From Burkholderia cenocepacia (GTDB lineage Bacteria > Pseudomonadota > Gammaproteobacteria > Burkholderiales > Burkholderiaceae), in the NCBI RefSeq assembly GCF_900446215.1, contig NZ_UAQZ01000015.1, positions 186,001 through 250,000 on the forward strand: DNA of 64,000 nucleotides, written 5' to 3'. Each line of letters opens with the position of its first letter. Position 1 is the first letter of the stretch. The position numbers and the translations under genes are program-made. A model generated the notes under the pieces. It worked only from the letters and a program-made list of their open reading frames with translations. It was not told where the DNA came from and did no database searches. Shown here piece by piece: positions 1 to 64,000 of this stretch.

Positions 1-118
1 GCTGATCGACAAGCTGGATCGCCAGGTCGTCAAGCACATGGAGCGCCTGCAAACGCACGCGCACGACCCGATCAAGCTTCAGCCGTCGATCGACCAGATC
101 GAGCTGCCGCCGCAATAA
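1..118 (+). CDS. hpf: Ribosome hibernation promoting factor, 3' end only
   Basis: Only the last 38 codons are in the window, entering at its left edge and ending at TAA 116-118. The tail reads as the end of a ribosome-associated S30AE/HPF protein, the factor that inactivates ribosomes in stationary phase. The call rests mostly on context: in Burkholderia this gene sits between rpoN and ptsN, and ptsN follows here. A strong terminator lies just downstream, so it probably ends a transcript coming from rpoN. The fragment alone would be too short to identify. Confidence 0.7.
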   Translation, partial: LIDKLDRQVVKHMERLQTHAHDPIKLQPSIDQIELPPQ

Positions 119-137
119 CCGTCACCGCAACACGCAC

Positions 138-166
138 GCCGCCCGGTTCGCCGGGCGTTTTTTTTG
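138..166 (+). terminator. Rho-independent terminator after hpf
   Basis: A six-bp GC stem (141-146 with 151-156) closes a TTCG tetraloop and is followed by G and eight T. It separates hpf from ptsN, which then needs its own promoter. Confidence 0.85.
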
Positions 167-203
167 TGACTCCGCGCGAAGGTGCAACCGGTCCGTCCGT
201 GCT

Positions 204-232
204 GCGCCACGCACGCGGCTGTGCTCTATAAT
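204..232 (+). promoter_or_regulatory. Candidate ptsN promoter
   Basis: A perfect TATAAT -10 box lies at 227-232, about 140 bp upstream of the ptsN ATG and just after the hpf terminator. No good -35 hexamer is visible at 16-18 bp spacing, so the promoter is supported by the -10 box and its position only. Confidence 0.45.
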
Positions 233-370
233 GTTCCGGTTATCGCCGGGGGGCGTTGGATGCGGTAGCTGCGCTGCAGGTTGCCGATGCCACATGCCTT
301 GATATCGCCGAACATGGAAAATCAGTCCGCCGCCGCAAGGAGACCCCAGGCCGCCCAATCGCCTGCCAAC

Positions 371-826
371 ATGAATCGCCTAGCCAAAATCCTGCCCATA
401 GAGAACGTCGTCATCGACCTCTCCGTCACCAGCAAGAAACGCGTCTTCGAACAAGCCGGGCTGATGTTCGAGAATCAGAACGGCATCGCCCGCAGCACCG
501 TCACGGACAACCTGTTCGCGCGCTAGCGCCTCGGTTCGACCGGGCTCGGCGAAGGTGTCGCGATTCCGCACGGCCGCATCAAGGGCCTCAAGCACCCGCT
601 CGCCGCGTTCGTCCGCCTCGCCGATGCGATCCCGTTCGAAGCGCCCGACGGCCAGCCGGTCGGCCTCCTGATCTTCCTGCTCGTTCCCGAGCAAGCCACC
701 CAGCAGCACCTCGAGATCCTGTCGGAAATCGCGCAACTGCTGTCCGATCGCGACGCCCGCGAGCGTCTGCACAACGAAACGGATATCGCCGAGTTGCATC
801 GCCTGCTCACTCAGTGGCAACCTTGA
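371..826 (+). pseudogene. ptsN: ptsN (EIIA-Ntr) interrupted by an in-frame TAG
   Basis: The reading frame from ATG 371 encodes the start of the nitrogen PTS EIIA protein (MNRLAKILPIENVV...). It stops at TAG 524-526, codon 52. The same frame stays open for another 99 codons to TGA 824-826 and encodes the rest of the protein, including the phosphorylation-site motif GVAIPHGR with His67. No frameshift is needed: a single G-to-T change of a GAG (Glu) codon would explain it, and homologues as I remember them have Glu here. The truncated 51-residue product lacks the active histidine, and no in-frame ATG or GTG is seen close after the stop. EIIA-Ntr normally passes regulatory phosphate and adjusts potassium transport and stress responses. 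An upstream in-frame ATG (314) could give a longer N-terminus. Confidence 0.88.
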
Positions 827-955
827 GTTGTTCCGGGCGGAATATTTCCCCGTACGAGGCGGCCCACGCCGCCGTCCAGGGCCGCCCGGCGCCGGCCCGG
901 CATGGCGACGTCCGTCGCCGCGCGCCCGCACCGGCCCATTGGAGTGACGAGAGTC

Positions 956-1924
956 ATGGATACGTCCAGCATCAACGCCCAGAGCATCTTCGACGACAAC
1001 GCAGCCACGCTGAAACTGAGCTGGCTGACGGGGCATGAAGGCTGGGAACGCGGCTTTTCGGCCGACACGGTCGGCAACGCCACGTCGAGCGCCGACCTCG
1101 TCGGCCACCTGAACCTGATCCACCCGAACCGGATCCAGGTGCTCGGCGAAGCCGAAATCGACTACTACCAGCGCCAGACCGACGAAGACCGCTCGCGCCA
1201 CATGGCCGAGCTGATCGCGCTCGAACCGCCGTTCCTCGTCGTCGCCGGCGGCGCCGCGGCGCCGCCCGAACTGGTGCTGCGCTGCACGCGCTCGTCCACT
1301 CCGTTGTTCACGACGCCGATGTCGGCCGCCGCGGTGATCGACAGCCTGCGGCTCTACATGTCGCGCATCCTCGCGCCGCGCGCGACGCTGCACGGCGTGT
1401 TCCTCGACATCCTCGGGATGGGCGTGCTGCTGACCGGCGATTCGGGCCTCGGCAAGAGCGAGCTCGGCCTCGAGCTGATCAGCCGCGGCCACGGCCTCGT
1501 CGCCGACGACGCGGTCGATTTCGTCCGTCTTGGCCCCGATTTCGTCGAAGGGCGCTGCCCGCCGTTGCTGCAGAACCTGCTCGAAGTGCGCGGCCTCGGC
1601 CTGCTCGACATCAAGACGATCTTCGGCGAAACCGCCGTGCGGCGGAAAATGAAGCTGAAGCTGATCGTTCAGCTCGTGCGGCGCCCCGACGGCGAATTCC
1701 AGCGCCTGCCGCTCGAAAGCCAGACCGTCGACGTGCTCGGCTTGCCGATCAGCAAGGTCACGATCCAGGTCGCGGCCGGCCGCAACCTCGCGGTGCTCGT
1801 CGAGGCGGCCGTCCGGAACACGATCCTGCAGTTGCGCGGAATCGACACGTTGCGCGATTTCATGGATCGGCAACGACTCGCGATGCAAGATCCCGACAGT
1901 CAGTTCCCCGGCAAACTCGTGTAA
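956..1924 (+). CDS. hprK: HPr kinase/phosphorylase
   Basis: The 322-residue protein matches the usual length. HprK phosphorylates the seryl site of HPr and also removes the phosphate, tuning PTS signalling in the cytoplasm. A P-loop [11 protein letters not shown] is near residues 160-170, followed by the [11 protein letters not shown] motif and the [16 protein letters not shown] signature of the family. I chose ATG 956, preceded by GGAG at 941, over an upstream in-frame ATG because the protein then begins at the conserved N-terminus. It lies 129 bp after the broken ptsN and before rapZ, the standard proteobacterial PTS-Ntr order, so its partner pathway may be incomplete here. Confidence 0.93.
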
Positions 1925-1998
1925 CCCGCACGCGCCGGCCGCGCAACGCCGACGCGTCGAGCCGGTGCTATGATGAAATGTCAGGATTCTCCGTTCCC

Positions 1999-2907
1999 AT
2001 GCGCATCGTCCTCATCACCGGCATCTCCGGCTCAGGCAAGTCCGTCGCGCTGAACGCGCTCGAAGACGCAGGCTATTACTGCGTCGACAACCTGCCGCCG
2101 CACGTGCTCCCCGAACTCGCCCGCTACCTTGCCCAGGACGGCCAGCGCCGGCTTGCGGTCGCGATCGACGCGCGCTCGAGCGCGTCGCTCGACGAGATGC
2201 CCGGCCTGATCCGCGAGCTGTCCCGCGAACACGACGTGCGCGTGCTGTTCCTCAACGCGAGCACCCAGGCGCTGATCCAGCGCTTCTCCGAAACGCGCCG
2301 CCGCCATCCGCTGTCCGGCTCGCTGTCGCACGATGCGGATGTCGGCCTGCTGTCGTCGCTCGAGGAAGCGATCGAGCGCGAGCGCGAACTCGTCGCGCCG
2401 CTCGCCGAATTCGGCCACCAGATCGATACCAGCACGCTGCGCGCGAACGCGCTGCGCACCTGGGTCAAGCGCTTCATCGAGCAGAAGAACAACGATCTGA
2501 TGGTGATGTTCGAATCGTTCGGCTTCAAGCGCGGCGTGCCGCTCGACGCCGACCTGATGTTCGACGTGCGCGCGCTGCCGAATCCGTACTACGACCACCA
2601 GTTGCGCCCGCTCACCGGGCTCGACCAGCCGGTCATCGCCTTTCTCGACGCACTGCCGATCGTCCATCAGATGATCGACGACATCCATGCGTTCCTGATG
2701 AAATGGCTGCCGCACTTCCGCGATGACAACCGCAGCTACCTGACCGTCGCCATCGGCTGCACGGGCGGCCAGCATCGCTCGGTGTTCATCGCGGAAACGC
2801 TCGCCGCGCGCCTGGCGCGCGAGGCGAACGTGATCGTGCGGCATCGTGACGCGCCAGTGGATGTCGACGCGTCGTCGCGGCTCGTCTCCGAGGTCGACCG
2901 ACCCTAG
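1999..2907 (+). CDS. rapZ: RNase adapter protein RapZ (P-loop nucleotide-binding)
   Basis: The 302-residue cytoplasmic protein has a Walker A motif GISGSGKS at residues 8-15. Its C-terminal domain carries the [10 protein letters not shown] motif. RapZ family members bind nucleotides; in enterobacteria the protein hands the sRNA GlmZ to RNase E to control glucosamine-6-phosphate synthesis. Whether Burkholderia has the same RNA target is not known from this sequence. I used ATG 1999, where the conserved MRIVLITG begins, not the in-frame ATG 1978. It closes the ptsN-hprK-rapZ block. Confidence 0.92.
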
Positions 2908-2933
2908 CGACACCCGCCCAACGCCCGCGCGCC

Positions 2934-3569
2934 ATGTCCTCCCTATCGACCACCCTGATCGACCTGCCGTTGTTTCCGCTGCACACGGTGCTGTTTCCCG
3001 GAGGCCTGCTCCCGCTCAAGGTGTTCGAGGCGCGCTATCTCGACATGTCCCGCACGTGCCTGCGCGACGACGCCCCGTTCGGCGTGTGCCTGCTCAAGAG
3101 CGGACCCGAAGTCGCGCAGGACGGCGCGGTGTCGGTGCCCGAAACCATCGGCTGCATGGCGCGCATCACCGAGTGCGATACCGGCGAATTCGGGATGCTG
3201 TATCTGCAGGCGATCGGCACGCAGCGTTTCGAGCTGCTGTCGTATCGCGTCGAAGGCAACGGGCTGCTGGTCGGCATCGCGGAGCCGCTGCCCGACGACA
3301 TCCCGCTCGAAGGCGAACAGGCGCTCGCGCAGTTCGGTTCGTGCGCCGAGGTGCTCGAGCGCATCATCGACGCGTTGAAGAAATCCGATCCGGAAAAAAT
3401 GCCGTTCGGCGAACCGTTCCGCCTCGACGATCCGAGCTGGGTATCGAACCGCCTCGCGGAATTGCTGCCGCTCGACCTGCGCGCGCGACAGAAGCTGATG
3501 GAGTTTCCGGACGTCGGTGCGCGCATCGACGCCGTACACCACGTGCTCGACCGGCACGGCTGGCTATAA
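2934..3569 (+). CDS. Lon N-terminal substrate-binding domain protein (no protease)
   Basis: The 211-residue protein consists of the Lon N-terminal (LAN/PUA-like) fold alone: LPLFPLHTVLFPGG and LKVFEARYLDM near the N-terminus are its hallmark. There is no ATPase or protease domain, so it is a stand-alone substrate-binding protein of unknown role; such proteins are common in beta-proteobacteria. It starts 26 bp after rapZ and may share its transcript. It converges on mutY. Confidence 0.85.
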   Translation: MSSLSTTLIDLPLFPLHTVLFPGGLLPLKVFEARYLDMSRTCLRDDAPFGVCLLKSGPEVAQDGAVSVPETIGCMARITECDTGEFGMLYLQAIGTQRFELLSYRVEGNGLLVGIAEPLPDDIPLEGEQALAQFGSCAEVLERIIDALKKSDPEKMPFGEPFRLDDPSWVSNRLAELLPLDLRARQKLMEFPDVGARIDAVHHVLDRHGWL

Positions 3570-3686
3570 GGCCGGCTTGATTATCGCGGCTGATTCGTCG
3601 CGCATCGCACGTCCGAAAGCCTTTCCCACGCGCAGTGGGCCGCCGCCCTGTCGAACGCCGCCCGCGCCGCGCCTTTCCCCGGTTCG

Positions 3687-4793
3687 TTACAGCAGCGGCC
3701 CGCTCAGCGCATCGAGCAGCTTGCGCACGGGCGCCGGCACGCCGTACGCGTCGAGCCGGCTCAGCGGCACCCATGCGGTGTCCGCGTCCCGCGCCTGCGA
3801 CGGCAGGCCGACGCCGTCCGCCAGATCGCTCAGCCGCGGCTCGATCTCGAGCCGGAAATGCGTGAACGTATGCGTGAGCGGCGCGAGCGGCACCGTGCGA
3901 CCGCCACCGAAACCGCGCGCGAGATCCGCGAGCGCGGCATCGCCGTCCGCTTGCGGCAGGCTCCATAGTCCGCCCCAGATGCCGGTCGGCGGCCGGCGCT
4001 CGAGCAGCACGGCGTCGCCATCGCGCAGCACGAGCATCCAGGTCTTGCGCGTCGGCACGGCCTTCTTCGGCCGTGCGGCCGGCAGTTCGCGCTGGCGGCC
4101 GGTCGATTGCGCGACGCAGTCGCCCGCGAACGGACAGCGCGCGCAATCGGGCTTGCCGCGCACGCACAGCGTCGCGCCCAGATCCATCAGCCCCTGCGTA
4201 TACGCGCTCACGTCGGCCGCGTTCGCGGCATCGGGCAGCAGCGATTCGGCGAGCGCCCACATGTCGTTCTCGACACGCTTCTCGCCCGGAAAGCCCTCGA
4301 CGCCGAATACCCGCGCAAGCACGCGCTTCACGTTGCCGTCGAGGATCGTCGCGCGCGCACCGTACGCAAACGACGCGATCGCGGCGGCCGTCGAGCGGCC
4401 GATGCCCGGCAGTTCGGCCAGCGCGTCGGGCGTCGCCGGAAACGCGCCGCCGTGCTCGGCGACGACGACCTGCGCGCAGCGGTGCAGGTTGCGCGCGCGC
4501 GAGTAGTAGCCAAGGCCCGCCCACAGCGCCATCACGTCGTCGCTCGGCGCGGCCGCGAGCGCGGCGACGTCCGGGTAGCGATCGAGAAAGCGCGTGTAAT
4601 ACGGAATGACGGTCGATACCTGCGTCTGCTGCAGCATGATTTCCGACAGCCAGATCCGGTACGGATCGCGGGTGTTCTGCCACGGCAGGTCATGGCGGCC
4701 GTGCGCGCGCTGCCACGCGACGAGACGCGTGGCGAACGTGCGGTGCAGCGGCGTGGCGGGGAACGGAGCGGGGGCGATGCGGGGCGGCTTCAA
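3687..4793 (-). CDS. mutY: A/G-specific adenine glycosylase MutY
   Basis: This 368-residue base-excision repair enzyme removes adenine mispaired with 8-oxoguanine. Seen in the sequence are the helix-hairpin-helix LPGIGRSTAAAI, the catalytic aspartate in ATILDGNVKRV, and the [4Fe-4S] cysteines spaced C-X6-C-X2-C-X5-C (CVRGKPDCARCPFAGDC). A C-terminal NUDIX-like domain recognises the opposite 8-oxoG. It lies 24 bp downstream of mutM on the same strand, putting two enzymes of the GO system in one probable operon. Confidence 0.95.
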   Translation of the reverse strand: MKPPRIAPAPFPATPLHRTFATRLVAWQRAHGRHDLPWQNTRDPYRIWLSEIMLQQTQVSTVIPYYTRFLDRYPDVAALAAAPSDDVMALWAGLGYYSRARNLHRCAQVVVAEHGGAFPATPDALAELPGIGRSTAAAIASFAYGARATILDGNVKRVLARVFGVEGFPGEKRVENDMWALAESLLPDAANAADVSAYTQGLMDLGATLCVRGKPDCARCPFAGDCVAQSTGRQRELPAARPKKAVPTRKTWMLVLRDGDAVLLERRPPTGIWGGLWSLPQADGDAALADLARGFGGGRTVPLAPLTHTFTHFRLEIEPRLSDLADGVGLPSQARDADTAWVPLSRLDAYGVPAPVRKLLDALSGPLL

Positions 4794-4817
4794 GTTATCG
4801 AATTGTGGAAAAGGGTT

Positions 4818-5645
4818 TCAACGCTGGCACGTCGGGCAGTAATAGGTCGACCGCTGGCCCTGCACGATCTGGCGAATCGGCGTGCCACATACGCGGCACG
4901 GCTGGCCGGCGCGATCGTAGACGAAACAGTCGAGCTGGAAGTAGCCGCTTTCGCCGTTGCTGCCGACGAAATCGCGCAATGTACTGCCGCCGCGCTCGAT
5001 CGCGTCCGCGAGCGTCGCGCGCACCGCGTCGGCCAGCCGCTCGTAGCGCGGCAGCGAAACCTTGCCGGCAGCCGTCGTCGGCCGGATGCCGGCGCGAAAC
5101 AGGCTCTCCGACGCGTAGATGTTGCCGACGCCGACGACCATGTCGCCCGCGAGCAGCGCCTGCTTGACCGACACCGTGCGGCCCCGCGTGCGCGCATGCA
5201 GCAGCGCGCCGGTGAACGCCGGCGAAAACGGCTCGACGCCGAGGCTCGCGAGGAGCGGATGCGCATGCACGTCGCCGGCTTCGCGCGGGTGCCACAGCAC
5301 GGCGCCGAAGCGGCGCGGATCGCGGAACCGCAGCACGAATTCGTCGAAGATCCAGTCGATGTGGTCGTGCTTCGCGGCGACCGGCACGCCGGCCGCGGGC
5401 AGCACGCGCAGCGTGCCCGTCATCCCGAGGTGGACGATGAACCAGCCCGCATCGACCTCGAACAGCAGATATTTGCCGCGGCGCTCGACGGCGAGCACCT
5501 CGCGCGCGCGCAACTGCTCGGCGAGCCCCGCCGGCACGGGCCAGCGCAGCATCGCGGTACGGACGTCGACACGCTCGACGCGGCGGCCCGCGACAAAGGG
5601 CTCGATGCCCCGGCGCGTGACTTCGACTTCTGGCAACTCTGGCAT
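4818..5645 (-). CDS. mutM: Formamidopyrimidine-DNA glycosylase MutM (Fpg)
   Basis: The 275-residue enzyme excises 8-oxoguanine and formamidopyrimidines. The mature N-terminus PELPEVE carries the catalytic Pro and Glu, which fixes the start at 5645; a longer in-frame ORF upstream would bury this N-terminus and block activity. The C-terminus holds a four-cysteine zinc finger (CRVCG ... CPTCQ). It is transcribed toward mutY, 24 bp away. Its 5' region contains an 18-bp palindrome and a long inverted repeat. Confidence 0.96.
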
Positions 5646-5701
5646 GTTTTGCGGGTCTGAGGCTACGGTCTGCTTACAGAAAGAATGCGCATGCGGCGCC
5701 A

Positions 5702-5719
5702 CGAGAACGGCCGTTCTCG
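5702..5719. repeat. 18-bp perfect palindrome upstream of mutM
   Basis: CGAGAACGGCCGTTCTCG is its own reverse complement and lies 57 bp upstream of the mutM ATG. It could be a dimeric regulator operator or a hairpin in the mutM leader. I do not recognise a specific regulator. Confidence 0.6.
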
Positions 5720-5742
5720 CGACGACCCCGAATTAAACACGG

Positions 5743-5798
5743 GAATGCCCGAAATCGCCCGGCCTGGCAGCACGCGAGGCGGGCGATTTCGGGCATTC
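5743..5798. repeat. 19-bp perfect inverted repeat with 18-nt loop
   Basis: Arms 5743-5761 and 5780-5798 are exact reverse complements, separated by 18 nt. It sits between the divergent mutM and TPR genes, where no terminator is needed, and has no T-tract on either side. It is therefore unlikely to be a simple terminator. Confidence 0.75.
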
Positions 5799-5892
5799 GC
5801 ATGTGGGTTCCACAGGTAAACGGACCCTATCACGATCGTGCGTGTATTGTAGCGAGCGCGTTACAATCGGTTGAAACATCGAACGGATTTCC

Positions 5893-7716
5893 ATGACCCT
5901 GCCCTCGAAGCTGCTTCAGAAGCGCCCCGCCGCCGTGCGCGGCGCGCGCGCCTTCCCGGTCCGCCGTGCACTCGGTGCCGCGCTGTTTGCCGCCTGGACC
6001 CTCACCGCCTTTCCGGCCCACGCGCAGGATCCGGCCTCGGACGACGCGGAGCCGCAGGGTGCGTTCGAGCATGTGATGCCGGACGAGCAGAAAAATCTCC
6101 CCGCTGTGCCGCTGACGAGCCAGATCGTCTATCAGGTGCTCGCCGCCGAGGTCGCGCTTCAGCGCAACCAGCCGGCGCCGGCCTACCAGACCTACCTCGC
6201 GCTGGCCCGCGACACGCGCGACCCGCGCATGGCGCAGCGCGCGACCGAAATCGCGCTCGGCGCGCAGAGCCCGGCCGACGCGCTGTCCGCCGCGAATCTG
6301 TGGCGCCAGTACGCACCGGATTCGAACCGGGCATCGCAGGTCGACGCCGCGCTGCTGGTGCTCGCCGGCAAGCCGGCCGATGCGCAGCCGATGCTCGCGC
6401 GCGAGCTGGCCCGCGCGACCGGCGACACGCGCGGTCCGGCGATCCTCGCACTGCAGGCGCTGCTGGTACGCGGCCCCGACCGCGTCGGCGGCCTCGCGGT
6501 GCTGAAGGACATGCTGAAGAACGACATGAATCGCCCCGAGGCGCAGCTCGCGATCGCGCGGCAGCAGCTCGCGGTCGACGACAAGGACGGCGCCGCGCAA
6601 TCGCTGAAGCAGGCGCTGCAGATCCGCCCCGACTACCTGCCGGCGGCGCTGATGCTGTCGCAGATGGGGCCGGCGGAACGCGCGGCGGGCATCGCGTCGT
6701 TCGAGAAATATGTTCAGCAGAATCCGAAGTCCCGCGACGCGCGGCTCGCACTGTCGCAGCTCTATCTCGCCGACGACCGCCTCGATGACGCGCAGAAGCA
6801 GTTCGAGACGATGCGCAAGCTCGACTCGAAGGATCCGACGCCGCTGATGGCGCTCGCGCTGATCAAGATCCAGCAGAAGAAACTCGACGAGGCGACCGGC
6901 TACCTGAAGCAGTACGTCCAGCTCGGCGACAAGCAGCCGAACCTCGACGTCGGCCAAGGCTACATCTACCTCGCGCAGATCGCGATCGACCAGAACAACG
7001 ACGCGCAGGCGTCGCAATGGCTCGACAAGGTCGACCAGACGAGCCAGCACTACCTGCCCGCGCAGATCACGCGCGCACAGCTGCTGCAGAAACAGGGCAA
7101 GACCGACGAGGCGCGCAAGGTGCTCGACAACCTGCCGATCACGGATCCGCGCGACGCGGCCGTGGTGGCGCGCACCGATGCGTCGATCCTGTTCACCGCG
7201 AAGCGCTATCCGGAAGCGGAGGCGCGGCTCGGGCAGGCCGTCCAGGACTTCCCGGACGATCCCGACCTGCGCTACGACTACGCGATGGCGGCCGAAAAGA
7301 CCGGCCACTACGCGACGATGGAAAAGCAGTTGCGCGAACTGATCCGCACGCAGCCCGACAACCCGCAGGCCTACAACGCGCTCGGCTATTCGCTCGCCGA
7401 TCGCAACCAGCGCCTGCCCGAGGCCAGCAAGCTGATCGACAAGGCGATGGCGCTCGCGCCGAACGACGCGTACATCATGGACAGCCTCGGCTGGGTGAAG
7501 TACCGGATGGGCGACACGGCCGGCGCGACGAAAGTGCTGCAACGCGCGTACGAATTGCAGCCGAACGCCGAAATCGGCGCGCATCTCGGCGAAGTGCTGT
7601 GGAAGAGCGGCGCGCAGGACGACGCGCGCAACGCGTGGCGCGCCGCGCAGAAGCTCGAGCCCGACAATGAAACGCTCGTGCAGACGCTGAAACGCCTGCA
7701 GATCAACGGCCTCTGA
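5893..7716 (+). CDS. Exported tetratricopeptide repeat protein
   Basis: The 607-residue protein begins with a long signal peptide (basic start, hydrophobic core, FPAHAQ cleavage region near residue 45). Many TPR-type helical pairs fill the rest; late ones read LGYSLADRNQRLPEAS and LGWVKYRMGDTAGATKVL. TPR arrays bind proteins, so a periplasmic or outer-membrane-associated assembly role is likely; the exact function is unknown. The ATG of lolB overlaps its TGA, implying translational coupling with lipoprotein localisation. A -10-like TACAAT at 5862-5867 lies just upstream. Confidence 0.85.
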   Translation: MTLPSKLLQKRPAAVRGARAFPVRRALGAALFAAWTLTAFPAHAQDPASDDAEPQGAFEHVMPDEQKNLPAVPLTSQIVYQVLAAEVALQRNQPAPAYQTYLALARDTRDPRMAQRATEIALGAQSPADALSAANLWRQYAPDSNRASQVDAALLVLAGKPADAQPMLARELARATGDTRGPAILALQALLVRGPDRVGGLAVLKDMLKNDMNRPEAQLAIARQQLAVDDKDGAAQSLKQALQIRPDYLPAALMLSQMGPAERAAGIASFEKYVQQNPKSRDARLALSQLYLADDRLDDAQKQFETMRKLDSKDPTPLMALALIKIQQKKLDEATGYLKQYVQLGDKQPNLDVGQGYIYLAQIAIDQNNDAQASQWLDKVDQTSQHYLPAQITRAQLLQKQGKTDEARKVLDNLPITDPRDAAVVARTDASILFTAKRYPEAEARLGQAVQDFPDDPDLRYDYAMAAEKTGHYATMEKQLRELIRTQPDNPQAYNALGYSLADRNQRLPEASKLIDKAMALAPNDAYIMDSLGWVKYRMGDTAGATKVLQRAYELQPNAEIGAHLGEVLWKSGAQDDARNAWRAAQKLEPDNETLVQTLKRLQINGL

Positions 7717-8336
7717 TGCGGATGTTCCCGATGTTTTCCCTGTCCTTCCGCACGCAGCGCACGCTGGCCGCGGCCGGCGCGGCGCTCGCGCTCGCCGGCT
7801 GCGCGAGCACGCCGCCGCCGGCCGGCACGTCGACGGGCGCCGCACTGCAGACGGCCGCGACGCATGCGTACCATGGCCGCTTCGCGGTGCGGTACGACGA
7901 TCGGCTCGGCAACCCGCAGAACGTGTACGGCAACTTCGACTGGCAGGAGCACGGCGACGACGTGTCGCTCGAGCTGCGCAGCCCGCTCGGCCAGACGCTC
8001 GCGGTCGTGAAATCGACGCCGCGCGCGGCGTCGCTCGAATTGCCGAACCGTCCGACCCAATATGCGCCCGACGTCGGCGACCTGATGCAGAAAACGCTCG
8101 GCTTCGAGCTGCCGCTCGCGGGCCTGCGCTACTGGCTGCTGCCGACCGTTGCCCCCGCGACGCCGGCGGAAACCGTGCGCGACCCGGCCGACGGCACGCG
8201 CGTCAAGCAGATCCGTCAGGACGGCTGGACGATCGACTACCTTGCCTACGCGGATGCCCCGGCCACGGGCGTCAAACGCGTCAACCTCGTGCGCGCGACG
8301 CCGCCGCTCGACATCAAGCTCGTGCTCGATCAGTGA
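7716..8336 (+). CDS. lolB: Outer-membrane lipoprotein LolB
   Basis: The 206-residue protein receives lipoproteins from the periplasmic carrier LolA and inserts them in the outer membrane. The N-terminal signal ends in a lipobox ALALAGC, so it is itself lipid-anchored. The body (YHGRFAVRYDD, VYGNFDWQEHGDDVSLELRSPLGQ) fits the LolB fold. It overlaps the TPR gene (TGATG) and is followed 27 bp later by ispE, the usual lolB-ispE order in proteobacteria. A second ATG at 7731 is possible. Confidence 0.92.
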   Translation: MRMFPMFSLSFRTQRTLAAAGAALALAGCASTPPPAGTSTGAALQTAATHAYHGRFAVRYDDRLGNPQNVYGNFDWQEHGDDVSLELRSPLGQTLAVVKSTPRAASLELPNRPTQYAPDVGDLMQKTLGFELPLAGLRYWLLPTVAPATPAETVRDPADGTRVKQIRQDGWTIDYLAYADAPATGVKRVNLVRATPPLDIKLVLDQ

Positions 8337-8363
8337 GCACGCGCGCCTAGCCCCGATACCCGC

Positions 8364-9245
8364 ATGACCGATTCGACCCGCTCGCTGCGCAACTGTCTGG
8401 CGCCCGCGAAACTCAACCTGTTCCTGCACATCACCGGCCGTCGTCCGAACGGCTATCACGATCTGCAGAGCGTATTCCAGCTGCTGAACTGGGGCGACAC
8501 GCTGCACTTCACGCTGCGCGACGACGGCCGCGTCGCACGCGTCACCGACGTGCCCGGCGTGCCCGAGGAAAGCGACCTCGTCGTGCGCGCGGCCAACCTG
8601 CTGAAAACGCATACGGGCACCGCGCACGGCGTCGACATCGAGATCGACAAGATCCTGCCGATGGGCGCCGGCCTCGGCGGCGGCAGCTCCGACGCGGCGA
8701 CGACGCTGCTCGCGCTGAACCGCCTGTGGCAACTCGATTTGCCGCGCGCCGAACTTCAATCGCTCGCGGTCAAACTCGGCGCCGACGTGCCGTTTTTTAT
8801 TTTTGGAAAAAATGCGTTCGCAGAGGGTATCGGAGAAGAATTAGCTGAGGTACAATTGCCGACTCGCTGGTTCTTGGTTGTGACGCCACGCGTTCATGTC
8901 CCGACCGCTGAAATATTTTCAGATGAGTTGTTGACAAGAGATACGAAGCCCGTCACAATTGCTGACTTTCTTGCACAGCAAACCAGCGATGCGGGATGGC
9001 CAGATAGCTTCGGCCGGAACGATATGCAGGAAGTTGTAACAAGGAAGTACGCGGAAGTTGCGCAGGTGGTCAAATGGTTGTATGATGTGACCCCCGCGAG
9101 GATGACCGGCTCCGGAGCAAGCGTGTTTGCAGCGTTTCACAGCAAGCACGAGGCAGAAGCGGCGAAAGCCAAACTGCCCGCCAGTTGGAATGGCGCAGTT
9201 GCCGAGAGTCTGAACGAGCATCCGCTCTTCACTTTCGCGTCATGA
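8364..9245 (+). CDS. ispE: 4-diphosphocytidyl-2-C-methyl-D-erythritol kinase IspE
   Basis: The 293-residue GHMP kinase phosphorylates CDP-methylerythritol in the non-mevalonate isoprenoid pathway. Visible are the N-terminal [11 protein letters not shown], the ATP-binding [14 protein letters not shown] and the C-terminal [12 protein letters not shown] motif. Base use changes sharply at about 8793. Before it the gene is GC-rich like its neighbours; after it codons such as TTA, AGA, ATA and TTT appear, and two sampled 60-base lines are 48 and 53 per cent GC. The frame and motifs stay intact, so the gene should be functional. Confidence 0.95.
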
Positions 9246-9300
9246 AGTTTTACTTTGCCGAACGGCCTACACGAGTTCGGTGAAGTTATCAGTTAAGTGT

Positions 9301-9377
9301 AGGGGAGTCGCCAAGTTGGTCAAGGCACCGGATTTTGATTCCGGCATGCGAGGGTTCGAGTCCTTCCTCCCCTGCCA
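9301..9377 (+). tRNA. tRNA-Gln (anticodon TTG)
   Basis: The acceptor arms AGGGGAG and CTCCCCT pair fully. The anticodon stem CCGGA/TCCGG encloses the loop TTTTGAT, giving anticodon TTG. The T-arm has GGTTCGAGTCC, and CCA is encoded after a G discriminator. It lies between ispE and prs on the same strand. Confidence 0.97.
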
Positions 9378-9421
9378 AAAATTTTCCCGCATTTCCCGCC
9401 CAAGCCTGAAGCAGGTGCACG

Positions 9422-10384
9422 ATGAGCAGCCACAGCCATGATGGCCTGATGGTCTTTACTGGCAACGCGAATCCCGCGCTCGCCCAGGAAGTCGTCAATA
9501 TCCTTGGTATCCCCCTCGGCAAAGCAATGGTCAGCCGTTTCTCCGACGGCGAGATCCAGGTCGAGATCCAGGAAAACGTGCGCGGCAAGGACGTCTTCGT
9601 CCTGCAATCCACGTGCGCACCGACGAACGACAACCTGATGGAACTGATGATCATGGTCGATGCGCTCAAGCGCGCATCCGCTGGCCGGATCACTGCTGCC
9701 ATCCCCTACTTCGGCTATGCCCGTCAGGATCGCCGCCCGCGTTCGGCGCGCGTCGCGATCTCGGCGAAGGTCATCGCGAACATGCTGGAAATCGCCGGCG
9801 TCGAGCGGATCATCACGATGGATCTGCACGCCGACCAGATTCAAGGCTTCTTCGACATCCCGGTCGACAACATCTACGCCACGCCGATCCTGCTGGGCGA
9901 CCTGCGCAAGCAGAACTACTCGGATCTGCTCGTCGTGTCGCCGGACGTCGGCGGCGTCGTGCGTGCCCGTGCACTCGCGAAGCAGCTCAACTGCGATCTC
10001 GCGATCATCGACAAGCGTCGTCCGAAGGCGAACGTCGCCGAAGTGATGAACATCATCGGTGAAGTCGAAGGCCGCACCTGCGTGATCATGGACGACATGG
10101 TCGATACGGCCGGCACGCTGTGCAAGGCCGCGCAAGTGCTGAAGGACCGCGGTGCGAAGCAGGTGTTCGCGTACGCGACGCATCCGGTGCTGTCCGGCGG
10201 CGCCGCCGATCGCATCGCCGCGTCGGCACTCGACGAGCTCGTCGTCACCGATACGATTCCGCTGTCGGCCGAATCGCTGGCCTGCTCGAAGATCCGCTCG
10301 CTGACGAGCGCGAGCCTGCTGGCCGAAACGTTCTCGCGGATTCGCCGCGGCGATTCGGTGATGTCGCTGTTCGCGGAATCCTGA
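9422..10384 (+). CDS. prs: Ribose-phosphate pyrophosphokinase
   Basis: The 320-residue enzyme makes PRPP from ribose-5-phosphate and ATP for nucleotide, histidine and tryptophan synthesis. The PRPP-binding loop [10 protein letters not shown] and the flexible-loop region around [14 protein letters not shown] are both present, along with the conserved SDGEIQVEI near the N-terminus. It starts 44 bp after the tRNA and ends just before a strong terminator. The ispE-tRNA-prs-rplY-pth order is conserved in Burkholderia. Confidence 0.97.
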
Positions 10385-10412
10385 TCGCGAATCGACTGAA
10401 CAAAGCATGCGC

Positions 10413-10443
10413 AGAAAGCGAAGCGGCGACGCTTCGCTTTTTG
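10413..10443 (+). terminator. Rho-independent terminator after prs
   Basis: A perfect 10-bp stem (10415-10424 with 10431-10440) with a six-base loop runs into a T-tract. Confidence 0.88.
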
Positions 10444-10545
10444 CACAATCGGACGGGATAGACGAAACCCCGGCCGTTTCATCGGGGGCCACCAGTTGAT
10501 GGCCCCGTTTTACTGCCTGGTCGCGGGCAGCCATTGGAGAATCAC

Positions 10546-11151
10546 ATGAAAGTCGTCGCTTTCGAGCGCCAACAGCAAGGTACGGGTGCGAGCCGCCGCC
10601 TGCGCAACGCCGGTAAGACCACGGGTATCGTTTACGGTGGCGAAGCAGCCCCGCAAAAGATCGAACTCGATCACAACGCCCTGTGGCACGCCCTGAAGAA
10701 GGAAGCTTTCCACTCGTCGATCCTCGACCTCGAAGTGGCCGGCCAGTCGCAACAGGTTCTGCTGCGCGACGTGCAATACCACCCGTTCAAGCAACTGGTG
10801 CTGCACGTGGACTTCCAGCGCGTCGACGCGAAGAAGAAGCTGCACACGAAGGTGCCGCTGCACTTCCTGAACGCTGAAGTCAGCCCGGCCGTGAAGCTGT
10901 CGAGCGCGATCGTTTCGCACGTCGCGACGGAAATCGAAGTCGAGTGCCTGCCGGCTGCCCTGCCGGAGTTCCTCGAAGTCGACCTGTCGAAGATCGAAGC
11001 CGGTCAGTCGCTGCACGCGAAGGACATCGCACTGCCGAAGGGCGTGACGCTGGTCGCGCACGTCGACGCGGAAAACCCGGTTGTCGCCTCGGCGACGGTC
11101 CCGGCTGGCGCCGTGTCGGACGCAGCAGAAGGCGAAACGCCGGCTGCCTAA
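10546..11151 (+). CDS. rplY: 50S ribosomal protein L25/general stress protein Ctc
   Basis: The 201-residue protein is the long CTC form of L25: an N-terminal 5S rRNA-binding domain ([21 protein letters not shown]) plus a C-terminal TL5-type domain and an alanine-rich tail. The start at ATG 10546 follows the ribosome site TTGGAGA; an upstream in-frame ATG at 10534 overlaps that site and is rejected. Codon use is highly biased, as expected for a ribosomal protein. Flanking terminators suggest a single-gene transcript. Confidence 0.95.
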
Positions 11152-11200
11152 GCGGCTGCGTACGCGCCCCCTCGATCCGTTTCACGAAACGGTCGACGCA

Positions 11201-11231
11201 ACCCGCCGCGGCTTGCCCGGCGGGTTTTTCT
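11201..11231 (+). terminator. Rho-independent terminator after rplY
   Basis: Stem CCCGCCG (11202-11208) pairs with CGGCGGG (11218-11224), followed by TTTTTC and further T residues. Confidence 0.85.
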
Positions 11232-11271
11232 TTTTCTGCGCCCAGGCGGCCGTTGCCGCCTTCGAAACGTC

Positions 11272-11871
11272 ATGATCAAACTGATCGTCGGCCTCGGCAA
11301 TCCCGGGGCGGAATATACCGCGACGCGCCACAACGCCGGCTTCTGGCTGATCGACCAGCTCGCCCGCGAAGCCGGCACGACGCTGCGCGACGAACGCCGC
11401 TTCCACGGCTTCTATGCGAAAGCGCGCCTGCATGGCGAGGAAGTCCATCTGCTCGAGCCGCAGACCTACATGAACCGCTCCGGCCAGTCGGTCGTCGCGC
11501 TCGCGCAATTCTTCAAGATCCTGCCCGACCAGATCCTCGTCGCGCACGACGAGCTCGACCTGCCGCCCGGCACCGTGAAGCTGAAGCTCGGCGGCGGCAG
11601 CGGCGGCCACAACGGCCTCAAGGACATCACCGCGCACCTGTCGTCGCAGCAATACTGGCGGCTGCGGATCGGCATCGGCCATCCGCGCGACCTGATTCCG
11701 GAAAGCGCGCGCGCCGGCGCGAAGCCCGACGTCGCGAACTTCGTGCTGAAGCCGCCGCGCCGCGAGGAGCAGGACGTGATCGACGCATCGATCGAACGCG
11801 CGCTCGCCGTGATGCCGATGGTCGTCAAGGGCGAACTCGACCGCGCGACGATGCAGCTGCATCGCAACTGA
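11272..11871 (+). CDS. pth: Peptidyl-tRNA hydrolase
   Basis: The 199-residue enzyme frees tRNA from peptidyl-tRNAs that drop off ribosomes. The N-terminal [19 protein letters not shown] contains the catalytic histidine, and [13 protein letters not shown] is the second conserved block. Length matches the family. It follows rplY after a terminator and is followed by hisC 116 bp later. Confidence 0.96.
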
Positions 11872-11987
11872 CGCCCGTCGCACCCGCCTGGTGCATCGGC
11901 CGTCCGGCGCAACCGGGCGGCCTCGTCCGCCCCACCGCGACGCGCACATGCGGTAATCTCGACGTTTTGCCCGACAGGAGCCAAGCG

Positions 11988-13055
11988 GTGAGCCGTTACT
12001 GGAGCGACGTCGTTCAGCAACTCGTGCCTTACGTGCCGGGCGAACAGCCCGCGCTTGCGCACCCCGTCAAGCTGAACACCAACGAGAATCCCTATCCGCC
12101 GTCGCCGCGCGTCGTCGCGGCGATCGCCCGCGAACTCGGCGACACCGGCGACACGCTGCGCCGCTATCCGGACCCGGTCGCGCGCGCGCTGCGCGAGACG
12201 GTCGCGGCCCATCACCGCATCAAGCCCGAACAGGTGTTCGTCGGCAACGGCTCCGACGAGGTGCTCGCGCACACGTTCCAGGCGCTGCTCAAGCACGACC
12301 GGCCGCTGCGCTTCCCCGACATCACGTACAGCTTCTATCCGACCTACGCGCGCCTGTACGGCGTCGAGACCACGGTCGTGCCGCTCGCGGACGATTTCTC
12401 GATCCGTGTCGACGACTATCTCGACGACGCCGGCGGCGTGCTGTTTCCAAACCCGAATGCACCGACCGGGCGCGCGCTGCCGCTCGCGGACGTCGAGCGG
12501 ATCGCGGCCGCGAATCCGTCGTCGGTCGTCGTGATCGACGAAGCGTACGTCGATTTCGGCGCGCAGTCGGCCATTACGCTGATCGATCGCCATCCGAATC
12601 TGCTCGTCGTGCATACGACGTCGAAGGCGCGCTCGCTCGCGGGCATGCGCGTCGGCTTCGCGTTCGGCGATGCGGCGCTGATCGACGCGTTGAACCGCGT
12701 AAAGGACAGCTTCAACTCGTATCCGCTCGACCGGCTCGCGCAGGTCGCCGCGCAGGCCGCGTACGAAGACACCGACTATTTCAACGCCACCTGCCGGCGC
12801 GTGATCGACAGCCGGGCGCGGCTCACGCAGGCGCTCGACGCACTCGGCTTCGAGATCGTGCCGTCGGCCGCGAATTTCGTGTTCGCGCGCCATCCCGCGC
12901 ACGATGCGGGCGCGATCGCGGCGAAGCTGAAGGAACGGGAAATTTTCGTGCGGCACTTCCGGCTGCCGCGGATCGACCAGCATCTGCGCATCACCGTCGG
13001 CACCGATGCCGAATGCGACGCGCTCGTCGCGGCGTTGCGCGAGCTGCTGGCCTGA
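11988..13055 (+). CDS. hisC: Histidinol-phosphate aminotransferase
   Basis: The 355-residue PLP enzyme of fold type I converts imidazole-acetol phosphate to histidinol phosphate. Seen are [13 protein letters not shown] at the substrate region, VGNGSDEVL, and the PLP lysine in [15 protein letters not shown]. The start is GTG 11988 after ACAGGAG; the open frame continues far upstream, but that part has no homology I recognise. It lies outside any his operon here, so it is probably one of several HisC paralogues and may also act on aromatic amino acids. Confidence 0.9.
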
Positions 13056-13065
13056 TACGGAAGAA

Positions 13066-13085
13066 CCGGCGCCGAATGGCGCCGG
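13066..13085. other. GC hairpin between convergent hisC and ferredoxin genes
   Basis: CCGGCGCC (13066-13073) pairs with GGCGCCGG (13078-13085) around GAAT. There is no T-tract, so termination here would be weak or Rho-assisted. Confidence 0.45.
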
Positions 13086-13132
13086 GCTGAAAGCGCGACG
13101 CGCGCGCCACTCAAGCGCGCGTCAGCGCCGGA

Positions 13133-13414
<282 letters not shown>

Positions 13415-13458
13415 TCAGGCCGGCGGCCGGCTTCGCAACGAAACCGGCCGGCGCCGCA

Positions 13459-14067
<609 letters not shown>

Positions 14068-14682
14068 TTATTCATCATTTTCGCGCCGCAGCAAATGATA
14101 GTGAACCGCACCGGCCTTGCCGTGCTTCACCACCTGCCAGCCTGCGAGCGCGTCGTGCGCGGCCGGATCGAGTTCCGCCCCCGTTTCGACGTACAACGCG
14201 CCACCCGCCGCGACGAGCGGCGCCGACAGCGCGATCGCACGCTCGAGCGCGGCCAGGTCGTCGAACGGCGGATCGAGGAACACGACGTCGAACGCGCCCG
14301 GCGTCAGGCCGGCCGCGAGCCGCAGCGCATCGGCTTCGGCGATCTCGACCGAACGGGCGCCGAGCTTGTCCTTGATCGCCCGCAACTGCTGCGCGGCGCG
14401 CGGATGACGCTCGACCATCACGACGCTCGCCGCGCCGCGCGACGCGGCCTCGAAGCCGAGCGCGCCGGTGCCCGCGAACAGGTCGAGGCAGCGGCGGCCT
14501 TCGAGATCCTGGCCGAGCCAGTTGAACAGCGTCTCGCGCACGCGATCGGGGGTCGGGCGCAAGCCGTCGAGATCGAGCACCGCGAGCGGCGTGCGTTTCC
14601 AGTCGCCGCCGATGATGCGGATCGTGTGCGGCTTGCCGCGGCCGGGAGAGGCCGCGGGGCGGCCGGAAGAGGAACGGGACAT
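14068..14682 (-). CDS. rsmD: 16S rRNA (guanine-966-N2)-methyltransferase RsmD
   Basis: The 204-residue SAM-dependent methyltransferase has the SAM motif LDLFAGTGALGFEAASRG and the catalytic VVFLDPPFDD. The conserved start RIIGGDWKRTPL follows a short basic N-terminal stretch. I took the ATG at 14682; the frame remains open far upstream only because of GC-rich composition. It is divergent from ftsY, as in many proteobacteria. Confidence 0.94.
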   Translation of the reverse strand: MSRSSSGRPAASPGRGKPHTIRIIGGDWKRTPLAVLDLDGLRPTPDRVRETLFNWLGQDLEGRRCLDLFAGTGALGFEAASRGAASVVMVERHPRAAQQLRAIKDKLGARSVEIAEADALRLAAGLTPGAFDVVFLDPPFDDLAALERAIALSAPLVAAGGALYVETGAELDPAAHDALAGWQVVKHGKAGAVHYHLLRRENDE

Positions 14683-14898
14683 ACGGGATATCGACAACGG
14701 AGGGACCGGGCACGCGCAGGGGCGCGCCGCCAAACAGGCGCACGTTACCACAGCGGCGACGCGCACTGACGCGAGCGCCACGCCGCACTGATAAAATGCA
14801 CGGTTTCGGCCGCCGTGCGCCGCGCCCGCGCGAACGCAGAACGGCCCGTCCGGCGCCCCGCTCCCGGCGGCGGCCCGCCCTCTTCCCGACGTCAGACC

Positions 14899-16059
14899 AT
14901 GTTCAGTTTCTTCAAACGATTCAAGAAAACGCAGGAGCCCGATCCGGCGGAATCGCAATCGGCCGACGCGCAGCAAGCGGACGAAGCGTCCGACGCCGAC
15001 GCGCCCGTGCTCGACGCGCCGCCCGCGGCCAGCGTGCCGCCAGCGCCCGCGCAACCGGCTGCGCCGGCCGTCGTGATGACCGTCACGCCGACCAACGACG
15101 GCCGCGACGAAGTCGTCGAGACGGTCGAGATCGTGCCGCCGCCGCTGCAGGACGCGTCCGCGAAGAAGTCGTGGCTCGCGCGCCTGAAGACGGGGCTCGC
15201 GAAGACGGGCTCGAGCATCACCGGCGTCTTCGTCAACACGAAGATCGACGAGGATCTGTACGAGGAGCTCGAAACCGCGCTGCTGATGTCCGACGCGGGC
15301 GTCGACGCGACCGAATACCTGCTCGGCGCGCTGCGCGAAAAGGTGCGCGCGGGCCGGCTGACCGATCCGCAGCAGGTGAAGGCTGCGCTGCACGACCTGC
15401 TCGTCGAGCTGCTGACGCCGCTCGAGAAATCGCTGATGCTCGGCCGCGCGCAGCCGCTCGTGATGATGATCACCGGCGTGAACGGCGCAGGCAAGACGAC
15501 CAGCATCGGCAAGCTCGCGAAGCACCTGCAGAGCTTCGACCAGTCGGTGCTGCTGGCTGCCGGCGACACGTTCCGCGCGGCCGCGCGCGAACAGCTGGCG
15601 GTCTGGGGCGAGCGCAACAACGTGACGGTCGTGCAGCAGGAGAGCGGCGATCCGGCCGCGGTGATCTTCGACGCGGTCAGCGCCGCGCGCGCGCGCAAGA
15701 TCGACGTGATGATGGCCGACACGGCCGGCCGCCTGCCGACGCAGCTGCATCTGATGGAGGAGCTGAAGAAGGTGAAGCGCGTGATCGCGAAGGCGCACGA
15801 CGGCGCGCCGCACGAAGTGCTGCTGGTGATCGACGCGAACACCGGCCAGAACGCGCTCACGCAGGTGAAGGCCTTCGACGACGCGCTGGGCCTGACCGGC
15901 CTGATCGTCACGAAGCTCGACGGCACCGCGAAGGGCGGGATTCTCGCCGCGATCGCGCGGCAACGGCCGGTGCCCGTCTACTTCATCGGCGTCGGCGAGA
16001 AGGTCGAGGACCTGCAGCCGTTCAGCGCGGTGGAATTCGCGGACGCGCTGCTCGGCTGA
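14899..16059 (+). CDS. ftsY: Signal recognition particle receptor FtsY
   Basis: The 386-residue GTPase docks SRP-ribosome complexes at the inner membrane. An acidic, Ala/Pro-rich A domain fills residues 1-85 (start FSFFKRFKK). The NG domain then shows GVNGAGKTTSIGKLA (G1), GDTFRAAAREQL, DTAGR (G3) and TKLDGTAKGG (G4). ATG 14899 gives the characteristic basic-aromatic N-terminus; a longer frame upstream is not convincing. Confidence 0.96.
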   Translation: MFSFFKRFKKTQEPDPAESQSADAQQADEASDADAPVLDAPPAASVPPAPAQPAAPAVVMTVTPTNDGRDEVVETVEIVPPPLQDASAKKSWLARLKTGLAKTGSSITGVFVNTKIDEDLYEELETALLMSDAGVDATEYLLGALREKVRAGRLTDPQQVKAALHDLLVELLTPLEKSLMLGRAQPLVMMITGVNGAGKTTSIGKLAKHLQSFDQSVLLAAGDTFRAAAREQLAVWGERNNVTVVQQESGDPAAVIFDAVSAARARKIDVMMADTAGRLPTQLHLMEELKKVKRVIAKAHDGAPHEVLLVIDANTGQNALTQVKAFDDALGLTGLIVTKLDGTAKGGILAAIARQRPVPVYFIGVGEKVEDLQPFSAVEFADALLG

Positions 16060-16081
16060 ACGCCGCCGGCCTGCATCGCAC

Positions 16082-16105
16082 GGGGCGCCTTCGGGCGCCC
16101 TTTTT
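16082..16105 (+). terminator. Rho-independent terminator after ftsY
   Basis: GGGCGCC (16083-16089) pairs with GGCGCCC (16094-16100) around TTCG, followed by five T. Confidence 0.88.
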
Positions 16106-16144
16106 CATGCGCGCCCGATCATGCTCGCCACGGGCGCGCCGCGC

Positions 16145-16789
16145 TCATTCCGCGTCGGGCTGCGCGCCCGGCTCGGCGGCCTTGAACGCGTCGATCGTCG
16201 CCGCATGGTCGACGATCCGCTGGATCGTCGGGAAGCGCGTCGTGTCGATCGAGAAGCGGTTCGCGTTGAACACCTGCGGCACGAGGCACACGTCGGCGAG
16301 CGTCGGCGTGTCGCCGAAGCACAGCTTGCCGGTGCGCGGGTCGTTCGCGAGACGCGCCTCGAGCGTTTCGAAGCCCGCCTCGATCCAGTGCCGGTACCAC
16401 GCGTTCTTTGCGTCCTCGGGCACCTTCAGCGTGTGCTTCAGGTACTTGAGCACGCGCAGGTTGTTGAGCGGGTGGATTTCGCACGCGATCTGCAGCGCGA
16501 CCGCGCGCACGTACGCACGATCGACCGGCTGCTTCGGCAGGAGCGCGGGCTCGGGATGGGTTTCGTCGAGATATTCGATGATCGCGAGCGACTGCTGCAG
16601 CGTCGCGTCGCCATCGATCAGCGTCGGCACGACCGCATCCGGATTCAGCGCGCGGTACGCGTCCTTCAGTTGCTCGCCGCCATCGCGCAGCATGTGCACG
16701 GGCGCATAGTCGAACGGCAACTGCTTGAGGTTCAGGGCGATCCGCACGCGGTACGACGCGGAACTGCGGAAATAGCTGTAGAGCTTCAT
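16145..16789 (-). CDS. maiA: Maleylacetoacetate isomerase-like glutathione S-transferase
   Basis: The 214-residue protein has the zeta-class GST thioredoxin-fold motif YSYFRSSASYRVRIALN, with SSxSxRVR binding glutathione, and the helical C-terminal domain. Zeta GSTs isomerise maleylacetoacetate in tyrosine catabolism, but this gene is not beside homogentisate genes here, so a maleylpyruvate or other substrate is possible. I chose ATG 16789 at the conserved MKLYSYF. Confidence 0.85.
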   Translation of the reverse strand: MKLYSYFRSSASYRVRIALNLKQLPFDYAPVHMLRDGGEQLKDAYRALNPDAVVPTLIDGDATLQQSLAIIEYLDETHPEPALLPKQPVDRAYVRAVALQIACEIHPLNNLRVLKYLKHTLKVPEDAKNAWYRHWIEAGFETLEARLANDPRTGKLCFGDTPTLADVCLVPQVFNANRFSIDTTRFPTIQRIVDHAATIDAFKAAEPGAQPDAE

Positions 16790-16968
16790 GGGATGTCTCT
16801 CGTAGTCGTATTCGGTCGGCAGCGGCACGGGCGCGGCGCAGCCGGTGCGCGCGCCGCCGGGAACCAGAGTGTAGCGCGGCACGATGCGCGCCCGCGCCCG
16901 TGCGATACTCGGGACATTCCTCACCGCTCACCGCGCGGCCCGATGCCGGCCGCCCGCCCCACGTTCCG

Positions 16969-17943
16969 ATGACCGCTTCCCACGATCCCGCCGCCGCTCC
17001 GTTCCCTTGCGCCCGCTTCATCAAGGAAATCGGCCGCGGCCCGCACGGCGCGCGCGCCCTGTCCGCCGAGGACACGTTCACGCTCTATCGCGCGATGCTC
17101 GATGCGCGCGTGTCGGACGTCGAACTCGGCGCGATCCTGATCGCCTATCGGCTGAAGGGCGAATCCGCCGACGAACTGGCCGCGATGCTCGCCGCCGCGC
17201 AGGCGTCGTTCGAGCCGGTGCACGTGCAGGACGCCGCGTTCCGCCCGGTGTCGATTCCGAGCTACAACGGCGCGCGCAAGCAACCGAACCTCGTGCCGCT
17301 GCTCGCGCTGCTGCTCGCGCGCGAAGGCGTGCCGGTGCTCGTGCATGGGGTCGAGCAGGATCCGGGCCGCGTGACGAGCGCCGAGATCTTCTCGGCGCTG
17401 TCGCTCCCGCCGTCGACGTCGCACGATGCGATCGAGGACACGCTCGCCGAACGCCGCGTCGCGTTCGCGCCGATCGACGTGCTGGCGCCGCGCATCGCGC
17501 ACCTGCTGTCGATGCGCAGCGTGCTCGGCGTGCGCAACTCGACGCATACGCTCGTGAAGATCCTGCAGCCGTTCGCGCCGGCCGGGCTGCGGCTCGTCAA
17601 CTACACGCACCCGCCGTACCGTGACAGCCTCGCGCAGTTGTTCCGCGATCATCCGGACGCCGCGCTCGGCGGCGCGCTGCTCGCGCGCGGCACCGAAGGC
17701 GAAGCGGTGGCCGACACGCGGCGCCAGGTGCAGGTCGACTGGCTGCATGACGGCGTGTGCGACACGCTGATCGAGGCCGAGCGTTCGTCGACCGACGCAC
17801 CGCCCGTCGCGCTGCCCGAGTCGCGCGATGCGGCGACCACGGCCGCGTGGACGGACGCCGTGCTGCGCGGCGAGGTGCCGGTGCCCGACACCGTGGCGCG
17901 CCAGGTCGCGACGATCGTGCAGGTCGCCCGCATCGCGCGCTGA
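16969..17943 (+). CDS. ybiB: YbiB/TrpD2-family DNA-binding protein
   Basis: The 324-residue protein has the glycosyltransferase family 3 (anthranilate phosphoribosyltransferase-like) layout: an N-terminal helical domain (ARALSAEDTFTLYRAML, LGAILIAYRLKGES) and a larger domain. The PRPP-binding motifs of true TrpD are altered. E. coli YbiB of this family binds nucleic acid and is SOS-induced; a role here is inferred only. Start ATG 16969 matches the family N-terminus. It is divergent from the GST gene. Confidence 0.82.
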   Translation: MTASHDPAAAPFPCARFIKEIGRGPHGARALSAEDTFTLYRAMLDARVSDVELGAILIAYRLKGESADELAAMLAAAQASFEPVHVQDAAFRPVSIPSYNGARKQPNLVPLLALLLAREGVPVLVHGVEQDPGRVTSAEIFSALSLPPSTSHDAIEDTLAERRVAFAPIDVLAPRIAHLLSMRSVLGVRNSTHTLVKILQPFAPAGLRLVNYTHPPYRDSLAQLFRDHPDAALGGALLARGTEGEAVADTRRQVQVDWLHDGVCDTLIEAERSSTDAPPVALPESRDAATTAAWTDAVLRGEVPVPDTVARQVATIVQVARIAR

Positions 17944-17967
17944 CGACCTGCCCCTTTATCCCGACAT

Positions 17968-17997
17968 TTGACACGCGAGCGCATCCTGGCATAGAGT
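17968..17997 (+). promoter_or_regulatory. Candidate promoter of the leucine leader and leuA
   Basis: TTGACA at 17968-17973 and TAGAGT at 17992-17997 are 18 bp apart. A start about 7 bp after the -10 box would fall at or next to the leader ATG at 18005, predicting a leaderless or nearly leaderless transcript. Confidence 0.55.
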
Positions 17998-18004
17998 GGC
18001 CGTC

Positions 18005-19958
<1,954 letters not shown>

Positions 19959-20044
19959 ACGCGGGGCTTCGATGCAGGGTTGAAACGTCAGCGAGCGGGG
20001 CGTGACCGCCCGTGCGACGCGCGATCCGCGCCGCACGCGGCAAC

Positions 20045-20068
20045 AAAAAGCGGCTCAGAAGGCCGCTT
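20045..20068 (-). terminator. Terminator for the NTF2-like gene
   Basis: On the minus strand AAGCGGC (20068-20062) pairs with GCCGCTT (20054-20048) and is followed by a T-run (the A-tract 20045-20049). It may also help end leuA transcription from the other side. Confidence 0.75.
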
Positions 20069-20101
20069 CGGTCGGGACATGAAAAAGCGCGTTACCCGCG
20101 C

Positions 20102-20485
20102 TCACGCCTCGGTCGCGCACCGCGTCGCCTGCCACGCGAACAGGCTCCAGCGACCGTGGTCGTGCGTGTGGACGGACGTATAGGCAATCGGGAACACGAG
20201 GCCGCCGTTGTTGGTTTCCATCTCGATCAACGCGCGCCCGGTCACGACGCAGGTCTCGTCGCCGACCGGCAGCACGTCCTGCGACTGGATTTCGATCTGG
20301 CGATAGCGGCGGCGGCCGGCGACGATGGCGTCGATGAACTGCTGCTTGGTTTCGCGTTTGCCGTTGGTATGGACGAAAAACACCTTGTCCGACAACAGCG
20401 CGTCGAGCGCCTCGCCGTCGCCGTCCACCATCGCCCGGAACCGGTCGCGCTCGAGCGCGCGGATCGCATCGACCACCTTCGCCAT
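20102..20485 (-). CDS. NTF2-like/SnoaL-type small protein
   Basis: The 127-residue protein shows the NTF2 cone-fold pattern of DUF4440/SnoaL-like proteins: ALERDRFRAMVDGDGEALDALLSDKVFFVHTNG, then KQQFIDAIVAG and a mixed sheet ending in the tryptophan-containing WSLFAWQATR. Such proteins include ketosteroid isomerase-like enzymes and ligand-binding domains; no catalytic role can be assigned. Start at 20485 gives MAKVVDAIRALE. It follows pagL by 45 bp and could be co-transcribed with it. Confidence 0.75.
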   Translation of the reverse strand: MAKVVDAIRALERDRFRAMVDGDGEALDALLSDKVFFVHTNGKRETKQQFIDAIVAGRRRYRQIEIQSQDVLPVGDETCVVTGRALIEMETNNGGLVFPIAYTSVHTHDHGRWSLFAWQATRCATEA

Positions 20486-20530
20486 CGCCTGACTCCTCGG
20501 CAACGCGCCCGCCTTGCACGGGCGTACGGA

Positions 20531-21100
20531 TCAGAAGTTGTACTGCAGGTAGAACTGGTGGAAATTTATACCAGGATTCGGCTCTTTGATACCCGCGTTA
20601 GACACATGTTCAAAACGGTAGCCGACCTGATACTGTTGCCGTTGGCCGAACTGCACGCCCACGCCGCCCGTCGGCGCGAACTGGAACGCGGTCGACAGCG
20701 AGAAATTGTCCGAGATCGTCGGGTGCGTCAGGAGCCGGACGCCGCCGCCCGCCTCGATGAACGGGCGAATCTGCCCGCTGCTCTTGATGAAGCGGAACAT
20801 CGGCGTCACGCCGAACTCGCCGATGCTGCTGTGGACGTTGCCGCCCGTGTGCCAGTAGCCGGCATGCCCTTCGACGACGAACGCGAAGTGCCAGCCGCCG
20901 ACTTCCCACCAGTTCCAGCCCGGATCCCACACCACGCCGATATCGGCCTTGTCGACCCCGTGACGATCCGAAAACCCGCCGCCCGCCTGGATCCCCCAGC
21001 GATCCGCGAAAGCCGCACCCGATCCGCCCAGAAGAGACGCTGCCAGCATCGCATGCAGCACCAGCCGGCTGCGGGGCCGGCGATTCTTCTTATTGTTCAT
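20531..21100 (-). CDS. pagL: Lipid A 3-O-deacylase PagL
   Basis: The 189-residue outer-membrane protein begins with a signal peptide ending near AAFA|DRWG, giving an eight-strand beta-barrel of about 155 residues. The catalytic His-Ser pair appears in FEHVSNAGIKEPNPG close to the C-terminus, and the protein ends with an aromatic residue (QYNF) suitable for barrel assembly. PagL removes the 3-linked acyl chain of lipid A and changes endotoxin recognition. Start ATG 21100 follows the ribosome site TTGGAGTG. Confidence 0.88.
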   Translation of the reverse strand: MNNKKNRRPRSRLVLHAMLAASLLGGSGAAFADRWGIQAGGGFSDRHGVDKADIGVVWDPGWNWWEVGGWHFAFVVEGHAGYWHTGGNVHSSIGEFGVTPMFRFIKSSGQIRPFIEAGGGVRLLTHPTISDNFSLSTAFQFAPTGGVGVQFGQRQQYQVGYRFEHVSNAGIKEPNPGINFHQFYLQYNF

Positions 21101-21372
21101 CTGACACTCCAACTTTGTGGGTTGAATGGAGCCTGCCGCAACGGCCGGGCCCGAGCGAACTGAATGGTATGGTAAAGGACTTTTCGGATCGGCATCACGA
21201 AACGAAATGGCTTCCTTCCAAAACGACAAAAATCGAAATCGTCTACTGATTCCCATCAGAAACAACGGCTTACGGAACTTCGTGGCGCCACCCTGGTCGC
21301 AGAATAGACTATCGGCTCGACTGGTTCGATAGAAAAATGGGGAACTCCGATGCCCCCGCCCGCTCTAAGGAA
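21101..21372. other. Divergent pagL-rpoH intergenic region
   Basis: The region upstream of pagL and rpoH is less GC-rich than its surroundings and must hold both promoters. I found no small ORF or convincing stem-loop before the CIRCE element. Confidence 0.5.
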
Positions 21373-21399
21373 TTAGCACTCACCTTGCGGGAGTGCTAA
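21373..21399 (+). promoter_or_regulatory. CIRCE element (HrcA operator) upstream of rpoH
   Basis: TTAGCACTC (21373-21381) and GAGTGCTAA (21391-21399) form the perfect nine-base arms, separated by exactly nine bases, of the CIRCE consensus bound by the heat-shock repressor HrcA. It lies 62 bp before the rpoH start. The left arm can double as a -35 box (TTAGCA), with TAAGAT at 21397-21402 as -10, so HrcA would sit on the promoter. Confidence 0.93.
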
Positions 21400-21460
21400 G
21401 ATGATCCACGGAATCTCATTCGAGACCGGGGGTTTGTCCCTGATTCCAAAGGAGTTTTTA

Positions 21461-22396
<936 letters not shown>

Positions 22397-22422
22397 ATCG
22401 CGGCAATTTAGAGCGCTTCGTC

Positions 22423-22457
22423 GAAAACCGCTGCCTGACCGGCAGCGGTTTTTTTTC
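22423..22457 (+). terminator. Rho-independent terminator after rpoH
   Basis: A perfect 10-bp stem (22426-22435 with 22441-22450) with a five-base loop is followed by eight T. Confidence 0.92.
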
Positions 22458-22576
22458 GTCCGTTTTTCCGCTGCTTTTCCCCCGCTTTTCAACGCGTTTC
22501 ACACGCCGTTTCTACGCCGATTAATTGACCTGATTCATCGGATATTGCGTCATTTGCAGCGCCCTTCCACATAACC

Positions 22577-22590
22577 TTGATCCACCTCAA
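22577..22590 (+). promoter_or_regulatory. FNR/Anr-type box, one mismatch
   Basis: TTGAT-CCAC-CTCAA matches nine of ten positions of the FNR/Anr consensus TTGAT-N4-ATCAA. It lies in the rpoH-cydP gap, 173 bp before the end of which the cydP frame opens. The rest of the gap (22458-22762) shows no gene. Confidence 0.6.
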
Positions 22591-22762
22591 TTTTTACCCC
22601 ACGCTTCGCGACGGTCTGCCGCAGCGCAGCACTCGGCAGCGGAAAGCCGTCCTTTTAAAATTGGCATGTCAGGCGCAAAAGGATTAAAACAGCTTCACGG
22701 CCGTCACCAATCCGACGTAAAGTCGCCCCCAATCCGATCTCAATCGATTCAGGATAATCGCC

Positions 22763-22776
22763 TTGATCTCGATCAA
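22763..22776 (+). promoter_or_regulatory. Perfect FNR/Anr box overlapping the cydP start
   Basis: TTGAT-CTCG-ATCAA matches all ten defined positions of the consensus. Its first three bases are the TTG proposed as the cydP start codon. An FNR-activated promoter usually starts about 41 bp downstream of the site centre, which would be near 22811, inside cydP. Confidence 0.7.
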
Positions 22777-23029
22777 TAAAGAGCCTTCGCGGCCGGCCGG
22801 CACGATCGGCTGGCGCGCGCGCATCGCCGCGTGGGCACGCGGCCCCACCCTCGCCCGCGACATCGCGCTGGTGCTGATCGTCAAGCTGATCCTCCTGATG
22901 TCGCTCAAATACGCATTCTTCAATCATCCGCAGGCCGAGCACATGTCGTTGCCGCCTGCCGCCGTGGCCGAGAAGCTGCTCTCGGTGCCGGCGCCTGCAT
23001 CTACCGAGGGAGACCACCATGATAAGTAG
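22763..23029 (+). CDS. cydP: Cytochrome bd operon small membrane protein CydP
   Basis: An 88-residue protein with one predicted membrane helix ([20 protein letters not shown], about residues 34-53) and the family-like tail [12 protein letters not shown]. It precedes cydA and overlaps it by 11 nt, fitting the CydP subunit found with bd oxidases in beta-proteobacteria. The start is uncertain: the only start-like codon at the head of the frame is TTG 22763, which is also the first triplet of a perfect FNR box, with weak AGGATA upstream. A downstream start cannot be excluded. Confidence 0.75.
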
Positions 23030-24599
23030 CGAAGTCGTCGATCTGTCACGTCTGCAGTTCGGCATCACGGCGCTCTACCACTTCCTGTTCGTGCCGCTGA
23101 CGCTCGGCCTGTCCTGGCTGCTCGTCATCATGGAAGCCGTCTACGTGATGACCGGCAAACAGGTCTACAAGGACATGACCCAGTTCTGGGGCAAGCTGTT
23201 CGGGATCAACTTCGCGATGGGCGTGACGACCGGCATCACGCTCGAATTCCAGTTCGGCACGAACTGGTCGTACTACTCGCACTACGTCGGCGACATCTTC
23301 GGCGTGCCGCTCGCGGTCGAAGGCCTGATGGCGTTCTTCCTCGAATCCACGTTCGTCGGCCTGTTCTTCTTCGGCTGGAACCGCCTGTCGAAGGTCAAGC
23401 ACCTGGTCGTCACGTTCCTCGTCGCGCTGGGCTCGAACCTGTCCGCGCTGTGGATCCTCGTCGCGAACGGCTGGATGAACAACCCGGTCGGCGCCGAGTT
23501 CAACTACCAGACGATGCGTATGGAGCTGACGAGCCTGTTCGACGTGCTGTTCAACCCGGTCGCGCAGGTGAAGTTCGTGCACACCGTGTCGGCCGGTTAC
23601 GTGACGGCCGCGATGTTCGTGCTCGGCATTTCGTCGTGGTACCTGCTGAAAAAGCGCGACGTCGACTTCGCGCTGCGCTCGTTCGCGGTCGCGGCCGGCT
23701 TCGGCCTCGCGGCCACGCTGTGCGTGATCGTGCTCGGCGACGAATCGGGCTACACGACCGGCGAAGTGCAGAAGATGAAGCTCGCCGCGATCGAATCGGA
23801 ATGGGAAACCCAGCCGGCGCCGGCATCGTTCACGCTGATCGGCATCCCGAACCAGAAGGAAGAACGCACCGACTACGCGATCAAGATCCCGTACGCGCTC
23901 GGCCTGATCGCGACGCGCTCGATCGACGAGCCGGTGATCGGCCTGCGCGAGCTCGCGAAGCACAGCGAGGAACACATCCAGAGCGGGATGGTCGCGTACG
24001 GCGCCTTGCAGAAGATCAAGGAAGGCGACACGAGCGACGCGACCCGCGCGCTGTTCGACCAGCACAAGCAGTATCTCGGCTACGGACTGATGCTCAAGCA
24101 GTTCACGCCGAACGTGGTCGATGCGACGCCCGAGCAGATCAAGGCCGCCGCGAAGAAGACGATCCCGCCGGTCGCGCCCGTATTCTTCTCGTTCCGGATC
24201 ATGGTGTTCCTCGGCTTCCTGTTCCTCGCGACCTTCGTCGCCGCGTTCTGGTTCTGCGCGCGCCGGCAGTTGCTGCAGGACAACCGCCGCTGGTTCCTGC
24301 GCTATGCGGTGTGGGCGATCCCGCTGCCGTGGCTCGCCGCGGAATTCGGCTGGGTCGTCGCCGAGCTCGGCCGCCAGCCGTGGACGATCGCGGGCATCCT
24401 GCCGACGCATCTGTCCGCGTCCAGCCTGACGTCGACGGACCTGTACCTGAGCCTCGCCGGTTTCATCGCGTTCTACACGGTACTGTTCATCATCGAGATC
24501 AAGCTGATGTTCAAGTACGCGCGCCTCGGCCCGTCGTCGCTGCATACCGGCCGCTATCACCACGAACTCGCCGCCGCCGGCGAGCGGGCCGCGGTCTGA
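23019..24599 (+). CDS. cydA: Cytochrome bd ubiquinol oxidase subunit I
   Basis: The 526-residue integral membrane subunit carries the quinol site and hemes b558, b595 and d. Conserved segments include [25 protein letters not shown] with the heme-ligand histidine, [36 protein letters not shown], and the Q-loop between membrane helices. The length and Q-loop match the E. coli bd-I type more than the shorter cyanide-insensitive type. It is the second gene of cydP-cydA-cydB-cydX and probably oxygen-regulated through the upstream FNR boxes. Confidence 0.95.
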
Positions 24600-24630
24600 G
24601 CACGCCCTCGCAACCGAACAAGGAATCGCT

Positions 24631-25767
24631 ATGGACTATGCAACTCTCAAGCTGATCTGGTGGCTGCTCGTCGGCGTGCTGCTGATCGGCTTCGCCGTCA
24701 CCGACGGCTTCGACATGGGCGCGACCGCGCTGCTGCCGTTCCTCGGCAAGACCGACGAGGAGCGCCGCATCATCGTCAACACGGTCGGCGCGACGTGGGA
24801 AGGCAACCAGGTGTGGCTGATCACGGCCGGCGGTGCGATGTTCGCCGCGTGGCCGCTCGTCTACGCCGCGTCGTTCTCCGGCTTCTACTTCGCGATGCTG
24901 CTCGTGCTGTTCGCGCTGTTCTTCCGGCCGGTGGGCTTCGACTACCGCAGCAAGCGGCCCGACCCGCGCTGGCGCGCGGGCTGGGACTGGGGCCTGTTCG
25001 TCGGCGGCTTCGTGCCGGCGCTGGTGTTCGGCGTCGCGTTCGGCAACCTGCTGCAGGGCGTGCCGTTCAAGTTCGACAGCGACCTGCGCGTGACCTACTA
25101 CGGCGGCTTCTGGGCGCTGCTGAACCCGTTCGCGCTGCTGTGCGGGCTCGTCAGCCTCACGATGCTCGTCGCGCACGGCGCCGCGTTCATCAAGATGAAG
25201 ACCGACGGCGTGATCGCGCGCCGTGCGTCGATCGCGCTGCGCGTCGCGTCGTTCCTCGCGGTCGTGCTGTTCGTGCTGGCCGGCGTGCTCGTCGCTTCGT
25301 ATATCGGCGGCTTCCACATCACCCACGCCGCGCCGACCGACACCGTCGCGAACCCGCTGCTCAAGGACGTCGCCGCCGGTTCGGGCCTCTGGCTCGCGAA
25401 CTACGGCGAGTATCCGTGGATGATCGCGGCGCCCGTCGTCGGGATCGCGGGCGGCGTGCTCGCGCTGCTGCTCGCCGGCTCGAAGCAGGAGAAGACGGCG
25501 TTCTTCTGCACGGGCCTGATGATCGTCGGCGTGATCCTGACCGCCGGCTTCTCGATGTTCCCGTTCATCATGCCGTCGTCGCTCGACCCGCGCAGCAGCC
25601 TGACCGTGTGGGATTCGACGTCGAGCCACATGACGCTGCAGGTAATGCTGTTCGCGGTGATCGTGTTCCTGCCGATCATCCTGCTCTACACGAGCTGGGT
25701 GTATCGCGTGATGCGCGGCAAGGTCACGCACCAGACGCTCGAAGAGAACAAGCACTCGATGTATTGA
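24631..25767 (+). CDS. cydB: Cytochrome bd ubiquinol oxidase subunit II
   Basis: The 378-residue membrane protein with eight to nine hydrophobic helices pairs with CydA. The N-terminal [27 protein letters not shown] and [13 protein letters not shown] are the family signature. It starts 31 bp after cydA with AAGGAATCGCT before the ATG, and cydX follows. Confidence 0.95.
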
Positions 25768-25829
25768 CGCACTGAACCGGGCCGGGGCGCGCAGGCGCCC
25801 TCGCCCACCGTTTCGCAAGGAGTCGGATC

Positions 25830-25952
25830 ATGTGGTATTTCAGCTGGATTCTCGGTATCGGCGTCGCGCTGTCGTTCGGCATCGTCAACGCGATGTGGCT
25901 CGAAGCGCGGCAGAAGCCGCAGGAAGCGCCGGTGCGTGCGCGCCGCGACTGA
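25830..25952 (+). CDS. cydX: Cytochrome bd oxidase small subunit CydX
   Basis: This 40-residue ORF starts at ATG 25830 with AAGGAG (25818) upstream. MWYFSWILGIGVALSFGIVNAMWLE is the single-helix CydX/YbgT signature, including the conserved Trp and the Glu near the helix end. CydX stabilises the bd heme centre. It lies 62 bp after cydB and ends the operon ahead of a strong terminator. Confidence 0.94.
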   Translation: MWYFSWILGIGVALSFGIVNAMWLEARQKPQEAPVRARRD

Positions 25953-26002
25953 CGCAGTGACGCACCGCGCGCGATACGCGCGGCCGCCGTCCGACAACGG
26001 AA

Positions 26003-26032
26003 AGAACCTCGCTTCGCGCGAGGTTTTTTTTC
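26003..26032 (+). terminator. Rho-independent terminator of the cyd operon
   Basis: AACCTCGC (26005-26012) pairs with GCGAGGTT (26018-26025), followed by eight T in a row from 26024. Confidence 0.92.
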
Positions 26033-26084
26033 GTCACGGCCGCGCCGGCGGGACGTCGCACGGCGATGCCAATTTAGCGCCAGA

Positions 26085-26104
26085 TTGATACCACTTGAAT
26101 ACCA
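26085..26104 (+). promoter_or_regulatory. Putative NagR operator: two ATACCA repeats
   Basis: TTGATACCA and TTGAATACCA stand in direct repeat with ATACCA at 26088-26093 and 26099-26104, 11 bp apart. The same AATACCA core forms the inverted repeat in front of nagR. It is 418 bp upstream of the hexosaminidase start. Confidence 0.5.
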
Positions 26105-26106
26105 AT

Positions 26107-26522
26107 AAAAGGTTTCATAAGATCGTTGGACACGGCCGCTGACAGGCCGATTCCTTCTGGGTGGGGGAGACATGCGAATCCCGTGTGTGGCGTGCGCGTG
26201 CGCGCCGTGTCGATGTCCGCGTGCCACGGCGCGTGCCGTCGTCGCGCTCGTGCGCGGCCAACCGTGCGCCGTCGATTGCGGCCGTCTCGCCGCTGCAGCG
26301 AACGCCGCGAGCCGCCGATGATTCCGCGCACGCCGCCGCGCCGCGCCGACCGGCACGCATGCCCGCCTCCCGTTCCGTAACGCACGCGCCCGCGTGCCGA
26401 GTGCGCGCGGCGCAGCCGCATCGCTCCGCGTGCTGGTATCTCCCGCAGCTCCACTGAAAGACCCGATCGCAGCGACGTCGCGTCACGGCGCCGCTACGCC
26501 CCCTTTTTCTCAGGAGTTCGAA
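26107..26522 (+). other. Long untranslated leader of the hexosaminidase gene
   Basis: About 415 bp between the ATACCA repeats and the gene hold no ORF I find credible. Frames open here encode only Arg/Ala-rich text typical of GC-rich noncoding DNA. A transcript starting near the operator would have an unusually long 5' UTR. Confidence 0.4.
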
Positions 26523-29009
26523 TTGAAGCGTACCTTGCCCTCCCTCATTGCCGGCCTGCTGATCGCGGTGCTGTCGCCGGCGGTGATCTCCGCGGCGCCG
26601 GCGTCGGCCGCCGCTGGCGCGAACGCCGGCACCGCGCAAGCGGCCGCCGCCCAGGCGGCCAGCCTCGCGATGCTGCTGTCGAACGGCCTCGCGTTGCGCG
26701 TGGCCGTCGACAACAACCACGCGGCCGCGGCCGGCGTACCGTGCGCCGATCTCGGCGCCGACGGCGCCGCCTGCGCGACCGGCCGCCTGATCCTGCAGAA
26801 CCGAGGCCATGCGGCGATCGCCGACGGCGGCTGGAAGCTCTACCTGCACAGCATCCGCCGCCTGCTGCGGATCGACCGGCCGGGCTTCGCGCTGCGGCGG
26901 CTCACCGGCGACCTGTACGAGCTGACGCCGCAGCCGGGCTCGGTGCGGCTCGCGCCCGGCGAGCGCATCGAGCTGCCGTTCGTCGCCGAATACTGGCTGC
27001 TGCGTTACAGCGACGTGATTCCGCGTCCGTACGTCGTCGTCGACGGCGCGCCGCCGGCCGTGCTGCGCTACGACGACACCGACAACGAGCTGCGCTACGT
27101 CGAATCGCTGCCGGCCGACGCGCAGAACAACTCGACCGGCAACGCGCCGCCCGTGGCCGCGCGGCCCGATCCCGGTCGCGCGCTGCCGAGCGTGAAGCGC
27201 GAGCTGCCGCTGCCCGGCACGCTCGAGCTGCGCGGCGTCGAACTCGCGCTGCCGGACCTGCCGGACGCGCAGGTCGCGGCGCTGCGCGAGCGCGCGACGA
27301 CCCTCGGACTCGACGGCGCAGGCGTGCCGGTACGCGGCTTCGTCGCGCCGCGCCGGCTGCCGGCCGACCTCGCGACACCGGGTGGCTACCGGCTCGCGAT
27401 CGGGCCGCGCGGCGTGCTGATCGAAGGCTACGATCGCGCGGGCCTCTACTACGGCGTGCAGACGCTCTACTCGCTCGCGCCGGCCGGCGGCGGCCCGATC
27501 CCGGCGATGCTCGTCGAGGATGCGCCGCGCTTCACGCATCGCGGGATGCACGTCGACCTCGCGCGCAACTTCAAGCAGCCGGCGACGCTGCGCCGCCTGA
27601 TCGACCAGATGAGCGCGTACAAGCTCAACCGCCTGCACCTGCATCTGTCCGACGACGAAGGCTGGCGCATCGAGATTCCCGGCCTGCCCGAGCTGACCGA
27701 GATCGGGGGACGCCGCTGCCACGACCCGAGCGAGACGCGCTGCCTGCTGCCGCAGCTCGGCTCCGGGCCGGACAATCGCTCGGGCGGCGGCTACCTGACG
27801 CGCGACGACTACGTGGCGCTCGTGCGCTACGCGGCCGCGCGCTTCGTTCAGATCATTCCCGAGATCGACATGCCCGCGCATGCGCGGGCGGCCGTCGTGA
27901 CGATGGAGGCGCGCTACCGGCGGCTGCATGCGGCGGGTCGCGAGCAGGAAGCGAACGCATACCGGCTGCTCGACCCGCAGGACACGACGAACCTGACGAC
28001 GGTGCAGTTCTACGACCGGCGCAGCGACCTGAACCCGTGCGTGCCGGGCGCGCTCAACTTCGCGTCGAAGGTGATCCGCGAGATCGCGGCGATGCACGCG
28101 GACGCGCAGGCGCCGCTGCAGACGTGGCACTACGGCGGCGACGAAGCGAAGAACATCTTCCTCGGCGGCGGCTTCCAGCCGCTGAACGGCACCGACCCGA
28201 ACAAGGGGCGCATCGATCTGGCCGCGCAGGACAAGCCGTGGGCGCGTTCGCCCGCTTGCACGGCGCTGCTCCAGCGCGGCGAGATCAAGTCGATCGACGA
28301 GCTGCCGACGCGTTTCGCGAAACAGGTGAGCGCGGCGGTCAACGCGAACGGGATCGGCACGATGGCCGCGTGGCAGGACGGCATCAAGCATGCGAACGGG
28401 CCACAGGATTTCAGCACGCGCCACGTGATGGTGTCGCTGTGGGACACGATCTTCTGGGGCGCGTCGGACAGCGCGCGCGACCTGAGCGGCAAGGGCTACC
28501 AGACGGTGCTCGCGCTGCCCGACTACCTGTACTTCGACTTCCCGTACACGCTCAATCCGCGCGAGCGCGGCTACTACTGGGGCTCGCACGCGACCGACGA
28601 GTACAAGGTGTTCTCGCTCGCGCCGGAGAACCTGCCGCAGAACGCCGAAGTGATGGGCGACCGCGACGGCAACCCGTTCGAGGTGACGGGCACGGGCCCC
28701 GCGCCGCGCATCGATGGCATGCAGGGCCAGGCGTGGGGCGAGGTGATGCGCAACGACACCTTTCTCGAATACATGACCTATCCGCGACTGCTCGCGCTCG
28801 CCGAGCGCGCGTGGCACCGGGCCGACTGGGAGCTGCCGTATGCGGCCGGCGTGCGCTTCAAGCGCGGCGACACGCATCACGTCGACATCGCCACGCTGCA
28901 GCGCGACTGGGCCGGCTTCGCGACGCTGCTCACGCAACGCGAATTGCCGAAGCTCGACCGCGCCGGCGTCGGCTACCGGAAGCCGACCTTCACGCTGACG
29001 AATCCGTGA
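26523..29009 (+). CDS. Exported beta-N-acetylhexosaminidase (GH20, chitobiase type)
   Basis: The 828-residue enzyme would cleave GlcNAc from chitobiose or other beta-hexosaminides. Start TTG 26523 follows CAGGAG and yields a clear signal peptide (LKRTLPSLIAGLLIAVLS...). An N-terminal chitobiase/hexosaminidase carbohydrate-binding domain (about residues 40-200) and a GH20b domain (about 230-340) precede the GH20 barrel. The barrel starts at FTHRGMHVDLARNF; the catalytic pair is Asp540-Glu541 in HYGGDEA. It faces the nag operon tail to tail, and together they form a chitin-fragment uptake and breakdown module. Confidence 0.93.
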   Translation: MKRTLPSLIAGLLIAVLSPAVISAAPASAAAGANAGTAQAAAAQAASLAMLLSNGLALRVAVDNNHAAAAGVPCADLGADGAACATGRLILQNRGHAAIADGGWKLYLHSIRRLLRIDRPGFALRRLTGDLYELTPQPGSVRLAPGERIELPFVAEYWLLRYSDVIPRPYVVVDGAPPAVLRYDDTDNELRYVESLPADAQNNSTGNAPPVAARPDPGRALPSVKRELPLPGTLELRGVELALPDLPDAQVAALRERATTLGLDGAGVPVRGFVAPRRLPADLATPGGYRLAIGPRGVLIEGYDRAGLYYGVQTLYSLAPAGGGPIPAMLVEDAPRFTHRGMHVDLARNFKQPATLRRLIDQMSAYKLNRLHLHLSDDEGWRIEIPGLPELTEIGGRRCHDPSETRCLLPQLGSGPDNRSGGGYLTRDDYVALVRYAAARFVQIIPEIDMPAHARAAVVTMEARYRRLHAAGREQEANAYRLLDPQDTTNLTTVQFYDRRSDLNPCVPGALNFASKVIREIAAMHADAQAPLQTWHYGGDEAKNIFLGGGFQPLNGTDPNKGRIDLAAQDKPWARSPACTALLQRGEIKSIDELPTRFAKQVSAAVNANGIGTMAAWQDGIKHANGPQDFSTRHVMVSLWDTIFWGASDSARDLSGKGYQTVLALPDYLYFDFPYTLNPRERGYYWGSHATDEYKVFSLAPENLPQNAEVMGDRDGNPFEVTGTGPAPRIDGMQGQAWGEVMRNDTFLEYMTYPRLLALAERAWHRADWELPYAAGVRFKRGDTHHVDIATLQRDWAGFATLLTQRELPKLDRAGVGYRKPTFTLTNP

Positions 29010-29087
29010 TCGGCTGACCGGCCAGGCAGTCGAGCGACAAGCGATGCGGCGCAACGCATCGCGTATCGCGCACCGCCGTCTCCAAAG

Positions 29088-29130
29088 CAAAAACGGCTTG
29101 CGACATCGTCGTCGCAAGCCGTTTTCTTTT
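29088..29130. terminator. Bidirectional terminator between hexosaminidase and nagE
   Basis: A perfect 15-bp stem (29090-29104 with 29111-29125) has a six-base loop. A- and T-tracts on the two sides let it serve both convergent genes. Confidence 0.93.
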
Positions 29131-29189
29131 GGCCTCTCTTGACCGCCGACCCGCATCCGCCGCGCGGAGGCCGGGCCGGCTTCACCGCA

Positions 29190-30956
29190 TCACGCCGGTT
29201 GGGCTGCCGCCCCGCCGCCCGACGGCGGCAGGCGCGCGCCGAGTTGTTCGGCATAGCGCGCGGCCGCGTTGCCGCAGACGATGTGGAACGTGTCGAGCGA
29301 CACCCACGCGACGTCGAGCGTGCCGAGACGCTCGCGATCGACCGCCGACGGATCGCGCACGACCACGCGCAGGCGCGTGGTGGCCACCGCATCGAGCGAC
29401 GCGACGTTGGTCGCACCGCCGAACACCGCGAGCCAGCGGGTCGGTTCCGGATCGAGCGGGCCGGCGGCCGCGCCCGTGACCGGCTGCGCGGCGGCCGTCG
29501 CCGGCGCGGCCGCACCGGTCGCGCCGCCGCCGATCGCGGCACGCATCTCGTCGGCAATGATGTCGGCCTCGGGCCCGATGATCACCTGCACGCTGTTGCC
29601 GCCGCGCTTGAGCACGCCGCGCGCGCCGATCGACTTCAGTTGCGGCTCCGATACCTGCTCCGGATCGACGACGGTCAGGCGCAGGCGCGTCGTGCACGCG
29701 TCGACGACCGACAGGTTGGCCGCGCCGCCGAGCGCGGCGATGTAGCGTTGCGCGCGCGGTGCGGCAGCCGTTGCAGCCGCGCCCGCGGCCGGTGCGACGA
29801 ACCCGCCCGATGCGTACGATTCCGTGGCCGCATCGGTCGACGCCGGCTCGCGGCCCGGCGTGGCCATGTTGAACTTGCGGATGAAGAAGCGGAACAGCCC
29901 GTAGTACGCGGCGCCGTACGCGATGCCGAGCGGAATCGCGATCCAGCCCTTCGTCGACAGCCCGTAGTTCAGCACGTAGTCGATCGCGCCGGCGGAGAAC
30001 GTGAAGCCGAGCTTCACGCCGAGAATCTGGCAGATCGCGAGCGACAAGCCCGTCAGCACCGCGTGGATCACGTACAGCACCGGCGCGAGGAACATGAAGC
30101 TGAACTCGATCGGCTCGGTCACGCCGGTCAGGAACGACGTCAGCGCCATCGAGAACAGCAGGCCGCCGACCATCGCGCGGCGCTCCTTCGGCGCCTCGTG
30201 CAGCATCGCGAGACACGCCGCCGGCAGGCCGAACATCATGATCGGGAAGAAGCCGGCCATGAAGGTGCCCGCGGTCGGGTCGCCCGCGAAGAAGCGGTGC
30301 AGGTCGCCGTGCACGATCTCGCCGCCGGCGGGCGGCGTGAAGTTGCCGAACACGAACCACGCGAGCGAGTTGATGATGTGGTGCAGGCCGGTGACGAGCA
30401 GCAGACGGTTCAGGAAGCCGAACACGAACGCACCGATCGCGCCCGCCGTCGTCAGCCACTGGCCGGCCGCGTCGATCGCATGCTGGATCGGCTGCCACAC
30501 GTACCCGAACGCGATGCCCAGTATCACGCAGACCAGCCCGGTGATGATCGGCACGAACCGCTTGCCGCCGAAGAACGCGAGGTAGTCCGGCAGCTTGATG
30601 TCCTTGTAGCGGTTGTACAGCAGGCCCGCGACGACCCCCGCGATGATCCCGGACAGCACGCCCATGTTCAGCTTGGGATCGATGTCCTTCATGATCGCGG
30701 TTTCGATCAGGTAACCGATCGCGCCCGCGAGCGCCGCCACGCCGTTGTTGTCCTTCGCGAAGCCGACCGCCACGCCGATCGCGAACAAGAGCGGCAGGTT
30801 GTCGAAGATCGCGCCGCCGGCGTCGGCGATCATCTTGATGTTGAACACGTCCGGCTGGCCGAGTCGCAGCAGGATGCCGGCGACCGGCAATACCGCGATC
30901 GGCAGCATCAGTGCCCGGCCCAGGCCCTGTATTTTCAGAAACGGATTCCCGTTCAT
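29190..30956 (-). CDS. nagE: PTS N-acetylglucosamine transporter, EIIC-EIIB-EIIB'
   Basis: The 588-residue membrane permease imports and phosphorylates GlcNAc. The EIIC part (about residues 1-370) has the family start LGRALMLPIAVLPVAGILLRLG. EIIB follows, with phospho-site Cys421 in DACTTRLRL. A second EIIB-like domain (about 500-580) reads DAVATTRLRV, with Val524-Ala525 where the cysteine should be, so it cannot carry phosphate and may be regulatory or structural. There is no EIIA; that is supplied by the upstream fusion protein. It is last in nagR-nagA-SIS-PTS-nagE. Confidence 0.93.
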   Translation of the reverse strand: MNGNPFLKIQGLGRALMLPIAVLPVAGILLRLGQPDVFNIKMIADAGGAIFDNLPLLFAIGVAVGFAKDNNGVAALAGAIGYLIETAIMKDIDPKLNMGVLSGIIAGVVAGLLYNRYKDIKLPDYLAFFGGKRFVPIITGLVCVILGIAFGYVWQPIQHAIDAAGQWLTTAGAIGAFVFGFLNRLLLVTGLHHIINSLAWFVFGNFTPPAGGEIVHGDLHRFFAGDPTAGTFMAGFFPIMMFGLPAACLAMLHEAPKERRAMVGGLLFSMALTSFLTGVTEPIEFSFMFLAPVLYVIHAVLTGLSLAICQILGVKLGFTFSAGAIDYVLNYGLSTKGWIAIPLGIAYGAAYYGLFRFFIRKFNMATPGREPASTDAATESYASGGFVAPAAGAAATAAAPRAQRYIAALGGAANLSVVDACTTRLRLTVVDPEQVSEPQLKSIGARGVLKRGGNSVQVIIGPEADIIADEMRAAIGGGATGAAAPATAAAQPVTGAAAGPLDPEPTRWLAVFGGATNVASLDAVATTRLRVVVRDPSAVDRERLGTLDVAWVSLDTFHIVCGNAAARYAEQLGARLPPSGGGAAAQPA

Positions 30957-31042
30957 TCAGTCCTCCAATCCTTGTCTCGTCATTAATCGTCGTTGAGCGA
31001 ATGCCTTCGTCGTGAAACCGGTCGCGAACCTGCCGTCGACGC

Positions 31043-33625
<2,583 letters not shown>

Positions 33626-33640
33626 CGGCTTTCTCGGCTA

Positions 33641-34681
33641 TCAGTGCGTTTCGGTGACTTTGTTCAGGTGGCGCGGCGTGTCGGGATTGCGCCCGCGCGC
33701 GACGGCGAGATCCGCCGCCATCACGTAGAACGAAAGAATGGCGGCGATCGGGTCGAGCGCCGAATGGGCGGACTGCGCGAGCGGCAGCACGGTGCCCGAT
33801 ACGCCGGGCGTCGATACGCCGGGCGTGCCGGCCGGCGCCGCGAGCAGCACGGCGGCGCCGCGGGCGCGCATGTCCGCGGCGAGCTGCAGCAGGCCGGCCT
33901 GTTCGGGCCCCGGCGGCGCGAACACGAGCAGCGGATAGTCGCGGTCGATCAGCTCCATCGGGCCGTGACGGACTTCGGCGCTCGAGAATGCCTCGGCCTG
34001 GATGCCGGACGTTTCCTTCAACTTCAGCGCGGCTTCCTGCGCGATCGCGAGGCCCAGACCACGGCCGATGACGATCATCCGCTCGACGCCCGCGAGCGCC
34101 GCGACGGCTTGCGACCAGTCGAGCCGGCCGGCCTGCGCGAGCACGTCGGGCAGCCCGCGCAACGCGGTCATCAGCGCGGCGTCGCGCTGCCAGTACGCGA
34201 CGATCTGCGCGGACAGCGACAGCATCGCGATATAGCTCTTGGTCGCGGCGACCGACAGTTCGGGGCCGGCCAGCAGCGGCAACTGGTGCTCGCACGCATC
34301 GGCGAGCGGCGACGGCAGCACGTTCACGGCGGCGACGGTGCGCGCGCCGGCTTCGCGCAGCGCGGCCATCGTATTGACGAGATCGGGGCTCTTGCCCGAC
34401 TGGGAGAACGCGATCGCGAGCTGGTCCTGCACCTTCAGCGGCGCCTGCTGCAGCGTCGCGACCGACATCGGCAGCGACGCGACCGGCACGCCGAGGCGGC
34501 TCATCGTCAGGCTCGCGAAATAGCTGGCGGCGTGATCCGAGCTGCCGCGCGCGACCGTCAGCGCGACGGCCGGCGGGTGATCGAGCAATTGGCCGGCGAG
34601 CGCTTCGACGCGCGCGGTGTCGGCGATCTGCGCGGCGACGACCTGGGCGGACTCGCGCGCTTCCTTAAGCATATTCGACAA
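33641..34681 (-). CDS. SIS-domain glucosamine-6-phosphate deaminase (NagB-II type)
   Basis: The 346-residue protein has two SIS domains like the isomerase half of GlmS (ARGSSDHAASYF, AFSQSGKSPDLV, AEVRHGPMELID). In nag operons lacking classical nagB this family deaminates glucosamine-6-phosphate to fructose-6-phosphate, and no classical nagB is present here. It overlaps nagA by 17 nt. A 15-bp tandem duplication (33798-33827) encodes the repeated pentapeptide TPGVS near the C-terminal domain. Confidence 0.88.
   Translation of the reverse strand: MSNMLKEARESAQVVAAQIADTARVEALAGQLLDHPPAVALTVARGSSDHAASYFASLTMSRLGVPVASLPMSVATLQQAPLKVQDQLAIAFSQSGKSPDLVNTMAALREAGARTVAAVNVLPSPLADACEHQLPLLAGPELSVAATKSYIAMLSLSAQIVAYWQRDAALMTALRGLPDVLAQAGRLDWSQAVAALAGVERMIVIGRGLGLAIAQEAALKLKETSGIQAEAFSSAEVRHGPMELIDRDYPLLVFAPPGPEQAGLLQLAADMRARGAAVLLAAPAGTPGVSTPGVSGTVLPLAQSAHSALDPIAAILSFYVMAADLAVARGRNPDTPRHLNKVTETH
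33798..33827. repeat. 15-bp tandem repeat inside the SIS gene
   Basis: Two in-frame copies of GATACGCCGGGCGT plus C or G stand side by side. The in-frame unit length means slippage would change the protein by five residues without a frameshift. Confidence 0.8.
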
Positions 34682-35768
34682 TCGATTCTCCTTCGACGTA
34701 GGTCGCGGTGAGGTTCAGGTCGCGATCGAACACCGCGAGGTCGGCCCATGCGCCGCGCTCGAGGCGGCCGCGATCGGTCACGCCGAGGTAGTCGGCCGCG
34801 TAGCGCGACATCCGGTTCGACACGTCGGCGATCGGCAGGCCGAGCGACACGAGGTTGCGCAGCGCCTGGTCCATCGTCAGCGTGCTGCCGGCGAGCGTGC
34901 CGTCGGCGAGCCGCACGCCGCCGAGGCACTTCGTCACGTGCTGGCTGCCAAGCCGGTATTCGCCGTCGGGCATGCCGGTGGCGGACGTGCTGTCGGTCAC
35001 GACGTACAGGCGCGGAATCGCGCGCAGCGCAGCACGAATCGCGCCCGGGTGGACGTGCAGCAGATCGGGGATGATTTCCGCGTATTCGGCATGCGCGAGC
35101 GCCGCGCCGACGAGGCCCGGGTTGCGGTGATGCAGCGGCGACATCGCGTTGAACAGGTGCGTGAAACCGCATGCGCCGTGCTTGAGCGCGGCGACCGCGT
35201 CGTCGTAGGTCGCGAGCGAGTGGCCGAGCTGCACGCGCACGCCGCGCGCGGCCATCTCGCCGATGATCTCGATGTGGCCCGCGATTTCCGGCGCGAGCGT
35301 GACGACGCGGATCGGCGCGATCGACAGGTACTTCAGCACCTCGTCGAGCACGGCCGACACGGCCGCGTCGGGCTGCGCGCCGAGCTTGCCGGGGTTGATG
35401 TACGGCCCTTCGAGATGCACGCCGAGCACGCGGGCGCCGCCCGGCGTGCGGGCCCGCGCGGCGGTGCCGAGATTCGCGACGACTTCCATCAGTTCGTCGC
35501 GCGGCGCGGTCATCGTCGTCGCGAGCAGGCTCGTCGTGCCGAATTGCGCATGCGTGCGGACGATCGTTTCGATCGCGTCGCCGCCTTCCATCACGTCGGC
35601 GCCGCCGCCGCCATGCACGTGCAGGTCGATGAAGCCGGGCAGGATGTACGGCGCGTCGTTCTTCGCGGGATCGACGGGCGCGCCGTCGAGCGTGGTGATG
35701 CGGCCGTTCTCGCTATCGAGCGAACCGTGAATCCAGCCGTCGGGGGTGAGGATGTTTCCAGTCAGCAT
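34665..35768 (-). CDS. nagA: N-acetylglucosamine-6-phosphate deacetylase
   Basis: The 367-residue amidohydrolase removes acetate from GlcNAc-6-phosphate. Metal and substrate motifs include LPGFIDLHVHGGGG, GVHLEGPYINPGKLGAQ, LGHSLATYDDA and HLFNAMSPLHHRNPG. Asp in VTDSTSATGMPDG is the likely catalytic acid. The start ATG 35768 is 86 bp after nagR. It overlaps the following SIS deaminase, so the two successive steps are translationally coupled. Confidence 0.96.
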   Translation of the reverse strand: MLTGNILTPDGWIHGSLDSENGRITTLDGAPVDPAKNDAPYILPGFIDLHVHGGGGADVMEGGDAIETIVRTHAQFGTTSLLATTMTAPRDELMEVVANLGTAARARTPGGARVLGVHLEGPYINPGKLGAQPDAAVSAVLDEVLKYLSIAPIRVVTLAPEIAGHIEIIGEMAARGVRVQLGHSLATYDDAVAALKHGACGFTHLFNAMSPLHHRNPGLVGAALAHAEYAEIIPDLLHVHPGAIRAALRAIPRLYVVTDSTSATGMPDGEYRLGSQHVTKCLGGVRLADGTLAGSTLTMDQALRNLVSLGLPIADVSNRMSRYAADYLGVTDRGRLERGAWADLAVFDRDLNLTATYVEGESIVEYA

Positions 35769-35854
35769 GACGTTCTCTTGATGATCTGGTGACGCGGGCA
35801 TCCGCGTCGTGATTTGCAAATCCGTTGCATGTGCTGCGCGGGCAGTCTCGCGCG

Positions 35855-36589
35855 TCAGCGTTTCAGTTCGGCGACGAAGTCGTAATAGTCGTCGCGGCAA
35901 TACGTTTCGCTCATTTCGATCGCGCGCTGGTCGACACCGTAGCCGATCCGCGTGATCACCAGCAGCGCCGAGCCCGGCTTCACCGCCATCCATTTCGCGA
36001 TCGCGTGCGTCGCGTTCGCCGCGCGAAAGTGCTGCAGCGCGCGCACGACGGTCATGCCGCGCGCCTCCAGGTATTCGTACAGCGATGCACCGAGCACCTG
36101 CGGATCGGGCACCACCGCCGCGGGCAGCGTCGAATGCTCGACCGCCATCACGATGCCGTCCGCGCGGCGCAGCCGTTCGAGCCGCGCCACCGTCGCGCCG
36201 GGCGCGAGGCCGAGATGCGTGAGCTCGTCGCGGCTCGCGGTGCGCAGCGTGCGCGACAGCCACACCGAATCGGGCACGAAGCCGCGCTGGCGCATCTTCG
36301 CGGTGAAGCCGACGAGGCGCGACAGCGGATCGGCAACGCGCGGCGTGATGAAGCTGCCCGCGCCGCGCGCCCGCTTGATCAGGCCCTGCTCGACCAGCAG
36401 CGCGAGGGCGCGACGCGCGGTGATCCGCGACACGCCGACCGACACCGACAGCAGCCGCTCCGACGGCAGCGCCTCGCCGGCCTGCCACGCGCCCGCGTGG
36501 ATCGCGCTCGCCAGATTGCGGGCGAGCTGCAGATAGAGCGGCGTATCGTCGAGGGGATCGGGCGCCAGTTCGGCCCAGCCGGTTTCCAT
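35855..36589 (-). CDS. nagR: GntR/HutC-family repressor NagR
   Basis: The 244-residue regulator has an N-terminal winged helix (YLQLARNLASAIHAGAWQAGEALPSERLLSVSVGVSRITARRAL) and a C-terminal UTRA ligand-binding domain. By location at the head of nagA and the PTS genes it is the GlcNAc regulator, likely released by GlcNAc-6-phosphate or glucosamine-6-phosphate. An inverted repeat in its own promoter suggests autoregulation. Confidence 0.9.
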   Translation of the reverse strand: METGWAELAPDPLDDTPLYLQLARNLASAIHAGAWQAGEALPSERLLSVSVGVSRITARRALALLVEQGLIKRARGAGSFITPRVADPLSRLVGFTAKMRQRGFVPDSVWLSRTLRTASRDELTHLGLAPGATVARLERLRRADGIVMAVEHSTLPAAVVPDPQVLGASLYEYLEARGMTVVRALQHFRAANATHAIAKWMAVKPGSALLVITRIGYGVDQRAIEMSETYCRDDYYDFVAELKR

Positions 36590-36653
36590 GTGCCTCCGCG
36601 TGTCGGACGACGATCTCCGACCGTCGAAAGTGAACGCATTATATAACCACCAT

Positions 36654-36677
36654 AATACCAGTCAACGAACTGGTATT
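36654..36677 (-). promoter_or_regulatory. Putative NagR operator upstream of nagR
   Basis: AATACCAGT (36654-36662) and ACTGGTATT (36669-36677) are perfect nine-base inverted arms with a six-base spacer, 65 bp upstream of the nagR start. This is the shape expected for a GntR/HutC dimer. Confidence 0.75.
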
Positions 36678-36890
36678 AGCGCCGCGGAAATCGCCGAAAG
36701 CCTTGCGCGGCAAGCGTTTTAGTACTGGCAAAGCCTTTGTTTACAACGCAGTGCGGGATAGGGATTTACCCGAAGTGGTATGCAGGGGGACAGTTCGATG
36801 GGCGGATTTACCGCGTTTTTGGAGGGCAGGAGCAGACCAGGATAGAACCACTTGGGGCGACTGGTATGCATCACGCGGCGGGCCGATGCC
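36678..36890. other. Gap between nagR promoter and LysR gene end
   Basis: About 210 bp with moderate GC hold no credible gene. A single ACTGGTAT occurs at 36860-36867, matching one NagR half-site, without a clear partner arm. Confidence 0.4.
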
Positions 36891-37802
36891 CTACCCGGCC
36901 GTCTTTCTCCACGACCGGAACAGCTCCAGCAGCGCGCGGCACGGCGTCGACGTCGCGCCGCCCCGCCGCCACACCGCGCCGACGTCCATCGTCGGCACCG
37001 TCACGCTGAGATTGCGACGGCTGATCCGGTTGCCTTCCAGCGACCACGGCCGATAGACGAGATCCGAGAGGATCGTCACCCCGTGCCCGAGCGCGACGAG
37101 GCTTCTCACCGCTTCGATCGACTTGCTCTGCATCCAGACGTTCGGCGCGATGCCGTAGCTGCCCCAGTACTTGCCGACGGTGCGCAGGTGCTCGTCCATG
37201 TCGAGCAGCAGATAGTTCTCGCGCGCGACGTCCTCGAGGGTCACGCGATGGGCGTCCTGCAGTGGATGCGCCGGATGGGTCCACAGCCGGCGCGGCGAGC
37301 GCAGAATCGTCTCGTATTTGAGGTCGGCGACTTCCGCGGTATTCGACACCAGCAGCAGCGCGATATCGAGGCGATCGTCGACCAGCATCGTCTCGATCGC
37401 TTCGCGTTCGCTTTCGACGATGCTCACGCCGAGGTTGCCGAAGCGCCGGGAAATGGCGGACATCAGCGCCGGCATCAGATACGCCGAGATGGTTTCGGTC
37501 ATCCCGATCCGGACATGTCCGGAGATCTGCTCCGGCTCCTCCTGCGCGGCCGCGACCGCGCGATCGATCGACGTCGTCGCGTGCTGCACGTGACGCAGGA
37601 ACCGCTCGCCGGCCGGGGTCAGGCGCACGCCTTTCGGATGACGCAGCAGCAGCGTGACGCCGACCGCCTCCTCGAGGTTCTTCAACGCGATCGTCATCGA
37701 CGATTGCGACACCGAACAGAGATTGGCCGACTTCGAAATCTGCCCCGTGTCGGCAACCGACACGAAGTATTCGATCTGGCGCAGGGTGATGTGCGTGTTC
37801 AC
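36891..37802 (-). CDS. LysR-family transcriptional regulator
   Basis: The 303-residue protein has a standard N-terminal helix-turn-helix (LRQIEYFVSVADTGQISKSANLCSVSQSSMTIALKNLEEAVG) and a periplasmic-binding-like effector domain starting near residue 92 (GHVRIGMTETISAYLMPAL). It is divergent from the molybdopterin oxidoreductase operon with a 183-bp shared region containing a LysR-type palindrome, so it most likely controls that operon in response to its substrate. The effector is unknown. Confidence 0.9.
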   Translation of the reverse strand: MNTHITLRQIEYFVSVADTGQISKSANLCSVSQSSMTIALKNLEEAVGVTLLLRHPKGVRLTPAGERFLRHVQHATTSIDRAVAAAQEEPEQISGHVRIGMTETISAYLMPALMSAISRRFGNLGVSIVESEREAIETMLVDDRLDIALLLVSNTAEVADLKYETILRSPRRLWTHPAHPLQDAHRVTLEDVARENYLLLDMDEHLRTVGKYWGSYGIAPNVWMQSKSIEAVRSLVALGHGVTILSDLVYRPWSLEGNRISRRNLSVTVPTMDVGAVWRRGGATSTPCRALLELFRSWRKTAG

Positions 37803-37884
37803 GGGAAAAGGTCCGGGAAGGCCGGGCAGCTCCGAATCAGCACTGCCTCGAAGGCCCGAACAGTACCGCAGATCGATGGACGCG

Positions 37885-37899
37885 ATATTGATTCAATAT
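37885..37899. promoter_or_regulatory. LysR-type palindrome in the divergent promoter
   Basis: ATATTGA-T-TCAATAT is a perfect seven-base inverted repeat with the T-N11-A pattern of LysR boxes. It lies 101 bp upstream of the oxidoreductase ATG and 83 bp upstream of the lysR start. Confidence 0.7.
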
Positions 37900-37985
37900 A
37901 TACCGGACCATCGAAAGGATGAATTTGTCATGGCCGCCGCGGCTTCCTAGCATAGTCGCAAACATGAAGCGGACGGTGCCAGGCG

Positions 37986-40900
37986 ATGGAGACGCAGGAA
38001 AAGAAGGGCTATTGCACGTTGTGCCGGTCGCGATGCGGCACGATCAACGTCGTGCGTGGCGACATGATGATCAAGGTCCGGCCCGACGATACGCACCCGA
38101 CCGGCCACGCGATGTGCATGAAGGGGAAAGCGGCGCCGGAACTCGTGCATAGCCCGAACCGCGTGCTGTACCCGATGCGGCGCACGCGTCCGAAGGGTGC
38201 CGCCGACCCCGGCTGGCAACGCATCGGCTGGGACGAAGCGCTGGCCGAGATCGCCGGGCGTCTCGCGTATTTCAAGCGGGAAAACGGCGCCGAATCGGTC
38301 GCGTTCGGCGTGACCACGCCCAGCGGCACGCCGATGAGCGACAGCATCGACTGGGTCGAGCGATTCGTCTGGTTGTTCGGGAGCCCGAATATTTGCTACG
38401 CGACCGAGATTTGCAACTGGCACAAGGACAGCGCGCATGCGTTCACGTTCGGCTGCGGCATTCCCGTCGCGGATTACCGGCATGCCGAGCTCATCGTGCT
38501 GTGGGGCAACAACCCCGCCAACACCTGGCTCGCGCAGGCCGACGCGATCGCGAAAAGCCGCCGCAACGGCGCCAGGCTGATCGTCGTCGATCCGCGGCCG
38601 ACCGCGCTCGCGCGGGAGGCCGATCTGTGGCTGCGCGTGCAGCCCGGCACCGACGGCGCGCTCGCGATGGCGATCGCGCGGCAGATGATCGCGACCGGCA
38701 ACGTCGACGACGCATTCGTGCGCGAATGGACCAACGGCCCGTTGCTCGTGCGGGCCGACACCGGGCGGTTCCTGCGCGAGCGGGATCTCGACGGCGAGGC
38801 GTCCGGCAACCGCTACGTGGTCTGGAACGCGACGCTCGAGCGGCTGGAATGCGCCGGCGAGGAATCCGCGACGCGGTCCGCCGACCTGTTGACGACCGGC
38901 GTGCGTCGCGTGGCGATCCGCGATGCGGCCGGCCGCTGCGTGGAGGTGGACTGCACGCCGGCCTTCGACCTCTATGCGAAGGCGCTCGACGCCTATACGC
39001 CGGAACAGGCGGCCGCGCTCACCGGCGTCGCCGCAGCCGACATCGTGAAGGCCGCCGCCATGCTGCGCCCGCACCAGGCGATCGCCTATCACGCATGGTC
39101 GGGCGTCGGCATGCACACCAATGCCACGCAGACCGAGCGCGCCATCGCGACGTTGTATGCGTTGACGGGGGCGTTCGACACGCGCGGCTCGAACCGCGAA
39201 TGGACGAAGCAGCCGGCCAACGCGGTCAGCAGCTACGCGATGCTGAGCCCGCAGCAACGCGCGAAAGCGCTCGGCCTCGCGGAGCGGCCGCTCGGCCCGC
39301 CCGCGCAAGGCTGGGTCACGGCACGCGACGTCTATCGCGCGATCCTCGACGGCGAACCCTACCGCGTGCGCGCGCTGTTCGCGTTCGGCACGAACATGGT
39401 GATGTCGCAGGCGGATGGCGGCCTCGCGCACGAGGCGCTCTGCGCGCTCGACTTTCATGTCCACTGCGATCTCTTCGAGACGCCGTCGTCACGCTATGCG
39501 GACATCCTGCTCCCGGTGAACACGCCGTGGGAACGCGAAGGGCTGCGGCTCGGCTTCGAGATCGACGAGCGCGCGGTCGAACTGGTTCAGTTGCGACAGC
39601 GCATGGTGCCGCCGCGAGGCGAGAGCCGCGCCGACTACGACATCGTCTTCGACCTGGCCGTGCGGCTCGGCATGCAGGACGCATTCTTCGGCGGCAGCAT
39701 CGAGGCCGGCTGGAATCACGTGCTCGAACCGCTCGGGCTGGACGTCGCGTCGCTGCGCGCGCATCCGGAAGGCCTCTACCGGCCGTTGCCGCAACGCGAG
39801 CGGCAATACGCGGCGGCGACGCCCGACGGCGTTCGCGGTTTCAACACGGAGACGCTGCGCGTCGAACTGTATTCCGAGAGGTTGCATCGTCACGGCTATC
39901 CGCCGGTCCCGCAGTACGTGCCGCCGCAGCATGGCGACGATGCGCGCGCGGACAACCGCCGCCGCTTTCCGTGCACGTTGACGTCGATGAAGAACGGGTA
40001 CTACTGCCACAGCCAGCATCGCGGCCTGCCGAGCCTGCGTCGCCGCGCGCCGTACCCGATGGCGGAACTCAACGACGCACTCGCGGCGGAGCACGGCATC
40101 GTCGACGGCGACTGGTGCGTGATCGAAACGACCAACGGCTCGGCGCGCTTCAAGGCGCGCGTCGTCCCGGAACTGGCGCGCAACGTGATCGTGGCCGAGT
40201 ACGGCTGGTGGCAGGCGTGCGACGAGGTCGGCCTCGATGCGCTCGCCGCGGGCGGCCGCGACAACAGCAATTTCAACCAGCTCGTGTCGGCGACACGACT
40301 CGATCCGGTCAGCGGCTCGTCGCCGCTGCGCTCCGTGCGCTGCCGCATCCGGCGCGATCCGTCGGTCGATCCGGCGCGCCGCGCATGGAAAGGGCTGCGC
40401 GATTTCGTCGTGTCCGCGATCCGCGAAGAAGCGAGCGGCGTGCGCACCGTCACGTTTCGGGCCGCGGACGGCGGCGCGCTGCCGGACTATTTGCCCGGTC
40501 AGCACGTGACGCTGCATATCCCGTCGCTCGGCGACGGCGGGACGACACGCGCCTATTCGCTGACGGGCGCCGCGCACGAGGACGATCGCCGCAGTTACGC
40601 GATCTCGGTGCGGCACCAGAAGGGTCAGACGCGCGACGGCGCCGCGTTCGAAGGTGCGATGTCGTCCTACATTCACGGCGTGCTCAAGGTCGGCGACCCG
40701 GTGTTGCTCGGTGCGCCCGGCGGCACGTTCGTCGTGCCGCCGGCATCGCGCCAACCCGTCGTGATGTTCGCGGGCGGCATCGGCATCACGCCGTTCATTT
40801 CGTACCTCGAATCGATTCGTGATCTGGCGGACCGCGCACCGGAATCGCGGCTCTTCTATGCGAACCTGAACAGCAGGACGCACGCGTTCCGCGACCGCAT

Positions 40901-41432
40901 CGAGACGTTGAAGCAGCGCCTGCCGACGCTCGACGTCGTCAATTGCTACAACCAGCCGGGCGACGAGATACCGGGGCGCGACTTTCAGCTGCACGGCTAC
41001 CTGTCGGCCGACGTGGTCGCCGACGACCTGATCCGGCGGCGTGCGCGGTTTTATCTGTGCGGCCCCGAACCGATGATGGAGGCGATCACGGCGGGCCTGA
41101 TCGCGCGCGGCGTCCCGCCCTTCGACATCTTCAAGGAAGCGTTCCGGTCACCGTCCCGGCCGACGCTCGACCCGTCGAAGCGATACGCGGTGCAGTTCAC
41201 GCGGTCGCGCCGCACGGCCACCTGGACACCCGGCGACGGCAGCCTGCTGTCGTTCGCGGAAAGCCTCGGCATCGCGTTGCCGAGCGGTTGCCGGGTCGGA
41301 CAGTGCGAGAGCTGCGCGGTCAAGGTCGTCTCGGGCGAAGTCTCGCATCCGAGCGGACAGGGGCCGGACGAAGCCGACCTGTGCCTCGCCTGCCAGGCCA
41401 TTCCGGCAACCGACATCAGCATCGACGCATAA
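37986..41432 (+). CDS. Molybdopterin oxidoreductase fused to FAD/NAD(P)H-[2Fe-2S] reductase
   Basis: The 1148-residue cytoplasmic protein (no signal peptide) has two enzymes in one chain. Residues 1-800 are a DMSO-reductase superfamily module: [4Fe-4S] ligands Cys10-X2-Cys13-X3-Cys17-X26-Cys44, the MGD domains (VLWGNNPANTW, ARLIVVDPRPTALA) and a C-terminal molydopterin-dinucleotide domain. Cys143 (EICNWHKD) is a candidate Mo/W ligand. Residues about 805-1148 are a ferredoxin-reductase unit: FAD motif TRAYSLTG, nucleotide site MFAGGIGITPF and LCGPEPMM, then a plant-type [2Fe-2S] domain (CRVGQCESC ... C). Substrate unknown. Confidence 0.88.
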   Translation: METQEKKGYCTLCRSRCGTINVVRGDMMIKVRPDDTHPTGHAMCMKGKAAPELVHSPNRVLYPMRRTRPKGAADPGWQRIGWDEALAEIAGRLAYFKRENGAESVAFGVTTPSGTPMSDSIDWVERFVWLFGSPNICYATEICNWHKDSAHAFTFGCGIPVADYRHAELIVLWGNNPANTWLAQADAIAKSRRNGARLIVVDPRPTALAREADLWLRVQPGTDGALAMAIARQMIATGNVDDAFVREWTNGPLLVRADTGRFLRERDLDGEASGNRYVVWNATLERLECAGEESATRSADLLTTGVRRVAIRDAAGRCVEVDCTPAFDLYAKALDAYTPEQAAALTGVAAADIVKAAAMLRPHQAIAYHAWSGVGMHTNATQTERAIATLYALTGAFDTRGSNREWTKQPANAVSSYAMLSPQQRAKALGLAERPLGPPAQGWVTARDVYRAILDGEPYRVRALFAFGTNMVMSQADGGLAHEALCALDFHVHCDLFETPSSRYADILLPVNTPWEREGLRLGFEIDERAVELVQLRQRMVPPRGESRADYDIVFDLAVRLGMQDAFFGGSIEAGWNHVLEPLGLDVASLRAHPEGLYRPLPQRERQYAAATPDGVRGFNTETLRVELYSERLHRHGYPPVPQYVPPQHGDDARADNRRRFPCTLTSMKNGYYCHSQHRGLPSLRRRAPYPMAELNDALAAEHGIVDGDWCVIETTNGSARFKARVVPELARNVIVAEYGWWQACDEVGLDALAAGGRDNSNFNQLVSATRLDPVSGSSPLRSVRCRIRRDPSVDPARRAWKGLRDFVVSAIREEASGVRTVTFRAADGGALPDYLPGQHVTLHIPSLGDGGTTRAYSLTGAAHEDDRRSYAISVRHQKGQTRDGAAFEGAMSSYIHGVLKVGDPVLLGAPGGTFVVPPASRQPVVMFAGGIGITPFISYLESIRDLADRAPESRLFYANLNSRTHAFRDRIETLKQRLPTLDVVNCYNQPGDEIPGRDFQLHGYLSADVVADDLIRRRARFYLCGPEPMMEAITAGLIARGVPPFDIFKEAFRSPSRPTLDPSKRYAVQFTRSRRTATWTPGDGSLLSFAESLGIALPSGCRVGQCESCAVKVVSGEVSHPSGQGPDEADLCLACQAIPATDISIDA

Positions 41433-41456
41433 ACCCCATTCGAGGAAAGGTTCACC

Positions 41457-42392
41457 ATGAAACATTTCGACGCCGTCGCGACCCGCGACGCGCTGGATTT
41501 CGAATCGCTGGTCGCCCGCCTGCGGCAAGCGTTCGTCGACGGCTGCCACGTGCCGCTGCGACATTCGCACGTCGTCAATGCCGGCAGCACGGACGAAGGC
41601 ACGGTACTCGTCATGCCCGCGTGGCAGGACCACGGCTATCTGGGCATCAAGACGGTCAACATCTTCCCCGGCAATGCGGAACACGGCCTGCCCGGCTTGC
41701 ATTCGACCTACGTGCTCTACGACGGGCGGACGGGTCGCCCGCTCGCGCAACTGGACGGCAACGAAATCACGTCGCGCCGCACCGCGGCGGCGTCGGCGCT
41801 GGCCGCCACCTACCTGGCCCGGCCGGACGCATCGCGCATCGTGCTGCTGGGCGCCGGCCGGGTCGGCAGCCTCGTGCCGCTCGCGTATCGCAGCCAGTTG
41901 CCGATCTCGCACGTCGAGGTCTGGGACAAGGACCCCGCAGCGGTGGCGCGCCTGGTCGACCGGCTGACCCGCGACGGTTTCGACGCGGCGCCCGTCACGC
42001 ATCTCGAGGACAGCGTCCGGCGCGCCGACGTCGTCGCCTGCGCGACGCTCGCGACGGAGCCGATCGTCCGCGGCGAGTGGCTCGCACCGGGCTCGCATCT
42101 GGACCTGATCGGCAGCTTCACGCCGCGCATGCGCGAAGCGGACGACGACTGCTTCCGGCACGCGGAGATTTACGTCGACACGGACGAGGCCGCGCAAAAG
42201 TCCGGCGACCTGCTGGGTCCGCTGGCGCGCAACGTCATTGCGCCCGACCACCTGGGTCGGACGCTGACGGCGCTGTGCCGGGGCGACGCGCGGGGCCGGA
42301 CGAACGACCTGCAACGCACCGTGTTCAAGGCCGTCGGCACCGCGCTGGAGGATCTGGCCGCGGCCATTCAAATCCATGAAAAAACGAATTGA
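41457..42392 (+). CDS. Ornithine cyclodeaminase/mu-crystallin family protein
   Basis: The 311-residue NAD(P)-binding protein fits the family, whose members include ornithine cyclodeaminase, pyrroline-2-carboxylate reductase and N-alkylamino acid or alanine dehydrogenases. The N-terminal part has VMPAWQDHGYLGIKTVNIFPGN and the Rossmann motif is VLLGAGRVGSLVPLAYRS. LDLIGSFTPRMREADDDC matches the substrate side. Which reaction is catalysed cannot be read from the sequence. It follows the fusion enzyme by 24 bp with GAGGAAAGG as ribosome site, and its end nearly reaches the transporter start. Confidence 0.85.
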   Translation: MKHFDAVATRDALDFESLVARLRQAFVDGCHVPLRHSHVVNAGSTDEGTVLVMPAWQDHGYLGIKTVNIFPGNAEHGLPGLHSTYVLYDGRTGRPLAQLDGNEITSRRTAAASALAATYLARPDASRIVLLGAGRVGSLVPLAYRSQLPISHVEVWDKDPAAVARLVDRLTRDGFDAAPVTHLEDSVRRADVVACATLATEPIVRGEWLAPGSHLDLIGSFTPRMREADDDCFRHAEIYVDTDEAAQKSGDLLGPLARNVIAPDHLGRTLTALCRGDARGRTNDLQRTVFKAVGTALEDLAAAIQIHEKTN

Positions 42393-42417
42393 ACCCGTGA
42401 CGGGCAAGGAGATCGAG

Positions 42418-43869
42418 ATGAAAGAGCTGATGGACGTGCAGCGCGGCGACGCGCCGGCGGCGGACCGCGAACGCGTGCTGGAACGGATGGCCGCGGGCAT
42501 GGCGCGCTGGTCGGAGAAGTGGTTTCCGGACGCCTATATCTTCGCCGCGCTCGCGGTGATCATCGTGGCGGCGGGCGCGCTGGCGGCCGGGGCGCCGGTC
42601 GCGCGGATCGGCGTGGCGTTCGGCGACGGCTTCTGGAGCCTCATCCCGTTCACGATGCAGATGGCGATCGTCGCGATCTCGGGTTATGTCGTCGCGGTGT
42701 CGCCGCCCGCGTCGAGGCTCATCGATGCGCTCGCGCGCGTGCCCGCGTCCGGGCGCGCCGCGGTGACGTTCGTCGCGCTCGTCAGCATCGTCGCGTCGTT
42801 GTTCAACTGGGCGATCAGCCTGATCTTCAGCGGCCTGCTGGTGCGTGCGCTCGCGCGCCGCGCCGATCTGCGGATGGATTACCGCGCGGCCGGCGCGGCC
42901 GCTTATCTCGGCATGGGTGCGACGTGGGCGCTGGGTTTGAGTTCATCCGCGTCGCAATTGCAGGCGAATCCGGACAGCCTGCCCAAGGCGCTGCTCGCGA
43001 TCTCCGGCGTCATCCCGTTCACCGAGACGATCTTTCTCCCGCAGTCGATGCTGATGGCCGCGGTGCTGACCGTCGCGTCGCTGCTGATCGCGTATCTGTC
43101 CGCGCCGAACGACGCGCGGGCGAAGACCGCGACGGAACTCGGCATTGCGCTCGACGAGAGCCATGCCGCGCTCGCCCGCCCCAGCCGCCCGGGCGACTGG
43201 CTCGAATACAGTCCGCTCGTCACCATCGTGATCGTGGCGATCGGTGCGATCTGGGCGTGGCACGAGTTCACGACGAAAAATCCGCTGATCGCGATCTCGA
43301 ACCTGAACACGTACAACTTCCTGTTCCTGCTGCTGGGCATGCTGCTCAACTGGCGACCGCGGCGCTTCCTCAATGCCGTCGCGCGTTCGGTGCCGTCGGT
43401 CGCGGGCGTGCTGATCCAGTTTCCGCTGTACGGCGGGATCGCGTACATCCTGACCAAGGCGGCCGCGCCCACCGGACTGCCGCTGTCCGATCACCTCGCC
43501 CACTTCTTCGTCGCGCTGTCGTCGCATGCGTCGTTCCCCGCGGTGATGGGCGTGTATTCGGCCGTGCTCGGGTTCTTCGTGCCGTCCGGCGGCGGCAAGT
43601 GGATCATCGAGGCGCCGTACGTGATCGAGGCGGCCAAACTGCTGCAGGTTCATCTGGGCTGGGCCGTGACGGTCTACAACGCGGCCGAGGCATTGCCGAA
43701 CCTGATCAATCCGTTCTGGATGCTGCCGCTGCTCGGCGTGCTCGGGTTGCGTGCCCGCGACATCGTCGGCTTCACGTTCACGCAACTGGTCGTTCACCTG
43801 CCGCTCGTGATCTTCATGCTGTGGGCGCTCGCGAGCACACTCACCTACCATCCGCCCGTCATGCCGTGA
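42418..43869 (+). CDS. AtoE-family short-chain fatty acid transporter
   Basis: The 483-residue membrane protein has about a dozen hydrophobic segments and the AtoE pattern: WSEKWFPDAYIFAALAVIIV, FNWAISLIFSGLLVRALARR, GATWALGLSSSASQLQAN, PSGGGKWIIEAPYV. The family carries short-chain fatty acids such as acetoacetate and butyrate. I chose ATG 42418 behind AAGGAGATCGAG; a frame from ATG 42376 overlaps the previous gene and lacks such a site. Its presence suggests that the operon handles a small carboxylate. Confidence 0.88.
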   Translation: MKELMDVQRGDAPAADRERVLERMAAGMARWSEKWFPDAYIFAALAVIIVAAGALAAGAPVARIGVAFGDGFWSLIPFTMQMAIVAISGYVVAVSPPASRLIDALARVPASGRAAVTFVALVSIVASLFNWAISLIFSGLLVRALARRADLRMDYRAAGAAAYLGMGATWALGLSSSASQLQANPDSLPKALLAISGVIPFTETIFLPQSMLMAAVLTVASLLIAYLSAPNDARAKTATELGIALDESHAALARPSRPGDWLEYSPLVTIVIVAIGAIWAWHEFTTKNPLIAISNLNTYNFLFLLLGMLLNWRPRRFLNAVARSVPSVAGVLIQFPLYGGIAYILTKAAAPTGLPLSDHLAHFFVALSSHASFPAVMGVYSAVLGFFVPSGGGKWIIEAPYVIEAAKLLQVHLGWAVTVYNAAEALPNLINPFWMLPLLGVLGLRARDIVGFTFTQLVVHLPLVIFMLWALASTLTYHPPVMP

Positions 43870-43994
43870 CGCGTGACGCGCATCACGTTCACGGCATCGC
43901 GACGATCGAGCGGCTTCACGGCCGGCACGCCGAGAGCACATCGAACGTGCGAAACACGATGGACATCGTTCATCCGAAAGGCGTTATCGACTCG

Positions 43995-45002
43995 TCATTT
44001 GGTTCGAAAATGCTGGCGATAAGCCGCCGGCGACATGCCGACGACATTTTGAAACGCCTTCCGAAACGAAATCACATCGTCATATCCCAATTCCTTCGCA
44101 ACGAGCGCGATCGGCCGGTTACCCAATCGAAGCGCATCCTTCGCCTTCGTCATTCTCACCTGCCTTACATAGTTCGCGGGATTCAATCCCGTTGCCTTTT
44201 GAAATCGCCGAATGAATGTCCTTTCCGTGAGACAAGAAATTCCGGCAAGACTGGCTATGGTGTGATTGATACCCGGCGTTGAAAGGATGAGATGTTGAGC
44301 CTCCAATATCGCATCGTCGTCGTGATCGAGTCTTGGAAGGAATCCTTCTAGCGGCCGCTGGTCGTCACGCACCCCTTCGCTGAGCATGAAACGCGATGTG
44401 GCCAGCATGACATTTGCGCCCATGACGCGATCGACGATCAAGAAACCAAGATCATTCCATGCAAGGATGGCGCCGGCCGTAATGACATCCCCATCATCGA
44501 GCACGATGTTCTCGCTCGCGACGTGAGCGTCGGGGCAGGTACGGGAAAGGAGTTCCGCAAATGCCCAGTGCGTGGTGATCCGCCGTCGCGCCAACAGGCC
44601 GGTTTGGGCCAGCACGAACGCGCCTGCGCAGATGGAGCAGACGATTACGCCGCGCCCGTGCAGCTCGGCCAACCAGGCCGCCTCGCGCGGCATGTCCGAC
44701 ATGCGCTCGGGCATCACAACACTCGGCGGGGCGATAGCGAAAGCCGGCTGATGCGCGTCGGCCGGATCGCTGTCCCAACAGCATTCGATACGTCCCGACG
44801 CCGGGTTCAGTTGCCAATGCGTGACGCGGATACGGCAGTGGCGATCGTCCTCGTGCGGATAGGCCGCCCAATCATTGGCGATCCGAAACAGATCGGTCAA
44901 GCAGTGAATCGCGGCGATTTGACAGTCTGGATAGACCAGGAGTGCAACCTCGACAACTTTGTCAGTTTTGGACCTTAACAATGTCAACCTCGTCAGTTTC
45001 AA
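43995..45002 (-). CDS. GlxA-type AraC-family regulator
   Basis: The 335-residue protein has an N-terminal DJ-1/PfpI-like domain (VALLVYPDCQIAAIHCLTDLFRIA; ICSICAGAFVLAQTGLL with the nucleophile-elbow cysteine) and a C-terminal AraC helix-turn-helix pair (LTERTFIRRFQKATGLNPANYVRQVRMTKA). The gene is less GC-rich than neighbours. It is divergent from the chloroperoxidase-like gene and may control it. The start is uncertain because valine codons near residue 16 could also serve. Confidence 0.85.
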   Translation of the reverse strand: MKLTRLTLLRSKTDKVVEVALLVYPDCQIAAIHCLTDLFRIANDWAAYPHEDDRHCRIRVTHWQLNPASGRIECCWDSDPADAHQPAFAIAPPSVVMPERMSDMPREAAWLAELHGRGVIVCSICAGAFVLAQTGLLARRRITTHWAFAELLSRTCPDAHVASENIVLDDGDVITAGAILAWNDLGFLIVDRVMGANVMLATSRFMLSEGVRDDQRPLEGFLPRLDHDDDAILEAQHLILSTPGINHTIASLAGISCLTERTFIRRFQKATGLNPANYVRQVRMTKAKDALRLGNRPIALVAKELGYDDVISFRKAFQNVVGMSPAAYRQHFRTK

Positions 45003-45188
45003 TATATCTGCATCCGCCTACAATGGGTCTGCGCAAACCAGCATTACTAAGGAGCAGAGCGAAGTTGATATCCAATCCCTTCCGGCATTATCAACATATT
45101 AGCCAGCAATCGCGTTGACGTCTTGCAGATATCTGTCGAACCAGAAGATGAATTGTCTCGATCACCAGATAATCAGAAGAATATAGCA

Positions 45189-46196
45189 ATGGAAAAAATT
45201 TGCGATTCGAACCCTCAAGGCGGCGACGACGTTGATGTGCGACGTCGTCAATTACTCCTCGGCGGCGTCATTGCCGCGACCACGGGTTACTTGGCTTTAC
45301 CCGCTCGAGCAGCATCCAGCAATCCTCTCTCTTCACCACAAGGCAATACGCAAGGAGTTCAGCACATGGGTACCGTTACCACCAAAGATGGCGTCGAGAT
45401 CTTCTACAAGGACTGGGGTCCGCGCGATGCCAAGGTCATCCATTTCCACCATGGCTGGCCTCTCAGCTCAGATGATTGGGATGCGCAACTGCTGTTCTTT
45501 GTGAACAAGGGCTTTCGCGTCGTCGCGCATGATCGCCGGGGCCACGGTCGTTCCAGCCAGGTTTGGGACGGCCATGACATGGACCATTACGCCGATGATG
45601 CCGCGGCAGTGGTCGAGAAGCTCGGTACCCACGGAGCAATGCACGTTGGCCACTCCACCGGCGGTGGCGAGGTGGTGCGTTATATCGCACGGCATGGCGA
45701 GCGCAATGTGAGCAAAGCCGTCCTGATCAGCTCGGTGCCGCCGCTGATGGTCAAGACCAGCAGCAATCCGAACGGTACGCCGAAGTCCGTCTTCGACGAT
45801 TTCCAGGCACATGTCGCAGCGAACCGGGCGCAGTTCTACCTCGACGTGCCGGCCGGCCCCTTCTACGGCTATAACCGCCCCGGGGCCAAGCCGTCGGAGG
45901 GGGTGATCTACAACTGGTGGCGTCAAGGCATGATGGGCAGTACGAAGGCGCAGTACGACGGCATCGTTGCGTTCTCGCAGACCGATTTCACCAACGATCT
46001 CAAGGGGATCACCATCCCCGTGCTGGTCATTCATGGTGACGATGACCAGGTTGTTCCTTATGCCGATTCCGGCGTGCTGTCCGCCAAGCTGGTCAAGAAC
46101 GGGAAGCTGATTACGTACAAGGGGGCTCCGCACGGCATTCCGACTACCCATGCCGACAAGGTCAACGCCGATCTGCTCGAGTTCTTGCAAAGCTGA
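45189..46196 (+). CDS. Tat-exported chloroperoxidase-like alpha/beta hydrolase
   Basis: The 335-residue protein begins with a twin-arginine type signal (RRRQLLLGGVIAATTGYLALPARA). The remaining domain is a cofactor-free haloperoxidase/esterase: HFHHGWPLSSDDW oxyanion region, nucleophile Ser in GHSTGGG, Asp in HGDDDQVVP and His in GAPHGIPTTH. Such proteins form peracids from carboxylic acids and peroxide but are often esterases in vivo. ATG 45189 was chosen; a TTG 22 codons upstream is possible. GC is below that of flanking core genes, suggesting acquisition with the AraC gene. Confidence 0.85.
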   Translation: MEKICDSNPQGGDDVDVRRRQLLLGGVIAATTGYLALPARAASSNPLSSPQGNTQGVQHMGTVTTKDGVEIFYKDWGPRDAKVIHFHHGWPLSSDDWDAQLLFFVNKGFRVVAHDRRGHGRSSQVWDGHDMDHYADDAAAVVEKLGTHGAMHVGHSTGGGEVVRYIARHGERNVSKAVLISSVPPLMVKTSSNPNGTPKSVFDDFQAHVAANRAQFYLDVPAGPFYGYNRPGAKPSEGVIYNWWRQGMMGSTKAQYDGIVAFSQTDFTNDLKGITIPVLVIHGDDDQVVPYADSGVLSAKLVKNGKLITYKGAPHGIPTTHADKVNADLLEFLQS

Positions 46197-46479
46197 TTAC
46201 CTCTTCCATGCGAGCAAGAGGTGACAGCCTGACGTGATGGTGAGGTCACGGTCCCGCCCCGCCTCCGCGCGGGCTGGGACGATTGAGGCAGGCTCCCCGC
46301 ACCTGTTGTTCATGTGATCCGGACGTGCATCACGATCGAACCCGGATTGAATACGACCATTTCGTCGAAATGATCCGTGAAGCAGGCAACCCGTCATCGC
46401 TCGTCGGCTAGCGTGGCCGCAATCGGTCCCCGCACGCACGCAGGACGAAGCGCACGCGTGCCGGCAGTGCATGCCGACC
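46197..46479. other. Intergenic region between hydrolase and dnaE2
   Basis: No gene or convincing terminator was found in these 283 bp between convergent genes. Confidence 0.4.
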
Positions 46480-49400
46480 TTAGTGGAATTCCCGGCTCGA
46501 CGTGCGCAGGCCGCCGAGCAGCGGCGTCAGATCCTCGAAATGCTGCGCGACGAGGTGCCGCACGTCGCTCACGACCTGCCACACGCCGGACGCCGCGAGC
46601 AGCCGCGAATCGAGTGTTTCGCGGCGCTGCCGCGCGAGCAGCTCGGGCCGGACGATCACGTTCACGCAGCCCGTTTCGTCCTCGAGCGTCATGAACATCA
46701 CGCCCTTCGCGGTGCCCGGCATCTGCCGGGCGATCACGAGCCCGCATGCGCGTGCGAGCCGGCCGTCGGGACGGTCGCGCAACTCGGCCGCCGACGACAG
46801 CCGCTGCGCGCGCAAGGCCGGCCGCAGCAACGCGACCGGATGGCGGTTCAGCGTGAGGCCGGTGGTGTGATAGTCGGCGAGGATGTCGTCGGCTTCCGAC
46901 GGCGCGCCGAGCGCGGGTTGCTCCACCTCGTCGATCGGCGCGGCGGCGAGCAGGTCGCGCTCCGGCGCCGCGGCGACGGCCTGCCACAACGCATCGCGAC
47001 GATGGCCGGCGAGCGTCGCGAGCGCATTCGCGGCGGCGAGCGCCTCGAGATCGCGACGTTCGAGTTGCGCGCGGCGCGCGAGGGTGTCGACGTTGTCGAA
47101 CGGGCCGGCGGCGCGTGCGGCTTCGATGCGCCGCGCGGCGGCTTCGCTCAGGCCGCGCACGAGCGACAGGCCGAGCCGCACGGCCGGCTGACCGTGCGGC
47201 GGCGGCTGGTCGGGCAACGCTTCGAGCGCGGCTTCCCAGGTGCTTTGCGTCACGTCGATCGGCAGCACCTTCACGCGGTGACGCTTCGCGTCCTGCACGA
47301 GTTGCGACGGCGGGTAGAACCCCATCGGCTGGCTGTTCAGCAGCGCGGCGAGAAAGATCGCGGGTTCGTGGCATTTGAGCCAGCTGCTCGCGTACGCGAG
47401 TTTCGCGAAGCTCGCGGCGTGGCTTTCGGGGAACCCGTATTCGCCGAAGCCTTTGATCTGCTCGAAGATCTGTTCGGCGAATTCGCGTGTGTAGTTGCGT
47501 TCGAGCATGCCGCTGATGATCTTGTCCTGATATTTCTCGAGATTGCCCTTGCGCTTCCACGCGGCCATCGCACGACGCAAGTCATCCGCTTCGCCAGGTG
47601 TAAAACCCGCGGCGACGATCGCAATCTGCATCACCTGTTCCTGGAAGATCGGCACACCCAGCGTACGAACGAGCACTTCCTTGAGCGCGTCGCTCGGATA
47701 CGTGACCTCGCCCTCCTCTTCACCGGCCACGATCCTGCGCCGCTGCAAATACGGATGCACGGCGCCGCCTTGAATCGGACCGGGCCGCACGATCGATACC
47801 TGAACGACGAGATCGTAGTAGTTGCGCGGCTTCAGCCGCGGCAGCATCGACATCTGCGCGCGCGATTCGATCTGGAACACGCCGACGGTATCGGCACGGC
47901 AGATCATGTCGTAGGTTGCCTTGTCATCCTGCGGAATGTGTTTCAGCGTGAATGGCTTGCCGTCCTTCGCTGGCCCGCGCCACGCGGTGCGCAGGTCGAA
48001 CGCGCGATGCAGCGCCGACAGCATGCCGAGCGCGAGCACGTCGACCTTCATCAGCCCGAGCGCTTCGAGATCGTCCTTGTCCCACTGGATCACGCGCCGC
48101 CCGTCCATCGCCGCGTTCTCGACCGGCACGAGCCGCGTGAGCTTGCCGCGGCTGATCGCGAAGCCGCCCGAATGCTGCGACAGGTGGCGCGGGAAGTTGA
48201 GCAAGCGCCCGGCCAGTTCGGCCCATGTGCGAATCAGCGGCGTTTCGGGATCGAGCCCGGTCGACGCGAATTGCCGCAGCAGATCGCGACTGCCGTCGAA
48301 CCAGCGATGCCCCTTTGCGACGCGATCGACCAGCATCGGATCGACGCCGAGCGCCTTGCCGGTTTCGCGCAGCACGCCGCGCGGACGATACGTCGAAACG
48401 GCAGCCGCGAGCGCGGCGCGATCCTTGCCGTATTTTGCGTAGATGTGCTGGATCACTTCTTCGCGGCGCTGATGCTCGAAGTCGACGTCGATATCCGGCG
48501 GCTCGCCGCGTTCCTCGCTGATGAAACGCTCGAACAGCATCGTGCTTTGCTCGGGATTCACTTCGGTGATGCCGAGGCAATAACAGACGACCGAGTTCGC
48601 GGCCGAGCCACGGCCCTGGCACAGGATGTTCTGGCTGCGCGCGTATTTGACGATGTCGTAGACGGTCAGGAAGAACGGCTCGTAGCTCAGCCGGGCGATC
48701 AGGTCGAGTTCATGGCGGATCTGCTTGTCGACCTTCTCCGGGATGCCCTGCGGATAACGCACCGCCGCTCCGGCGAAGGTTTCCTGTTCCAGATAGCGCG
48801 TCGGCGTCAGTCCCGCCGGCACGATCTCGTCGGGATACTCGTAACGCAGCGAGTCGAGTTCGAAATCGCATGCATCGAACATCGCGCACGTCTCCGCGAT
48901 CTCGGCCGACGAAAACAACTTCGCGATCCGCCCGCGCGAACGCAGATGCTGCTCCGCATTCGGCGCGAGCGCGTACCCGCATTCGGAGACCGGCATCCCG
49001 ACGCGAATCGCCGTCATCACGTCCTGCAGCGGCTTGCACGAGCGCACGTGCATCGTCACGTCGCCCAGCGCGACGAGTCGCACGCCGCGCCGTTTGCCGG
49101 CCTCGCGAATCTCGTCGCGCTGCGCGCCGTCCAGCGCGCGCTGCAACTGCACGAGCCCGAGCCGCGCCCGCTCGCCGAACGTCGCGCGAAACCACGCGAC
49201 CTGCGCATCGAGCACGTCCGCCCGCACCGGGTACGTCGGCACGAGAATCGCGAAGCAGTCGGGCATGCCGCGCAAGTGGGCAAACTCCGCCGGCGGCGCC
49301 GACAGCATCCGCGACGTCAGCTGGTAAGTGCCCTTCGGCGATGCCATCCGCCGCCACGAAATCAACTCGGAAAGATTGCCGTACCCTTCGCGGTTCTGCG

Positions 49401-49695
49401 CGAGCAGCACGAGCCCGAACGCACCGGGGCCCGGGTCGTGGCCGGGCGCGACGTCATCCGGCGTGACGTCGAAATACGAACCGATGACGAGCGGCAATCC
49501 GTTCGCCTTCGCCGCGACATGCATGCGCGGCGCGCCGGCGAGCGAGCATTCGTCGGTGATCGCGATCCCGCGATAGCCGAGTTTCACCGCACGCTCGACC
49601 AGTTCGTCCGCATGCGATGCGCCATGCAGGAATGAAAAGTTCGAACGGCAGAACAACTCCGCGTAATCGGGCAGCCCGCTGAAATCCGCCATCAT
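46480..49695 (-). CDS. dnaE2: Error-prone DNA polymerase DnaE2
   Basis: The 1071-residue C-family polymerase belongs to the SOS mutasome, which bypasses DNA lesions. An N-terminal PHP domain (FCRSNFSFLHGASHADELVERA) precedes the polymerase core with the catalytic acidic motif PPDIDVDFEHQRRE. An HhH region and OB-fold end the chain (ARACGLVIARQMPGTAKGVMFMTLEDETG). It lies 6 bp after imuB in imuA-imuB-dnaE2, so it shares the LexA-controlled promoter. Confidence 0.96.
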   Translation of the reverse strand: MMADFSGLPDYAELFCRSNFSFLHGASHADELVERAVKLGYRGIAITDECSLAGAPRMHVAAKANGLPLVIGSYFDVTPDDVAPGHDPGPGAFGLVLLAQNREGYGNLSELISWRRMASPKGTYQLTSRMLSAPPAEFAHLRGMPDCFAILVPTYPVRADVLDAQVAWFRATFGERARLGLVQLQRALDGAQRDEIREAGKRRGVRLVALGDVTMHVRSCKPLQDVMTAIRVGMPVSECGYALAPNAEQHLRSRGRIAKLFSSAEIAETCAMFDACDFELDSLRYEYPDEIVPAGLTPTRYLEQETFAGAAVRYPQGIPEKVDKQIRHELDLIARLSYEPFFLTVYDIVKYARSQNILCQGRGSAANSVVCYCLGITEVNPEQSTMLFERFISEERGEPPDIDVDFEHQRREEVIQHIYAKYGKDRAALAAAVSTYRPRGVLRETGKALGVDPMLVDRVAKGHRWFDGSRDLLRQFASTGLDPETPLIRTWAELAGRLLNFPRHLSQHSGGFAISRGKLTRLVPVENAAMDGRRVIQWDKDDLEALGLMKVDVLALGMLSALHRAFDLRTAWRGPAKDGKPFTLKHIPQDDKATYDMICRADTVGVFQIESRAQMSMLPRLKPRNYYDLVVQVSIVRPGPIQGGAVHPYLQRRRIVAGEEEGEVTYPSDALKEVLVRTLGVPIFQEQVMQIAIVAAGFTPGEADDLRRAMAAWKRKGNLEKYQDKIISGMLERNYTREFAEQIFEQIKGFGEYGFPESHAASFAKLAYASSWLKCHEPAIFLAALLNSQPMGFYPPSQLVQDAKRHRVKVLPIDVTQSTWEAALEALPDQPPPHGQPAVRLGLSLVRGLSEAAARRIEAARAAGPFDNVDTLARRAQLERRDLEALAAANALATLAGHRRDALWQAVAAAPERDLLAAAPIDEVEQPALGAPSEADDILADYHTTGLTLNRHPVALLRPALRAQRLSSAAELRDRPDGRLARACGLVIARQMPGTAKGVMFMTLEDETGCVNVIVRPELLARQRRETLDSRLLAASGVWQVVSDVRHLVAQHFEDLTPLLGGLRTSSREFH

Positions 49696-49701
49696 CTTCG
49701 T

Positions 49702-51198
49702 TCACCCGAACAGGCCGTGCAGGAACCAGTGCGGTTCGGACTCGCTCCCCGCCCGTTCCCTGAACACCCAATAGCACGCACCGGCTTCGTCCTGCGCGAC
49801 GTGGTAATCGCGTGCCGCGAGCTGACCATCGAACCACCCGGCCTCGATCCGCTCCGCCGACGACATCATCCTCAGCGGCGTATGGAATACCGGCCGCTCG
49901 CCACGCATCAGCAACGGCAGCGGTTCGGCCAGCAACCACGCGGGGCGCGGCGGCACGGCCGGCGGCCCGCCGGCCGGCTTGCCCGCCTGCGCATCGAGCG
50001 GCAGCCAGCGGTTCGCGGCTTCGGGCCGATGATCGGCGACGGGTGCCGCGCGCAGCACGTTGTCCGCGCCGAGCCGCGCGACCAGCAACTCGAGCAACCG
50101 CTCGCGGGTTTCCCGCGTACCGCCCGGCTCGGGAAAAAGATCGTCGGCCGGCGGCGCGACCGATTCGACGCGCGTGGCCTTCAGACGCACCGCGATCACC
50201 GCGGCCGGCAGCTCGACGCGCGCGAGCCGCTCGCCGAGCAGCCGCATGAAATGCCCCTCGTCGCGCACGGGGGCGGCGAACGCGAGCGCGAGCGGGGTCG
50301 GCGGCACGGCCTGGCGGCCGCGTTCGTGCTCGAGATCGAACGTCATCGCGGCGAGCGACAGGTGCCGCGCGGCCAGCCAGCCGCACAGCTGCACGACGAG
50401 CCGCCGCGCGGCGAACAGCACGGCTTCCGCGTATTCGACGCGCTCCGGCAACTCGAGCCGCACGTCGAACACGGGCGGCACCGCCATCCATGCGAGCGGC
50501 TCGACCGCTTCGCCGTACGCACGATCGAGCGCGGCCAGCAACGCGGGACCGCAGCGTCGCTGCAGCCCTGCGCGCGGCAGGCGGCGCAGATCGGCGAGCG
50601 TGCGGCAGCCGAGGCCGTCGAACCAGCCCGCATACGGACGCGCATCGGGCAGCAGCACGCACGGCAGCCGGTCGAGCGTGCGGACGAGCGAGGTCTGGCG
50701 TGCGACGCGGCGCCGGCTGCGTGCGCGGGCCGACGTGCGCGCGAGCAGCCATGCGCCGCGCCCGGTCGGCGCGGCGGACAGGCGCGCCGCGTAGCCGAGC
50801 GCCGCGAGCATCGCGCGCACCTGGCGGCACAGCGACGGCAGGCCGCCGAACAGGCGCAGGCTCGAGCCGACGTCGACGATCAGCGTGGCTTCGTCGTCGA
50901 GCGCGACGCACGGCGAGAAACGCAGCAGCGCGAGCGCGACCGCGCGCAGCGCATCGGCTTCGCGCGCGGGATCGCGTTCGACGAGTTGCGTATCGGGCGC
51001 GAGCGTGAGCACGCCGCCGCGCTTCATGCCCGCGCGCACGCCCTGCCGGCGCGCGGCCGCGTCGGCGATCAGCACGACGCCCTGCTCGAGCACCGCGCAG
51101 CCGGCCTCGCCGGCCTCGCCGGCCGCCGCGTCAGACGGCGGCGGGGCGCACACGTCGAGCGGCAGGCGCGGCAGATGGATGCCGAGCAAGACGCGCAT
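49702..51198 (-). CDS. imuB: ImuB, Y-family polymerase-like mutasome hub
   Basis: The 498-residue protein resembles Y-family polymerases (DATLIVDVGSSLRLFGGLPSLCRQVRAML; LRRLPRAGLQRRCG) but its start MRVLLGIHLPRLPLDV lacks the usual catalytic acidic motif. It is expected to be inactive and to bridge DnaE2, ImuA and the beta clamp. It starts inside imuA, with a 68-nt overlap, implying coupled translation. Confidence 0.92.
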   Translation of the reverse strand: MRVLLGIHLPRLPLDVCAPPPSDAAAGEAGEAGCAVLEQGVVLIADAAARRQGVRAGMKRGGVLTLAPDTQLVERDPAREADALRAVALALLRFSPCVALDDEATLIVDVGSSLRLFGGLPSLCRQVRAMLAALGYAARLSAAPTGRGAWLLARTSARARSRRRVARQTSLVRTLDRLPCVLLPDARPYAGWFDGLGCRTLADLRRLPRAGLQRRCGPALLAALDRAYGEAVEPLAWMAVPPVFDVRLELPERVEYAEAVLFAARRLVVQLCGWLAARHLSLAAMTFDLEHERGRQAVPPTPLALAFAAPVRDEGHFMRLLGERLARVELPAAVIAVRLKATRVESVAPPADDLFPEPGGTRETRERLLELLVARLGADNVLRAAPVADHRPEAANRWLPLDAQAGKPAGGPPAVPPRPAWLLAEPLPLLMRGERPVFHTPLRMMSSAERIEAGWFDGQLAARDYHVAQDEAGACYWVFRERAGSESEPHWFLHGLFG

Positions 51199-51838
51199 AG
51201 CGGCTCTCCACGATGGGCGACGGCAAATCGAGCACGAGCGGCTCGCTGCGCGCGGGCCCGCGACGCTTGACGATGTCGAGCGACACGCCGCCCGGCACCG
51301 GATACAGCGCGACGCGCAGCACGGCCGGCGACGGCTGCCGCGCGGCCGACAGCGGACGCAGCATCACGAACAGCGTGTCGCCCGTGCGCGCGGCCGCGAG
51401 ATGCAGGCGCCGCAGCGCATCGGGCCGCGCGTCCTGCCAGAGCAGCAGCGCGCCGCAACAGCCGGCCTTGAGCGCCTGCTCGGCGGCCCACAACGCATCG
51501 GTACGGCTACCGGCGCGCAGCCACAGCAGCGTGTCGGCCGGCACGCCGAGACTGGCGAGCGCGGTGGCATGCGGCGACTGCGGCGGCGCAACGAGCGCGA
51601 GCGGCCGCCGCACGCTGACGGTGCGGGCAAGCGCCGGCGCGAGCAGCCGCATCTCGCCGCAGCCCGGCTGCGCGGCCAGCAGTTCGACGAGGCCGCCGAC
51701 CGGCCAGCCGCCGCCCGGCAGCTCGGCCGACAGCGGCGCGAAGCCCGTGTCGATCGTGCGCGGGCCGCCGCGCGCGAGCTGCGAGCCGCGCCAAAGGGAC
51801 GGATGAAGGGATTCGGGAGTAATGGAGGATGCGAGCAT
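51131..51838 (-). CDS. imuA: ImuA, RecA/SulA-like mutasome protein
   Basis: The 235-residue first gene of the mutasome operon is a RecA-fold-like protein. LPGGGWPVGGLVELLA replaces the Walker A region, and GCCGALLLWQDARPDALRRLHLAA is the matching internal strand-helix block. It recruits the translesion complex with ImuB. ATG 51838 (MLASSITPESLHP) lies 13 bp downstream of a LexA box, matching direct SOS repression; the longer upstream frame would run through that operator. Confidence 0.9.
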   Translation of the reverse strand: MLASSITPESLHPSLWRGSQLARGGPRTIDTGFAPLSAELPGGGWPVGGLVELLAAQPGCGEMRLLAPALARTVSVRRPLALVAPPQSPHATALASLGVPADTLLWLRAGSRTDALWAAEQALKAGCCGALLLWQDARPDALRRLHLAAARTGDTLFVMLRPLSAARQPSPAVLRVALYPVPGGVSLDIVKRRGPARSEPLVLDLPSPIVESRYARLARHPSAAPAARRVRPAAV

Positions 51839-51850
51839 GACGCCACCCAC

Positions 51851-51870
51851 AACTGTATGGATATACAGTA
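51851..51870 (-). promoter_or_regulatory. LexA (SOS) box of imuA-imuB-dnaE2
   Basis: CTGT at 51853-51856 and ACAG at 51865-51868 enclose eight A/T-rich bases, the CTGT-N8-ACAG form of the SOS operator. It ends next to the imuA start. Confidence 0.93.
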
Positions 51871-51997
51871 TATGGCAATGCGCGCGCGTCGCACAGCACC
51901 GGTGCAAAACCGGTTTTCGTCGGAAGAAACCGGGGAGAAGCCGGCGCGCCCGTCATGTCACGGCGCGCCGGCCCGTCAGCCGTCGGTCAGCAGCCCG

Positions 51998-52792
51998 TCA
52001 GCCGAGCAGCAACGCGTCGTCGTCGAGCTGCTCGTGCCGCACCTTCTCGAACATCTGCAGCAGATCCGGCACGTCCAGCCCCTTGCGCGCGTCGCCCGAC
52101 ACGTCGAGCACGACCTGCCCCTGGTGCAGCATCACCGTACGGTCGCCGTAGTCGAGCGCCTGCCGCATGCTGTGCGTGACCATCATCGTCGTCAGCTTGC
52201 TCTCGGCGACGATGCGCGCGGTCAGCTCCAGCACGAACGCGGCCGTCTTCGGATCGAGCGCGGCCGTGTGCTCGTCGAGCAGCAGGATCCGCGACGGCCG
52301 CAGCGACGCCATCAGCAGGCTCACGGCCTGCCGCTGGCCGCCCGACAGCAGCCCGATCCGGTCGGTCAGCCGGTTTTCCAGCCCGAGGTTCAGCAGCCGC
52401 AGCTTGTCGCGGAACAGCTCGCGCGACGGCCGGTCGAGCGCCGCCCGGAAGCCGCGCCGCGCGCCGCGCGCCATCGCGAGCGCCATGTTCTCCTCGATCG
52501 TCAGCGCCTCGCAGGTGCCGGCCATCGGGTCCTGGAACACGCGCGCGACGAGGTGCGCGCGGTCCCACGCGGCCTTGCGCGTCACATCCGTGCCGTCGAT
52601 CGCGATGCGTCCCGCATCGACGCGCTGGTCGCCGCTGACCGCATTGAGGAAGGTCGACTTGCCGGCGCCGTTCGAGCCGATCACCGCGACGAACTGGCCG
52701 TCGGGAATCTCGAGCGACAGCCCGCGCAGCGCGCGCGTCTCGATCGGCGTGCCGGGATTGAACGTGAGTTTGAGATCGTGTGCGGACAGCAT
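51998..52792 (-). CDS. ABC transporter ATP-binding protein
   Basis: The 264-residue ATPase has Walker A GSNGAGKST, signature LSGGQRQAVSLLMA and Walker B RILLLDEHTAALDP. It lies one base after the permease gene and energises that importer. The substrate is unknown; systems with this kind of binding protein have been linked to aromatic amino acids or other small organics. Confidence 0.92.
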   Translation of the reverse strand: MLSAHDLKLTFNPGTPIETRALRGLSLEIPDGQFVAVIGSNGAGKSTFLNAVSGDQRVDAGRIAIDGTDVTRKAAWDRAHLVARVFQDPMAGTCEALTIEENMALAMARGARRGFRAALDRPSRELFRDKLRLLNLGLENRLTDRIGLLSGGQRQAVSLLMASLRPSRILLLDEHTAALDPKTAAFVLELTARIVAESKLTTMMVTHSMRQALDYGDRTVMLHQGQVVLDVSGDARKGLDVPDLLQMFEKVRHEQLDDDALLLG

Positions 52793-52793
52793 G

Positions 52794-53690
52794 TCATGCC
52801 CCTCCGTTCTTGCGCGCGAACAGCTTCTTGCGCGTCGCCGGCAGCACCAGCGCGATCGTGACGAGCGCGGCCGTCACGAGGTTCAGGTCCTGCGCCTTCA
52901 GGCCGATGAATTCGCTGTTCAGCGCGAGCGCGATGAAGAAGCGGTAGACGATCGCGCCGAGCACGACGGCAAGCGTCGTCAGCACCAGCCGGCGCGCCGG
53001 CAGCAGCGTCTCGCCGATGATCACGGCGGCCAGCCCGATCACGATCGTGCCGATCCCCATCGAGATGTCCGAGCCGCCCTGCGTCTGCGCAAACAGGGCG
53101 CCCGCGAGCGCGACGAGCGCGTTCGACAGCGCCATCCCGGCGAGCGTCGCCCGGCCGGTCGCGATGCCCTGCGCGCGCGCCATCCGCGGGTTCGCGCCGG
53201 TCGCGCGCATCGCGAGGCCGAGCTGCGACGAGAAGAACCAGTCGAGGCCGAGCTTCGCGATCACGACGACGATCGCGAGCAGCGCCGGGCGCAGCACGTA
53301 ATCGGGCATCCAGTCGGGCTGCAGCACGGTGAAGAGCGTCGGCTCGGTGATCAGCGGCACGTTCGGCCGGCCCATGATCCGCAGGTTCACCGAGTAGAGC
53401 GCGATCATCATCAGGATACTGGCGAGCAGATCCATGATCTTCAGGCGCACGTTCAGCCAGCCGGTGACGAAGCCGGCCAGCGCGCCCGCGACGATCGCGA
53501 GCAGCGTCGCGGAAAACGGGTCATGGCCGGCCGAGATCAGCGTCGCGGCGACGGCGCCGCCGAGCGGAAAGCTGCCGTCGACGGTGAGGTCGGGGAAGTT
53601 GAGGATGCGAAACGAGATCAGCACCCCGAGGGCGACGAGGCTGAAGATCAGGCCGATCTCCAGTGCGCCCAGAAACGAGAACAGAGACAT
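52794..53690 (-). CDS. ABC transporter permease, branched-chain amino-acid type fold
   Basis: The 298-residue membrane protein has eight to ten hydrophobic segments (FLGALEIGLIFSLVALGVLISFRILNFPDLTVDGSFPLGG at the start). It belongs to the BPD_transp_2 type that pairs with PF04392 binding proteins. It lies 139 bp after the binding-protein gene, with a strong hairpin in the gap. Confidence 0.9.
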   Translation of the reverse strand: MSLFSFLGALEIGLIFSLVALGVLISFRILNFPDLTVDGSFPLGGAVAATLISAGHDPFSATLLAIVAGALAGFVTGWLNVRLKIMDLLASILMMIALYSVNLRIMGRPNVPLITEPTLFTVLQPDWMPDYVLRPALLAIVVVIAKLGLDWFFSSQLGLAMRATGANPRMARAQGIATGRATLAGMALSNALVALAGALFAQTQGGSDISMGIGTIVIGLAAVIIGETLLPARRLVLTTLAVVLGAIVYRFFIALALNSEFIGLKAQDLNLVTAALVTIALVLPATRKKLFARKNGGA

Positions 53691-53740
53691 GATGGGGAAA
53701 TCCTGTTGCTTCCCGGCCGGACGTGTACGGCCGGGCGAAG

Positions 53741-53775
53741 CGGACGGGCGGCCCCGGGTGGGAGCCGCCCGTCCG
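53741..53775 (-). other. Intercistronic hairpin between binding protein and permease
   Basis: A perfect 12-bp GC stem (53741-53752 with 53764-53775) and 11-base loop lack a T-tract. In ABC operons such structures often protect the binding-protein mRNA and lower expression of the membrane genes. Confidence 0.6.
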
Positions 53776-53829
53776 GCGATGTCGTCGAGGCCCGGATCGG
53801 GCCTGCAAGCGCGGCGGTCGGGCCGCGGC

Positions 53830-54795
53830 TTACTTGATGACCGTCTTCGCTTCCTTCACGAGATCCGGCGACAGCGTGACGCCCTGCTTCGCGGCCGCGC
53901 CCGTATTCACGAACAGTTCGAGGTTGCTGCTCGTCTCCGACGCGATCGCGCCCGGCTTCTCGCCCTTCAGGATGCGCGCGACGACCTTGCCCGTCTGGCG
54001 GCCGAGGTCGCCGTAGTTGATGCCGAGCGCCGCGATGCCGCCGCGCTTCACGCTGTCGGTGTCGCCCGCGACGAGCGGAATCTTCGCTTCGTTCGCGACC
54101 TTCACCAGCGCTTCGTACGCGGACACGACGTTGTTGTCGGTGTTCGTGTAGATCACATCGACCTTGCCGATCAGGCTCTTCGCGGCCGGGCCGATGTCGA
54201 CGGTGCGCGGCGCGGCCGCTTCCTTCAGCGTCATCCCCTGCTTCGCGAGGATCTCCTTGAGCTCCTTCACGACGACGACCGAATTCGCCTCGCCCGGGTT
54301 GTAGACCATGCCGACCGTCTTCGCATTCGGCACGACGCGCTTGATCAGCGCGACCTGGCGATCGAGCGGCAGCTTGTCGGACACGCCCGTCACGTTGGTG
54401 CCCGACGGGCCCCAGCCCTTCACGAGCTGCGCGGCGACCGGGTCGGTGACGCCCGAGTAGACGACCGGCACGCTCTTCGTCGCGGCGACGACCGACTGCG
54501 CGGCCGGCGTTGCGATCGCGACGATCACGTCGGGCTTGTCGCCGACGAACTTGCGCGCGATCTGCGCGGCCGTGCCGGTGTTGCCCTGCGCGCTCTGGTA
54601 CTCCCACTTGAGCTTGTCGTCGCCGTAACCTTCCGCCTTCAGTTCGGCGCGCACGCCGTCGCGGATCGCATCGAGCGCCGGATGGTCGACGATCGACAGC
54701 ACCTTGACGGTCTGTGCATGCGCGGCGCCTGCCAGCGCGAGTGCGGCGACGCCGGCCGTGATCGAACGGATCGCGAAAGTCTTGAATCGCTTCAT
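53830..54795 (-). CDS. ABC transporter substrate-binding protein (PF04392 type)
   Basis: The 321-residue periplasmic protein has a signal peptide ending AGAAHA|QTVK. The two-lobed fold of the ABC_sub_bind family shows as VLSIVDHPALDAIRDGVRAEL, VGMVYNPGEANSV and IYTNTDNNVVSAYEALVKVA. It is the first gene of a binding protein-permease-ATPase operon. ATG 54795 follows GGGGGAGACTCACCC. TrpX-like proteins for tryptophan are one branch of this family, but the ligand here is unknown. Confidence 0.9.
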   Translation of the reverse strand: MKRFKTFAIRSITAGVAALALAGAAHAQTVKVLSIVDHPALDAIRDGVRAELKAEGYGDDKLKWEYQSAQGNTGTAAQIARKFVGDKPDVIVAIATPAAQSVVAATKSVPVVYSGVTDPVAAQLVKGWGPSGTNVTGVSDKLPLDRQVALIKRVVPNAKTVGMVYNPGEANSVVVVKELKEILAKQGMTLKEAAAPRTVDIGPAAKSLIGKVDVIYTNTDNNVVSAYEALVKVANEAKIPLVAGDTDSVKRGGIAALGINYGDLGRQTGKVVARILKGEKPGAIASETSSNLELFVNTGAAAKQGVTLSPDLVKEAKTVIK

Positions 54796-55127
54796 GGGTG
54801 AGTCTCCCCCGTATTGTGTCGGTTCTGGATGATGGATTCCCGCCGCCGTCGGGCGGGCGCCGCCCGTGCGTACGAGACGCGGGCGATCGGCCCGCGCACG
54901 CTCCGGGAAAGCGTGCAGCGGCGAACGCACGAGGATACCATTTCCGCAGACCACCGCCTGACTCCGTGCTTTCGCGCGGCGCGCCGGGCACCACCTCGCC
55001 GAGGCCCCGAGAAAGCGCGCCAAGCCTTGCCGGTGGCGGCGCCGATCCGCGTCGGCCAATGCGTCGGCCGCGCATGCGGCTTTACGCTATGCTGTCGGCC
55101 GACCCAATCCACTCCACCGGAGGGCAG
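54796..55127. other. Divergent promoter region without a gene
   Basis: These 332 bp separate the binding-protein gene from the small four-cysteine protein gene. Apart from the ribosome site next to each start I see no defined element. Confidence 0.4.
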
Positions 55128-55445
55128 ATGAAACGGGGTATCCGAGCCGCCGCATTCGCAGCATTCACCGCCGTCGCGCTGACGCCGCCGGGCGCGGCGT
55201 TCGCGCTGACCGACGGCAACGCGCAATACGACGACTGCATGCTCAACGCGCTGCGCGAAAGCCGCAACGGCGCGGCGGCCCAGTTGATCCAGCGCTCGTG
55301 CGACGCGCTGTACCGCAACAACGCGATGCTGCTGCCGCGCGAACGGCGCTTTCACGAGTGCGTCGTGCAGTCGCTGCCCGGCGTGCGCGACAACTACGCG
55401 ATCCAGCAGATCATGTCGATCTGCTCGCGGCGCGGGGAGATGTAG
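55128..55445 (+). CDS. Small secreted four-cysteine protein
   Basis: The 105-residue protein has a signal peptide (MKRGIRAAAFAAFTAVALTPPGAAFA) and a mature part of about 80 residues with four spaced cysteines (DDC, RSC, HEC, SIC). This resembles the VF_A0006-type family of four-cysteine secreted proteins, probably with two disulfides. Function is unknown. Start ATG 55128 follows CCGGAGGG. Confidence 0.72.
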   Translation: MKRGIRAAAFAAFTAVALTPPGAAFALTDGNAQYDDCMLNALRESRNGAAAQLIQRSCDALYRNNAMLLPRERRFHECVVQSLPGVRDNYAIQQIMSICSRRGEM

Positions 55446-55471
55446 GCATAGGCGCGCGTGCTGCGCCAATG

Positions 55472-55503
55472 AAAAAAGGGCCTGCGCGATGCAGGCCCTT
55501 TTC
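55472..55503. terminator. Bidirectional terminator before metQ
   Basis: A perfect 12-bp stem (55474-55485 with 55491-55502) with A- and T-tracts serves the small protein gene and metQ, which converge. Confidence 0.9.
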
Positions 55504-55531
55504 GTTCAGCGGTCCGACCGGTGAGCGGCGT

Positions 55532-56347
55532 TCAGAACGACGCGACCATCGAGCCCTTGAACTGCTTCTTGATGAATTCCTTCACTTCCGGCGACTGGTA
55601 CGCCTTGACCAGCTTCTTCACCCACGGCTGATCCTTGTCCTTCGCGCGCACGGCGATCAGGTTCGCGTACGGGCTCGTCAGCGATTCGAGCGCGATCGCG
55701 TCCTTGGTCGGCTGCAGATTCGCGGCCAGCGCGTAGTTCGTGTTGATCACGGCCGCGTCGACGTCCGACAGCACGCGCGGCAGTTGCGCGGCGTCGAGTT
55801 CGGAGATCTTCAGCTTCTTCGGGTTCTCGGCGATGTCGAGCACCGTCGCGTTGTTGCCGCCCGTGCCGGCGCCGGCCTTCAGCTTGATCACGCCTTGCGT
55901 CTGCAGCAGCAGCAGCGCGCGGTTCTCGTTCGACGGATCGTTCGGCACCGCGAGCTTCGCGCCCTGCGGCAGATCCTTCAGCGACTTGAACTTCTTCGAG
56001 TACACGCCGATCGGCGAGATGTAGGTCAGGCCCGCGCTGACGATCTTGTAGCCGCGCTGCTTCACCTGGCTGTCGAGGTAGGGCTGGTGCTGGAAGCTGT
56101 TCGCGTCGAGATCGCCCGAATCGAGCGCCGCGTTCGGCTGCACGTAGTCGTTGAACTCGATGACCTTCACGTTCAGGCCTTCCTTCTCTTTCGCGACCTT
56201 CTGCACGACTTGCCACACTTCCGAATCCGGGCCGGCGACCGTGCCGACCTTGATCACCTTGTCTTCGGCGTGCGCGCCTGCCGACAGCGTCAGCGCGGCG
56301 CCGGTGGCCAGCACGGAAAATACCTTCAGGAGACTGCGACGCTTCAT
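55532..56347 (-). CDS. metQ: MetQ/NlpA-family substrate-binding protein
   Basis: The 271-residue protein fits the methionine ABC importer binding protein: VIEFNDYVQPNAALDSGDLDANSFQHQPYL is the family signature. The signal peptide starts MKRRSLLKVF and ends at AHA|EDK; there is no lipobox cysteine, unlike the usual lipoprotein form. No metN or metI lies next to it, so it must use a distant transporter or have another ligand. Confidence 0.88.
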   Translation of the reverse strand: MKRRSLLKVFSVLATGAALTLSAGAHAEDKVIKVGTVAGPDSEVWQVVQKVAKEKEGLNVKVIEFNDYVQPNAALDSGDLDANSFQHQPYLDSQVKQRGYKIVSAGLTYISPIGVYSKKFKSLKDLPQGAKLAVPNDPSNENRALLLLQTQGVIKLKAGAGTGGNNATVLDIAENPKKLKISELDAAQLPRVLSDVDAAVINTNYALAANLQPTKDAIALESLTSPYANLIAVRAKDKDQPWVKKLVKAYQSPEVKEFIKKQFKGSMVASF

Positions 56348-56573
56348 CTGTTTCTCGCTTTCTTGCTTACTGGAAATGGGGCGCGATACGGGTATGCCCG
56401 GACTCGCAGGAAGGGCCAAATGGTGTCACAGGATCGGCGGGAAGTGAAATACATCCCGCTCATATGGGTATGCACCAGCGCAGTGCCGGCGGCCGCCGCA
56501 CAACTCGGCCGTTAGTTGCATTTTTCCTCGACGCATCGGCCCATTGGTCCATCGGCCGATCGGCCGATACACG

Positions 56574-58211
56574 TCACGCCGCCACCGTCTCGTCGGCCGC
56601 CTTCGTGCCGAAAGCCGGCTCGGCCGCCCATGCACCGGTCCCGCGCGGCGACGGGCCGCCGGTATTGGCGACCCGGAACGCGCCGACCGCGTCGCGCAGC
56701 CGCGCGGCCTGTTCCTGCAGCGACGCAGCGGCCGCGGCCGCTTCCTCGACCAGCGCCGCATTCTGCTGCGTCACCTGGTCCATCTGCGTGACCGCGCGGC
56801 CGACCTGCGTGATGCCGCTCGCCTGCTCCTCGGACGCCGCCGCGATCTCGCCCATGATGTCGGTCACGCGTGCGACCGCCTGCAGGATCTCGCCCATCGT
56901 CGTGCCGGCCTGGCCGACCAGCGTCGAGCCGTTGCGCACGCGCTCGACCGAATCGACGATCAGCGCGCGGATCTCCTTCGCGGCCGTCGCGCTGCGCTGC
57001 GCGAGCGAGCGCACCTCGCCCGCGACCACCGCGAAGCCGCGGCCCTGCTCGCCCGCGCGCGCGGCTTCGACCGCCGCGTTCAGCGCGAGGATGTTGGTCT
57101 GGAACGCGATGCCCTCGATCACGCCGATGATGTCGGCGATCTTGCGCGAGCTGTCGTCGATCTCGCCCATCGTGCCGATCACGCGGTTCACGACGTCGCT
57201 GCCCGCACGCGCGATGTCCGACGCATTGTTCGCGAGCCCGCTCGCCTGCCGCGCGTTGTCCGCGTTCTGCTTCACCGTCGCGGTCAACTGCTCCATGCTC
57301 GCGGCGGTTTCCTCGAGCGACGCGGCCTGCTCCTCGGTGCGCTGCGACAGGTCGTCGTTGCCGGCCGAAATCTGGCGGCTCGCCGACGCGATCGATTCGG
57401 CCGACTGGCGAATCCCGCCGATCGTCGCCTGCAACCGTGCCTGCATGTCGTGCATCGCGGCCATCATGCTGGTGCGATCGCCCGCGCGCACCGGCACCGG
57501 CTGCGTGAGGTCGCCCTGCGCGATGCGCGTCGCGAGCGCGACCGCTTCGTCCGGCTCGCCGCCGAGGCTGCCGCGCACGTTGCGGATGATCACCAGCATC
57601 GCCGCGCTGATCACGAAGCCGATCACGAACACCATGGCCAGATGGCCGAACAGCGTCCGGTAGTACACGGTGTCGATGTCCTTCAGGAACACGCCGCTCG
57701 AGATATTCCAGTCCCACGGCGCGAACCGCGTGACGTAGCTGATCTTCGGCACGGCCGTCTCGCTGTGCGGCAGCCGCCCGCGATATTCGGCGAAGCCGCT
57801 GCCGGTCGCCTTCGCCGCGTTCAGGATCGTCACGAACAGCGGCTTGCCGTCCGGATCGAGATAGTCGCCGACCTGCGTGTTGACGAGTTTCGGCAGCGTC
57901 GGATGCATCAGCACGACCGGCTTCGAATCCATCACGAACACGTAGCCCGAATCGCCGTAGCGCATCGCGGCGAGGCTCGCGAGCGCGTCGCGCTTCGCGT
58001 TGGCCTCGGGCAGCGTGCCGCTCTGCGCGAGCGCGTGATAGGCCTTCACGATGCCCGCCGCCGAGTCGACGAGATTCGCGATGCCGGCCTTGCGTTCGGC
58101 GAGCATCGTCGCGCGCGTCTCGTAGGCGCTCCATGCGCCGACGCCCAGAAGACCGATCCATACCAGCGCAAGCGCGAGCCACAGCTTGCGGTTCAAACTC
58201 ATTCTGCTCAT
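56574..58211 (-). CDS. Methyl-accepting chemotaxis protein with single Cache domain
   Basis: The 545-residue chemoreceptor has a first membrane helix at residues 8-28, a periplasmic sensor of about 150 residues with the sCache pattern ([29 protein letters not shown]), a second helix near 190-210, HAMP, and the signalling hairpin [30 protein letters not shown]. The C-terminus lacks an NWETF-type CheR tether. Cache sensors of this type often bind small carboxylates; the ligand is unknown. Starts 58211 and 58202 are both possible. Confidence 0.93.
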
Positions 58212-58442
58212 CTGCGTGCCTCTGTCGATGTCGATGCATCCGACGCGCGAACGGCCGGCCGCGCGCAAACGGTTGCTCTTTTATTTACGGCAACGAGGCT
58301 TACATCTTGAATACGCGTCGCCGCGGCGAACCGGCGATCGACAGGCCCCCACGCGGCGCGCCGGCGCGACAGCCCGCATCCGCTGTGCTAAAAAGACCGG
58401 CTGGCCGGCGCGCGAAGCGCCGGCATCATTCCAGGGGCATCC

Positions 58443-58733
58443 ATGTACGTCATCGACATCCACTACACCGCGTCGCTCGAGCGCATCGACGACGCGCTCG
58501 AACGCCATCGCGCGTACCTGCAGCCGCAGTTCGACAAGGGCATCTTCATCGCGGCGGGGCCGAAGGTGCCGCGCGCAGGCGGCATGATCCTCGCGGCCCG
58601 CATCGATCGCGACGCACTCGACGCGATCCTCGAGACCGACCCGTTCGTCACCGAGGGGCTCGCCACGTATCGCGTGACGGAATTCCGGATCACCCGCGCC
58701 GCGTCGGGCTTCAACGTGCCGGCGCTGCCGTAA
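58443..58733 (+). CDS. YciI-family protein
   Basis: The 96-residue cytoplasmic protein has the YCII fold: YVIDIHYTASLERIDDALERHRAYLQPQFDKGIFIAAGP with the conserved His in the helix and Asp/Gly following, then DPFVTEGLATYRVTEF. Family members are putative small isomerase- or dehydrochlorinase-like enzymes; no substrate can be named. It is a lone gene on the plus strand between two minus-strand blocks. Confidence 0.85.
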   Translation: MYVIDIHYTASLERIDDALERHRAYLQPQFDKGIFIAAGPKVPRAGGMILAARIDRDALDAILETDPFVTEGLATYRVTEFRITRAASGFNVPALP

Positions 58734-58825
58734 CGCGGCTTCGGCGCAATACGTGCGCAATACGCGCGCATGCCGACGCGCCGCCCGGCGGGCAGCGCAT
58801 GCGCGCAACGATGAGAGCGGGGAAA

Positions 58826-58852
58826 CGTGACGGCGCGAACACGGCCGTCACG
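58826..58852. other. Hairpin between YciI and sco genes
   Basis: CGTGACGGC (58826-58834) pairs with GCCGTCACG (58844-58852). It lies between convergent genes but lacks a T-tract. Confidence 0.45.
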
Positions 58853-58885
58853 CGAAACGCCGGGCGGGCGCCCGGCGGCGGCCGG

Positions 58886-59512
58886 TCAGTCGACCAGCAG
58901 CTTCAGGTCGTGGACCCACGGGGCCGGGCCCTGGCCGTCGCGCACGAACAGGCGCAGCTTGCCGTCGCGGTCGAACACGTAGCTCGCGGCCGTGTGATCC
59001 ATCGTGTAGCTGCCGGGCGTCTTGCCGGGCACCTTCGCGTAGTACACGCGGAAATCCTTCGTGACCTTCTTGAGCGCCGCTTCGTCGGCCGGCCGCAGGC
59101 CGATGAACGACGGATCGAACGCGGGCACGTACTGGCCGAGCAGCGCCGGCGTGTCGCGCTCCGGATCGACGGTGACGAACAGCACCTGCACGCGCTTCGC
59201 GGCATCCGGCCCGAGCTGCTTCAGCGCTTCGGACAATTCCGCCATCGTGGTCGGGCACACGTCCGGGCAATGCGTATAGCCGAAGAACATCACGACGGCC
59301 TTGCCCTTGAAGTCGGCGAGCGTGCGGACCTTGCCGCTCGTATCGGGCAGCGCGAAGTCGCTGCCGAACTGCGTGTTGCCGGTGATGTCGAGATTCTGGA
59401 ATTTCGGCGCGTTGTCGCATCCCGCGAGCAGCAGCGCTGCCGTGAATGCGCACGCGAGCATCCAGCCTTGGCGCGCGCGGCGCCCGAACCGTGATGGGAG
59501 CATTGCGTTCAA
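58886..59512 (-). CDS. SCO1/SenC copper chaperone for cytochrome c oxidase
   Basis: The 208-residue membrane-attached thioredoxin-like protein delivers copper to the CuA site. The N-terminus has a lipobox-like LLLAGC. The copper ligands are the Cys pair of YTHCPDVCP and a distal His in YTMDHTAASYV. It lies 9 bp after ctaB at the end of the oxidase assembly operon. Confidence 0.94.
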   Translation of the reverse strand: MNAMLPSRFGRRARQGWMLACAFTAALLLAGCDNAPKFQNLDITGNTQFGSDFALPDTSGKVRTLADFKGKAVVMFFGYTHCPDVCPTTMAELSEALKQLGPDAAKRVQVLFVTVDPERDTPALLGQYVPAFDPSFIGLRPADEAALKKVTKDFRVYYAKVPGKTPGSYTMDHTAASYVFDRDGKLRLFVRDGQGPAPWVHDLKLLVD

Positions 59513-59521
59513 ACCGTGCGG

Positions 59522-60424
59522 TTACACGCCGAGCAGCGGGCGTGCGTAGTGATCGACGAGCAGCGCGGCAAACAGCAGCGACAGATAGACGATCGAGTAG
59601 CGGAAGGCCTTGCGGGCGAGTTCGTCCGAATAGTCGCGATGGATCTTCCACGCATACGCGAGGAACACCGCGCCGAGCAGTACCGCGCTCGTCAGGTAGA
59701 CGGCCCCGCTCATCCCGGAAATGAAGGGCATCAGCGTGACCGCGAACAGGATCACCGTGTACAGCAGGATGTGCAGCCGCGTGAACTTCTCGCCGTGCGT
59801 GACGGGCAGCATCGGCAGCCCCGCGTTCTCGTAATCCTTGCGGCGATAGAGCGCGAGCACCCAGAAATGCGGCGGCGTCCACACGAAGATGATCAGCACG
59901 AGGATCCACGCGTCGCCCGGCACCGCGCCGGTGACGGCGGCCCAGCCGAGCGCCGGCGGCATCGCGCCCGACGCGCCGCCGATCACGATGTTCTGCGGCG
60001 TCATCGGCTTGAGCAGCAGCGTGTAGATCACCGCGTAGCCGACGAACGTCGCGATCGTCAGCCACATCGTCAACGGATTCGTGAACGTATAGAGCGTCCA
60101 TGCGCCGACGCTGCCGAGCACGGCCGAGAACAGCAGGATCTGCGGCGTCGTGATCTCGCCGCGCGCGGACGGGCGCCATGCGGTGCGGCGCATCATCGCG
60201 TCGATCTTCTGTTCGACGAGGCAGTTGATCGCGAACGCGGCGCCGGCCAGCAGCCAGATGCCGACGGTGCCGCCGATCAGCACATGCCACGGCACCATGC
60301 CCGGCGTCGCGAGGAACATGCCGATCACCGCGCAGAACACCGCGAGCTGCGTGACACGCGGCTTCGTCAGCGCCATGTACTGGGAAAAGCGGCTACCGGG
60401 CGATTGGGAGAGGGTGCTTTGCAT
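59522..60424 (-). CDS. ctaB: Protoheme IX farnesyltransferase (heme O synthase)
   Basis: The 300-residue membrane prenyltransferase has the two aspartate-rich regions: [24 protein letters not shown] (DxxMxRT) and the later [15 protein letters not shown]. About nine hydrophobic segments are visible. It makes heme O for the oxidase and is followed by the heme A synthase step encoded by ctaA upstream. ATG 60424 starts at [23 protein letters not shown]. Confidence 0.96.
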
Positions 60425-60432
60425 GGGGGCGG

Positions 60433-61545
60433 TCACGCCGGGGCGGCGTCGCGCGCAGGCTGCGCGACACGGCCGGGGCGGCTTGAAAGGATGCGAAAGT
60501 TTAACATGACGACGAGCAGCAGCAGGATCGCGGCCCCGCCGTTGTGCGCGACGGCGACGGGCAGCGGCCACTGCAGCACGATGTTGGTCAGGCCCGTCAC
60601 GAACTGCAGCAGGACGACCAGCAGCACGCCGTTCGCGGGCCGCCGCAGCGATTCGAAGCGGCGCATCTTCAGCGCGAACGCGACCAGGTACGCGACCACG
60701 ACGAACGCGAACGTGCGGTGCGTCCAGTGGATCGCGACCAGCGCGTCCTGCGTGATCGCGTCGCCGTCCTTCGTCATCCCGAGCGCGCGCCACAGGTGAA
60801 AGCCGTGCTGGAAGTCCATCGGCGGAATCCACTGGCCGTTGCAGGTCGGGAAGTCGGTGCACGCGAGCACCGCGTAGTTCGTGCTCACCCAGCCGCCGAG
60901 CGCGATCTGCACGACCAGCAGCACGAGCGCCGCGAGCGCGGCCGCGCGGTAACGCCCGGCCTCGGGGTCATACGACGGCAGCGGCGTCTGGCGCGCCGCG
61001 AGCCAACCCAGCGTGCCGAGCAGCGTGAGGCCGAGCAGCAAGTGGATCGTGACGATCACCGGTTGCAGCTTCATCGTGACCGTCCATGCGCCGAACGCGC
61101 CCTGCACGAGAATCAGCAGCAGCAGGCTCGTCGGCCACCACGGCGACACGTGCAGCGGGCGGCGACGCAGCCGCGCGGCCCATGCGATCACGGTCTGCGC
61201 GATGATCAGCACGCCGATCGCCATCGCGAAATAGCGGTGGATCATCTCGATCCACGCCTTCGTCATGCTGACCGGCCCGGTCGGCATCGCCTGGTGCGCG
61301 GCCGTGATCGCCGCGTGCGCGATGAACGGCGACGACGTGCCGTAGCAGCCTGGCCAGTCGGGACAGCCGAGCCCCGAATCGGTCAGCCGCGTGAAGCCGC
61401 CGAACATCACGAGGTCGAGGGTCAGGAAGGTGGTGATCCACACGAGCTTGCGAAACTTGTCGTCGTCGGCCTTCACCCACACGTACGACAGCGGCAGCAG
61501 CGCGATGCACAAGCCGATCAGGCCGAGTTGCAGTAGATACGACAT
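60433..61545 (-). CDS. ctaA: Heme A synthase CtaA (COX15 family)
   Basis: The 370-residue membrane protein oxidises heme O to heme A. Family marks are [22 protein letters not shown] near the first loop, the histidines in [12 protein letters not shown] and [14 protein letters not shown], and [16 protein letters not shown]. Eight hydrophobic helices are visible. It lies 8 bp before ctaB in transcription order. Confidence 0.95.
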
Positions 61546-61570
61546 CGGAATGGTGCCTCGTTCTCTCGCC

Positions 61571-62203
61571 TTAACCGATGCTCGACCACTTCAGCAGCTT
61601 CGTCACGTCCGACTTGATCTTGCTGGGATTCGGGTCTTTCGGGAAACGCATCATCAGGTTGCCGTTCGGGTCGACCATGTAGATGTGGTCGCTGTCCTTC
61701 GTGCCGGCGTCGGCCGGCAGCCACGCGGCCACCGCGGCCGGATCGGCGACGAGCCGGCGCGTGTCCGGATACGCGTCCAGCACCTTCTGCGGCACCGCGC
61801 CCGCATCGCTGCGCAGCCACACCATCGTGATCCGGTGCCGTTCTCCCGCCTGCGTGACGCGGATCTGGCGCATGAAATAGAGCTTCTGCGCGCACGCGTC
61901 GTCGCACGCGCTGCGGTCGGTCATCACGAACAGCCAGACGCCGCGCAGCGACGACAGCGGCACCGTCTTGCCGGCTTCGTCGGTGACCTGCAGATCCGCC
62001 GGGATCGGGCGCTGCGGCTCGATCAGCGTGCCGTAGTTGGTCGACCCGCCCTTCGGCTTGATCACGTAATAGGTGAAGTACGACGCGATCATCGGCGCGG
62101 CGCACACGAGACCCAGCAGCACGAGCATCCAGCGGCCGCGCTTGCGGGCCGCGGGCGACATCGGCGCAGCGGCCGGACCCTGACGTGGAGATTGCATGGA
62201 CAA
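61571..62203 (-). CDS. Membrane-anchored Sco-like thioredoxin-fold protein
   Basis: The 210-residue protein has one N-terminal membrane helix (WMLVLLGLVCAAPMIASYFTYYVI) and a periplasmic domain. CDDAC has the Cys-X3-Cys spacing of Sco copper sites, and a downstream His in SDHIYMVDPNGNLMMRFP takes the place of the third ligand. It lies between SURF1 and ctaA, where Burkholderia genomes carry a conserved 'hypothetical' gene; a copper or redox role in oxidase assembly is inferred. Confidence 0.82.
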   Translation of the reverse strand: MSMQSPRQGPAAAPMSPAARKRGRWMLVLLGLVCAAPMIASYFTYYVIKPKGGSTNYGTLIEPQRPIPADLQVTDEAGKTVPLSSLRGVWLFVMTDRSACDDACAQKLYFMRQIRVTQAGERHRITMVWLRSDAGAVPQKVLDAYPDTRRLVADPAAVAAWLPADAGTKDSDHIYMVDPNGNLMMRFPKDPNPSKIKSDVTKLLKWSSIG

Positions 62204-62257
62204 ATCAGACCTCTCGAAACGAACCCGCGGCGCGCTCGCCGCGTCCTGGCATGACGC

Positions 62258-62971
62258 TCACGCGCCGGCCGACTTCTTCGCCGCACGCCGCGCGGCGTAC
62301 AGCCCGAAGCCGAGCGCGGCCGCCGCCATCGCCCACCACTGAAACATGTAACCGTAATTGCGCTCGACGCCGGTCGTCGCCGCCGGCCAGTCGCGCACGA
62401 GTTTGTCGCCGTCGTCGCTCGTCTGCTGGATCACGAACGGCTGCAGCGGCAGCCCGGTTTCCTTCGCATACGCGGCGACGTCGAGGTTCTGCCGGATCTT
62501 CTGATGCGCGGCCGACCCGCCTTCGCCGAGCTCGAACGCGCGCGACGCATCGGCGCGCGCGATGCCGACGATCTCGACGTCGCCCGCCGGCGTCGCGAAC
62601 GGCTCGATCGCCGTGCGATCGGCGATATTGCGCGGCAGCCACCCGCGGTTCACGAGCACGACGCCGCCGCCCGTGAGTTTAAACGGCATCACGACGTAAA
62701 AACCCGGCTGGTCGTTATACGGCCGATTGTCGAGGAACACCGCTTGCTCGGGCATGAAACGGCCCTTTGCCCGCACGCGATGAAACTCGATCGACGCGAG
62801 CGGAACCGGCTGCGCGCCGATGTCGACAGGGGCCGCCTGCTCGTAGCGCTCGATGCTCGCCTGCAGCGCTTCCTTCTGGTGCGCGCGGTCGCGCTGCCAG
62901 AAACCGAGACGGATCGTGACGGCGACGACGACGAGGATCAGCAACGCGGGCAGCCAGCGGATCTTCATCAT
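62258..62971 (-). CDS. SURF1-family cytochrome oxidase biogenesis protein
   Basis: The 237-residue protein has the SURF1 topology: an N-terminal helix (LPALLILVVVAVTIRLGFWQRDRA), a periplasmic domain with VFLDNRPYNDQPGFYVVMPF and VLVNRGWLPR, and a C-terminal helix (NYGYMFQWWAMAAAALGFGLY). SURF1 helps place heme A in subunit I. The start at 62971 gives MMKIRW; a longer open frame upstream is antisense to the neighbouring gene and rejected. Confidence 0.94.
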   Translation of the reverse strand: MMKIRWLPALLILVVVAVTIRLGFWQRDRAHQKEALQASIERYEQAAPVDIGAQPVPLASIEFHRVRAKGRFMPEQAVFLDNRPYNDQPGFYVVMPFKLTGGGVVLVNRGWLPRNIADRTAIEPFATPAGDVEIVGIARADASRAFELGEGGSAAHQKIRQNLDVAAYAKETGLPLQPFVIQQTSDDGDKLVRDWPAATTGVERNYGYMFQWWAMAAAALGFGLYAARRAAKKSAGA

Positions 62972-63052
62972 GCGGCCCGCCCGGCACCTGCGCGAAAGCG
63001 AAGTGCGATAATTATCCTCTTCCTTTCGAATTGCCGTCGTCCGGTTCGTGTC

Positions 63053-63262
63053 ATGCACATACTCGTTCCCATCGCCTTCGTCCTCATCATTGCCAGCATG
63101 GGCTCGGCGCTCTACTTCATGATGCACGACCGCGGCCATACGAAGCGCATGGTCTGGTCGCTCGCCACCCGCGTCGGGCTGTCGGTGTCGCTGTTCCTGC
63201 TCATCCTGTTCGCGAACTGGATGGGCTGGATCCATTCGACCGGCCTGCCGATCGGGCGTTGA
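63053..63262 (+). CDS. Twin transmembrane protein (DUF2909 type)
   Basis: The 69-residue protein consists of two hydrophobic helices (LVPIAFVLIIASMGSALYFMM and VGLSVSLFLLILFANWMG) joined by a short basic loop (HDRGHTKRM). Such proteins are regularly found between oxidase subunit III and SURF1. It is on the opposite strand to the oxidase genes, divergent from SURF1 across 81 bp. Function is unknown. Confidence 0.85.
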   Translation: MHILVPIAFVLIIASMGSALYFMMHDRGHTKRMVWSLATRVGLSVSLFLLILFANWMGWIHSTGLPIGR

Positions 63263-63396
63263 TGCCGTTGCCGCGCCGGCCGCTGTGACATTTCGCCGCA
63301 CGGCCGCGCCACCAAGCAAAAGCGCCGCCTGACTGAGTCGCGGCGGCGCCAGGGTGGTGTCGCTCGCGGCTTCGCCGCCGCGCGCTCGACACCAAT

Positions 63397-63428
63397 GAAA
63401 ACGGCCCGCGCATTGCTGCGCGGGCCGT
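63397..63428 (-). terminator. Terminator after cytochrome oxidase subunit III
   Basis: On the minus strand a 12-bp stem (63428-63417 with 63412-63401) with a four-base loop is followed by four T. GC-rich secondary structures also fill 63311-63390 on the other side. Confidence 0.8.
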
Positions 63429-63436
63429 CGTTCCAT

Positions 63437-64000
63437 TTACAGCCAGTAGACGACGACGTACAGGCCGAGCCAGACGACGTCGACGAAGTGCCAGTACCAC
63501 GCGGCGCCTTCGAAGGCGAAGTGGTGATCGGGCTTGAAGTGGCCGCGGATCATGCGCACCAGCACCACCGCGAGCATCGTGCCGCCGAGGAACACGTGGA
63601 AGCCGTGGAAGCCCGTCAGCAGGAAGAACGTCGAACCGTACACGCCCGAGTTCAGCGTCAGGTTCAGTTCGTTGTACGCGTGGTAGTACTCGAAGCCCTG
63701 CAGGAACAGGAAGCAGATACCGAACACGAGCGTCGCGGCCAGCCACGCGATCGCCTTCTTGCGATGATCGTCACGCAGCGCGTGGTGCGAGATCGTCAGC
63801 GTCACGCCCGAAGACAGCAGGAACGCGGTGTTCAGCGTCGGGACCGGCCACGGGCCCATCGTCTTGAAGTGACCGGCGAGCGCGGCGGGGCCTTCGTTCG
63901 GCCACACGGCGGAGAAGTCCGGCCAGATCAGCTTGTAGTCGAGGCTGCCGAGCTGGTGCAGCGCGATTTCACGCGCATAGAACAGCGCGCCGAAGAACGC
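63437..64000 (-). CDS. ctaE: Cytochrome c oxidase subunit III, C-terminal part
   Basis: The frame is open to the right edge of the window, so the start lies outside. The 187 residues seen hold five or so membrane helices with the subunit III motifs LLSSGVTLTISHHAL, FLFLQGFEYYHAYNELNLTLNSGVYGSTFFLLTGFHGFHVFLGG and the ending AAWYWHFVDVVWLGLYVVVYWL. It forms part of the aa3-type oxidase core and is served by the assembly factors encoded downstream. Confidence 0.95.
   Translation of the reverse strand, partial: AFFGALFYAREIALHQLGSLDYKLIWPDFSAVWPNEGPAALAGHFKTMGPWPVPTLNTAFLLSSGVTLTISHHALRDDHRKKAIAWLAATLVFGICFLFLQGFEYYHAYNELNLTLNSGVYGSTFFLLTGFHGFHVFLGGTMLAVVLVRMIRGHFKPDHHFAFEGAAWYWHFVDVVWLGLYVVVYWL

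Follow-up and report, generated by a model that had tools for sequence, protein, structure and literature searches.

Organisation of the locus

The gene for an 1148-residue fusion enzyme (37986..41432, + strand), assigned from its Pfam domains, conservation, structure model and fold matches, is followed after 24 bases by a gene for an OCD/mu-crystallin family ketimine reductase (41457..42392, + strand; Pfam OCD_Mu_crystall and NF004793). The OCD frame overlaps by 17 bases that of an AtoE-like (SCFA_trans) transporter (42376..43869, + strand; Pfam SCFA_trans, 283 bits, cut-off 27). On the opposite strand the ORF list and Pfam (HTH_1 and LysR_substrate) place a gene for a LysR-family regulator (36891..37802, − strand).

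A motif search and an alignment of promoters identify a presumed LysR binding site at 37885..37899 (+ strand), the palindrome ATATTGATTCAATAT with T-N11-A inside. With one mismatch allowed, the palindrome matches once in the window (the whole 64-kb stretch of DNA analysed) and never in 100 shuffles. Across eight aligned promoters it is exact in five, matches at 14 of 15 bases in one and at 10 of 15 in two. Promoter scanning and the same type of alignment give a sigma-70-like promoter for the operon, TTGTCA-17-TAGCAT (37925..37953, + strand), although chance alone would give 0.8 such sites in the stretch searched. All eight aligned promoters keep TAGCAT, and six keep TTGTCA.

Domains and conservation of the fusion enzyme

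Comparisons were made across 90 related loci (80 in genomes and 10 on plasmids), with residue conservation taken from 91 alignment rows. The fusion enzyme carries the Pfam domains Molybdop_Fe4S4, Molybdopterin, Molydop_binding, FAD_binding_6, NAD_binding_1 and Fer2 in one open frame, and all three Mo-cofactor domains, which belong to the bis-MGD/DMSO reductase superfamily, score above cut-off. The Mo/W domain spans about residues 1–790, with C143 as the presumed metal ligand and a [4Fe-4S] domain whose ligands are C10, C13, C17 and C44. It is followed by an FAD/NAD reductase (about residues 800–1054) and a C-terminal [2Fe-2S] ferredoxin (C1102, C1107, C1110 and C1136). The predicted structure has a pLDDT of 87.6, and the best 50 fold matches listed are bis-MGD superfamily enzymes throughout. 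These features suggest that the cofactor would be bis-MGD with Mo or W. A moaA gene adjoins the operon at one of the 90 loci (L069), which is only suggestive for a Mo cofactor.

The four ferredoxin cysteines are retained in 89–90 of the 91 rows and the RxYS motif of the reductase module in 90. The domain order and these cysteines match an FAD/NAD/[2Fe-2S] module of the oxygenase-reductase type, represented with the flavohaemoglobins by 2pia, 1cqx and PaaE. Its flavin-NAD-[2Fe-2S] order, with the ferredoxin at the C-terminus, is that of 2pia and PaaE. In those systems the module serves an oxygenase or a globin, whereas here it is joined to a Mo enzyme.

The joining of a Mo enzyme to a reductase, which an earlier note on this DNA had read from the sequence, is real. 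A gene-calling error as its origin is ruled out, because a single frame spans 98% or more of the fusion gene product at 87 of the 90 related loci, 79 of the 80 nearest genome loci among them. The exceptions are a fragment at a contig end (L093), an interrupted copy (L020) and one locus with two separate genes (L027). The family is widespread: of 7,997 database proteins scored, 5,449 reach E 1e-100 or better. Among the 120 matches listed, 119 align with 98% or more of its length and the remaining one, a record labelled partial, with 94%; those with names bear general ones such as 'molybdopterin-dependent oxidoreductase'. A literature search found no published account of the fusion or the operon.

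Gene linkage across related loci

Near the fusion, an OCD gene is found at 55 of the 80 genome loci, a transporter gene at 60 and at least one of the two at 66, and a divergent LysR homologue stands at 51. This linkage, together with the Pfam domains and the conserved palindrome, bears out the partners, the divergent LysR and the LysR-type site that the earlier note had described. On plasmids the linkage is four OCD and two transporter genes in ten loci. Gene order varies: OCD lies upstream of the fusion in three loci (L050, L068 and L072), the transporter comes first in the Variovorax and Bordetella trematum operons, and OCD comes last in Caballeronia.

Several observations count against the functional reading proposed below. 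OCD, transporter and LysR are all absent from 14 of the 80 genome loci and five of the ten plasmid loci, and one unfused relative is surrounded by unrelated genes. A context-blind draw of four fusion loci from three genomes (L132–L135) gave OCD at one and a transporter at none in the stretch fetched. The single OCD, at L133, is 45% identical and directly upstream of the fusion; at L132 and L135 a GFO/IDH/MocA oxidoreductase adjoins the fusion and there is no OCD. The neighbours scanned at OCD-lacking loci showed nothing telling.

The transporter shares the SCFA_trans domain with the AtoE/TIGR00366 short-chain fatty acid transporters. Because it scores 277.8 against TIGR00366, far under the curated cut-off of 575.75, it probably represents a separate subfamily. 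At six of the 60 genome loci that have a transporter, the protein is only 29–38% identical. Transporter homologues on three plasmids (L117–L119) occur in other contexts and shed no light on this one, and L120 carries no annotation.

The partner reductase and the likely product

The OCD protein of the operon scores 436 bits against NF004793 (PRK06141; cut-off 322). Of ten other linked OCDs scanned, nine pass this model and the tenth passes NF045512 instead. All five control OCDs from neighbourhoods with no fusion annotated beside them (L112–L116; contexts that include peptide, 5-oxoproline, allantoin and aconitase X) score above the NF004793 cut-off as well, and the model is weakly specific as a marker of delta-1-pyrroline-2-carboxylate (Pyr2C) reductase function. 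The tenth protein, from Pseudomonas dryadis (L082), is a distant OCD-family member that reaches 454 bits against NF045512 (cut-off 400) and only 149 against the PRK06141 model. NCBIfam names NF045512 as an LhpI-type Pyr2C/piperideine-2-carboxylate reductase, whereas in the available text of PMC5144071 LhpI denotes aconitase X. A second Pseudomonas locus (L084) has, in the same position, an LhpI-type OCD 91% identical to that of P. dryadis. Among 13 genomes without a local PRK06141-type OCD, seven have a match elsewhere (E 1e-30 or better) and six have none, one of the six being P. dryadis with its local LhpI type.

Members of both the OCD and the MLD2 families have been shown to be Pyr2C reductases, according to the available text of PMC4113996. 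MLD2 proteins are encoded elsewhere in all six genomes tested, which does not imply a role for them in this operon. Searches with two Ldh_2 proteins of the genome studied here gave no Ldh_2 match at any of the 90 loci, plasmids included. An Ldh_2 gene beside an unfused relative (L136) was considered as another substitute for the imine reductase and rejected: one of its neighbours scores as an HpaI-like aldolase and another as a 2-hydroxyacid dehydrogenase, so that it probably serves another pathway.

A relative of one linked OCD sits with cis-3-hydroxyproline dehydratase (aconitase X), an enzyme shown to make Pyr2C (PMC5144071, available text). At one locus (L071) an aconitase X gene lies about 7 kb from the fusion, this being among the 14 loci that lack OCD, transporter and LysR. 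Proline dehydrogenase genes occur near the fusion at three of the 80 genome loci, in Zobellella (L058), Xanthobacter (L068) and Rhodococcus (L091), and at one of the ten plasmid loci (L022). A Poisson estimate puts the chance of at least three such loci at about 0.003–0.006, for a test that was framed after the Rhodococcus locus had been seen. Zobellella and R. wratislaviensis have further proline dehydrogenase copies elsewhere in the genome; the genome studied here has one, away from the operon.

The LhpI-type OCDs of L082 and L084, the cis-3-hydroxyproline dehydratase context and the proline dehydrogenase neighbours in three lineages make Pyr2C, a cyclic imino acid, the most likely product of the fusion enzyme and L-proline the most likely end of the route. 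The interpretation in the earlier note, an inducible route for an amino- or imino-type small carboxylate, is thus supported, and is sharpened to a particular product and end point.

A proposed route from pyrrole-2-carboxylate to proline

We tentatively favour, at somewhat less than an even chance, a catabolic role under inducer control, in which the operon would recover a small nitrogen-containing ring acid, most likely pyrrole-2-carboxylate, as proline via Pyr2C. The transporter would import a monocarboxylate, most likely pyrrole-2-carboxylate, and the FAD of the fusion enzyme would accept hydride from NAD(P)H. Electrons would then pass through the [2Fe-2S] and [4Fe-4S] clusters to the Cys-ligated bis-MGD Mo (or W) centre, where a two-electron reduction of the ring would give Pyr2C. 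The OCD-family enzyme would convert Pyr2C to L-proline, and this would be oxidised by the ordinary proline pathway, with the proline dehydrogenase encoded elsewhere in the genome.

Our best guess for the substrate is pyrrole-2-carboxylate, since this stable monocarboxylate lies two electrons above Pyr2C in oxidation level. Reductive use of a planar acid would also agree with the reductase-type order of the domains and with a transporter family for monocarboxylates. Against such a route, reduction of the pyrrole ring by NAD(P)H is estimated to be energetically tight, and we know of no bis-MGD enzyme that reduces a pyrrole ring. No gene in the neighbourhoods scanned names pyrrole-2-carboxylate, and none of the 25 literature matches listed, out of 654, was on this compound; other listings, made up of hydroxyproline, chemistry and general degradation papers, showed no such enzyme. 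With NAD(P)H as its electron source, the fusion would act as a self-contained reductase that dearomatises pyrrole-2-carboxylate, and aerobes would have a bis-MGD Mo/W enzyme performing a two-electron heteroaromatic reduction; we put this possibility forward as somewhat less likely than not.

The evidence for Pyr2C on the product side holds equally well for a fusion that starts from another compound and forms Pyr2C or its six-ring analogue, delta-1-piperideine-2-carboxylate. The precursor could be, for example, 4-hydroxy-delta-1-pyrroline-2-carboxylate, whose hydroxyl group would be removed reductively, or a ring acid oxidised at nitrogen. The names of both NF004793 and NF045512 cover piperideine as well as pyrroline substrates, and bis-MGD enzymes for reductive hydroxyl removal are known. 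However, the AtoE-like transporter family carries simple monocarboxylates and not zwitterions, and a non-systematic scan of the neighbours met no hydroxyproline epimerase or oxidase; we consider another precursor unlikely, though worth keeping in mind. The partner might instead yield an ordinary amino acid, if the fusion supplied it with a 2-imino acid by reducing an oxime, hydroxyimino or N-oxide acid of the open-chain kind. Reduction of N–O bonds by Mo enzymes is well known and the relatives of OCD include alanine dehydrogenase and iminosuccinate reductase, but the LhpI-type partner at the two Pseudomonas loci, the OCD relative found beside aconitase X and the proline dehydrogenase neighbours all point to the proline ring, making an open-chain substrate improbable.

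The proposed pyrrole-2-carboxylate route shares its second step, Pyr2C to L-proline, with trans-3- and cis-3-hydroxyproline catabolism, which uses OCD and MLD2 reductases (PMC4113996 and PMC5144071, available text of both). There the source of Pyr2C is a dehydratase, whereas here it would be a Mo/W redox enzyme. As far as the available parts of the sources go, microbial metabolism of pyrrole-2-carboxylate is known but poorly understood (PMC12899673), and the routes described, through the prFMN decarboxylase HudA (PMC10176493) and a two-component monooxygenase of Rhodococcus (cited in PMC6165268), decarboxylate or oxygenate the acid, in contrast to the proposed reduction to proline.

Relationship to other bis-MGD enzymes

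By sequence, formate dehydrogenases rank among the best relatives of the fusion. They and other Cys-ligated bis-MGD enzymes (7qv7, 2vpw) have in common with it the superfamily, the three Mo-cofactor domains, the position of the Cys ligand and the CxxCxxxC...C motif. Since the chemistry of the reductase is reversible in principle, the fusion could work oxidatively and pass electrons from its substrate to NAD(P)+, as the soluble formate dehydrogenases do. Unlike in those enzymes, however, the reductase forms one fused FNR/ferredoxin unit in place of separate subunits, and it is of the oxygenase-reductase/flavohaemoglobin type, which normally delivers electrons. The formate dehydrogenase His that follows the ligand Cys is replaced by Asn144 (N in 89 of 91 rows, with one T and one gap), and position 408, aligned with the formate dehydrogenase Arg, is variable (K 40, R 18, G 13 and Q 7 being the four commonest residues in 91 rows). 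The score against TIGR01591 is 230, below the cut-off of 666. Formate dehydrogenase function was set aside because the His and Arg are not kept; an oxidative enzyme seems distinctly improbable to us, and electrons probably flow from NAD(P)H toward the Mo/W centre.

The best solved match of the fusion is acetylene hydratase of Pelobacter acetylenicus (2e7z; profile E 1.3e-88, fold TM 0.86 over the target, 22% identity), with a common [4Fe-4S] cysteine pattern and an aligned Cys ligand. The resemblance to this branch drawn in the earlier note therefore holds for fold and cysteines, and it does not extend to the catalytic Asp: Asp13 of acetylene hydratase, which adjoins the second cluster cysteine and which we take to be its catalytic residue, aligns with position 14, where the fusion has Arg (R in 86 of 91 rows, K in three, T in one, a gap in one and D in none), and acetylene hydratase function was set aside on this residue. 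A non-redox hydratase whose reductase merely activates the metal centre is very improbable, given Arg14, a reductase module in the same chain at 87 of the 90 loci and a next gene that itself belongs to a reductase family. Unlike acetylene hydratase, the fusion combines its own NAD(P)H reductase with linkage to an imine-reductase-family gene, and the genera that carry it are presumably aerobes.

Implications

If the proposed reading is correct, a reductive pathway from pyrrole-2-carboxylate to proline would exist across Proteobacteria and Actinobacteria, and would account for one fate of this acid in soil bacteria. It would add a new reaction to those of the bis-MGD enzymes, and would allow an aerobe to dearomatise by reduction without ATP and without separate electron-transfer subunits. 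Whatever its substrate, the fusion would be a single-chain NAD(P)H-to-Mo enzyme that can be tested by a one-step coupled assay following Pyr2C to proline.

Organization of the operon and its promoter

Four genes fill positions 36891–43869 of the window: a LysR-type regulator gene on the reverse strand and, on the forward strand, genes for a 1148-residue molybdenum or tungsten enzyme–reductase fusion, an ornithine cyclodeaminase (OCD)-family protein directly after it and, last, a transporter. Open reading frames and Pfam domains bear out the operon proposed in the earlier note, with Molybdop_Fe4S4, Molybdopterin, Molydop_binding, FAD_binding_6, NAD_binding_1 and Fer2 in a single frame in the fusion, OCD_Mu_crystall in the OCD-family protein and SCFA_trans in the transporter. 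The OCD and transporter frames overlap by 17 bases and 24 bases separate the end of the fusion from the OCD start, suggesting that the three genes are probably transcribed together.

The clean palindrome previously noted upstream is perfect (ATATTGATTCAATAT, 37885–37899), matches once in the window and never in 100 shuffles, and is retained in related promoters (exact in five of eight aligned, one base off in one, and 10 of 15 bases in the two most distant). Downstream of it lies a predicted sigma-70-like promoter (37925–37953), in which TAGCAT is present in all eight aligned promoters and TTGTCA in six.

The genome containing the window comprises 8.04 Mb in 18 contigs, and the nearest orthologues belong to the Burkholderia cepacia group (B. 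orbicola, 95%; B. seminalis and B. cepacia, 93%). Just 3′ of the operon (43995–46196) are genes for an AraC/DJ-1 (FtrA-like) regulator (reverse strand) and an alpha/beta hydrolase extended at its N terminus (forward strand), and from 46480 to 49695 (reverse strand) a 1071-residue frame that, on our reading of the sequence, resembles a DnaE2-type DNA polymerase III alpha subunit.

The fusion is a conserved single protein

The fusion is real and not the gene-calling error that the earlier note had allowed for: of 90 related loci, 80 genomic and 10 on plasmids, 87 encode 98% or more of it in one frame, the exceptions being a contig-end fragment (L093), an interrupted copy (L020) and a copy split into two genes (L027). 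Of 120 database matches listed, 119 extend over 98% or more of the query, and the remaining one, a partial protein, over 94%. In an alignment of the window with these 90 loci, the cluster cysteines C10, C13, C17 and C44, Lys46, the putative metal ligand C143 and then W145-H146-K147-D148 are conserved in 90 of 91 rows, with one row gapped, and the ferredoxin cysteines in 89–90. The split version, in Variovorax paradoxus VAI-C (L027:7995–11357), consists of a Mo protein and a separate reductase, and adjoins genes for dihydroorotase, dihydroorotate dehydrogenase and orotate phosphoribosyltransferase. On several Klebsiella plasmids the match is limited to fusion residues 244–1148.

The suspected likeness to acetylene hydratase holds for the predicted fold but not for the catalytic residue. 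In an AlphaFold model built from 24 sequences (mean pLDDT 87.6), acetylene hydratase is the top solved match (TM score 0.86 over the hydratase, 22% identity); enzymes acting on perchlorate, arsenate, formate, polysulfide and nitrate rank next. However, the Asp that is catalytic in acetylene hydratase aligns with Arg14 (Arg in 86 rows, Lys in three, Thr in one, gap in one), and the catalytic His of formate dehydrogenase with Asn144. Similarity of the reductase part to flavohaemoglobin, PaaE and phthalate dioxygenase reductase, which are modules of a type that supplies electrons from NAD(P)H, leads us to read the fusion enzyme as working as a reductase.

In a quick tree of the Mo proteins, a check the earlier note had proposed, the fusions cluster together (38 rows; SH-aLRT 94, just below the program's mark of 95), and the unfused relatives branch outside this cluster. 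These unfused proteins (L121–L131 and L136) have 762–829 residues and about 44–49% identity to the Mo domain; the gene at L136 adjoins others scoring as an HpaI-like aldolase, a 2-hydroxyacid dehydrogenase and an Ldh_2 protein. Across the order, 12 of 399 genomes match: one with the fusion, which is the window's own, and 11 with unfused proteins that align to approximately residues 1–800. Across the phylum 5 of 398 match: the window's own, three with fusions (in four places) and one unfused. Within the genus 9 of 65 genomes are positive, counting the window's own and one in fragments, and the fusion is therefore an accessory trait there.

A solo fusion gene is identical in three gammaproteobacterial loci (L059–L061) and near-identical in Leclercia (L057) and on an Escherichia coli IncHI2A plasmid (L019:8112–11423 as annotated; match from 8001), where it lies close to metal-transport genes. 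A MerR gene (L061) or a 'transcriptional regulator' (L019) lies upstream. This degree of identity suggests recent transfer.

Conservation of the gene neighbourhood

The same fusion and neighbourhood recur in other genomes, as the earlier note had suggested looking for. Linkage was measured in the best 80 of 477 stretches encoding a relative, which are thus near relatives by design, and an OCD was counted at 28% identity or more, on the same strand and within 3.5 kb. An OCD-family gene lies near the fusion in 55 of the 80, a transporter in 60 (six of these only 29–38% identical), either of the two in 66 and a divergent LysR gene in 51; 14 have none of the three. The ten plasmid loci include four with an OCD, two with a transporter and five with none of the three. 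Linkage extends across Alpha-, Beta- and Gammaproteobacteria, Streptomyces, Saccharopolyspora, Rhodococcus and others, with varying gene order. Mapped onto the 91-row tree, presence of an OCD requires 14 changes compared with 25.9 in shuffles, a difference to which near-copies contribute.

When four fusion loci were picked irrespective of context (L132–L135, three genomes), one proved to have an OCD gene, directly upstream (L133); the other three have none, and no transporter occurs in any of the four stretches fetched. The deep-branching fusions L132 and L135 instead adjoin GFO/IDH/MocA oxidoreductase genes (L132:6609–7658 and L135:6807–7871), indicating that the fusion family may serve several substrates. 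In Photorhabdus luminescens (L051) a class III aminotransferase gene (L051:13622–14953) comes after the fusion gene, and neither an OCD nor a transporter gene adjoins.

A candidate route to proline

The window OCD scores 436 on NF004793, the PRK06141 model (cut-off 322), which is named for delta-1-pyrroline-2-carboxylate (Pyr2C)/piperideine-2-carboxylate reductase, and nine of ten other linked OCDs scanned also pass. So do five of five control OCDs from fusion-free neighbourhoods; such proteins therefore also have roles away from the fusion, which weakens this support. The tenth partner is a stronger pointer: in Pseudomonas dryadis (L082) a distant OCD-family protein, encoded 34 bases after the transporter, scores 454 on NCBIfam NF045512 (LhpI-type Pyr2C/piperideine-2-carboxylate reductase; cut-off 400) versus just 149 on NF004793; a copy with 91% identity occurs in P. 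daroniae (L084). A second such pointer is a relative of one linked OCD that is encoded alongside cis-3-hydroxyproline dehydratase (aconitase X).

Published work describes reduction of Pyr2C to proline by both OCD-family and MLD2-family members (PMC4113996) and formation of Pyr2C by aconitase X (PMC5144071). At L071, with neither OCD nor transporter beside the fusion, an aconitase X gene lies about 7 kb away. Of 13 genomes lacking a local PRK06141-type OCD, seven have a match elsewhere (six at 43–62% identity, one at 36%); the other six, which lack one at E 1e-30, include L082 with its local LhpI type. MLD2 proteins are encoded elsewhere in all six genomes tested.

Three of the 80 genome loci have a proline dehydrogenase gene within 10 kb (PutA in Zobellella L058 and in Xanthobacter L068; the third is Rhodococcus L091), as does one of the ten plasmid loci (L022). 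Further copies lie elsewhere in Zobellella (one) and R. wratislaviensis (two), with none in Xanthobacter; the window's genome has a single gene, away from the operon. At a background of 8 to 11 genes per 50 Mb, from eight chosen genomes that include the three positives, 0.27–0.37 would be expected in the 1.68 Mb searched (chance of at least three, 0.003–0.006). Because the first Rhodococcus locus prompted the test, this proximity is only supportive of a proline route.

In the proposed pathway the transporter would import a monocarboxylate-type compound, which the fusion would reduce by two electrons to Pyr2C, a product supported by context. Counting against this reading are the context-blind loci that lack an OCD or transporter, the unrelated neighbours of the unfused gene at L136, and the genomes lacking a local PRK06141-type OCD, including those with MLD2 proteins elsewhere. 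Pyrrole-2-carboxylate fits both this reduction and the transporter type, and we infer, testably, that it is the substrate. Enzymes known to act on it are a decarboxylase (PMC10176493) and a two-component monooxygenase, the latter named in a title that PMC6165268 cites; according to a 2026 paper (PMC12899673), its metabolism by microbes is recognised yet poorly understood. Our literature search found no Mo enzyme reducing pyrrole-2-carboxylate, no such operon and no fused acetylene-hydratase-like enzyme. The operon type, of which these searches found no description, is real and widely conserved.
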